A stretch of 36,591 nt of DNA. Source: Actinomycetota bacterium (GTDB lineage Bacteria; Actinomycetota; Thermoleophilia; Miltoncostaeales; Miltoncostaeaceae). Made by a program: the position numbers and the translations under genes. The DNA lies in the NCBI GenBank assembly GCA_963169235.1, contig CAUJCX010000017.1:1-36591 (forward strand), written 5' to 3'. Of this stretch, positions 1 to 36,591 are shown in pieces. The notes below the pieces were generated by a model that was given only the letters and a program-made list of their open reading frames with translations, made no database searches and had not been told where the DNA came from. Positions within the stretch are counted from its first letter, which is position 1; every line of letters starts with the position of its first letter.

Positions 1-67
1 CGTCACCCGTCACGGCCGGGGTGAAGCACCGGTGACCGCCCCCGGGGCGCGTGGCCGCGACGCCGCC

Positions 68-80
68 TACCCTCAGAACG
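68..80 (+). promoter_or_regulatory. Leaderless promoter of the MFS gene
   Basis: TACCCT (68-73) matches the TANNNT -10 pattern and is followed by 7 bases and then GTG at 81. This is the spacing at which the +1 nucleotide would be the G of the start codon. The same arrangement recurs before several other genes here (1397, 2701, 8573, 25826, 26013). No clear -35 hexamer is visible. Bases 1-67 hold no other feature that I can support. Confidence 0.45.
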
Positions 81-1376
81 GTGGCCCACCCCCTCGCCCC
101 CGGCGCGACGTTCCGGTCGCTGGCCGAGCCCAACTACCGCGCGTACTTCGCCGGGGCGCTGGTGTCGAACGCGGGCACGTGGATGGGCCGGGTGGCGCAG
201 GACTGGCTGGTGCTGGTGGAGCTCACCGACCACTCCGCCAACGCCCTGGGCATCACCACGGCGCTGCAGTTCTTGCCGATGCTGCTGTTGGCCCCATGGG
301 CCGGGGTGGTGGCCGACCGCTTCCCCAAGCGCCGCGTGCTGGCGGTGACGCAGTCGCTGATGCTGGCGACGTCGCTGGTGCAGGGGCTGCTGATCATCCT
401 GGGGGTGGTGCAGCTGTGGCACGTGCTGGTGCTCGCGTTCGTGCTGGGCGTCGGCGCCGCCGTCGACGGCCCGGCGCGGCAGGCGTTCGCGTCGGAGCTG
501 GTGGGCCGGGATCTGCTGAGCAACGCCATCGGCCTCAACGCCGCGTCGTTCAACGGCGCTCGCCTGGTGGGCCCGGCCGTGGCGGGCCTGGTGATCGCCG
601 CCGCCGGCACCGGCTGGGTGTTCATGATCAACGCCGCGTCGTTCCTGGCGTTCCTCGTCGCTCTGGCGCGCCTGGACGCACGCCGCCTGCACACGCCACC
701 GGTCGCCCGCGGCGCCGGGGCGATGCGGGAGGGCATCGCGTACGTGCGGGCCCGCCCCGACCTGATGCTGGTGATCGCCATCGCGTTCATGCTGGGCACG
801 TTCGGGATGAACTTCCAGATGACCACGGCGCTGATGGCCACGACCGTGTTCCACAAGGGGCCGCAGGAGTACGGCGTGCTGGGCTCGGTGATGGCCGTCG
901 GCGCGCTGGTCGCCGCGCTCGCCGTCGCCCGCCGCCCCGCTCCCCGGCTGCGGTTCATCCTGGGCGGGCTCGCCGTCTTCTCGGTGTCGTCCGCGGCGGC
1001 CGCGCTGGCGCCGACGTACGGGTGGTTCGCGGTGGCGCTGGTGCCGGTGGGGCTGTCGTCCATGACCGTGCTGCCGTCGTGCAACGCGCTGGTGCAGCTG
1101 TCGACCGGGCCCCAGATGCGCGGCCGCGTGATGAGCCTCTACATGGCCATCTTCCTGGGCGGCACCCCCGTGGGCGCGCCCGTGATCGGATGGATCGGCG
1201 ACGCGTGGGGTGCGCGCTGGACGATCCTGGTGGGCAGCATCGCCACCGCGCTCACGGCCGCCGCAGCATCGGTGTACGTGGTGCGCGCGAACGATCTCAC
1301 CGTGCGGGTGGGGGTGCGCAACCCCTGGCTGACGGTGAAGCACCCGCCGCCGCCCATGCCCGACGTCACGCGGTGA
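81..1376 (+). CDS. MFS transporter, EntS/MFS_3-like drug or siderophore exporter
   Basis: This is a 431-residue integral membrane protein with about 12 hydrophobic segments. The family exports small molecules by proton antiport. The loop between TM2 and TM3 carries the MFS motif A (G-x-x-x-D-R-x-x-K-R-R) at about residues 75-86. The N-terminal stretch F-R-S-L-x-x-x-N-Y-R-x-Y-F-x-G at about 11-25 is typical of the EntS/MFS_3 group. An in-frame GTG at 51 would add ten residues. I prefer GTG 81 because TACCCT sits 7 bases upstream of it and homology only begins after that point. It is followed on the same strand by terC, which has its own promoter. The substrate cannot be told from sequence. Confidence 0.85.
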   Translation: MAHPLAPGATFRSLAEPNYRAYFAGALVSNAGTWMGRVAQDWLVLVELTDHSANALGITTALQFLPMLLLAPWAGVVADRFPKRRVLAVTQSLMLATSLVQGLLIILGVVQLWHVLVLAFVLGVGAAVDGPARQAFASELVGRDLLSNAIGLNAASFNGARLVGPAVAGLVIAAAGTGWVFMINAASFLAFLVALARLDARRLHTPPVARGAGAMREGIAYVRARPDLMLVIAIAFMLGTFGMNFQMTTALMATTVFHKGPQEYGVLGSVMAVGALVAALAVARRPAPRLRFILGGLAVFSVSSAAAALAPTYGWFAVALVPVGLSSMTVLPSCNALVQLSTGPQMRGRVMSLYMAIFLGGTPVGAPVIGWIGDAWGARWTILVGSIATALTAAAASVYVVRANDLTVRVGVRNPWLTVKHPPPPMPDVTR

Positions 1377-1384
1377 AGGGCGTG

Positions 1385-1396
1385 TACGTTTCCCGG
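1385..1396 (+). promoter_or_regulatory. Leaderless promoter upstream of terC
   Basis: TACGTT (1385-1390) is followed by 6 bases and GTG at 1397. The predicted +1 therefore falls on the start codon of a tiny ORF and not on terC itself, which starts 29 bases later at 1426 with no Shine-Dalgarno sequence. The spacing matches other leaderless starts in the window. No good -35 is visible. Confidence 0.4.
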
Positions 1397-1429
1397 GTGC
1401 CCGTCGCGACCCCCCATCCGCGCCCATGA
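1397..1429 (+). CDS. Putative 10-codon leaderless leader peptide of terC
   Basis: GTG at 1397 opens a 10-codon frame (MPVATPHPRP) ending in TGA at 1427-1429. That stop overlaps the terC ATG (1426-1428) as ATGA. A TACGTT -10 box lies 6 bases before the GTG. The ORF would let ribosomes load on a leaderless mRNA and re-initiate at terC, which has no ribosome binding site. Similar leaderless short ORFs are known in mycobacteria. The encoded peptide is proline-rich (3 of 10 residues). Short frames arise easily by chance in DNA this GC-rich, so the support comes from promoter spacing and overlap, not from coding potential. Confidence 0.35.
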   Translation: MPVATPHPRP

Positions 1430-2649
1430 CCGTGCCGATGTGGATCTGGATGGCGACGATCGCCGGCATCGTCGGCCTGTTGCTGTACGACCTGCTGTTC
1501 CACGTGCGGGCGGCGCACATCCCTACGGTGCGCGAGGCCGCCACGTGGTCGGCCGCCTACGTCAGCTGCGCCGTGATGTTCGGCCTCGGCGTGTTCTGGT
1601 TCGGCGGCCGCAAGATGGGCACCGAGTTCTTCGCCGGCTACCTCACCGAGCTGGCGCTGTCGGTCGACAACCTGTTCGTCTTCCTCATCATCATGGCCAG
1701 CTTCCGCGTGCCCCGCGCGGACCAGCAGAAGGCCCTCCTGGTGGGCATCGTGATCGCCATGATCGCGCGCGGAGGGTTCATCGCGCTGGGCGCGGCGCTG
1801 ATCAACCGCTTCGCCTGGATGTTCTACATCTTCGGCCTGGTGCTGCTCTTGACCGCCGGCAAGCTGCTGCGGCCCGAGGGCGACGAGGCCGAGCCCAAGG
1901 ACAACCTCACCATGAGGCTGGCCCGCCGGCTCATCCACACGTCCGACCACTACGACGGCGACAAGCTGTTCACCGTGGTCAACGGCAAGCGCGTGCTGAC
2001 CCCGATGCTGTTGGTGATGGTGGCCCTGGGGCTCACCGACATCATGTTCGCGCTCGACTCGATCCCCGCGATCTTCGGCCTCACGCAGAACGTGTTCATC
2101 GTGTTCACCGCCACGGCGTTCTCTCTGCTGGGCCTGCGGCAGCTGTACTTCCTGCTCGACGGCCTGCTCGACCGCCTCATCTACCTCAGCTACGGGCTCG
2201 CGGCGATCCTGGGGTTCATCGGCGTGAAGCTGGTGCTGCCCGCGCTGCACGAGAACAACCTGCCGTTCATCAACGACGGGGAGCCGGTCGGCGTCGCCGA
2301 GGTGGGCATCGAGCTGTCGCTGATCGTGATCCTGGCCGTGCTGGCGTTGACGGTGGTCACGTCGCTCATGAGCCCCGCGGGTAAGGCGCGCACCGTGGTG
2401 GCCAACGCACGCCGCCACGCCACCCAGTACCTCGACACCACGTACGCCACCGACGTCGACACCCGTCGGCGCATCTACGCGGCGCTCGAGGACGAGCTGC
2501 AGACCATCAGCAACCTGCCGGCCAAGCACCGCGACGCGATCCACCGCGAGGACGAGCTGATGGCGCTCATTCACCGAGCCCTCTCCCTGCGCGACCAGCG
2601 GCGCACCGCCCGCGAGGCCCGCGAGGCCGAGGAGCGGTTCGAGCACTAG
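1426..2649 (+). CDS. TerC/Alx family integral membrane protein
   Basis: A 407-residue polytopic membrane protein of the TerC/Alx family, whose members are linked to manganese export and metallation of exported proteins, and by name to tellurite resistance. Two family signatures are plain: an acidic D-N pair in a membrane segment (L-S-V-D-N-L-F-V-F, D81) and F-A-L-D-S-I-P-A-I-F (D211) in a second segment, giving the usual internal pseudo-repeat. About eight hydrophobic segments run up to roughly residue 315. After that comes a cytoplasmic, charged, probably helical tail of some 90 residues rich in R/E, longer than in minimal family members. No yybP-ykoY manganese riboswitch is present, because the space from the MFS stop to the start is only 49 bases. 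Translation probably depends on the overlapping mini-ORF. Confidence 0.9.
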   Translation: MTVPMWIWMATIAGIVGLLLYDLLFHVRAAHIPTVREAATWSAAYVSCAVMFGLGVFWFGGRKMGTEFFAGYLTELALSVDNLFVFLIIMASFRVPRADQQKALLVGIVIAMIARGGFIALGAALINRFAWMFYIFGLVLLLTAGKLLRPEGDEAEPKDNLTMRLARRLIHTSDHYDGDKLFTVVNGKRVLTPMLLVMVALGLTDIMFALDSIPAIFGLTQNVFIVFTATAFSLLGLRQLYFLLDGLLDRLIYLSYGLAAILGFIGVKLVLPALHENNLPFINDGEPVGVAEVGIELSLIVILAVLALTVVTSLMSPAGKARTVVANARRHATQYLDTTYATDVDTRRRIYAALEDELQTISNLPAKHRDAIHREDELMALIHRALSLRDQRRTAREAREAEERFEH

Positions 2650-2687
2650 CCCGGACCGGGTGCGGCGGACGACGATGCGGTCGCTGC

Positions 2688-2700
2688 TAGCGTGCCCCCC
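2688..2700 (+). promoter_or_regulatory. Leaderless promoter upstream of the phosphatase gene
   Basis: TAGCGT (2688-2693) followed by 7 bases and GTG at 2701. The same hexamer stands before gcvT on the other strand. The +1 would be the G of GTG 2701, the start of a 13-codon ORF and not of the phosphatase. Confidence 0.45.
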
Positions 2701-2742
2701 GTGAACGCGCCGCGCCCGCGGCCCGGGTGGCCGGGCCGGTGA
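2701..2742 (+). CDS. Putative 13-codon leaderless leader peptide
   Basis: GTG 2701 opens a 13-codon frame (MNAPRPRPGWPGR) whose TGA at 2740-2742 overlaps GTG 2739 of the phosphatase as GTGA. It has the same design as the element before terC: a -10 box, an immediate start codon, a short Pro/Arg-rich peptide, and a 4-base overlap with the main gene. If translated, it would couple initiation at GTG 2739, which lacks a ribosome binding site. A chance frame cannot be excluded from sequence alone. Confidence 0.35.
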   Translation: MNAPRPRPGWPGR

Positions 2743-3851
2743 CACCCCTCCGCCGTCGGCGCATCCCCGCAGCGCTCACGCCCCGCGAACGCCGGCTGCG
2801 CCGGGCGCTGGTGGCCGCCGCCGGGCTGGCCGCGGTGGCCCTGATCGCCGTGGCCGCCGTGCTGTTCTACTGGTCCCGGTACCTGCTGCCGCCGCAGCCC
2901 GACCCATTCACCCGCGGCCCGTACGTCACGCGCATCGGCGCCACCACCGCCACGCTGCGCTGGCGCATCGCCGATGACCGCCCCGTCACCATCGTCGCCA
3001 CCACGCCGGACGGGCGCACCGTCACCAGCACGGACGGCGAGCTGCGGGGCCTCGCGCCCGGCGCCCGCCAGGGCTGGGTGGCCACCGTCGACGGCCGGGC
3101 CCGGGCCTGGGGCAGCGTCACCACCGCCCCCACCGACCGCGACGCCACCGTCCGTTTCCTGGCGTTCGGCGACTACGGGGAGGGCGGCGACGCCGACCAC
3201 GCGGTCGGCCGCGTCAGCGCCGCCCAGGCAGCCGCGTTCTCGGTGATCCCGGGCGACAACGCGTACCTGGCGTCCGTGGCACCCGTGCTCGACCGCAACC
3301 TGTTCGCGCCCCGGCGTGCCCTGCTGGCGCAGGGCCCGTTCGTGGCCACGCTGGGCGAGCACGACCTCTTCTTCCGCCAGGGCCGCGACCTCGCCGACGC
3401 GCTGGAGCTGCCGAACGGCGGCGATCGCTGGGTGTTCGACTACGGCTCCTTGCGTTTCGTGATGCTGGGCTTGAAGGCCGACGAGGGGGACGTGGCGTTC
3501 GTGCGCCGTGCCCTCGCGGGCCGCGCGACCCGGCGGACGTACCTGGTGGTGCACCATCCTCCCCACGCCGGCAACCCCGTGCTGAAGGCGGCGGACGGCC
3601 GCGTCGCCGCGGTGTTCGCCGGCCACCTGCACCTGTACGAGCGGCTGACGGTGGACGGCGTGCCCGTGTTCATCGTGGGCACGGGTGGCGCGCCCCGCAA
3701 CTCCGACGAGCGCTTCACCCCCCACACGCCGGGGGCCGCCCGGTCGCTGGCCGTGTTCGGCGTGCTGCGCATCGACGACGGCCCGGACGGCGCGCGCATG
3801 ACGTTCATCGACGAGGCCGGCCGCGTGCGCGACCGCGCGCGGGTGCCGTGA
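2739..3851 (+). CDS. Membrane-anchored metallophosphatase, purple acid phosphatase-like
   Basis: About 370 residues. A basic N-terminus is followed by one membrane helix (about residues 24-45), then a short fibronectin-III-like domain as in purple acid phosphatases, then a calcineurin-like metallophosphatase domain outside the cell. Metal ligands are recognisable in order: F-G-D-Y, P-G-D-N-A-Y, L-G-E-H-D, V-V-H-H-P-P-H and G-H-L-H. The third motif is normally G-N-H-D/E; here the metal-bridging Asn is replaced by Glu. The likely role is hydrolysis of phosphate esters at the cell surface. GTG 2727 is an alternative start four codons earlier. I chose 2739 because it overlaps the stop of the upstream mini-ORF. 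The downstream membrane protein overlaps by 4 bases. Confidence 0.8.
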   Translation: MTPLRRRRIPAALTPRERRLRRALVAAAGLAAVALIAVAAVLFYWSRYLLPPQPDPFTRGPYVTRIGATTATLRWRIADDRPVTIVATTPDGRTVTSTDGELRGLAPGARQGWVATVDGRARAWGSVTTAPTDRDATVRFLAFGDYGEGGDADHAVGRVSAAQAAAFSVIPGDNAYLASVAPVLDRNLFAPRRALLAQGPFVATLGEHDLFFRQGRDLADALELPNGGDRWVFDYGSLRFVMLGLKADEGDVAFVRRALAGRATRRTYLVVHHPPHAGNPVLKAADGRVAAVFAGHLHLYERLTVDGVPVFIVGTGGAPRNSDERFTPHTPGAARSLAVFGVLRIDDGPDGARMTFIDEAGRVRDRARVP

Positions 3852-4171
3852 TCCGCGCGGCCGGCACGGTGATCGCGGCGGCCGCCGCCGCGGGCGTCGT
3901 CGCCCCGCCGCTCATCGGCCTGCCCGAGGGGTTCCTCTGGCGCGGGCTGGCGGCCTTGGTGCTGTGGCTGGTGGCGGCCGCCACGGTGGCGGGATGCGTC
4001 GCGCCGGCCCGTCCCGTCGCCGCGGCCTGCGCGGCTGTCGCGGGCGTGTGCGCGTGGCCGCTGGCGCTGTGGACGACGCTCTCCCCGTTCGCAGGCGCGG
4101 TGGCGCTCGCCGCGGGCGTGGTGATCGCGTACGTGCCGGACGACCGCCCGCGCGGTCAGTCCATCGGCTGA
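3848..4171 (+). CDS. Small hydrophobic membrane protein, function unknown
   Basis: A 107-residue Ala/Val-rich protein with about four hydrophobic segments separated by short polar turns (near residues 5-20, 30-50, 55-75 and 82-98) and a short charged tail. GTG 3848 overlaps the phosphatase TGA as GTGA, so the two are probably co-translated. The 3' end runs 16 bases into the 3' end of the convergent gcvPB. I recognise no family. The coupling to a surface phosphatase is the only functional hint. Confidence 0.6.
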   Translation: MIRAAGTVIAAAAAAGVVAPPLIGLPEGFLWRGLAALVLWLVAAATVAGCVAPARPVAAACAAVAGVCAWPLALWTTLSPFAGAVALAAGVVIAYVPDDRPRGQSIG

Positions 4172-5655
4172 CGCACCACCGGGTTGCGTGCCGCGGCCGC
4201 CTCGTCCAGGCGCCGCACCGGGGTGGTGTACGGAGCCTCGCGGGCGACAGACGGGTCTGCCTTGGCCTCAGCCAGGATCTCGGCGACCGCGTCGGCGAAG
4301 GCCTCCATCGTCTCCCGCGTCTCGGTCTCGGTGGGCTCCACCAAGAGTGACTCCTCCACCAGCTGGGGGAAGTAGACGGTGGGCGGGTGGAAGCCGTGGT
4401 CGAGCAGGCGCTTGGCCAGGTCGAGCGTGCGGATGCCCAGGTCGCGCTTCATCGGCGCGCCCGACAGCACGAACTCGTGCATGCAGTGGCGGTCGTACGC
4501 CACCGGCAGGTGCTCGGCGATACCCGGCCGAGCCAGCAGGGCCTTGAGGTAGTTGGCGTTCAGCACCGCGGCCCGCGCGGTGCGCGCGATGCCCTCGGCG
4601 CCCAGCGAGCAGATATACGCGTAGCTGCGCACGAACACGCCGTAGTTGCCGTGGAAGCCGCGCAGCCGCCCGATGCTCTGGGGCCGGTCGTGGTCGAGGC
4701 GGAAGCGGTCGCCGTCCTTGGCCACCACCGGCACCGGCAGGAACGGGGCGATGCGGTCGCTGACCGCGATGGGGCCGGCCCCGGGGCCGCCGCCCCCGTG
4801 GGGCTGGGTGAACGACTTGTGCAGGTTGAAGTGCACGATGTCGAAGCCCATGTCGCCGGGGCGACAGATGCCCATGACGGCGTTGAGGTTGGCGCCGTCG
4901 TAGTACAGCGTCGCGCCGGCGTCGTGGACGATGCGGGAGATCTCGGCGATGTTGCTGTCGAACAGGCCCAGCGTGGACGGGTTGGTCAGCATCAGGCACG
5001 CGACGCGGTCGCTGATCTTGGCGCGCAGGTCGTCCAGGTCGACCCCTCCGTCCGGCGCCGTCCCCACGTTGACCACGCGGTAGCCCGCCATCGTGACCGT
5101 GGCCGGGTTGGTGCCGTGCGCCGTGTTGGGCGTCAGCACGATCTCGCGCTGGTCTCCCCGCGCCTCGTGGTAGGCGCGCGTCAGCAGCACGCCCGCCAGC
5201 TCGCCGTGCGACCCGGCGCTCGGCTGCAGCGACACGTGTGGCAGCCCGGCCACCTCGGCCAGGGCGTGCTGCAGGTTGAACATCAGCTCAAGGGCGCCCT
5301 GGGCGTGCTCGTCGGCCTGCAGCGGGTGCAGGCGGCTGTGGCCCGGCAGCGCCGCCGCGCGCTCGTGCAGCTTGGGGTTGTGCTTCATGGTGCACGAGCC
5401 CAGGGGGTAGAACCCGGAGTCGAGGTCGAAGTTGCGCTTCGACAGCCGCACGAAGTGGCGCACGATCTCGGGCTCGGACACCTGCGGCAGCCGGGCCGGA
5501 CGCTCGCGGCGCAGCGCCGCGGGCAGCAGCTCGTCGAGCGGCCGCTCGGGCACGTCGGCCGGCGGCGCCACGTAGGCGCGGCGCCCGGGGCGCGACTTCT
5601 CGTAGATGGTGACGACGGCCTCGTGCTGAAGGGGATTGCCGGTGGCGGCGGTCAT
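4156..5655 (-). CDS. gcvPB: Glycine dehydrogenase (decarboxylating) subunit 2, P-protein beta
   Basis: A 499-residue C-terminal half of the glycine cleavage P-protein. It is the PLP-binding half: the lysine of H-F-N-L-H-K-S-F (K280) forms the Schiff base, followed by the glycine-rich P-H-G-G-G-G-P-G loop. G-S-C-T-M-K-H-N-P-K near residue 87 is also diagnostic. With GcvPA it decarboxylates glycine and passes the aminomethyl group to lipoyl-GcvH. The ATG overlaps the gcvPA stop as TGATG, which fits equal production of the two subunits. It is the last gene of the operon and ends convergently against the small membrane protein gene. Confidence 0.95.
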   Translation of the reverse strand: MTAATGNPLQHEAVVTIYEKSRPGRRAYVAPPADVPERPLDELLPAALRRERPARLPQVSEPEIVRHFVRLSKRNFDLDSGFYPLGSCTMKHNPKLHERAAALPGHSRLHPLQADEHAQGALELMFNLQHALAEVAGLPHVSLQPSAGSHGELAGVLLTRAYHEARGDQREIVLTPNTAHGTNPATVTMAGYRVVNVGTAPDGGVDLDDLRAKISDRVACLMLTNPSTLGLFDSNIAEISRIVHDAGATLYYDGANLNAVMGICRPGDMGFDIVHFNLHKSFTQPHGGGGPGAGPIAVSDRIAPFLPVPVVAKDGDRFRLDHDRPQSIGRLRGFHGNYGVFVRSYAYICSLGAEGIARTARAAVLNANYLKALLARPGIAEHLPVAYDRHCMHEFVLSGAPMKRDLGIRTLDLAKRLLDHGFHPPTVYFPQLVEESLLVEPTETETRETMEAFADAVAEILAEAKADPSVAREAPYTTPVRRLDEAAAARNPVVRQPMD

Positions 5656-7022
5656 CACGCACCTGCCTTCGCGTGGGCGACGGCATCGGCCAGGGCCTCG
5701 GCCAGCAGGTCGATGTCGGCGCGGTCGCGCCGCTCGGTCAGCGCCACCAGCAGGCCGTCCTCGTGGTCGGGGAGCATCGCGCGAAGCGGCACGCCGGGGT
5801 TGACGCCGAAGCGTTCGCGGCAGCGCGCGATGACGGCGTCGACGTCGGCGTCGAGGCGCACGGCGAACTCCCGCACCACCGGCTGGTCGTGCAGCGCCGT
5901 GACGCCGGGGATCGCGCACAGCGTGCGGCGCGCGTAGTCGGTGCGGCGCACCAAGAGCTCCCCCAGCCCGGCGAAGCCCTCCTGGCCCAGCCACGACAGG
6001 TACACGGTGGCGGCCAGGGCGTTGAGCGCCTGGGCGGTGCAGATGTTGGACGTGGCCTTCTCGCGCCGGATGTGCTGCTCGCGGGTCTGAAGGGTCAGCA
6101 CGAAGCCGCGGCGGCCGTCGACGTCGGTGGTCTGGCCCGCGATGCGGCCCGGCATGCGCCGGGTGAACGCGTCGCTGGCGGCCAGGAAGCCGAACGACGG
6201 GCCCCCGAAGTCGAGCCGGTTGCCCAGCGGCTGCCCCTCGCCCACCGCGATGTCGACCCCGCACGCGCCGGGGGGTCGCAGCACCGACAACGCGATGGGG
6301 TCGCACGCGGCGATCATCACCGCGCCCGCGGCGTGCACGCGCTCGGAGAGCGCGGCCAGGTCCTCCACCGCGCCCACGAAGTTGGGCTGCTGCACGATGA
6401 CGGCGCACGTGTCGTCGCCGACGGCGGCCGCGATGTCGTCGCCATGGGTGGCCCCGTCGCGCAGCGGCACCTGGGTGACCGTGCCGCCGTACCCGGCCGA
6501 CGACGTCGCCAGCGTGGCGACGCTGTGCGGGTGGAGCCCCGCCGACACCACGTACCCGGTGCGGCCGTTGTGCCCGTGGGCCATGTACGCCGCGGCGGCC
6601 ACGGCGGACGGACCCTCGTAGACGGACGCGTTCGAGATGGCCAGACCGGTCAGCTCGCAGATGGCGGTCTGGTACTCGAACATCACCTGCAGCCCTCCCT
6701 GCGAGATCTCGGGCTGGTACGGCGTGTACGGGGTGAGGAACTCCGACCGCGACGTGATGGCATCCACCAGGGCCGGCACGTAGTGGTCGTACATGCCGGC
6801 GCCGAGGAACGACACCTCGTCGTCGCACGACGTGTTGCGCGCCGCCAGGTCGGCCAGGTGGCGCATGACGCCCTGTTCGTCGCGTCCGGGCGGCAGGTCG
6901 AGGGGGCGCGCGACGCGCAGGGCCTCGGGCACGGCCTGCAGCAGGTCGTCCACGCTCGCGACCCCGATGGCGTCAAGCATCACCGCCAGGTCGTCGTCGG
7001 TCACCGCCAGGTAATCGCTCAT
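5655..7022 (-). CDS. gcvPA: Glycine dehydrogenase (decarboxylating) subunit 1, P-protein alpha
   Basis: A 455-residue N-terminal half of the split P-protein. Family landmarks include F-L-G-A-G-x-Y-x-H-Y near residue 50, T-P-Y-T-P-Y-Q-P-E-I-S-Q-G, N-A-S-x-Y-E-G-x-S-A and S-N-I-C-T-A-Q-A-L. Splitting P-protein into two polypeptides is common in archaea and many Gram-positive bacteria, whereas many actinobacteria carry one fused gcvP of about 950 residues. A GAGG ribosome binding site lies 5 bases before the ATG. A 43-base gap separates it from gcvH. Confidence 0.95.
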   Translation of the reverse strand: MSDYLAVTDDDLAVMLDAIGVASVDDLLQAVPEALRVARPLDLPPGRDEQGVMRHLADLAARNTSCDDEVSFLGAGMYDHYVPALVDAITSRSEFLTPYTPYQPEISQGGLQVMFEYQTAICELTGLAISNASVYEGPSAVAAAAYMAHGHNGRTGYVVSAGLHPHSVATLATSSAGYGGTVTQVPLRDGATHGDDIAAAVGDDTCAVIVQQPNFVGAVEDLAALSERVHAAGAVMIAACDPIALSVLRPPGACGVDIAVGEGQPLGNRLDFGGPSFGFLAASDAFTRRMPGRIAGQTTDVDGRRGFVLTLQTREQHIRREKATSNICTAQALNALAATVYLSWLGQEGFAGLGELLVRRTDYARRTLCAIPGVTALHDQPVVREFAVRLDADVDAVIARCRERFGVNPGVPLRAMLPDHEDGLLVALTERRDRADIDLLAEALADAVAHAKAGA

Positions 7023-7065
7023 GCCCGCCTCATCGTGCCGCCGTCGCCGTTGATCGTCACCGGCG

Positions 7066-7461
7066 CTACGAGAGTCCCTCGAGGTACTGGGTGTAGGCCG
7101 CCTGGTCCATCAGGCCGTCCACCTGCGACGGGTCCGACAGCCGCACCCGCACCAGCCACCCCTCGCCGTAGGGGTCGCTGTTGACCAGGCCCGGCGACGT
7201 GCTGACCGCGTCGTTGACGGCGGTCACCTCGCCGCTGAGCGGCGCGTACACGTCGGAGACCGCCTTGACGGACTCGAGCTCGGCGTACGCGTCGTCGGCC
7301 ACCACCGCCGCCCCGACGTCCGGGGCGTCGAAGTAGACCACCTCGCCCAGCGCGTCCTGTGCGAACCACGTGATGCCGAACACCGCCTCGTCGCCCTCCA
7401 GGCGCACCCAGTCGTGCTCGCGGTGGTACTTCAGGTCCGCCGGATAGTTCGCCTCGCCCAT
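7066..7461 (-). CDS. gcvH: Glycine cleavage system H protein
   Basis: A 131-residue lipoyl carrier that shuttles the aminomethyl group between the P, T and L proteins. The lipoylated lysine is K66 in E-L-E-S-V-K-A-V-S-D. The N-terminal H-x-E-H-D-W-V-R and the F-G-I-T segment are standard. The ATG is preceded by a weak purine-rich stretch and lies 17 bases after the gcvT stop. Translational support from upstream gcvT is likely. Confidence 0.95.
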   Translation of the reverse strand: MGEANYPADLKYHREHDWVRLEGDEAVFGITWFAQDALGEVVYFDAPDVGAAVVADDAYAELESVKAVSDVYAPLSGEVTAVNDAVSTSPGLVNSDPYGEGWLVRVRLSDPSQVDGLMDQAAYTQYLEGLS

Positions 7462-7478
7462 GGTGCTCGACCGCCCTT

Positions 7479-8573
7479 TCAGTGCTTCGTCGCCGACGTG
7501 TCCACCAGTGGCCGCTTGGCCACGTGCGCCTGCTTGTGCTTGCCCCGGATGTCGATGGTGAGCGGCGTACCGACGGCCGCCAGGTCGTGGCGCACGTACG
7601 CCATGCCGATGCCGCGTTCGAGCACCGGCGACAGCGTGCCGCTGGTGACGACCCCCACGTCGGCGCCGTCGCTCACGACGCGCGCGCCCGGGCGCGGGAT
7701 GCCGGGCTCGTCCAGCACGAACGCACACAGCCGCTCGGGCGTGCCGTCCCGCTTCTCGGCCACGCACGTGGCCGCGCCGCGGAAGCCGGCGCCCGCCAGA
7801 TCCATCGCCCACGTGACCCCCGCCGCGACGGGCGAGCGATCGCGGCCCAGCTCCTGGCCGTACAGCGGGTACCCCGCCTCGAGCCGCAGGGTGTCGCGGG
7901 CCACCAGCCCGCACGGCACGGCGCCGGCGGCGACGAGCGCGTCCCAGAGGCGCGGGGCGTCATCCCACGGCACCATCAGCTCGAGGCCCGCCTCGCCGGT
8001 GTAGCCGGTGCGCGCCACCAGGGCCGGCACCCGCGCCACCATGTCCTCGGTGAGGGCGAAGTACTCCAGCGCCAGCGGCGCCGGCGTTGCCACCAGCCCC
8101 TCCACCACGGCCTTCCAGCGAGGCCCCTGCAGCGCGATCATCGCGACCTCGGCCGAGCGGTCGTTGACGCGGGCGTCGTGCGCCGCGCCCACCTCGCGCA
8201 GCCGGGCCAGGCACGCGTCGACGTTCGACGCGTTGACGACGGCCAGGAAGCGGTCGGGCAGCGCGTACACGATGAGGTCGTCGATCACCCCGCCGTCGTC
8301 GGCCAGCATCAGCGTGTACTGCCCCTGGCCGGGTCCGATGCGGGTGATGTCGTTGGTGAGCGCCTCGGCCAGCAGCGCCCGGGCGCCGGGCCCGTCCACC
8401 TCGATCTGCCCCATGTGCGACACGTCGAAGACGCCGGCGTCCCGGCGCACGGCCAGGTGCTCGGTGCTGGGCGAGCCGTAGTGGAGCGGCATCTCCCAGC
8501 CGGCGAACGGGCCGAACCGGGCGCCGGCGGCCTCGTGGCAGGGGTGGAGCGACGTGCGGCGCAGGGCGGTCAT
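7479..8573 (-). CDS. gcvT: Aminomethyltransferase, glycine cleavage T protein
   Basis: A 364-residue tetrahydrofolate-dependent aminomethyltransferase that releases ammonia and forms 5,10-methylene-THF. Landmarks are F-A-G-W-E-M-P-L-x-Y near residue 20, F-D-V-S-H-M-G near 45, A-R-x-G-Y-T-G-E-x-G-x-E in the middle, and R-D-T-L-R-L-E-A-G-Y-P-L-Y-G. ATG 8573 is chosen because TAGCGT lies 8 bases upstream, so the gene appears leaderless. An upstream in-frame start at 8666 would add non-homologous sequence and run into the divergent promoter. It is the first gene of the gcv operon. The L protein is not in the window. Confidence 0.95.
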   Translation of the reverse strand: MTALRRTSLHPCHEAAGARFGPFAGWEMPLHYGSPSTEHLAVRRDAGVFDVSHMGQIEVDGPGARALLAEALTNDITRIGPGQGQYTLMLADDGGVIDDLIVYALPDRFLAVVNASNVDACLARLREVGAAHDARVNDRSAEVAMIALQGPRWKAVVEGLVATPAPLALEYFALTEDMVARVPALVARTGYTGEAGLELMVPWDDAPRLWDALVAAGAVPCGLVARDTLRLEAGYPLYGQELGRDRSPVAAGVTWAMDLAGAGFRGAATCVAEKRDGTPERLCAFVLDEPGIPRPGARVVSDGADVGVVTSGTLSPVLERGIGMAYVRHDLAAVGTPLTIDIRGKHKQAHVAKRPLVDTSATKH

Positions 8574-8587
8574 CGCCCGGCACGCTA
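8574..8587 (-). promoter_or_regulatory. Leaderless promoter of the gcv operon
   Basis: On the minus strand TAGCGT (8587-8582) precedes ATG 8573 by 8 bases. There is no room for a glycine riboswitch between this box and the start. The region 8588-8642 separates it from the divergent ABC importer promoter and shows nothing else I recognise. Confidence 0.45.
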
Positions 8588-8642
8588 GCACCGCCGGTCG
8601 CCTCCTCCCCGGGCCGCCCCCGACGTCCGGTGACGGCGTGGC

Positions 8643-8686
8643 TAGGATTCCCGGGCCGCCTGTCACATCCCTGTAAAGGAACCGCC
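8643..8686 (+). promoter_or_regulatory. Promoter and ribosome binding site of the ABC importer operon
   Basis: TAGGAT (8643-8648) is a plausible -10 box about 38 bases before the start. An AAAGGA ribosome binding site (8675-8680) sits 6 bases before GTG 8687. Unlike its neighbours, this operon therefore has a short conventional leader. It diverges from gcvT within about 110 bases. Confidence 0.4.
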
Positions 8687-9556
8687 GTGCCCCTCACACG
8701 CACCGCCTGCCTGCTGGCCGCCTCCGTCGTCATCGGCGTCACCGGGCTCACCGCCTGCGGCGACTCCGACGACGCGTCCACCGCCGGCACCGACACCACC
8801 GCCGCCAGCTGCGCCAAGGACACGCTGAAGCTGACCACGCCCGGCACGCTCACCATCGGCACCGACAAGCCGGCGTACCCGCCGTGGTTCGTCGACGACG
8901 ACCCGTCCAACGGCAAGGGCTACGAGTCGGCCGTCGCGTACGCCATCGCCGACAAGATGGGCTTCTCCAAGGGCGAGGTGAAGTGGGTGGTGGTGCCGTT
9001 CAACACGGCCTTCTCGCCGGCGGCGAAGAACTTCGACTTCGACGTCAACCAGGTGTCCATCAGCGAGGAGCGCAAGAAGAACGTCGACTTCTCGTCCGGC
9101 TACTACGACGTGCGCCAGGCGGTGATCACGTACAAGGGCTCGCCGATCGACGGCAAGACCACGGTGGCCGACCTCAAGGGCGCCAAGCTGGGTGCCCAGG
9201 TGGGCACCACCAGCTACACGGCCATCACCGACCAGATCGCGCCCGACCAGCAGCCGGCGGTGTTCGACACCAACGACCTGGCCGTGCAGGCCCTCAAGAA
9301 CCGGCAGATCGACGGCATCGTGGTGGACGTGCCGACGGCCTTCTACATGACCGCCGCGCAGGTGGACGACGGCGTGATCGTGGGCCAGCTGCCCAGCGCG
9401 GGCGGGACGCCCGAGCAGTTCGGCGCCGTGCTCGACAAGGGCTCGCCGCTGACGCCGTGCGTCACCAAGGCGGTCGACGCGCTGCGCGAGGACGGCACGC
9501 TCAAGTCCCTGGAAGGACAGTGGCTGTCCGGCCAGGGCGCGCCCGAGCTCAAGTGA
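8687..9556 (+). CDS. Amino-acid ABC transporter substrate-binding lipoprotein (SBP family 3)
   Basis: A 289-residue extracellular lipoprotein. It has a signal peptide with lipobox L-T-A-C (C24), a short Ser/Thr/Ala linker, then a family 3 solute-binding fold. T-L-T-I-G-T-D-x-P-x-Y-P-P-W starts the first lobe, D-V-N-Q-V-S-I-S-x-E-R marks the ligand site, and V-D-F-S-x-x-Y-Y follows. The family binds polar amino acids. In family members an arginine after the S-x-x-x-E-R segment usually contacts the ligand carboxylate. It is followed by the permease with a GTGA overlap. Substrate specificity is unknown; divergence from the glycine cleavage operon makes glycine or serine a possibility only. Confidence 0.92.
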   Translation: MPLTRTACLLAASVVIGVTGLTACGDSDDASTAGTDTTAASCAKDTLKLTTPGTLTIGTDKPAYPPWFVDDDPSNGKGYESAVAYAIADKMGFSKGEVKWVVVPFNTAFSPAAKNFDFDVNQVSISEERKKNVDFSSGYYDVRQAVITYKGSPIDGKTTVADLKGAKLGAQVGTTSYTAITDQIAPDQQPAVFDTNDLAVQALKNRQIDGIVVDVPTAFYMTAAQVDDGVIVGQLPSAGGTPEQFGAVLDKGSPLTPCVTKAVDALREDGTLKSLEGQWLSGQGAPELK

Positions 9557-10433
9557 CCGTGTCGGTGCCGCCCTCGGCCGAAACCGGGGGCGGCGCATGG
9601 CAGCCGTCGGCACGCGAGGCCGAGCGCCGCCGCTACCGCCGCAGCCGCACCGTGCGATCGGTGCTGATCGCGTCCGCCAGCACGCTGGTGGTGATCGCGG
9701 CGGTGACGCTGGCCGTCGTGAGCTCGCCCGGGTGGCCCCGGGTGCGGCGCACGTTCTTCAACCCCGAGAAGGCCCGGGACGCGCTCCCCGCCGTGCTCGA
9801 CGGGCTGTGGCTCAACATCCGCATCCTGCTCATCGCCAGCGTGATGATCGCCGTGCTGGGCCTGACCCTGGCCCTGATGCGGACGCTGCGCGGGCCCGTG
9901 TTCTTCCCCCTGCGGGCGTTCGCCACCGCGTACACCGACATCTTCCGCGGGCTCCCCCTGCTGCTGGTGATCTTCCTGCTGGGTTTCGGCGTCCCGGCGC
10001 TGCGCCTGGACGGGCTGCCGCAGGACATGGTGGTGTGGGGCGGCCTGGCGATCGTGCTGTCGTACTCCGCCTACGTCGCCGAGGTGTTCCGCGCCGGCAT
10101 CGAGTCGGTGCATCCGTCGCAGCGCGCCGCCGCCCGCTCACTGGGCCTCACGCACGCCCAGACCATGCGCCACGTGGTGCTGCCCCAGGCGGTGCGGCGC
10201 GTGATGCCGCCCCTGCTCAACGACTTCGTGTCGCTGATGAAGGACTCGGGCCTCATCGCCGTGCTGGGCGTCGTCGACGCCATCCGGGCGGCCCAGATCG
10301 AGACCGCCATCGACTTCAACTTCACGCCGTACGTGGTGGCCGGCGCGCTGTTCGTGTGCCTCACCGTGCCCACCACGCGCATCGCCGACTACTACGCGCG
10401 CAAGAAGGGCTGGTACGGCCCGGGGACGCTGCT

Positions 10434-10437
<4 letters not shown>
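9553..10437 (+). CDS. Amino-acid ABC transporter permease (HisMQ/GlnP family)
   Basis: A 294-residue inner-membrane permease. A charged cytoplasmic N-terminus of about 35 residues precedes the first hydrophobic segment. A second segment follows, and then the conserved permease core (L-W-L-N-I-R-I onward) and the cytoplasmic EAA loop E-x-F-R-A-G-I-E-S-V-x-x-x-Q-x-x-A-A-x-S-L-G-L that docks the ATPase. Only one permease gene is present, so the pore is probably a homodimer. The start GTG overlaps the binding-protein stop as GTGA, and the stop overlaps the ATPase start the same way. Confidence 0.92.
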
Positions 10438-11186
<749 letters not shown>

Positions 11187-11193
11187 CCCCGGG

Positions 11194-12339
11194 TCAGTGC
11201 CGGCGGCGCGCGACCCGCCGGGTGGCGCGGCGAAGCGCGGTGCGCCCCGTAGCGATCACGTACCAGGGATCCCACGGCTCGGGGTCGCGCAGCGTCGCGG
11301 GCGCACCGGCCCGTGCACCGATCCGGGCCGCCTCCCGCCAGTCGCGGGCCCTCAGCGCCGCGAACGCCGCACGCAGCTCGCCGTCGAGGCTGGCGTACGT
11401 GACGGGGCGCAGCGGCACGTCCTCCGCGACGGTCTGTCCCACCGCCGCGGCCACGCCCAGCACCGGCACGTCGAGGCCCGCCGCGATCGCGGCCTGCACC
11501 GACGCGGCCACCCGCAGGTTGACGTCGTGCACCACCAGCCGGCCGTCGCGCTCGAACCCGTTGATGCACCACGGTCCCACGTAGTCCACCGCGTCCAGAA
11601 GCGGGGTCGCAGTGCGGGCCAGGGCGTCGGCGCCGGGCATCACCCGGGTCACCGACGACACCCCCGCGTCCCGGGGCCACGTGGTGACCGCCAGCGCCGC
11701 CGCCAGGGGGCAATGGCCGTCGCGGTCGCGCACGCCGTGCAGCACCCATGCGGGGCCGGTGATCACCTCCTGCACCACGGCGCCGACCCCGGCGGCGGCC
11801 ATCGCCGCCAGCCGGGTGTCGCGATCGCGCGCCGTGGTGGCGAGCAGCACGGGGAAGTCGGCGTCGCCGTCCTCCCCCGAGCCGCTGGTCTTGACGATGG
11901 CGGGCAGCGGCAGCGACTCCCCCGGGGGCACGGCGCCGTCGACGTACGTGCGGGGATGGCCGACGTCGGCGCGCGCGCACGTGGCGCCCAGCCCCGCCTT
12001 GTCGCACAGGGCGGCGTACTGCGCGGCGTCAGGGCCGGCCACCGTCACCGTGAGACCGTCGCCGGCCAGGGCCAGCGCGCGCGTGAGATCCTCGGTGGTC
12101 GGCAGCACCACGTCGACGTCGTGGGTGCGGCAGTACGCCTCCACCCACTCCGCGGTGCGCGTGGGCGGCACGCGCACGGGGGCCACGGTGTGGCGCGAGC
12201 GCTGGTGCGGCCCGCCGGGCATCACCCCGCACACCACGTCGTGCCCGGCCCGGCGCAGGGCGGCCACCGAACGCGAGCCGCCCCGGAAGCCGGAGCCCAG
12301 CACCAGGACGCGCAACGGCGCCGGCGCCGGCCCGGTCAC
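11194..12339 (-). CDS. ATP-grasp domain protein, unassigned ligase
   Basis: About 381 residues. The N-terminus is a Rossmann-like fold (V-L-V-L-G-S-G-F-R-G-G). A D-K-A-G-L-G-A segment opens the ATP-grasp fold, I-V-K-T-S-G-S-G-E provides the nucleotide-binding lysine and glycine loop, V-V-Q-E-V-I-T-G the next strand, and V-H-D-V-N-L-R-V-A-A-S-V-Q the metal-binding Asn. This resembles PylC or carbamoyl-phosphate-synthase-like enzymes that join a carboxylate to an amine. The substrate is unknown. The C-terminal 15 residues are strongly basic. GTG 12339 is chosen because homology begins just after it; an upstream in-frame start at 12393 would add low-complexity sequence. It lies 67 bases after ftsZ on the same strand, where many Gram-positive genomes carry ylmD/ylmE/sepF. 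Confidence 0.7.
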   Translation of the reverse strand: MTGPAPAPLRVLVLGSGFRGGSRSVAALRRAGHDVVCGVMPGGPHQRSRHTVAPVRVPPTRTAEWVEAYCRTHDVDVVLPTTEDLTRALALAGDGLTVTVAGPDAAQYAALCDKAGLGATCARADVGHPRTYVDGAVPPGESLPLPAIVKTSGSGEDGDADFPVLLATTARDRDTRLAAMAAAGVGAVVQEVITGPAWVLHGVRDRDGHCPLAAALAVTTWPRDAGVSSVTRVMPGADALARTATPLLDAVDYVGPWCINGFERDGRLVVHDVNLRVAASVQAAIAAGLDVPVLGVAAAVGQTVAEDVPLRPVTYASLDGELRAAFAALRARDWREAARIGARAGAPATLRDPEPWDPWYVIATGRTALRRATRRVARRRH

Positions 12340-12406
12340 CGCGAGGGCACCGGGCTGTACCGCAACACCACCCCGGGACGCCACCGCGCGCACCCGGGGA
12401 GCGACA

Positions 12407-13540
12407 TCAGCGGCGCTTCAGGAAGTCGGGGATGTCCAGCGCCTCGTCGGGGATCTCCAGCGACGACCGCTCGCCCTGATCGAGCGTCACGGTGCCGCGT
12501 CGCGACTCACCGGGCGCGGCCGCCGGGGGTGGCGGGGTGGCCGGGGCACCGCCGCTCGCGGTGGCCGGCGCCGCGTCCGGGGTGGCCTCGTCGTCGTCGG
12601 TGCGCTCGAAGCCCGTGGCGATGACGGTGACGCGGATCTGGTCGCCCGCGGCCTCGTCGATCACCGCACCGAAGATGACGTTGCAGTCGTCGTCGGCGGC
12701 GCTGCGGATGATGCTGGCCGCCTCGTCGATCTCGAACAGCCCCAGGTCGCCGCCGCCCGTGATGTTGAGCAGCACGCCCGTGGCGCCCGACACCGTGGTC
12801 TCCAGCAGCGGGCTCGAGATGGCGGCGCGTGCCGCCTCGGCCGCCCGGTTCTCGCCGGACGCCGCGCCGATGCCCATCAGCGAGCCGCCCGCGTTCTCCA
12901 TCACGGTGCGGACGTCGGCGAAGTCGAGGTTGATGAGGCCCGGCACGGTGATGAGGTCGGTGATGCCCTGCACGCCCTGGCGCAGGACGTCGTCGGCCAT
13001 GCGGAACGCCTCGATGATCGATGTGCGCCGCTCGACCACCTGCAGAAGGCGCTCGTTCGGGATGATGATGAGCGAGTCGACGTGCTTCTTGAGCTGCTCG
13101 ATGCCCTCCTCGGCGCGGCGCATGCGCTGGGTGCCCTCGAAGCTGAACGGGCGGGTGACGACGCCCACAGTCAGCGCGCCCTGCTCGCGTGCGATCTGCG
13201 CCACCACCGGGGCCGCCCCGGTGCCGGTGCCGCCCCCCTCGCCGGCCGTCACGAACACCATGTCCGCGCCGCGCACCGACTCCTTGAGCTCCTCCCGGCT
13301 CTCCTCCGCCGCGTCGCGCCCGACGCGCTGGTCGGCGCCCGCGCCGAGCCCCTTCGTCAGGGTGCCGCCGATGTGGATCTTGACGTCCGCGTCGCACATC
13401 GACAGTGCCTGGGCGTCGGTGTTGATGGCGATGAACTCGACGCCACGAAGCCCGGCGTCGACCATGCGGTTGACGGCGTTCGTCCCGCCTCCGCCCACGC
13501 CGCACACCTTGATCACGGCCAGGTAGTTGTTCGCGTCCAC
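12407..13540 (-). CDS. ftsZ: Cell division protein FtsZ
   Basis: A 377-residue tubulin-like GTPase that forms the Z-ring. The G-G-G-T-G-T-G signature lies at 102-108, the N-terminal [12 protein letters not shown] is present, and the T7 catalytic loop region ([10 protein letters not shown]) can be seen. The globular domain ends near residue 312. A Pro/Ala-rich linker of about 50 residues leads to the C-terminal peptide D-I-P-D-F-L-K-R-R that binds membrane anchors. GTG 13540 has a strong GGAGGAGGAG ribosome binding site. It is separated from ftsQ by 245 bases holding its own promoter, so its level can be set independently of the upstream mur genes. No ftsA is nearby, as usual in actinobacteria. 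Confidence 0.98.
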
Positions 13541-13700
13541 TGCGCTCCTCCTCCGCCTCGCAGGCGGTAGGTCTCAAGCTTTCCGGGAGACTCTTTCCAC
13601 ACTCGGCCCGCAACCCTCGATGGCGAGTTGAGGCTTTCCCGCATCCACCCCGATGGGGTGAGAACCACATGCCCATGGGGCCGTGAAACGGAGCACCCAG
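13541..13700 (-). other. Structured 5' leader of ftsZ mRNA
   Basis: About 160 bases lie between the predicted transcription start near 13700 and the ftsZ GTG. In a window where most mRNAs have no leader this is unusual. Hairpins seen on the minus strand include CACCCC-ATC-GGGGTG (13660-13646), an imperfect CAACTCG...CGAGGGTTG hairpin, and CCGCCT-GCG-AGGCGG (13567-13553), whose base touches the GGAGGAGGAG ribosome binding site (13554-13545). I could not match it to a known riboswitch or protein-binding leader. Confidence 0.5.
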
Positions 13701-13706
13701 GTTTCC

Positions 13707-13735
13707 AAATTAGGTAGTCGCCCCACGGGTGTCAA
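13707..13735 (-). promoter_or_regulatory. ftsZ promoter, near-consensus sigma-70 type
   Basis: On the minus strand TTGACA (13735-13730) is followed by exactly 17 bases and TAATTT (13712-13707). A perfect -35 with consensus spacing and an AT-rich -10 is rare in DNA of this GC content and is the best promoter in the window by inspection. It lies downstream of ftsQ and points at ftsZ. Confidence 0.8.
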
Positions 13736-13743
13736 GAACGACG

Positions 13744-13788
13744 TGAGGGTCAGTGTTCGCCCGCCACCGACGCGTCGGGTGACCCTCA
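13744..13788. repeat. Nested inverted repeat between ftsQ and the ftsZ promoter
   Basis: TGAGGGTCA (13744-13752) and TGACCCTCA (13780-13788) form a perfect 9-bp inverted repeat. The right arm contains the ftsQ stop codon. Inside the loop sits a 12-bp perfect palindrome CCGACGCGTCGG (13767-13778). It could be a transcription-attenuating hairpin at the end of the mur/ftsQ transcript or a protein-binding site just upstream of the ftsZ -35 box. There is no T-run, so it is not a classical intrinsic terminator. Confidence 0.55.
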
Positions 13789-14808
13789 TTGTGTAGTAGA
13801 GGTTGAGGTCTGCCCCGCGTTCGGCGTGACGGCGGGGGTCCCCGTCGCGGTCCCAGGCTGGGGAGTTGCCGCGGGTGCGGGCGTTGCAGGCGTCGTTGCA
13901 GTGGGCGCCGCCGGGTCCGACGGAACGCTCTGCGCGGTCGCCGGGGCCTTGCGCGGCTGCTCACGGGTGCCGCGCGTGATGGTGGGATCGGCGTTCGGGC
14001 CGCCCAGCGCGGGGTGGTCGGGCACCGACACGTCCACGTACTGCGCGGCCCGCTGGTCGGAGTCGTTCACCTGGGCCAGCACGGCCGACAGGGCCGCGGC
14101 CTTCGCCGCCATGTTGCCCGGGGTACCCGCGCGCAGCTGGGGACCGCGGGTGAGGCGCCCCTCCACCAGGCCGTGCCGGACGGTCAGCCCGCGCACGCGC
14201 GCGGCGTCCTCCTCGGGGAGCGCGGCGATGAACGCCACCGGCGCCCGGGAGGCCTTCGGCAGCGCCGCGCCCAGCGGCAGCGTCGCCGGTGACGGCACGG
14301 CGATGCGCCCCAGCGTGGTGCCGGGCGGCACGGGGCCCATCGACCGGCCGTCGCGCGACACCAGCATCGGCGCGCCCGCGCGGGGCACGCCCACCGCCAC
14401 GGGCCGTGCGGGCACCACCTGCACCACGATGCCGGTGGGCAGGTCGCGCGAGACGATCACGTCCTTGATCCACGGGTCCGCCTGCGCGGCCCGGCGGATG
14501 TCGCCGACGGGTGGCGCCAGCAGCGAGCCGCCGCGGGAGGCGGCCTGGTCGATGAGCGCGGTCACGCGCGAGGGATCGGGACCGGGGTACCCGGACAGCG
14601 TCACGCCGGAGACGGTCATCAGGGGACCCACGGCGAGCCAGTAGCCGAACGCGGCCAGCGCGGCGGCGCCCGCGATGCGCAGACCCAGGCGGCCGTGGGC
14701 GGCGCGGCGCACGCGCGAGCGGCGGCGGGCGATGGCGGGGTGCGCGCGGGTGGCGCGCGGGCGCGGCGACGCGGTCACCGCGGTTCCCCGGTCGCGAGCG
14801 CGCGGCAC
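13786..14808 (-). CDS. ftsQ: Cell division protein FtsQ/DivIB
   Basis: A 340-residue bitopic divisome protein. A basic cytoplasmic N-terminus of about 45 residues is followed by one membrane helix (about 46-66), then the extracellular POTRA domain (V-S-G-V-T-L-S-G-Y through V-V-Q-V-V-P-A-R-P-V-A) and the beta domain that binds FtsL/FtsB homologues. The last 75 or so residues are a Pro/Ala/Thr-rich extracellular tail, which is long for the family. The start is GTG 14808, without a clear ribosome binding site, 30 bases after the murC stop. An in-frame GTG ten codons later is an alternative. Confidence 0.9.
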   Translation of the reverse strand: MPRARDRGTAVTASPRPRATRAHPAIARRRSRVRRAAHGRLGLRIAGAAALAAFGYWLAVGPLMTVSGVTLSGYPGPDPSRVTALIDQAASRGGSLLAPPVGDIRRAAQADPWIKDVIVSRDLPTGIVVQVVPARPVAVGVPRAGAPMLVSRDGRSMGPVPPGTTLGRIAVPSPATLPLGAALPKASRAPVAFIAALPEEDAARVRGLTVRHGLVEGRLTRGPQLRAGTPGNMAAKAAALSAVLAQVNDSDQRAAQYVDVSVPDHPALGGPNADPTITRGTREQPRKAPATAQSVPSDPAAPTATTPATPAPAATPQPGTATGTPAVTPNAGQTSTSTTQ

Positions 14809-14838
14809 GGGGCGGCCGGGCCGTCGGCGCGGACGAGG

Positions 14839-16227
14839 TCAGGCGGGGTCGCGGGACCGGCGGGTGAGGACACCATCGCCGGGCAACTTCTGCAAGAGGG
14901 CTACCAACTCCTGCCCGACCGACGTGACATCCCCGGCGCCGAGCGTCAGCACGAGGTCGCCGGGGCGGCACTCGGCAAGCACCGCGTCGCGGGCCTCGGC
15001 CAGCGTGGGCGCGTACGTCGTGCGGGTGGGAGCGGGGACGGCGTCGGCCACCAGCCGTCCCGTCACCGCGGGATCGGCCGGCTCGCGGGCCAGGTAGACG
15101 TCGGTGACGACGGCCACGTCGGCGGCGCCGAGGGCCTCCCCCATCTGCGCCCCGAGCGCCCGCACCCGCGACGGCAGGTGGGGCTGGAACAGCGCGATCA
15201 CGCGCCCGGACGTGCGCTCGCGCGCCGCCGCCAGCGTGGCGGCCAGCTCGGCGGGGTGGTGCGCGTAGTCGTCCACCACGGTCACCCCGGCCCCCTCGCC
15301 GCGCAGCTCGAAGCGGCGGCCGACGCCCGTGAACGTGCCCAGGCGGGCGGCCGCCAGCGCCGGGTCGACGCCGCACCACGCGGCCATGGCCAGCGCGCAC
15401 GCCGCGTTCTCGACGTTGTGGGTGCCCGGCACCGCCAGGTGCAGGGGCACGTCGCCGTGGCGGGCGTGGTGAAGGACGGCCCGGCCGTCGCCGGCATGCG
15501 TCACCGTCCAGTCGCCGCCGTCCCCCACCGTGATCGCCGGGACGCCCGCGACGCGCACGCACTCCCGGGCCCGGGGGTCGTCCCCCACCACCGCCACGCC
15601 GTGCTCGGGCAGGCGCCGCAGGAACTCCACGAACACCGCCTCCACGTCGGCCAGCGACGCGTACGTCGCGTGGTGGTCGTGGTCGACGTTCAGGAGGATC
15701 GCGGCCTCGGGCGACAGCGCCAAGAGCGACCGGTCGCTCTCGTCGGCCTCGGCGACGAACCACTCGCCCTCGCCCCAGCGGGCGCCGGTGCCCTCGCCTC
15801 CGGCGATGGTGGCGCCGACGCACGCGGACGCGTCGCCCAGCGCGATGGTGAGCATGGCGCTGGTGGTCGACTTGCCGTGCGCCCCGGCCACCGCCAGGCC
15901 CCGCCGCCGCCCCATCAGCTCGGCCAGCAGGTCGGCGCGGTGCATCACCGGGATGCCGCGGCGCGCGGCCTCGGCGAGCTCGGGGTTGTCGGCGGCGATG
16001 GCGGTCGACACCACCAGGCCCGCGGTGTCCGCGGGGATCGCCGCGGCGGCGTGGCCCGCGGTGGCGCGCACGCCCAGCGCCCGCAGCGCGTCGAGCACGG
16101 CCGAGTCGGTGCGGTCGGTGCCGCTGACGGCGTACCCGGCCTGCACCGCCAGCCGGGCCAGCGCGCTCATGCCGGCCCCGCCGATGCCCACCAGGTGCAG
16201 CGCGCGCGGCTGCGCGTCGAGCGCCAT
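14839..16227 (-). CDS. murC: UDP-N-acetylmuramate--L-alanine ligase
   Basis: A 462-residue Mur ligase adding the first residue, L-alanine, to UDP-MurNAc in the cytoplasm. The N-terminal UDP-binding motif is G-I-G-G-A-G-M-S-A-L-A. The ATP loop is G-A-H-G-K-S-T-T-S-A-M. N-V-D-H-D-H-H follows in the central domain, and D-D-Y-A-H-H-P-A-E in the C-terminal domain is diagnostic for MurC. The ATG overlaps the murG stop as TGATG. murB, often found between murC and ftsQ in other phyla, is absent. Confidence 0.97.
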   Translation of the reverse strand: MALDAQPRALHLVGIGGAGMSALARLAVQAGYAVSGTDRTDSAVLDALRALGVRATAGHAAAAIPADTAGLVVSTAIAADNPELAEAARRGIPVMHRADLLAELMGRRRGLAVAGAHGKSTTSAMLTIALGDASACVGATIAGGEGTGARWGEGEWFVAEADESDRSLLALSPEAAILLNVDHDHHATYASLADVEAVFVEFLRRLPEHGVAVVGDDPRARECVRVAGVPAITVGDGGDWTVTHAGDGRAVLHHARHGDVPLHLAVPGTHNVENAACALAMAAWCGVDPALAAARLGTFTGVGRRFELRGEGAGVTVVDDYAHHPAELAATLAAARERTSGRVIALFQPHLPSRVRALGAQMGEALGAADVAVVTDVYLAREPADPAVTGRLVADAVPAPTRTTYAPTLAEARDAVLAECRPGDLVLTLGAGDVTSVGQELVALLQKLPGDGVLTRRSRDPA

Positions 16228-17339
16228 CAGCGGGCGGCGTCCAGCACCAGCGCGGCGATGGCGTCGGCGGCCTCGGGCCGCCCCACCGACCGCGCCGCGT
16301 CCGCCATCGCCTCCAGGCGCCTGCGGTCGGCGAGCAGGGCCCCCACCAGCGCCCGCAGGCGCGGTCCGGTGCACTCGCTGTCGGGCAGCAGCACGGCGGC
16401 GCCCGCGTCCACCAGCCACTGGGCGTTGAGCGTCTGATGGTCGGCGGTGGCGTGCGGGTACGGCACCAGGATGCTGGCGCGGCCGATGGTCGCCAGCTCG
16501 AACACCGACCCACCGGACCGCGACACCACGATGTCGGCCGCGGCGATGGCGTCGTGCAGGTTCTCGAGGAAACCCACCAGGCGGTAGCGGCTGCCGGGCG
16601 CACGGCCGGCGAGTCGCCGGGCGGCGCGCTCGAGCTGCCCCGGCCCGGCCACGTGGATGACGTCGAACGGGGGGCTGTCGCCGAACGCGTCGACGGCCGC
16701 GTCGTTGAGCGTGCGGGCGCCCTGCGACCCGCCGAACACCAGCACCACGGTGGCGTCGGGGTCGATGCCGAACACGCGCCGCCCGGCCGTGCGCGTGGCC
16801 TTCACCACCGCCTCCCGCACCGGACGCCCCGTCACCGCGTAGCGCCGCCCCTGGCGGCCCGGCAGCGGGTACGCCAGCGCGACCCGGCGGGCCAGCGGCG
16901 CCACCATGCGGTTGGCCAGGCCCATGTGCGAGTCGGCCTCCATCGCCACCACGGGCACGCGCCGCAGGCGGGCGGCCAGGGCGACCGGCGCGGCCAGGTA
17001 GCCCCCGGCGGTCACGACCACGCCCGGGCGGCGGCGGCGCAGCACCCGCAGGGCCCGGGGAACGGCCATGGCGGCGCCCCAGACGGCCCCCAGGTTGCGC
17101 ACCGTCAGGCGGCGGGCCAGGCCGCGCATGGGGATGGCGTCCTCGGCGAAGCCGGCCGCGCCCGCGATGCCCTCGCCCGCCCGTCCGCGGCTGACGACGA
17201 AGCTGACCTCAGCCCCGCGCGACCGCAGCGCCTCGCCCACCGCCAGCGCGGGCACCACGTGCCCCCCCGTGCCGCTCGCTGCGATCAGCACCCTCGGGGC
17301 GCTGCCCCGCTCGTCGTTGTGTGCGCGTCTTCTTCGCAC
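16227..17339 (-). CDS. murG: Undecaprenyldiphospho-muramoylpentapeptide beta-N-acetylglucosaminyltransferase
   Basis: A 370-residue GT28 glycosyltransferase that makes lipid II from lipid I at the inner membrane face. The N-terminal loop S-G-T-G-G-H-V-V-P-A-L-A, the G-G-S-Q-G-A-R-T-L-N-D loop and the C-terminal donor site S-R-S-G-G-S-V-F-E-L-A with P-Y-P-H-A-T-A-D-H-Q are all present. GTG 17339 lies inside ftsW, giving a 131-base same-strand overlap. The next in-frame start, GTG 17291, would sit right at the first beta strand and still overlap ftsW by 83 bases, so the overlap is real whichever start is used. Confidence 0.95.
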   Translation of the reverse strand: MRRRRAHNDERGSAPRVLIAASGTGGHVVPALAVGEALRSRGAEVSFVVSRGRAGEGIAGAAGFAEDAIPMRGLARRLTVRNLGAVWGAAMAVPRALRVLRRRRPGVVVTAGGYLAAPVALAARLRRVPVVAMEADSHMGLANRMVAPLARRVALAYPLPGRQGRRYAVTGRPVREAVVKATRTAGRRVFGIDPDATVVLVFGGSQGARTLNDAAVDAFGDSPPFDVIHVAGPGQLERAARRLAGRAPGSRYRLVGFLENLHDAIAAADIVVSRSGGSVFELATIGRASILVPYPHATADHQTLNAQWLVDAGAAVLLPDSECTGPRLRALVGALLADRRRLEAMADAARSVGRPEAADAIAALVLDAAR

Positions 17340-18456
17340 TGCGGCCGATGTTCACCAGGAGTCCGGTCGAGAACAGGAGCATGATCAGGCTACTCCCACC
17401 GTATGACACAAACGGCAGCGGGACGCCCGTGATGGGCATCATGCCCAGCGACGACGCCGCATTGTCCAGCGTCTGCGCGCCGATCATGACGGTGACGCCC
17501 ACCGCGATCAGCCGGCGGCTCATGTCCGGGGCGTTCATCGCGATGCGGAATGCCAGCAGCACCACCAGCGCCAGCGCGGCCAGCAGCACCGCGATGCCGA
17601 TGAACCCCAGCTCCTCGCCGATGGTCGCGAGGATCATGTCCGTGTGGGCCTCGGGCAGGTAGAACGCCTTCTGCATGCCGTCGCCCAGGCCGACGCCCTT
17701 CAGCCCGCCCGTGCCGACGGCCACCTGGGCCTGGATCACCTGGAAGCCGTTGCCCTGCGGATCGGCCCATGGATCGAGGAACGCGAGCAGGCGTTCGCGC
17801 CGGTACGGCGCCGCCGCGATGAGCCCCATCGCGAGGAACACCACGCCCCCGCCGACGGCGCCCAGATGCACCAGCCGGGCGCCCGCCACCGCCAGCATCG
17901 CCAGGGTGACCAGGAACAGCATGGACGCGGTCCCCAGGTCGGGCTCGGCCAGGATGAGGGCCGAGAACACGCCGGTGACCGCGAGGTACGGCACCAGCCC
18001 CCGCGGCGTGCCCACCACGCGGGGGTTGCGGGCCACCGACGACGCGATCCAGAAAACCAGCGCCAGCTTCGCGAGCTCGGCGGGTTGCAGCTGCCCCACG
18101 ACGGGAAGCGGCAGCCACCGCCGCGAGCCGTTCACCTCGACGCCGAGGCCGGGCACCAGCACGGCGGTGAGGAGCACGCCCGAGACGGCCATCAGCCCCC
18201 CGGCGTAGCGCGCCACGGCCTTGAGGTTCATGCGCGTGGCCATCAGGTACGCGCCCACGCCCACCACCGCGAAGATCAGCTGACGCAGCGCGGTGCCCAT
18301 GGGGTTGCGATCGTCGAGCGTCGCGGTGAACGACGACGCCGAGTACACCATCACCAGGCCGAAGCACACCAGGGCCACCACGGTGACCTTCAGCGTCTCC
18401 TCGGGCCGCGGCCGGCGGCGGCTGCGGGCGGGAGGTGGCGGCGCGGCGGCGGGCAT
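17209..18456 (-). CDS. ftsW: Peptidoglycan glycosyltransferase FtsW (SEDS family)
   Basis: A 415-residue polytopic SEDS polymerase that builds septal glycan with FtsI. Conserved loops are L-Q-P-A-E-L-A-K-L-A, E-A-H-T-D-M-I-L-A-T-I-G-E-E-L-G with the essential acidic residue, and G-V-P-L-P-F-V-S-Y-G-G-S-S-L. After the last membrane segment a basic, Gly/Arg-rich tail of about 45 residues is encoded in the part that overlaps murG. The ATG at 18456 follows TACGGT by only 3 bases. The 78 bases separating it from mraY contain no gene, so murD is missing from its usual position. Confidence 0.95.
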   Translation of the reverse strand: MPAAAPPPPARSRRRPRPEETLKVTVVALVCFGLVMVYSASSFTATLDDRNPMGTALRQLIFAVVGVGAYLMATRMNLKAVARYAGGLMAVSGVLLTAVLVPGLGVEVNGSRRWLPLPVVGQLQPAELAKLALVFWIASSVARNPRVVGTPRGLVPYLAVTGVFSALILAEPDLGTASMLFLVTLAMLAVAGARLVHLGAVGGGVVFLAMGLIAAAPYRRERLLAFLDPWADPQGNGFQVIQAQVAVGTGGLKGVGLGDGMQKAFYLPEAHTDMILATIGEELGFIGIAVLLAALALVVLLAFRIAMNAPDMSRRLIAVGVTVMIGAQTLDNAASSLGMMPITGVPLPFVSYGGSSLIMLLFSTGLLVNIGRSAKKTRTQRRAGQRPEGADRSERHGGARGARAGGGRGAAVARG

Positions 18457-18534
18457 CTCACCGTACGGTTCTGCGCCCGCGCCCCGATCCCTACCGGCGC
18501 GGCGCGCGATCGGTCGCGCCCGACCCGCGGGGGG

Positions 18535-19518
18535 TCAGCCCTGCAGGTAGCGGAAGTAGAGCGTGAAGCCGACGGCGCCGCACAACAGCGAGATCAGCCA
18601 GAACCGCACGATGATCTTGGTCTCGCTCCACGCCGCCATCTCGAAGTGGTGGTGCACCGGCGCCATCAGGAACACGCGGCGCTTGAAGTGCTTGAACACC
18701 AGCACCTGGATCAGCACGGACAGGGCCTCCAGCACGAACACCAGGCCGATGACGCCCAGAAGCAGCTCGGTGCGGGTCATCACAGCCATCGCGGCGATCG
18801 CGCCGCCCAGGGCGTACGAGCCCGTGTCGCCCATGAACACCGACGCCGGGAACGAGTTGAACCACAGGAACCCCACGCACGCGCCCACCATGCAGGCCCC
18901 GAAGATGGCCAGGTCGAGGCGGTTGCCCGCGAACGCGATGCCGGTGTACGCCAGCAGGGCGACGGCGCACGTGCCGCCCGCGAGCCCGTCGAGCCCGTCG
19001 GTGAGGTTGACGCCGTTGGCCGCACCCGTCACCACCAGGGCCACGACCACGTAGTACACGTAGGGCCCCAGCGGCACCTGATGGTGGATGCCGAACGCCC
19101 CCAGGTCGAGCGACGTCGGCAGGCCGATCACCCTGACCCCCACCACAGTCAGCACCGCCGACACCACCAGCAGGCCCAGGATGCGCAGGCGCCCCGACAG
19201 GCCCAGCGACCGCTTGCGCACGATCTTCATGAAGTCGTCGAGGAAGCCGATGGCGCCGCACGCGAGCGTCACGAACAGCACCAGCATCGCCTCGGTACTG
19301 CGCGACGACAGGATCACGAACGGGACGGCCATCGCGAACAGGATCAGCAGGCCGCCCATGGTGGGGGTGCCCTGCTTCTGGGCATGCGCGTCGGGGATCT
19401 CGCCCGGCGGACGGATGAACTGGCCCACCTCGTTGTCGCGCAGCCACTGGATGAACCGCGGCCCCAGGAACAGCATCAGGGTGGCCGCGGAGATCGCGGC
19501 GATGAGGATGCGTGGCAC
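18535..19518 (-). CDS. mraY: Phospho-N-acetylmuramoyl-pentapeptide-transferase
   Basis: A 327-residue membrane enzyme that attaches phospho-MurNAc-pentapeptide to undecaprenyl phosphate, giving lipid I. About ten membrane segments are present. Catalytic signatures are G-F-L-D-D-F-x-K near residue 90, G-V-N-L-T-D-G-L-D-G-L-A-G-G near 175, F-M-G-D-T-G-S, and the C-terminal A-P-V-H-H-H-F-E. It lies 15 bases downstream of murF. Confidence 0.98.
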   Translation of the reverse strand: MPRILIAAISAATLMLFLGPRFIQWLRDNEVGQFIRPPGEIPDAHAQKQGTPTMGGLLILFAMAVPFVILSSRSTEAMLVLFVTLACGAIGFLDDFMKIVRKRSLGLSGRLRILGLLVVSAVLTVVGVRVIGLPTSLDLGAFGIHHQVPLGPYVYYVVVALVVTGAANGVNLTDGLDGLAGGTCAVALLAYTGIAFAGNRLDLAIFGACMVGACVGFLWFNSFPASVFMGDTGSYALGGAIAAMAVMTRTELLLGVIGLVFVLEALSVLIQVLVFKHFKRRVFLMAPVHHHFEMAAWSETKIIVRFWLISLLCGAVGFTLYFRYLQG

Positions 19519-19533
19519 GGGCGGCGGTTCCGG

Positions 19534-20847
19534 TCAGCGCCCGGACGCGGCCGGGGCGATGGCGTCGGCGACGTGCTCCAGCGCCATGCCGCGCGACGCC
19601 TTCACCAGCACCACGTCGCCCGGCTCAAGGTGCGCGGCGACGCCGTCGGCGGCGGCGCGCGCGTCGGCGAAGCGCACGGCGCGAACGCCGTCGGCGCCGG
19701 CCGCGTACTCCTGCGCCAGATCGCCCACCGCCACCAGCAGGTCCACGCCCAGCTCGCGCACGCGGGCCCCGACGTCGTGGTGGAAGCGCCGCTCGTCGGG
19801 ACCCAGCTCGCGCATGTCGCCCAGCACCGCCACCGTGCGTCCCTCGCGACGGCACAGGTCGGTGAGGGCCGCCTCCATCGCCACGGGGTTGGCGTTGTAG
19901 CAGTCGACGATCAGCGTGCCGCCCCCGGGGATGGGGCGCTCCTGGCCGCGCATGGCCGACAGCGGCACCTCGACGGGGCCACCGCCGTGGGGCACGCGGT
20001 CGAGCGCCACGCAGCACGCGTACGCCGCGGCCGCGTTGCGCCGCTGCCACGCCTTCTCGAGCGCCACGTCCACGCCGGGGGGAAGGTCGGCGCCGAAGCG
20101 GATCACCTCCACGCCCGCGGGCAGCGCCGCGATGTGGGGGGCCAAGAGCGGCTCGTCCTCCGGCACCACGGCGACGCCGCCGGGCGCGAGGCCCGACAGG
20201 ATCTCGGCCTTCGCCGCGGCGATGGCCTCGATGGTGCGCAGCAGCTCCAGGTGCACCGGCGCGATGGACGTGATGCAGGCGACGTCGGGCGGCGCCAGCC
20301 GCACCAGCTCGGTGATCTGGTCGGCGCCGCGCATCCCCATCTCGACCACGGCGATCTCGGTGTCGTCGGGCAGCCCCATCAGCGCCATCGGCACGCCGAT
20401 CTCGGTGTTGTGGTTGCCCGGCGTGCCCTCGGCCCGGGCCCCGGCGGCGCGCAGCATCGCCACCAGGATGTCCTTCGTGGTGGTCTTGCCGACCGAGCCG
20501 GTGATGGCCACCACGGTGGCGCCCAGGCGGCCCAGCGCGTGGCGGCCGGCGGCCTGCAGCACCTTCAGCGGGTCGTGGGCCACGGCGACGTGCCAGCCGT
20601 TGGCGCGGCACTCCTCGGAGATGGCGTCCCACACGTGGCGGCCCACCAGCGCCGCGCCGGCGCCCGCACGCAGCGCGTCGGGGGCGAACAGGCCGCCGTC
20701 GGCCTGCTCGCCCGGCAGGCCCACGAACAGCGCCCCGGGCTCGACCGCCCGGGAGTCGACGCACGCGCCCTCCACGGCCGTCGCCCCGGAGCCGGAGCCG
20801 ATCTCCGCGCGTTGCCCGTCGATCATCTCGGCCAGCGTCAGCCTCAT
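19534..20847 (-). CDS. murF: UDP-N-acetylmuramoyl-tripeptide--D-alanyl-D-alanine ligase
   Basis: A 437-residue Mur ligase that adds D-Ala-D-Ala. The ATP loop is I-T-G-S-V-G-K-T-T-T-K-D, followed by G-T-P-G-N-H-N-T-E-I-G-V-P, which is diagnostic for MurF. The C-terminal domain has V-D-C-Y-N-A-N-P and V-L-G-D-M-R-E-L-G. The ATG overlaps the murE stop as ATGA. Confidence 0.97.
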   Translation of the reverse strand: MRLTLAEMIDGQRAEIGSGSGATAVEGACVDSRAVEPGALFVGLPGEQADGGLFAPDALRAGAGAALVGRHVWDAISEECRANGWHVAVAHDPLKVLQAAGRHALGRLGATVVAITGSVGKTTTKDILVAMLRAAGARAEGTPGNHNTEIGVPMALMGLPDDTEIAVVEMGMRGADQITELVRLAPPDVACITSIAPVHLELLRTIEAIAAAKAEILSGLAPGGVAVVPEDEPLLAPHIAALPAGVEVIRFGADLPPGVDVALEKAWQRRNAAAAYACCVALDRVPHGGGPVEVPLSAMRGQERPIPGGGTLIVDCYNANPVAMEAALTDLCRREGRTVAVLGDMRELGPDERRFHHDVGARVRELGVDLLVAVGDLAQEYAAGADGVRAVRFADARAAADGVAAHLEPGDVVLVKASRGMALEHVADAIAPAASGR

Positions 20848-22277
20848 GTGCGCTCCCCCGTCAGCACCTCGCGGGCCACCTCACGGTCGTCGAACGGGCT
20901 CACCACGCCGCCCACCTCCTGTCCCCGCTCGTGTCCTTTGCCGGCGATCACCACGACGTCGTCGTCGCCGGCCATGCCGATCGCCAGTGCGATGGCGGCG
21001 CGCCGGTCCGGTTCCACCCGCAGCTCACCACCGTGGGTGGCCCCGGCGACGATGTCGGCGATGATCGTACCGGGGGGCTCGGAGCGCGGATTGTCGGACG
21101 TCACGACGGTGACGTCGGCCAGGCGCCGGGCGATGTCGCCCATCAGCGGCCGCTTGCCCCGGTCGCGGTCGCCCCCGCAGCCGAACACCACGATCACGCG
21201 GCCCGCCGCCCCGAAACCCCGCACGGCGCGCAGCACGTTCTCGAGCGAGTCCGGCGTGTGCGCGTAGTCCACCAGCACGCTGAACGGCTGTCCCGCGTCG
21301 ATCGCCTCCATCCGCCCGGGCACGCCGGGCAGCGACGCGATGCCCTCGGCGACGGCGTCCAACGGCAGGCCGGCCAGCTCGGCGGCCGCGATGACCCCCA
21401 GGCAGTTGCTGAGGTTGAAGCGCCCCGCCAGCCGGGTGCGCAGCGCCAGCGTGCCGCGCGGCGTCGTCACGGTGGCCTCGGTGCCGCGCGGGTCCATGCG
21501 GACGTCGCCCGGACGCACGTCGGCGTCGGCGTCCACGGCGAAGCGCAGGAGGCCCAGATCGTCGGCCAGCCGGCGTCCCCACGGGTCGTCCACGTTGGCG
21601 CACCCCGGGGGGGCGTCGCCGTCGCGCGGGGCGAACAGCAGGCGCTTGGCCTGGAAGTAGTCCTCGAAGTCGCGGTGGTAGTCCAGGTGGTCCTGGGTGA
21701 GGTTGGTGAACACGGCGGCGGCGAACCGCACGCCCGCGACGCGCTGCTGGGCCAGCGCGTGCGACGACACCTCCATGGCGCACGCGCGGTCGCCGGCCGC
21801 GGCCATGGTCGCGAACAGGCGCTGCAGGTCGACCGGCCCCGGCGTGGTGTGCGATGCGGCAAGCGCCCGTCCGCCCGCGACGGTCTCGACGGTGCCCACC
21901 AGGCCGCACGGCATCCCGGCCGCCTCGAACACGGCCCGCATCAGGTACGCGCTGGTGGTCTTGCCGTTGGTGCCGGTGATGCCGACGACGCGCAGGTGCC
22001 GCGACGGATCCCCGGCCAGCGCGGCCGCCACCCGCGCCAGCGCCACCCGCGCGTCGGGCACCACGATCTGGGTTGCGTCCACGTCGAGAGGCCGCTCCAC
22101 CACCAGGGTCGCGACGCCCCGCGCCACGGCCTCGGCCGCGAAGTCGTGCCCGTCGGCGGCGACGCCGGGCACGCACACGAACAGCGCGTCGGGGCCGCCG
22201 TCACCGGCGCGGGCCGCGATGCGCGCGACCGGCGGCGTCGTGGCGCCCGCGCGCGCCACGACGCGGGCGCCCGGCAC
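20844..22277 (-). CDS. murE: UDP-MurNAc-L-Ala-D-Glu--meso-diaminopimelate ligase
   Basis: A Mur ligase that adds the third peptide residue. The ATP loop is G-I-T-G-T-N-G-K-T-T-S-A. The substrate motif D-N-P-R-S-E is the DNPR form characteristic of meso-DAP-adding enzymes, so the wall should be DAP-type. The first canonical start is GTG 22277 (477 residues). Homology seems to begin earlier: in frame from CTG 22310 the protein reads (L/M)-T-L-G-P-H-D-L-A-R-L-V-P-G-A-R-V, a typical MurE N-terminus, and that CTG overlaps the ftsI stop as CTGA, like its neighbours. A non-AUG CTG start giving 488 residues is therefore plausible. Confidence 0.95.
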   Translation of the reverse strand: MPGARVVARAGATTPPVARIAARAGDGGPDALFVCVPGVAADGHDFAAEAVARGVATLVVERPLDVDATQIVVPDARVALARVAAALAGDPSRHLRVVGITGTNGKTTSAYLMRAVFEAAGMPCGLVGTVETVAGGRALAASHTTPGPVDLQRLFATMAAAGDRACAMEVSSHALAQQRVAGVRFAAAVFTNLTQDHLDYHRDFEDYFQAKRLLFAPRDGDAPPGCANVDDPWGRRLADDLGLLRFAVDADADVRPGDVRMDPRGTEATVTTPRGTLALRTRLAGRFNLSNCLGVIAAAELAGLPLDAVAEGIASLPGVPGRMEAIDAGQPFSVLVDYAHTPDSLENVLRAVRGFGAAGRVIVVFGCGGDRDRGKRPLMGDIARRLADVTVVTSDNPRSEPPGTIIADIVAGATHGGELRVEPDRRAAIALAIGMAGDDDVVVIAGKGHERGQEVGGVVSPFDDREVAREVLTGERT

Positions 22278-22306
22278 CAGGCGCGCCAGGTCGTGGGGAC
22301 CGAGCG

Positions 22307-24073
22307 TCAGGTCGGGGGGATCTTCAGGCGGTTCAGACAGAACTGCCCAATCGTCTCAAAAGCGGGTGCGGCAACGTCGCCACCGTAGTACGACCCCGCG
22401 GACGGCTCGTCCACCACGACCGAGATCACCAGCTGGGGACGCTCCGCCGGCACGAAGCCCACGAACGACGCGGTGTACCGGTCGCCGTACTCCCCGGTCT
22501 TCGGGTCCACCTTGTTGGCCGTGCCGGTCTTGCCGGCCACGGAGTAGCCGGGGATGCTGGCCTCGGAGCCCGTTCCCTTCGCCGACACGACCCCGCGCAG
22601 CATCGACGTGAGCGCGTGCGCGGTGGCCGGGCGCATCACGGTGACCGACGCGCCCAGCGGCACGTCGTCGCCGCCCACGCGCGACACCAGCCGTGGCGTG
22701 GGCATGCGCCCGCGGTTGGCGATCGCCGCGTACGCGCGGGTGAGCTGCATCTGGGTGACCATGTCACCCTGGCCGATGGGGATGTTGTAGATGGACGCGC
22801 CCGACCACTTGTCGGTGGGCAGGATGGCGCCCTTCTCCTCGCCGGCCAGCCCGAGGCCCGTACTGGTGCCGAACCCGAAGCGGGCGATCCACTCGTTGAC
22901 CCCCGCGGCGCCGAGGCGCTGGGCGATGATGGTGGTGCCGACGTTGCTGGAGTGCTTGAGGATGTTGGAGACCGTCATCGTCTGCGACGGCCGGTCCTTC
23001 TCGGCGTCGTAGAGCTTGCGGTCGAGCTCCTCGTCGATCCACACCCACTGGGGCACGAACAGCGGCGTCGACGGCGTCACGCGGCGCGACTCGATGGCGC
23101 CCGCGATGGTCACCACCTTGAACGTGGAGCCGGGCTCGAACGACCACGCCACCGCCCGGTCGCGCGCCTTCTCGGCGTCGAACGTGGAGCGGTTGCCGGG
23201 GTCGAAGCTGGGCGCCGTCGCCATGGCGACGATCTCGCCGGTGTCGGGCCGCATCACGATGGCCGTCGCGCTGGTGGCCTGATGCTTCTCGACCGTGCCC
23301 GCAAGGATCTGCTGCACGCGCCGCTGGGTGACCGCGTCGATGGTGGTGGTGACGTCCACCCCCGGGCGCGGCTCGACGTCCTTCAGCACCTTCAGCGTCT
23401 CCTGACGCGGGTCGCGCGCCTCCACGCGCATACCCGGCGTGCCGCGCAGCTTGTCGTCGTACAGCCGCTCCAGCCCCGACTGGCCGTGGCCGTCGTCGCC
23501 CACCAGGCCGACGGTCTGCGCCCCGGCGGTGCCGAGGGGCTCCACCCGCCCGCTGGTGTCGATGAGGTCGATGCCGGTGAGGTCGAGGTCGCGGATGCGG
23601 CGGGCCGTCTTCTGGTCGACGCGGCGCGCCACCAGCGCCCACTGCGTGCCGCTGCCCAGCGTGGTCGCCAGCGCGGCCGGGTCCTTGCGCAGCAGGGGCG
23701 CGAGCTTCTGCGCGACCCCCTGCGGATCGGTGATGAGGTACGGGCTCGCCTCCACCCGCGCCGTGGGCCGGTCGGCCGCCAGCTCGATGCCGCGCGCGTC
23801 GAGGATCGACCCGCGCTGGGCCGGCAGGTCGACGGTGCGCACGCGCTGGTCGGACGCGATCGCGCTGAGGTCGCCGCCCTGCACGACCCCCAGGTAGCCG
23901 GCGCGGGCCACGATGGCGCCGACCCCGACGATCATGCAGACGCCCAGGATGCGGATGCGGCGGCGTGACTCGCGCGCGGTGATGGGGGCGGGCAGCGCCG
24001 GGCGCCGGCGGGGGGCCGACCGGTTCCGCGACGCGGGCCTACCGGGGCGGGACCCGGATGAACGTGACGGCAT
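22307..24073 (-). CDS. ftsI: Septal peptidoglycan transpeptidase FtsI/PBP3 (class B PBP)
   Basis: A 588-residue bitopic transpeptidase that crosslinks septal peptidoglycan with FtsW. A basic N-terminus precedes one membrane helix (about 41-61). The dimerisation domain follows (R-G-S-I-L-D-A-R-G near 88-95), and then the transpeptidase domain with S-T-F-K (nucleophile S316), S-S-N (375-377) and K-T-G-T (515-518). It has no C-terminal PASTA domains. ATG 24073 overlaps the end of ftsL by 35 bases. Confidence 0.96.
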   Translation of the reverse strand: MPSRSSGSRPGRPASRNRSAPRRRPALPAPITARESRRRIRILGVCMIVGVGAIVARAGYLGVVQGGDLSAIASDQRVRTVDLPAQRGSILDARGIELAADRPTARVEASPYLITDPQGVAQKLAPLLRKDPAALATTLGSGTQWALVARRVDQKTARRIRDLDLTGIDLIDTSGRVEPLGTAGAQTVGLVGDDGHGQSGLERLYDDKLRGTPGMRVEARDPRQETLKVLKDVEPRPGVDVTTTIDAVTQRRVQQILAGTVEKHQATSATAIVMRPDTGEIVAMATAPSFDPGNRSTFDAEKARDRAVAWSFEPGSTFKVVTIAGAIESRRVTPSTPLFVPQWVWIDEELDRKLYDAEKDRPSQTMTVSNILKHSSNVGTTIIAQRLGAAGVNEWIARFGFGTSTGLGLAGEEKGAILPTDKWSGASIYNIPIGQGDMVTQMQLTRAYAAIANRGRMPTPRLVSRVGGDDVPLGASVTVMRPATAHALTSMLRGVVSAKGTGSEASIPGYSVAGKTGTANKVDPKTGEYGDRYTASFVGFVPAERPQLVISVVVDEPSAGSYYGGDVAAPAFETIGQFCLNRLKIPPT

Positions 24074-24437
24074 TGTCGTCCTGTTCGGTCATGTTCAGGC
24101 GACGCCGGGCCGCGTCGAGAACCAGGTTGTCACGGCGGCTGATCGCCACGCGCACGCGGGCGGCGTCGGCTTGGACGCGCTGCTGTTCGTTCACGGTGTG
24201 TGAGATGCGCGTCGTCAGCTGCAGCGTGGCCACGTTCAGCCACACGATGCCGCCCAGCAGCACGGCGGCGACGGGGATCCACGCGATGCCGAGGCGCGGG
24301 AGGGCGCGGCGGCGTGAGCGCGCGCGCGGCCGTGGCGCCCGCGTGGGCTGCGCGCGACGCGGGGCCTCCTGGGGCCGGGGACGCGGCGCGGGCCGCGTGC
24401 GGGGCTGGGACCGAGCGGCGCCTGAGCGAGCCGTCAT
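24039..24437 (-). CDS. ftsL: Cell division protein FtsL-like
   Basis: A 132-residue bitopic protein. A very basic Arg/Pro-rich cytoplasmic N-terminus of about 50 residues is followed by one membrane helix (about 51-70) and an extracellular helical segment of about 40 residues with heptad-like hydrophobics, ending in an R-R-L-N-M region as in FtsL/DivIC proteins. Primary sequence conservation in this family is poor. The call rests on topology, size and position between rsmH and ftsI. Its ATG overlaps the rsmH stop as ATGA. Confidence 0.85.
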   Translation of the reverse strand: MTARSGAARSQPRTRPAPRPRPQEAPRRAQPTRAPRPRARSRRRALPRLGIAWIPVAAVLLGGIVWLNVATLQLTTRISHTVNEQQRVQADAARVRVAISRRDNLVLDAARRRLNMTEQDDNAVTFIRVPPR

Positions 24438-25387
24438 CCGCCCGCCCTGCGCACGATGGCGCGGAAGCGGGCCGAGTGGGCGCGCGGGTTGACGTCGATC
24501 TCCTCGGGCGAGGGCTTCACCGCGCGGGTGGTGATGGCCGCCGCCGCCGACTGCCGGCCGCAGCCGCACACGGGCATGCCGGGCGGGCAGATGCAGCCGC
24601 GCACGCGGTCGCGCATGAAGCGCTTCACCATGCGGTCCTCGAGCGAGTGGAAGCAGATCACGCCCAGGCGGCCGCCGGGCGCCAGCAGGGCGAACGCCTC
24701 GTCGAGGCCCTCCTCGAGGACGTCGAGCTCCTCGTTGACCACGATGCGCAGCGCCTGGAACACGCGCTTGGCGGGGTGCCCGCCGGCGAACAGGGCGGCG
24801 GTGGGCACCGCGGCCTTCACCACCTCCACCAGGTCGGCGGTGGTGGTGATGGGCTGCTCGGCGCGCCTGCGCACGATGCCCTTGGCGATGCCGCGCGCGT
24901 ACCGCTCCTCGCCGTACTCGCGCATCCAGCGGGTGAGGTCGGCCTCGGACGCCGTGGCCACCACGTCGGCGGCGCTGCGGTCGCGGCCCGGGTCCATGCG
25001 CATGTCGAGGGGAGCCTGGCGGCTGTACGAGAAGCCGCGCTCGGGGCGGTCGATCTGCATGGACGACAGGCCCAGGTCCATCAGCACCACGTCGGCACGG
25101 ACGCCCTCCGCGTCCAGCCCGGCGAGCGCGTCAGCGAAGTTGGCGCGCACGAACCGGGTGTCGCAGGCGGCGTTCTGGGCGAACGTGGCGAAGTGCGCGC
25201 GCACGTCGGGGTCCTGATCGATGGCGATGTACAGACCGTTCGGCCCCAGGTCGGCGCTCAGCACCCGCGCGTGACCACCGGCGCCGAACGTGCAGTCGAC
25301 CACGGTCTCGCCCGGCCGCGGCGCCAGCAACTCGGCGATCTCGTCCGCCAGGACGGGCGCGTGCGCCACCGCGTCAGGAGCGGCCAT
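24434..25387 (-). CDS. rsmH: 16S rRNA (cytosine(1402)-N(4))-methyltransferase
   Basis: A 317-residue SAM-dependent methyltransferase (MraW) modifying the decoding centre of 16S rRNA. The N-terminal H-x-P-V-L-x-x-E-I, the SAM site V-D-C-T-F-G-A-G-G-H, M-D-L-G-L-S-S-M-Q and the late F-H-S-L-E-D-R are all present. A Cys cluster C-I-C-P-P-x-x-P-V-C-G-C-G near residue 275 is typical of the family. ATG 25387 gives a 14-base overlap with mraZ; longer in-frame starts inside mraZ would add sequence without homology. Confidence 0.96.
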   Translation of the reverse strand: MAAPDAVAHAPVLADEIAELLAPRPGETVVDCTFGAGGHARVLSADLGPNGLYIAIDQDPDVRAHFATFAQNAACDTRFVRANFADALAGLDAEGVRADVVLMDLGLSSMQIDRPERGFSYSRQAPLDMRMDPGRDRSAADVVATASEADLTRWMREYGEERYARGIAKGIVRRRAEQPITTTADLVEVVKAAVPTAALFAGGHPAKRVFQALRIVVNEELDVLEEGLDEAFALLAPGGRLGVICFHSLEDRMVKRFMRDRVRGCICPPGMPVCGCGRQSAAAAITTRAVKPSPEEIDVNPRAHSARFRAIVRRAGG

Positions 25388-25826
25388 CAGCAAGCTTCCG
25401 GGCATACCTCTCCACCCCCCCTCCGCGCATCGCGGCAAAGCGCTCGTCAAGACGTTCCGGGTTCCACAGCTCGAGGTATCCCCGGTTCCCCACCACCTTC
25501 AGCTCCGTGTCGATCCCGGCGTGCTCGCGCTGCGCCTGGTTGAGCGACACGCGCCCCTGCTTGTCGAGATCCATCTCGACGGCGCCGGCCAGCAGGAACC
25601 GGCTGAGCCAGCGGCTGTTCTCGTCGAGCACGTCCAGGTTTCCGAACACCTGCTCGACCAGCGCGTCCCAGTTCTCGGCCGGGCACGCGATGAGGCATCC
25701 ATCCAGCCACCAGCCGACCACCGCGCCCCGGTCGAGGAACGGCGCGCGCAGACGCGCCGGAATCGCGAAGCGGAAGCGGTTGTCGAGCTTGCACTCAATG
25801 ATGCCCCCCTGTGAGCGGTGGTGCAT
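25374..25826 (-). CDS. mraZ: Transcriptional regulator MraZ
   Basis: A 150-residue protein with two AbrB/MazE-like half-domains, each with a D-x-x-x-R signature: L-D-N-R-F-R-F-A-I-P-A near 14-24 and L-D-K-Q-G-R-V-S-L near 87-95. MraZ forms a ring oligomer, binds GTGGG-type repeats before its own gene and controls the dcw operon. Here three such boxes lie directly upstream. ATG 25826 is chosen because TACGGT precedes it by 7 bases (leaderless). It is the first gene of the dcw cluster and diverges from the SOS-type gene at 26013. Confidence 0.95.
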   Translation of the reverse strand: MHHRSQGGIIECKLDNRFRFAIPARLRAPFLDRGAVVGWWLDGCLIACPAENWDALVEQVFGNLDVLDENSRWLSRFLLAGAVEMDLDKQGRVSLNQAQREHAGIDTELKVVGNRGYLELWNPERLDERFAAMRGGGVERYARKLADGRS

Positions 25827-25829
25827 GTT

Positions 25830-25855
25830 CCCCACCGTACCCCACATTCCCCCAC
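25830..25855 (-). promoter_or_regulatory. mraZ promoter embedded in a triple MraZ operator
   Basis: On the minus strand three GTGGGG boxes (25855-25850, 25845-25840, 25835-25830) follow one another at exactly 10-bp intervals, placing all three on one face of the helix. The leaderless -10 box TACGGT (25839-25834) lies between the second box and ATG 25826 and shares two bases with the third box. Known MraZ operators are three or four such repeats, so occupancy here would block the promoter directly. Confidence 0.85.
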
Positions 25856-25870
25856 AAAACAACGCACACG

Positions 25871-25928
25871 CCCCCGTCTTCTCCCCGGTTCCCCCCGTCC
25901 ACCCCCCGGCGCCCTCCCCGGCACCCCC
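25871..25928 (-). other. G-quadruplex-prone G-run cluster
   Basis: The plus strand carries seven C-runs of 3-6 bases (25871-75, 83-86, 91-96, 25902-07, 12-14, 16-19, 24-28) separated by 1-7 bases. The minus strand is therefore a run of G-tracts that satisfies the usual four-tract quadruplex pattern several times over. The tract lies between the mraZ operator and the SOS-type promoter and is not inside either predicted transcript. Confidence 0.5.
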
Positions 25929-25970
25929 GAGACGGCGTTTCAGGCCACCGCCGTCGCAACACATGGTGCA

Positions 25971-26012
25971 GAACACTTGTTCGCGTCCGAGGCCCGAACT
26001 ATTGTTCGCCAC
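25971..26012 (+). promoter_or_regulatory. SOS-type promoter with two LexA boxes
   Basis: Two GAAC-N4-GTTC palindromes: GAACACTTGTTC (25971-25982) and GAACTATTGTTC (25996-26007), the second extended to a perfect CGAAC-N4-GTTCG. This is the LexA box of actinobacteria and Bacillus. The -35 TTGTTC (25977-25982) lies in the first box, the -10 TATTGT (26000-26005) in the second, with a 17-base spacer. ATG 26013 is 7 bases after the -10, so the mRNA looks leaderless. LexA bound to either box would cover a core promoter element. Confidence 0.85.
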
Positions 26013-26360
26013 ATGACATCGATCGCTTCCGCCCCCACCCCCTCGGCCGCTCGGCCCGCGTCCCGCCCTGGCGGCCACCTGCGCGTGGTCACCACGCCGC
26101 CGCGGCGCACGTCCGTGCTGGCCGGTGCCGGCCTGTATCTGGCCGGGTTGTCCGCCGGATCGCTGCTGGTGGCCGCGACGACCGCGGTCTCCGGGGGCTC
26201 GGGCGCGGTGTTCGCGCTGGCCCTGGCGGCGAGCGCCGGTGTCGCCAGCGTGGTGACGGCCCGCGTCGCGCGGACGCGCAACGCCGCCCGCGCAGCGCGC
26301 GTGGCGCGTCCCCGCCCCATCGCCGCGCCCGCCCCGCACGCGTTGCGCCGAGTGGCCTGA
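26013..26360 (+). CDS. Putative SOS-inducible small membrane protein
   Basis: A 115-residue protein of no family I recognise. A polar N-terminus of about 33 residues (with H-L-R-V-V near 22-26) is followed by two hydrophobic helices (about 34-56 and 64-83) joined by a short Gly/Ser turn, then an Arg/Ala/Pro-rich basic tail. The promoter holds two LexA boxes. LexA-controlled small membrane proteins that halt division are known (YneA in Bacillus, DivS in Corynebacterium, Rv2719c/ChiZ in Mycobacterium, SidA in Caulobacter). No LysM domain is present, unlike YneA. Divergence from mraZ at the head of the dcw cluster fits a division-checkpoint role. That role is inference; the SOS control is well supported by sequence. 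Confidence 0.75.
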   Translation: MTSIASAPTPSAARPASRPGGHLRVVTTPPRRTSVLAGAGLYLAGLSAGSLLVAATTAVSGGSGAVFALALAASAGVASVVTARVARTRNAARAARVARPRPIAAPAPHALRRVA

Positions 26361-26409
26361 CACGCGTCACCATCGTGGGCGGCCCTTATGCCGCCGCGAC
26401 CGGGTGCGT

Positions 26410-26424
26410 TAACCTTCCGGCGGT
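26410..26424 (+). promoter_or_regulatory. Probable promoter of the ppx operon
   Basis: TAACCT (26410-26415) lies 9 bases before ATG 26425, in an otherwise GC-rich 64-base gap after the SOS-type gene. A weak TTATGC (26386-26391) could act as the -35. The mRNA would have a leader of zero to three bases. Confidence 0.4.
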
Positions 26425-27312
26425 ATGGGTTCCCCGCCTCCCGCCCGCCGCATCGCCGCGATCGACGTGGGCACGAACACGATCCGCATGCTCGTGGCCC
26501 GCTTGCAGGACGGGGTGCCGAGCGCCCTCGCCTCCGCGTCGTCGATGACCGGCCTGGGCGCCGGGCTGGGCGAGACGGGCCGCATCTCCGGCGACGCGCT
26601 GGACGCCGCCGAGCGCACGCTGTCGGCCATGGTGAGCGAGGCGCGCGGCCTCGAGGTGGACGAGGTGATGGTGGCGTGCACCGCCATCGCGCGCGACGCC
26701 GCCAACGCCGACGAGCTGCTGGAGCGCATCCGGCGTGCCACCGACGTCGAGCCGCGCGTGCTGTCGGGCACCGAGGAGGCCAACCTCACGTTCCTGGGGC
26801 TGCTCAGCGCGGGCGTCAGCGAGCCGCTTCTGGCCGCCGACCTGGGCGGCGGCAGTCTCGAGCTGATGGGCGGCAGCGCACCGTCGCCCGACTGGGCCGT
26901 GTCGCTGCCCCTCGGCGTGCGCCTCTTGACCGAGCGGTACCGGCCCTCCGACCCGCCCGAGCTGGACGTGCTGGGCCCGATGGTGGCGCACGCGCGCAGC
27001 CTCATCGACCCGGTGGCGGCCGACCACCCGGCCACCTCGTGCGTGGTGGCGGGAGGGACGCCGCTGGCGCTGGCGCGCCTGGCGCGTCAGGCCGAGCTCG
27101 ACCGCGACGCGCTGGTGCGGTGCGTCGAGGCCCTGGCGGGCTCGCCCGCCGACGACCTGGCGGCCCACGAGTCGATCGACCCGGCACGCGTGCGCATGTG
27201 CTTCGCGGGCGCCGCGGTGATGGAGGCCGTGCGCCGCGCGTTCGACGTGCCGTACGTGACGGTCAGCACCGCGGGCCTGCGCGAGGGGCTCGTGATCGAG
27301 GCGTGCATATGA
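26425..27312 (+). CDS. Short Ppx/GppA family phosphatase (exopolyphosphatase)
   Basis: A 295-residue member of the ASKHA-fold Ppx/GppA family, which hydrolyses polyphosphate or pppGpp. The phosphate loop I-D-V-G-T-N-T-I-R-M near 13-22, D-L-G-G-G-S-L-E-L in the middle and V-V-A-G-G-T-P near 207 are the family signatures. It lacks the C-terminal HD-type domain of E. coli Ppx, like the short actinobacterial forms. It heads a six-gene operon with CHAD proteins, which bind polyphosphate, favouring an exopolyphosphatase role. Its stop overlaps the next start as ATGA. Confidence 0.88.
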   Translation: MGSPPPARRIAAIDVGTNTIRMLVARLQDGVPSALASASSMTGLGAGLGETGRISGDALDAAERTLSAMVSEARGLEVDEVMVACTAIARDAANADELLERIRRATDVEPRVLSGTEEANLTFLGLLSAGVSEPLLAADLGGGSLELMGGSAPSPDWAVSLPLGVRLLTERYRPSDPPELDVLGPMVAHARSLIDPVAADHPATSCVVAGGTPLALARLARQAELDRDALVRCVEALAGSPADDLAAHESIDPARVRMCFAGAAVMEAVRRAFDVPYVTVSTAGLREGLVIEACI

Positions 27313-28151
27313 CCGACATCGGCAGCGCCGGCTACCTGCATCACTGGGCGCTCGCCGAGGCGCCGTTCCTCTTGGAGCCCGACCACCGCTTCGCGTACGA
27401 GCGCAACGACCACCGCGAGGGCCTCGCGCGCATGGTGTTCGGCCTCACCCAGCTGGGTGGCCTGGTGCTCATCACCGGTGAGATCGGCTGCGGCAAGACG
27501 ATGCTGGTGCAGAGCCTCGAGCGGCTGCTGGCCGGGGGCGGGCGCCGGGTGGTGAGCGTGTCCAACCCGCCGCGCACGGCCGCCGCGCTGCTGTCGGCCA
27601 TGCTGGTGGCGGCGGGCGGCGAGCCCGCGTCGTCGGCCGCGCGCGCCGGCACGCGCCTGCGGGGGCTCCTGGCCGAGTCGGAGGCCGCCGGCGTGCCCAC
27701 GGTGTTCGCCGTCGACGAGGCCCAGCGGCTCGACCCGCGTGCCATCGACGAGCTGCGCCTGCTGACGAACCCGGGTGACGGCCCCACCGCGCCCACCGTG
27801 CTGCTGGGCCAGCCCGAGCTGTCGGGCAAGATCAACCGGCAGCGGCAGGTGTCGCAGCGCGTCGTGGTGCGCTTCCACCTGCAGCCGATGGGCCCCGACG
27901 AGGTCGACGGGTACATCGCCCACCGGCTGGCCGTCGCCGGGCGCCGCGACCGGCTGTTCACCACGCGGGCGACCCGGGCCATCCACGCCGACACGGGCGG
28001 CGTGCCGCGCCTGGTCAATCTGTTGTGCGCCAACGCCCTGTTCGTGGGCGCGGCGCGCGACGACGACCGCGTCGACGCCGACACGGTGGGCGACCTCATC
28101 GAGGACCGCAACCGCGCGCAGGCGCTGGCCGACGGCGACGGTGCCGCGTGA
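27309..28151 (+). CDS. ExeA/GspA-type AAA ATPase
   Basis: A 280-residue P-loop ATPase. The N-terminal Y-L-H-H-W-x-L-x-E-x-P-F resembles the ExeA start. Walker A is G-E-I-G-C-G-K-T near 57-64, Walker B is V-F-A-V-D-E-A-Q near 134-141, and G-Q-P-E-L lies near 165. The C-terminal helical region has T-G-G-V-P-R-L-V-N-L-L-C, as in ExeA and related loaders. No membrane helix or peptidoglycan-binding domain is attached, so it is a soluble version. In this operon it may remodel or position polyphosphate-associated proteins; that is inference. The start overlaps ppx as ATGA and the stop overlaps the next gene as GTGA. Confidence 0.85.
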   Translation: MTDIGSAGYLHHWALAEAPFLLEPDHRFAYERNDHREGLARMVFGLTQLGGLVLITGEIGCGKTMLVQSLERLLAGGGRRVVSVSNPPRTAAALLSAMLVAAGGEPASSAARAGTRLRGLLAESEAAGVPTVFAVDEAQRLDPRAIDELRLLTNPGDGPTAPTVLLGQPELSGKINRQRQVSQRVVVRFHLQPMGPDEVDGYIAHRLAVAGRRDRLFTTRATRAIHADTGGVPRLVNLLCANALFVGAARDDDRVDADTVGDLIEDRNRAQALADGDGAA

Positions 28152-28474
28152 GCGAGGTGTCGTACCAGTCCATCCTGTCGCCGGTCTCGCGGGGGGACGC
28201 GGGCGCGTTCGTGTCGCTGCCGCCCGACGCGGTGACGACGCGCCGCAAGCAGGCCACCAAGTCGGCCACCGTCGCGCTGTCGAAGGCGCAGCTGGCGTGG
28301 CTCGACCACGTGGCGGCCATCAGCGGGCGCGGCGTCGATCGCGACGCGGTGGTGCGTGCGCTGGTCGACGTGGGCCGTCACCTCGACGTCGACTGGGCGC
28401 TGGTGGCGGGGGGCGCGGCCATGCGCGCCGCGGTGCGCGACGCCGTGCGCGTGCGCCACACGCCGGGACGCTGA
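28148..28474 (+). CDS. Small protein with ribbon-helix-helix-like segment
   Basis: A 108-residue protein. Around residues 37-75 the pattern of a short beta strand (S-A-T-V-A-L-S), a helix (K-A-Q-L-A-W-L-D-H-V-A-A-I-S-G) and a second helix (D-R-D-A-V-V-R-A-L-V-D-V-G) resembles a MetJ/Arc-type RHH unit, preceded by basic T-T-R-R-K-Q. It could be the operon's regulator or an adaptor for the ATPase. GTG 28148 overlaps the ATPase stop as GTGA. The RHH call is by eye only. Confidence 0.6.
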   Translation: MSEVSYQSILSPVSRGDAGAFVSLPPDAVTTRRKQATKSATVALSKAQLAWLDHVAAISGRGVDRDAVVRALVDVGRHLDVDWALVAGGAAMRAAVRDAVRVRHTPGR

Positions 28475-28478
28475 CGCG

Positions 28479-28991
28479 GTGGCGACCGCGTGGAGAGTGC
28501 GAGGGGTTTCTGCGCGCAGCGCGTTCCGCGACGCCGCCGGCCGCACCATCCTCACCCGCTGGCGCGAGATGATGAGCTACCGCGACGGCACGCTGGCCGG
28601 CGACGACATCGAGGAGCTGCACGCGATGCGCGTGTCGTCGCGCCGCCTGCGGGCCGCGATGGACGCGTTCGCGGGGGCGTTTCCCGAGCAGTCGTTCCGG
28701 CGCAACCTGCGGGTGGTGAAGCGGGTCACCGACACGCTGGGCGAGGCGCGCGACCTCGACGTGGCGGTGGAGCACCTGCGCGAGCTCGCCGCCGGCCTCG
28801 ACGCGTCCGACCAGCCAGGCGTCGACGGGCTCATCGCCCGGTACCGGGCCGACCGCGAGGCCGAGACGGCGCACATCGCGCGGTTGTTCGCCGACCTCGA
28901 GCGCGATCGCTTCGGCCCCCGCTTCGAGCGCTGGGTGACCAAGCACACCGGTGTCGACGTGGCGAAGCTCAACCCGCGCCCCCCGGCCTGA
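28479..28991 (+). CDS. CHAD-domain protein, N-terminal-half type
   Basis: A 170-residue all-helical protein. It carries the first CHAD signature E-L-H-A-M-R-V-S-S-R-R-L-R (H48, R51, R55, R56, R58) and the following L-G-E-A-R-D-L-D-V (87-95), the layout of the first four-helix half of a CHAD domain. CHAD domains use conserved His/Arg/Lys residues to bind polyphosphate and can target proteins to polyphosphate granules. Full domains are about 200-300 residues with two such halves; only one is present. The other half appears to be the next gene, whose ATG overlaps this stop by one base (TGATG). Confidence 0.85.
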   Translation: MATAWRVRGVSARSAFRDAAGRTILTRWREMMSYRDGTLAGDDIEELHAMRVSSRRLRAAMDAFAGAFPEQSFRRNLRVVKRVTDTLGEARDLDVAVEHLRELAAGLDASDQPGVDGLIARYRADREAETAHIARLFADLERDRFGPRFERWVTKHTGVDVAKLNPRPPA

Positions 28992-29581
28992 TGGCGAAGC
29001 CCCGTCCCGTGAAGGGCATCCGCGCCGACGGCCGCCTCACCCCCAACGCGCGCCGCATCATGGCCGTGCGCATCGAGGAGGTGTACCAGTACGACGGCGC
29101 GGTGGCCGACCCGGCGCGCGTCACCGAGCTGCACGACATGCGCATCGCCTGCAAGCGGCTGCGCTACCTGCTGGAGATCTTCACCCCGGCGTTCGTCGCC
29201 GACCTGGAGCCGTTCATCGACGAGGTGAAGGAGCTTCAGGACGTGCTGGGCGACATCCACGACTGCGACGTGCAGATCCCCATGCTGATCGACCATCTGG
29301 CGTGGCTCGAGCGCCAGGAGCGGGACGGTGTCGACGCCGTGCTGGCCGTGGGCACGCCGCGCCCGCGCACGGCCGCCACCCGGGAGGCGGCGTTCGCCCA
29401 GTTCCGCCGCCGCTTCGACGAGGCCCGGCGCGCCGACGAGCGCCCCGGCCTGCACACCATGATCGGTCTGCGGCGGCGCGAGCGCGACGTCCGCTACGCC
29501 GACTTCATCTCGCGCTGGCGCCGTCTGAAGCACGAGCACTTCCGCGCCCGCCTCGAGGCGGCGCTGGGCATCGCGCGATGA
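28991..29581 (+). CDS. CHAD-domain protein, C-terminal-half type
   Basis: A 196-residue helical protein with the second CHAD signature E-L-H-D-M-R-I-A-C-K-R-L-R-Y-L-L-E (H48, R51, K55, R56, R58) and L-Q-D-V-L-G-D-I-H-D-C-D-V (82-94). The K-R-L-R-Y-x-L-E and L-Q-D-x-L-G-x-x-x-D forms are those of the C-terminal half of ordinary CHAD domains. The C-terminal 60 residues are rich in Arg. With the preceding gene it would rebuild a complete two-half basic tunnel. The stop overlaps the phosphoesterase start as ATGA. Confidence 0.85.
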   Translation: MAKPRPVKGIRADGRLTPNARRIMAVRIEEVYQYDGAVADPARVTELHDMRIACKRLRYLLEIFTPAFVADLEPFIDEVKELQDVLGDIHDCDVQIPMLIDHLAWLERQERDGVDAVLAVGTPRPRTAATREAAFAQFRRRFDEARRADERPGLHTMIGLRRRERDVRYADFISRWRRLKHEHFRARLEAALGIAR

Positions 29582-30246
29582 GTCCCTCCGGCGACCGCGT
29601 CCGCCTGGCGCTGGTGGGCGACGTGCACGGCAACGCACCCGCGTTCAAGGCCGTGCTGGCCGACATCGCCGAGCACGGCATCGTGAACGGCGTGAACACC
29701 GGCGATGTGGTGATGCGCGGCGTCCACCCGAAGGCCGCGGTGAAGCTGGCGCGCGGGCTGGGCTGGCCGACGGTGCTGGGCAACACCGACATGAAGGTGG
29801 GACGCGGCAGGCCCCGCCCCGCGGGTCACCCCGCGTCCGACCGGCCCGGCTCGCGCAGCTGGACCATCCGCCGCCTGTCGAACGCCGACATCGTGTGGCT
29901 GGCGGGCCGGCCGCGCCGCGTGGTGGTGGAGATGGGCGACCGCCGCGTGCTGATCACGCACGGCCACCCGGGGGACCTGTCGGTGGTGATCGACGTCGAC
30001 ACGCCGGCCGGCGACCTGGTGAAGCTGGCCCGCAAGCTGGACGTGGACGCCATCGTCACCGGCCACACCCACCGCCCGGTGATCCACCGCCAGGGGGGCG
30101 TGCTGTTCGTGAACCCGGGCAGCGTCGGCGAGGGCACGAAGGACGACCGGCGGCCGTCGTGGGCGTGGCTCGAGCTGGTCGACGGGAAGCTCGAGGCGCA
30201 CCTGGAGCGCGTCGACGCACCGCTGGCGCCGCCGCGCCAGAAGTAG
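29578..30246 (+). CDS. Metallophosphoesterase, YfcE/MJ0936-like
   Basis: A 222-residue calcineurin-like phosphodiesterase. All metal motifs are in order: G-D-V-H-G-N (about 14-19), N-T-G-D-V-V, V-L-G-N-T-D, I-T-H-G-H-P and G-H-T-H-R-P. An N-P-G-S-V-G-E-G near the C-terminus is typical of the YfcE group. The insert between G-N-T-D and the next helix is basic and Gly/Pro-rich. It is the last gene of the Ppx-CHAD operon and probably acts on a phosphate-containing substrate linked to it. The 52 bases downstream contain an imperfect GC-rich inverted repeat before the convergent anti-sigma gene. Confidence 0.88.
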   Translation: MSPSGDRVRLALVGDVHGNAPAFKAVLADIAEHGIVNGVNTGDVVMRGVHPKAAVKLARGLGWPTVLGNTDMKVGRGRPRPAGHPASDRPGSRSWTIRRLSNADIVWLAGRPRRVVVEMGDRRVLITHGHPGDLSVVIDVDTPAGDLVKLARKLDVDAIVTGHTHRPVIHRQGGVLFVNPGSVGEGTKDDRRPSWAWLELVDGKLEAHLERVDAPLAPPRQK

Positions 30247-30298
30247 CCCCCGCCCGCCGCACAGACATGTTCGGCTGCTGACCGGGCCCGACCGGGGC

Positions 30299-31183
30299 TC
30301 AGCGGATGACGAACATGAACACCTGCGGCGGCGGGCCCGCGATGGGAACGGTGGCCCCCACCGCGCGCAGCCGCGCCGCCAGCAGCCGCCGCGACGCGGG
30401 GCTGCGGGTGGTGACCGCGTCGCGCAGCGCGACGCCCACCGCGCGGTCGGCCGGCCGCACGCCGGGTACGGACGCCGGGGAACGCACGGCCGCGACGACG
30501 CCGCGGCGAAGGTCGGCAGGCGCGTCCGGCCCCTGCGGCACCGCGAGCTCGAACACGGCGCCGCCGCCCGCCGTGAGGCGCAGCGCACCGACGCCCAGCA
30601 CCAGCCCGCGCGAGCGTAGGTACGCCATCGCGGCGGGTACACCCGCGGCCACCTGCGCGCGGGTCACCGGCACGGGCGCGGGAGCGGGCGACGGCGTTGC
30701 CGCCGGGGCGGGAGCCGCAGACGGCGCAGGCGCGGACGGGGCAGGAGCCGCGGGCGCCGCAGACACCGTCGGAACGGTCGGGGCAGGGGTCCCCGCCCGC
30801 GCGGCGCTGTCGGCCTGGGCGGCCGGTGCCTTCTCGGCGGGGGCGGAGGAGGCGTCGCGGCCGGCCATGGTGACGTCGGAGCCACCGCCACCGCGGATCA
30901 GCGCCGCGGCGACGACGGCGACCACCACGACGGCCGCCAGCGAGCCCGCCAGGGCCGGCAGGCGCGTCGGCAACCACCGCCGGCGGGCCCGGGCCGGCGC
31001 CTGACCGGCGCGCGTCGCGTCGATCACCCGCGTGCGCACATCGGCGGGGGCGGGCGGCGTCGCGTCGCGCAGCGCGGCGGTGAACGCCAGCAGGTCGCGC
31101 TCGTCGTCGTCACGGGGCGCGGCGCCGTCAAGCAGCGCGTCCAGGCGCTCGGGATCGGGCATGCGGTGGGTGTCGTCGGTCAC
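30299..31183 (-). CDS. Membrane anti-sigma factor
   Basis: A 294-residue protein whose GTG overlaps the ECF sigma stop as GTGA. A cytoplasmic helical domain (about 1-70) is followed by one membrane helix (about 74-95), an extracellular Ala/Pro/Thr-rich linker of about 90 residues, and a folded C-terminal domain of about 110 residues. No H-x3-C-x2-C zinc motif is seen, so it is not a ZAS-type anti-sigma. Pairing with the sigma gene and topology are the basis for the call. The long Pro-Ala linker suggests the C-terminal domain reaches into the cell wall. Confidence 0.75.
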   Translation of the reverse strand: MTDDTHRMPDPERLDALLDGAAPRDDDERDLLAFTAALRDATPPAPADVRTRVIDATRAGQAPARARRRWLPTRLPALAGSLAAVVVVAVVAAALIRGGGGSDVTMAGRDASSAPAEKAPAAQADSAARAGTPAPTVPTVSAAPAAPAPSAPAPSAAPAPAATPSPAPAPVPVTRAQVAAGVPAAMAYLRSRGLVLGVGALRLTAGGGAVFELAVPQGPDAPADLRRGVVAAVRSPASVPGVRPADRAVGVALRDAVTTRSPASRRLLAARLRAVGATVPIAGPPPQVFMFVIR

Positions 31184-31716
31184 GCCCCGCCCCCCTCCAT
31201 CCGGCGGCGCAGCCGGCCCAGCGCCCGGTGCAGGTTGGTGCTGACGGCGCTGGGCGAGATGCCCAGGATCCGCGCGGTCTCGGCCGTGTCGACGTCGAGG
31301 ATCACGCGCAGGGCCACCAGCTCGCGCTCGGGCGCCGACAACGTCCCCAGCGCCGCGCGCAGGTCGTCGGGGAGGCCCAGGGCGGTGCCGATGCGCCCGT
31401 CGTGCGCCTCCGGCTCGGCGGCGCGCTGCTCGCGGGCCGTGCGCCGCGCCTCGGCGCGGTAGTGGTCGAGGGCCAGCTTGCGGGCGATCTCCACCAGCCA
31501 CGGACGCGGCCGGCCGCGGCGGGGGTCGTACCGCGCCCATTCCCGCAGGGCCCGTTCGAACGTGGACGACGTCAGGTCGTCGGCCAGCGTGGGGTCGCGG
31601 GTGAAGTGCAGCAGGTACCGGTAGACGTGGTCGATCTCGGCGGACGCGACGTCGGCGAACGCCGGCCTGTCGGCGGGCGGGCTCACGGTCTCCAGGCGCA
31701 GGGCGACGGCACGCAT
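31180..31716 (-). CDS. ECF-type RNA polymerase sigma factor
   Basis: A 178-residue sigma-70 family factor with only regions 2 and 4. Region 2 runs from about 27 to 95 with D-D-L-T-S-S-T-F-E-R-A-L (region 2.2) and P-W-L-V-E-I-A-R-K-L-A-L-D-H-Y-R (2.4). Region 4 runs from about 120 to 172 with L-S-A-P-E-R-E-L-V-A-L-R and a helix-turn-helix G-I-S-P-S-A-V-S-T-N-L-H-R-A-L. It is co-transcribed and coupled with its membrane anti-sigma, so it probably responds to an envelope signal. ATG 31716 follows an AT-rich GTATAT box by 5 bases. Confidence 0.92.
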   Translation of the reverse strand: MRAVALRLETVSPPADRPAFADVASAEIDHVYRYLLHFTRDPTLADDLTSSTFERALREWARYDPRRGRPRPWLVEIARKLALDHYRAEARRTAREQRAAEPEAHDGRIGTALGLPDDLRAALGTLSAPERELVALRVILDVDTAETARILGISPSAVSTNLHRALGRLRRRMEGGGA

Positions 31717-31727
31717 GCAACATATAC
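31717..31727 (-). promoter_or_regulatory. Possible leaderless promoter of the sigma gene
   Basis: GTATAT (31727-31722, minus strand) stands out as AT-rich in this DNA and lies 5 bases before ATG 31716. I found no ECF-type -35 (AAC motif) at the right distance, so autoregulation is not supported by sequence. Confidence 0.3.
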
Positions 31728-31766
31728 GCCGCCGCCGCGCGCCCCGTCACACACCCGGCGGACGAT

Positions 31767-31798
31767 CCCGGTGCCGCCCCGCGCGGCGCGGCACCGGG
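31767..31798 (-). terminator. Hairpin downstream of the aspartate aminotransferase gene
   Basis: CCCGGTGCCGC (31767-31777) and GCGGCACCGGG (31788-31798) form a perfect 11-bp stem with a 10-base loop, 7 bases after the aminotransferase stop. No T-run follows, which is common for hairpins in high-GC actinobacteria. It probably terminates aspC and insulates the sigma gene behind it. Confidence 0.65.
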
Positions 31799-31805
31799 GA
31801 CGGCG

Positions 31806-33005
<1,200 letters not shown>

Positions 33006-33146
33006 CGGGCGTCCTTCCGACGGGGTTCAGGCGTTTCTCGACGGCTCATGGGCCGCCGGAGATGGTCTCACACCGGGCCGTGGCAGGTCCGGGCGCGACG
33101 TCCCGCGTCGGCCGCCGTGCGTCCCGAGTCGGGACCGGCGGGTCGC

Positions 33147-33659
33147 TCAGTCGCCCCCGAGGTACTCCGCGTCCACGCGCTCGCCCAGCTCGGTGTTCAG
33201 CAGCTCATACGTCCCCGCGCCGTCCAGAACCTCGATGTCGTCCGTGACGAGCCACAGGTCGCTGTCGATCTCGCCGCCGTCGAGGACGCGCCACAACGAG
33301 CCGTCCTCCAGCGTGACGAGGCCGTTGTAGGACTCGTCCACCCAGTGCATGCCACCGACGCCGCCGTAGGCGCGGTCGGCGGACGCGGGCGGCGGGGCCG
33401 CCCGGACGGGCGCCGCGCGCGGACGCGGCGGCGCGACGGGCTCCGGCGCATCCGTGTTCCCGGCCGCCTGCGCCAGCCTGTCCCATCCGGTCGCGTCGCG
33501 GGTGCCGGAGTCGGAGCCCTCCGCGTCGCCGGTCTCCAGCCCGCTCCAGTCCAACGCGTCGTCCGCGGGGGACGCCGCCGGGCGGGTGCGTGCATCGTTG
33601 CCCGCGCACCCCGACAGCAGGGCCAGCGACGCGAGCACGGCGAGTGTCGAACGAATCAC
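33147..33659 (-). CDS. Putative lipoprotein with small C-terminal beta domain
   Basis: A 170-residue protein with a signal peptide and lipobox L-L-S-G-C (C18). An acidic, then Pro/Arg-rich linker (to about 100) leads to a compact domain of about 65 residues (V-T-L-E-D-G-S-L-W-R-V through E-L-L-N-T-E-L-G-E-R-V), repeating short beta strands. I have seen similar small domains in uncharacterised exported bacterial proteins but cannot name a function. A GAGGAGGA ribosome binding site lies 11-12 bases before GTG 33659; TTG 33662 is an equally possible start. Bases 33006-33146 downstream contain only the aspC leader region. Confidence 0.65.
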   Translation of the reverse strand: MIRSTLAVLASLALLSGCAGNDARTRPAASPADDALDWSGLETGDAEGSDSGTRDATGWDRLAQAAGNTDAPEPVAPPRPRAAPVRAAPPPASADRAYGGVGGMHWVDESYNGLVTLEDGSLWRVLDGGEIDSDLWLVTDDIEVLDGAGTYELLNTELGERVDAEYLGGD

Positions 33660-33842
33660 CAACGTGCCTGTCCTCCTCGTGAACGAGACTCGACCCGCAG
33701 CATCGTCCCGGTGCGGGGAGTGGGCAATCAACAGGCGTACTCCCGCGGGGTGGATGGGTGGGACGGCGGCGCGGGGTCGCGCACGGCCGCTCGGGACGGC
33801 AGGCTGTACGCGCACGGCGTGCGGCGACACTCGGGAGGCGGC

Positions 33843-34910
33843 ATGATCATCGAGCCCCGGCAGATCCTCGCGTTCCGCTACCTGCGCTCGGGCTTCGCCG
33901 GTGGGGACGGGGTCGTGCCGGCGTCCGACTTCTCGCGCAACTCCGGGCTTCTCGCCCTGGCGGCCCGCGACCCCGGCATGACGCGCACGCGGTTCGAGGC
34001 CGCCGTCGACGCGGGCGACCTCGTGATGGCGCACACGCTGCGCGCAGCGATCCACGTGCAGGCCCCGGACGACCGCTGGGCGCTGGGCCCGGCCCTCGTC
34101 TCGGACGACCCCGGCGAGCTGGCGCGGCAGCTCGGGAACCTGAAGGGAACGGAGGCGACCCGCGAGCCCCGGGAGGCCCTGGATGCCGTCACCGACGCGG
34201 TGCGGGCCGCCCTCGCGCGCGCCCGCCGCCTGGATCGCGTGCAGTTGCACGCCGCCCTGAGGGACGCGCTCCCCGACGACTTGCTGCCGTGGTGCAAGGG
34301 CTGCGGCACCCACCACGTCGCCCCCATGCTGTGGCGCTACGCCACCGTGGCCGCCGGTGCCCGCCTGGACGCCCAGCGGCGCTACCGCACCGGCGGACGC
34401 GCGCGCGCCGCGCACGCCGAGGACGCCGCGCGCATGTTCCTGGGGTGGTACGGCCCCGCCACGGCGGGTGACCTGGCGGACTGGGCCGGTCTGGCCCCCG
34501 CCCACGCCCGGCGCGTGTGGGACGCCCTCGCGGACGAGCTCACCCCCACCGGCCGCGGCCGGGCGTCCGCGGCCCTCCTCACCGCCGATGCGGACGCGCT
34601 GCGCGACGCGCCGCCGCCGGACGGGGTGGTGTTCGTGCCGCCGGGTGATCCGTTCCTGTGGAAGGTCAACCGGCCGCTGATCGTGCCCGACCGCACCCGG
34701 CGCGGGCACTTCTTCCGCGCCGTGTCGTCGCCGGGCGCGGTGCTCGTCGCCGGCGTGCCGCTGGCCTCGTGGCGGGTCCGCCGCGACGGGGACCGCGTGG
34801 CGTTCGCGGTCGAGAAGCTGGGGAGGGTCTCGCAGGCCGCCCTGACCGACGGGGCCGAGCGGGTGGCCGCGGCGCTCGAGGCGCCCGTCGCGGCCGTCGA
34901 CGTGACGTAG
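33843..34910 (+). CDS. Winged-helix DNA-binding protein, AlkZ/HTH_42-like
   Basis: A 355-residue protein resembling the HTH_42 (AlkZ/YcaQ) group of winged-helix proteins, some of which are DNA glycosylases acting on crosslinks. Matching features are an N-terminal helical domain, an L-V-M-A-H-T-L-R-A-A-I-H-V near 58-70 (the T-M-R-G-T-L-H region of relatives), three tandem winged-helix-like units, and a late F-V-P-P-G-D-P-F-L-W segment. The catalytic Q-x-Q of AlkZ would fall at G-L-L-A-L-A-A near 40, where no glutamine is present, so base excision is doubtful. A GGGAGG ribosome binding site precedes ATG 33843. The 183 bases upstream, shared with the divergent lipoprotein gene, show no clear promoter. 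Confidence 0.7.
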   Translation: MIIEPRQILAFRYLRSGFAGGDGVVPASDFSRNSGLLALAARDPGMTRTRFEAAVDAGDLVMAHTLRAAIHVQAPDDRWALGPALVSDDPGELARQLGNLKGTEATREPREALDAVTDAVRAALARARRLDRVQLHAALRDALPDDLLPWCKGCGTHHVAPMLWRYATVAAGARLDAQRRYRTGGRARAAHAEDAARMFLGWYGPATAGDLADWAGLAPAHARRVWDALADELTPTGRGRASAALLTADADALRDAPPPDGVVFVPPGDPFLWKVNRPLIVPDRTRRGHFFRAVSSPGAVLVAGVPLASWRVRRDGDRVAFAVEKLGRVSQAALTDGAERVAAALEAPVAAVDVT

Positions 34911-34928
34911 GCCGCCGCGGCCGGCGGG

Positions 34929-35201
34929 TCATCCGACGCTCCACGCGGGCACCAGCACCACGGCTCGCCGCGTGCGCCGGCGCGGCGCGCGCGGAGCGGT
35001 GCGCCTGACCACCCGCGGCTTCGGCGCCACCACCCGAGGCGGCGGCGCGACCAGCGCGCCGATGCGCGTCAGCGGGTTGATGGGGACGCGCCGCGTCTGG
35101 TACGGCACCAGCGCGGTCAGCACCGCGACGAACGCCAGCACCACCGCGACGAGCGCCACGTACTCGGTGACCGCCTGCCCGCCGTGACGGTGCCGGGTCA
35201 T
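34929..35201 (-). CDS. Flp-type prepilin-like protein with basic proline-rich tail
   Basis: A 90-residue protein. The class III prepilin motif G-Q-A-V-T-E-Y (cleavage after G8, Glu at +5 and Tyr at +6) is followed by a hydrophobic helix of about 20 residues, as in Flp pilins. The remaining 55 residues are unusual for a pilin: Val/Pro/Arg-rich with repeated P-R-V-V and R-R-T-A-P-R blocks. The ATG overlaps the tadC stop as ATGA. It may be the major or a minor pilin or a TadE-like pseudopilin. TadV-type peptidase processing is expected from the motif. Confidence 0.7.
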   Translation of the reverse strand: MTRHRHGGQAVTEYVALVAVVLAFVAVLTALVPYQTRRVPINPLTRIGALVAPPPRVVAPKPRVVRRTAPRAPRRRTRRAVVLVPAWSVG

Positions 35202-36055
35202 CCGACGCCCCGCAGCACGGGCGCGATCTGCCGTCCCAGCTCGGTGGCCATCACGGCCAGCACCATCACCAGTGCGGCGGGCACCATGAGCATCGCGACC
35301 ACCAGCTGGATCTTGGGCCCCGACGCCGCCGCGGCCCGGCGCGCGTCGCGGGCGGCGTCGTCGCGGGCCCGCTCGGCCTGCACCCGCAGCGTCAGGGCCA
35401 GCGGCGCCCCCAGCTCGTCGGCGTCCAGCAGGGCCGACACCAGCCGCGACATCTCGGTCAGCCCCACCCGCGCCGCCAGGTCGTCGTACGCCGCCCGCCG
35501 CGTCGCCCCCAGGTCGATGTCGGCCAGCGTGTGGCGCAGCTCGACGCACAGCGGACCGTGCAGCCGGCGCACCGTCTCGCGCAGCGCGGGGTCGACGGCC
35601 ATCCCCGTCTCGGCGCACAGGCCCAGCACGTCGAGCACGTCGGGCAGCTGACGCCGCATGCGCGACCGCCGGCGGCGCGCGTGGGCCCGCAGCGCGGCCA
35701 CCGGGTGCCGCCACGCGACGACGGCCAGCACCATCGCCACCAACAGCGCCGGTGGCCACGCCACCACCGGCGCCACCGAGACGCCCACGACCGCCACCGC
35801 GCCCGCCACCTGCGCGTGGGCCAGGCCCGCGGTGTCGATGTGACGCTCCCAGCCGGCGTGCTGCACCAGCGGCGCGGGGGCGCCCGGCGCCAGGGCCGCG
35901 ACGCGGCCGGGCAGCGGCAGCCGCCGGGCCGCGTCGACCAGCCGCGGCACGGGTGACGTGGTCGCGCGGCGCCCGCCGCCGTTGAGCACCACGCGCATCG
36001 CGGCCACGACGGACGCGGCGCACAGCACCACGGCGACGGTGCGTGCGTCGGTCAC
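35198..36055 (-). CDS. tadC: Tad pilus assembly protein TadC (GspF/T2SF family)
   Basis: A 285-residue inner-membrane platform protein of the Tad/Flp pilus or type II secretion-like machine. Hydrophobic segments lie near 5-25, 85-120 and 250-280. The cytoplasmic T2SF domain has L-P-D-V-L-D-V-L-G-L-C-A-E-T-G-M near 146-161 and R-A-E-R-A-R-D-D-A near 231-239. GTG 36055 overlaps the tadB stop as GTGA. Confidence 0.85.
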   Translation of the reverse strand: MTDARTVAVVLCAASVVAAMRVVLNGGGRRATTSPVPRLVDAARRLPLPGRVAALAPGAPAPLVQHAGWERHIDTAGLAHAQVAGAVAVVGVSVAPVVAWPPALLVAMVLAVVAWRHPVAALRAHARRRRSRMRRQLPDVLDVLGLCAETGMAVDPALRETVRRLHGPLCVELRHTLADIDLGATRRAAYDDLAARVGLTEMSRLVSALLDADELGAPLALTLRVQAERARDDAARDARRAAAASGPKIQLVVAMLMVPAALVMVLAVMATELGRQIAPVLRGVG

Positions 36056-36591
36056 GGCTCCACCCGCGCCAGGCGCCGGACGATGAGGAACGCCGCAGCG
36101 AACATCGCCACCGCCACCGCGCCGGCCAGCCGGCCGGGCCCGCCGCCGAACGTGCGCCCCAGCACCCCCGGCGCGAGCGCCTCGACGGCCGCGGCGCCCA
36201 CGATGGGGATGGCCGCCACCAGCCACGCCGTGGCCCGCGCCTGTGCGGTCAGCGAGGCCAGGTCGGCCGCCGCCGCGCGACGCGCGTCGATGCCGTCGGC
36301 CACGCCGCGCAACAGGCGCCCCATGTCGGCGCCCGTGCGCACGGCCACCAGCACGGCGCACACGGCCACCTCGATGTCCGGGTGCGGCGCGCGCACCGCC
36401 ACCCCGGTGAGGGCATCGTCCAGCCGCCCCCCGGAGCGCAGATCGGCCACCGCCGCCGCCAGCTCGGCGTCCGCCGGCGCGGGTGCCTGCGGCGCGGCCC
36501 GCTCGAGCGCCTGCCGCAGCGACATCCCCGCGCGCACGGCCGCCGACATGCCCCGCAGCACGTCCGGCAACGCCGCCGCGACGCGCCCCGG
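36052..36591 (-). CDS. tadB: Tad pilus assembly protein TadB (GspF/T2SF family), partial
   Basis: The C-terminal 179 residues of a T2SF platform protein. The frame is open to the edge of the window, so the N-terminus lies outside. A-L-P-D-V-L-R-G-M-S-A-A-V-R-A-G-M-S-L is the T2SF signature, and two or three hydrophobic segments close the protein. It pairs with TadC as the two-protein platform typical of Tad systems. The ATPase TadA is expected just outside the window. Confidence 0.85.
   Translation of the reverse strand, partial: PGRVAAALPDVLRGMSAAVRAGMSLRQALERAAPQAPAPADAELAAAVADLRSGGRLDDALTGVAVRAPHPDIEVAVCAVLVAVRTGADMGRLLRGVADGIDARRAAAADLASLTAQARATAWLVAAIPIVGAAAVEALAPGVLGRTFGGGPGRLAGAVAVAMFAAAFLIVRRLARVEP

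Follow-up and report, generated by a model that had tools for sequence, protein, structure and literature searches.

A short gene divergent from mraZ and preceded by two boxes of the LexA type raises the question of what the SOS response might control next to a division cluster. The locus lies in the window analyzed here, the whole stretch of 36,591 nucleotides, which comes from a genome of the class Thermoleophilia; the window's own family within this class is designated f1, and its genera are numbered g1 to g12. The reading that we favor, with a probability of roughly 0.58 and on the basis of sequence, is that positions 26013-26360 encode a LexA-repressed, damage-induced membrane hairpin that delays division and that would replace in f1 a YneA/ChiZ-like TM-LysM protein. 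The features on which the argument draws are these:

25374-25826, minus strand: mraZ, which opens the division and cell-wall cluster and is transcribed away from the small gene (PF02381, E 8.4e-16; alignment)
25827-25862, minus strand: leaderless promoter of mraZ, TTGTTT-N17-TACGGT-N7-ATG (from the sequence; retained in front of mraZ in most f1 genomes)
25971-25982, no strand: LexA-type box 1 (GAACACTTGTTC), an exact match, its 3' half TTGTTC (25977-25982) serving as -35
25996-26007, no strand: LexA-type box 2 (GAACTATTGTTC), containing TATTGT (26000-26005) as -10
26013-26360, plus strand: leaderless gene for a 115-residue, two-helix membrane protein (open reading frame; dN/dS; profile search)
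26076-26108, plus strand: motif HLRVVTTPPRR, residues 22-32, roughly xLxxVxxP before helix 1 in most members (by eye, from sequences and alignment)
26115-26192, plus strand: predicted membrane helix 1, residues 35-60, with invariant G45 and G49 (alignment, hydropathy, AlphaFold2)
26202-26306, plus strand: predicted helix 2, residues 64-98, continuing into the basic tail (hydropathy, AlphaFold2)
26343-26357, plus strand: C-terminal LRRVA (alignment; RRAA in g2, g6, g7, g9 and g10)
26425-27312, plus strand: Ppx/GppA phosphatase gene, next downstream (PF02541, E 2.9e-37)

The preliminary description had proposed a product of 115 residues with two helices and a basic tail, and the reading frame, the hydropathy profile and the structural model all bear this out. 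Hydropathy is maximal at residues 35-53 and 65-83, and AlphaFold2 places helices at residues 35-60 and 64-98 with moderate confidence (mean pLDDT of 75). The ratio dN/dS ranges from 0.14 to 0.53 in 12 pairs of f1 members, which indicates purifying selection, and the frame is therefore a real gene. An alignment of 21 f1 members leaves few invariant residues (G45, G49 and R84); what these proteins of 95-147 residues have in common is a motif resembling xLxxVxxP together with arginines N-terminal to helix 1, a pair of hydrophobic stretches and a basic tail, their tails retaining a recurring motif, and only the member from genome G007 presents a single clear hydropathy peak. Since arginines and other basic residues lie on both helix flanks, the positive-inside rule suggests that both termini are probably cytoplasmic. 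The C-terminal RRAA or a variant of it occurs in half of the genera, being missing in g3, g5, g8, g11 and g12, and this RR(A/V)A ending is a possible proteolysis signal.

No family of Pfam or NCBIfam scored above cut-off for the two-helix protein, so that the label 'undescribed' given to it earlier holds as far as tested. Several weak matches were considered and set aside: DUF6251, which matched the window protein far below cut-off; SepX/GlpR, matched by one of the 21 members at E 0.0045 and dropped after ten rescanned members failed to reproduce it; and Phage_holin_3_6 (PF07332), matched by one of the 21 at E 0.0028 and not by the window protein. A LysM domain was found in none of the 21 members, and no RNA family of Rfam matched at the locus. 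The relatives themselves were collected in f1 by searching the DNA for the paired boxes, a tblastn search of genome contigs with the 115-residue protein having returned no relatives because the sequence of this small protein is too divergent; most of the weak single-sequence protein matches did not lie near mraZ and were discarded.

The regulatory region is equally explicit. As first described, the gene has two boxes 25 bp apart, a figure that can now be specified as the distance from start to start, with a gap of 13 nt between them, and the second box is embedded in a perfect CGAAC-N4-GTTCG (25995-26008). The promoter originally proposed also matches the sequence in all its parts, with TTGTTC at 25977-25982, a spacer of 17 nt, TATTGT at 26000-26005 and 7 nt to the ATG at 26013; the transcript of the small gene is thus predicted to be leaderless. 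These hexamers are weak against the E. coli consensus, and a sigma-70 scan of the locus based on that consensus, which is uninformative for actinobacterial promoters, returned no promoter. Apart from these two boxes the window has no GAACN4GTTC site; shuffling predicts 0.16 such sites and reaches two in 3 of 100 shuffles. The tandem pair is unique in its own 2.94-Mb genome, in which the reversed control for the tandem pattern has no match.

The preliminary description named absence of the boxes from orthologous loci as a refutation, a check that SOS control passes. Among the 35 f1 genomes with a readable mraZ upstream region, 34, representing 11 of 12 genera, carry an exact box before the divergent small gene; one of these boxes, in G015, lies beyond the 450 bp scanned upstream of mraZ and was seen in separate pattern scans. 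The exception is G004, in which the small gene is present without a recognizable box, although lexA has one, a point against the favored reading. The exact pair is found in 12 of 42 f1 genomes and five of the 12 genera (the tandem control pattern being absent from f1). A single mismatch marks the second box of g8 and g9 (GTAC-N4-GTTC, with GTAC for GAAC), which turns the -10 into TACATT, or TACGTT in two g9 genomes. The promoter is kept nonetheless: a -10 of the form TAnnnT, followed 6-8 nt later by the ATG, is found in all 33 f1 loci measured, and the spacer from box 1 spans 16-18 nt in 32 of them, G007 being the exception with an exact box inside the spacer. Over the 45 bases 5' of box 1, drift has reduced identity between the eleven genera compared to 29%, in an alignment where the box arms are identical by construction because it was anchored on exact boxes.

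A LexA protein (PF01726, E 2.1e-24) with an Ala-Gly site for cleavage and the serine motif GESM, both read by eye, is encoded on contig C41 of the genome, and LexA was detected in 39 of 42 f1 genomes, with GAACN4GTTC upstream of lexA in all 30 that were read. In the window's own genome, the motif precedes lexA, recA, dnaE2, an imuB-like gene, dinB and uvrB. Its exact sites number 28 in this genome, as opposed to 10 for the reversed control pattern, and several of the remaining sites are hence likely to be due to chance. Judged from its boxes, control of the small gene by the SOS response is close to certain. Two observations on the wider network may be added. Locus L224 (G000:C35:204905) has a box, CGAACACATGTTCG, before a short reading frame starting MFASGGQDVEPQLCLFGG, which could be a further SOS gene and of which the first 70 residues matched no Pfam family. 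In family f4 (L202-L208), lexA and dnaE2 have tandem boxes of their own, and a TATA-like -10 lies between these boxes or abuts them.

A main result of the comparison across the class is the complementary distribution of two small membrane proteins. Of 399 Thermoleophilia genomes, 150 contain the tandem-box pattern and three match the control. At the loci read in f3, f8 and f11, these boxes mostly drive a leaderless protein of 79-89 residues with one TM and a LysM domain; leaderless TM-LysM genes under tandem boxes (L067-L070, L073-L074, L077-L093, L197, L199-L201) often have their ATG inside box 2. Some f8 loci and most of those in f2 and f4 are instead lexA or dnaE2, and f2 has TM-LysM genes about 1 kb from its lexA boxes. 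The TM-LysM proteins of the class match PF01476 in 15 of 15 cases, and their profile scores strongly in 48 of 122 non-f1 genomes (f2, f3, f8 and f11); within f1 it yields no credible case, the sole match being a 475-residue frame at E 1.3e-6. The two-helix profile, on the other hand, detects the protein in 33 of 37 f1 genomes, always beside mraZ, and in none of the 122 non-f1 genomes of the class. This profile was built from f1 members, which flatters its E-values within the family, and it recovered g9 genomes outside the profile too. Four genomes were missed: in G001 and G035 the contig breaks off within the gene, and in G022 and G064 mraZ was not found either. Nor did 396 genomes sampled from the phylum yield a two-helix protein beyond f1. 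Neither protein was found in f4, f6, f7, f9 and f10, which implies that an inhibitor of this kind is not obligatory.

This pattern is consistent with an SOS division inhibitor having given way to an unrelated protein that has neither LysM nor an outer domain, although it probably reflects a single evolutionary event and not many independent ones, and the ability of the sister-family TM-LysM proteins to block division would itself follow by analogy with YneA and ChiZ. Of the original proposal of a new division checkpoint protein without LysM, the missing domain is confirmed in the 21 members, and the case for a checkpoint is circumstantial, drawing on the complementarity with TM-LysM proteins under SOS boxes. 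In the scheme we envisage, LexA bound to the boxes would block RNA polymerase, and its RecA-stimulated cleavage would free the promoter. The hairpin would then bind a membrane protein of the divisome, for which FtsW or its partners are the likeliest guess, and stall septation. After repair, LexA would re-repress the gene, and proteolysis would remove the protein, with the C-terminal RR(A/V)A as a possible signal. Lacking both LysM and an outer tail, the protein, if it does stop division, must act from within the membrane or the cytoplasm. More tentatively, and at slightly less than even odds, it may define a new class of SOS checkpoint, a two-helix hairpin with cytoplasmic tails only that replaced a YneA/ChiZ-type inhibitor in this one actinobacterial family and, having no peptidoglycan-binding domain, halts septation from inside the membrane.

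Inhibitors of division within the SOS response are repeatedly non-homologous (SulA, YneA, SosA, SidA), and SidA is a single-TM peptide of 29 residues. The f1 protein shares with YneA of Bacillus, ChiZ (Rv2719c) of Mycobacterium and DivS of Corynebacterium a small size, a membrane location, SOS control through the same type of LexA box and a likely divisome target. It differs from them in having two helices instead of one and neither LysM nor an extracellular C-terminal domain, no sequence relation was found, and its gene is divergent from mraZ on contig C17, whereas theirs, like that of SosA, lie beside lexA. Through its TM, YneA binds FtsW and so prevents synthesis of the septal wall, but it requires the outer LysM as well (PMC13396833), and by analogy this argues against a division role for a protein without an outer domain. 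SosA of Staphylococcus nonetheless inhibits division without LysM, from a gene beside lexA, through one TM and an essential outer C-terminal part (PMC6851548); the two proteins are alike in SOS control and in a C-terminus that may govern turnover, and unlike in that the f1 protein has a pair of helices and probably keeps both tails in the cytoplasm. SidA of Caulobacter, a small SOS membrane division inhibitor with a predicted FtsW contact (PMC13396833), comes from another phylum and is unrelated in sequence. A parallel within the class is offered by the TM-LysM proteins of other Thermoleophilia families, which are also small, leaderless and membrane-bound with LexA-type boxes over the promoter, but which have 79-89 residues in the f3, f8 and f11 copies sampled, contain one TM plus LysM, often start in box 2 and occupy a different locus.

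Other explanations of the locus must be weighed against this reading. That the boxes are chance palindromes before a non-coding frame is very improbable: a high G+C content does yield many long open frames, and shuffled windows occasionally hold two boxes, but the idea is refuted by boxes that persist in 11 genera while their flanks have drifted, and the absence of tandem control matches from f1 and a dN/dS below 0.55 also speak against it. It is also improbable that mraZ and the division cluster, and not the small gene, are what the boxes control. Three f8 mraZ upstream regions with one LexA-type box and no small gene speak for such an arrangement; in f1, however, the box keeps a near-constant distance to the ATG of the small gene and lies anywhere from 105 to more than 450 bp from mraZ. 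Moreover, mraZ in the window is preceded by a conserved promoter of its own, 108 bp from box 1, whose hexamers are interleaved with three TGGGG repeats of the MraZ type; the small gene is hence the more plausible target of the boxes, even if they may have a shared effect on mraZ too. Outside f1, a box within 700 bp of mraZ is missing from 32 of the 34 upstream regions, and the remaining two belong to f8. In that family (L324:1290, L326:1036, L327:1439), mraZ itself may be under SOS control. The Ppx/GppA gene, which also adjoins the locus in g2, g6, g11 and g12 and serves as a synteny marker, is probably outside the system.

If the small gene is the target, its product could have some other role in the envelope or in support of repair, such as adjustment of cell-wall synthesis or membrane protection under damage. 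We consider this unlikely, though less so than the remaining alternatives. SOS control and a membrane nature fit it equally well, there is no functional domain to consult, and the mraZ neighborhood alone is uninformative about the function or target of the protein; against it, the f1 protein takes the slot of a box-controlled small membrane protein held by TM-LysM elsewhere in the class, and several of the small SOS membrane proteins studied are division inhibitors (PMC13396833, PMC6851548). Growth arrest of the TisB or holin type, in which SOS-induced depolarization of the membrane leads to dormancy, would likewise suit a small, hydrophobic, box-controlled product, one relative in 21 of which approaches Phage_holin_3_6. 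We deem it quite unlikely, for TisB has about 30 residues and the f1 proteins, with 95-147 and motif-bearing tails, are unlike it; a leaderless transcript would leave no leader for RNA control of the TisB/IstR type, and the locus matched no RNA family.

The hairpin that delays division remains our preferred reading. Boxes, promoter, protein and the alternative protein are all readable from sequence, and the comparison within the class suggests that one SOS division inhibitor was swapped for another. Streptomyces has no recognized SOS division inhibitor (PMC9380542), and candidates without LysM are hence worth knowing. Our literature search returned no paper on SOS control in the Thermoleophilia. 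If the reading proves true, this locus would provide a first look at such control in the class, and a membrane-only inhibitor of the divisome would be useful for asking which divisome contact suffices to halt septation.
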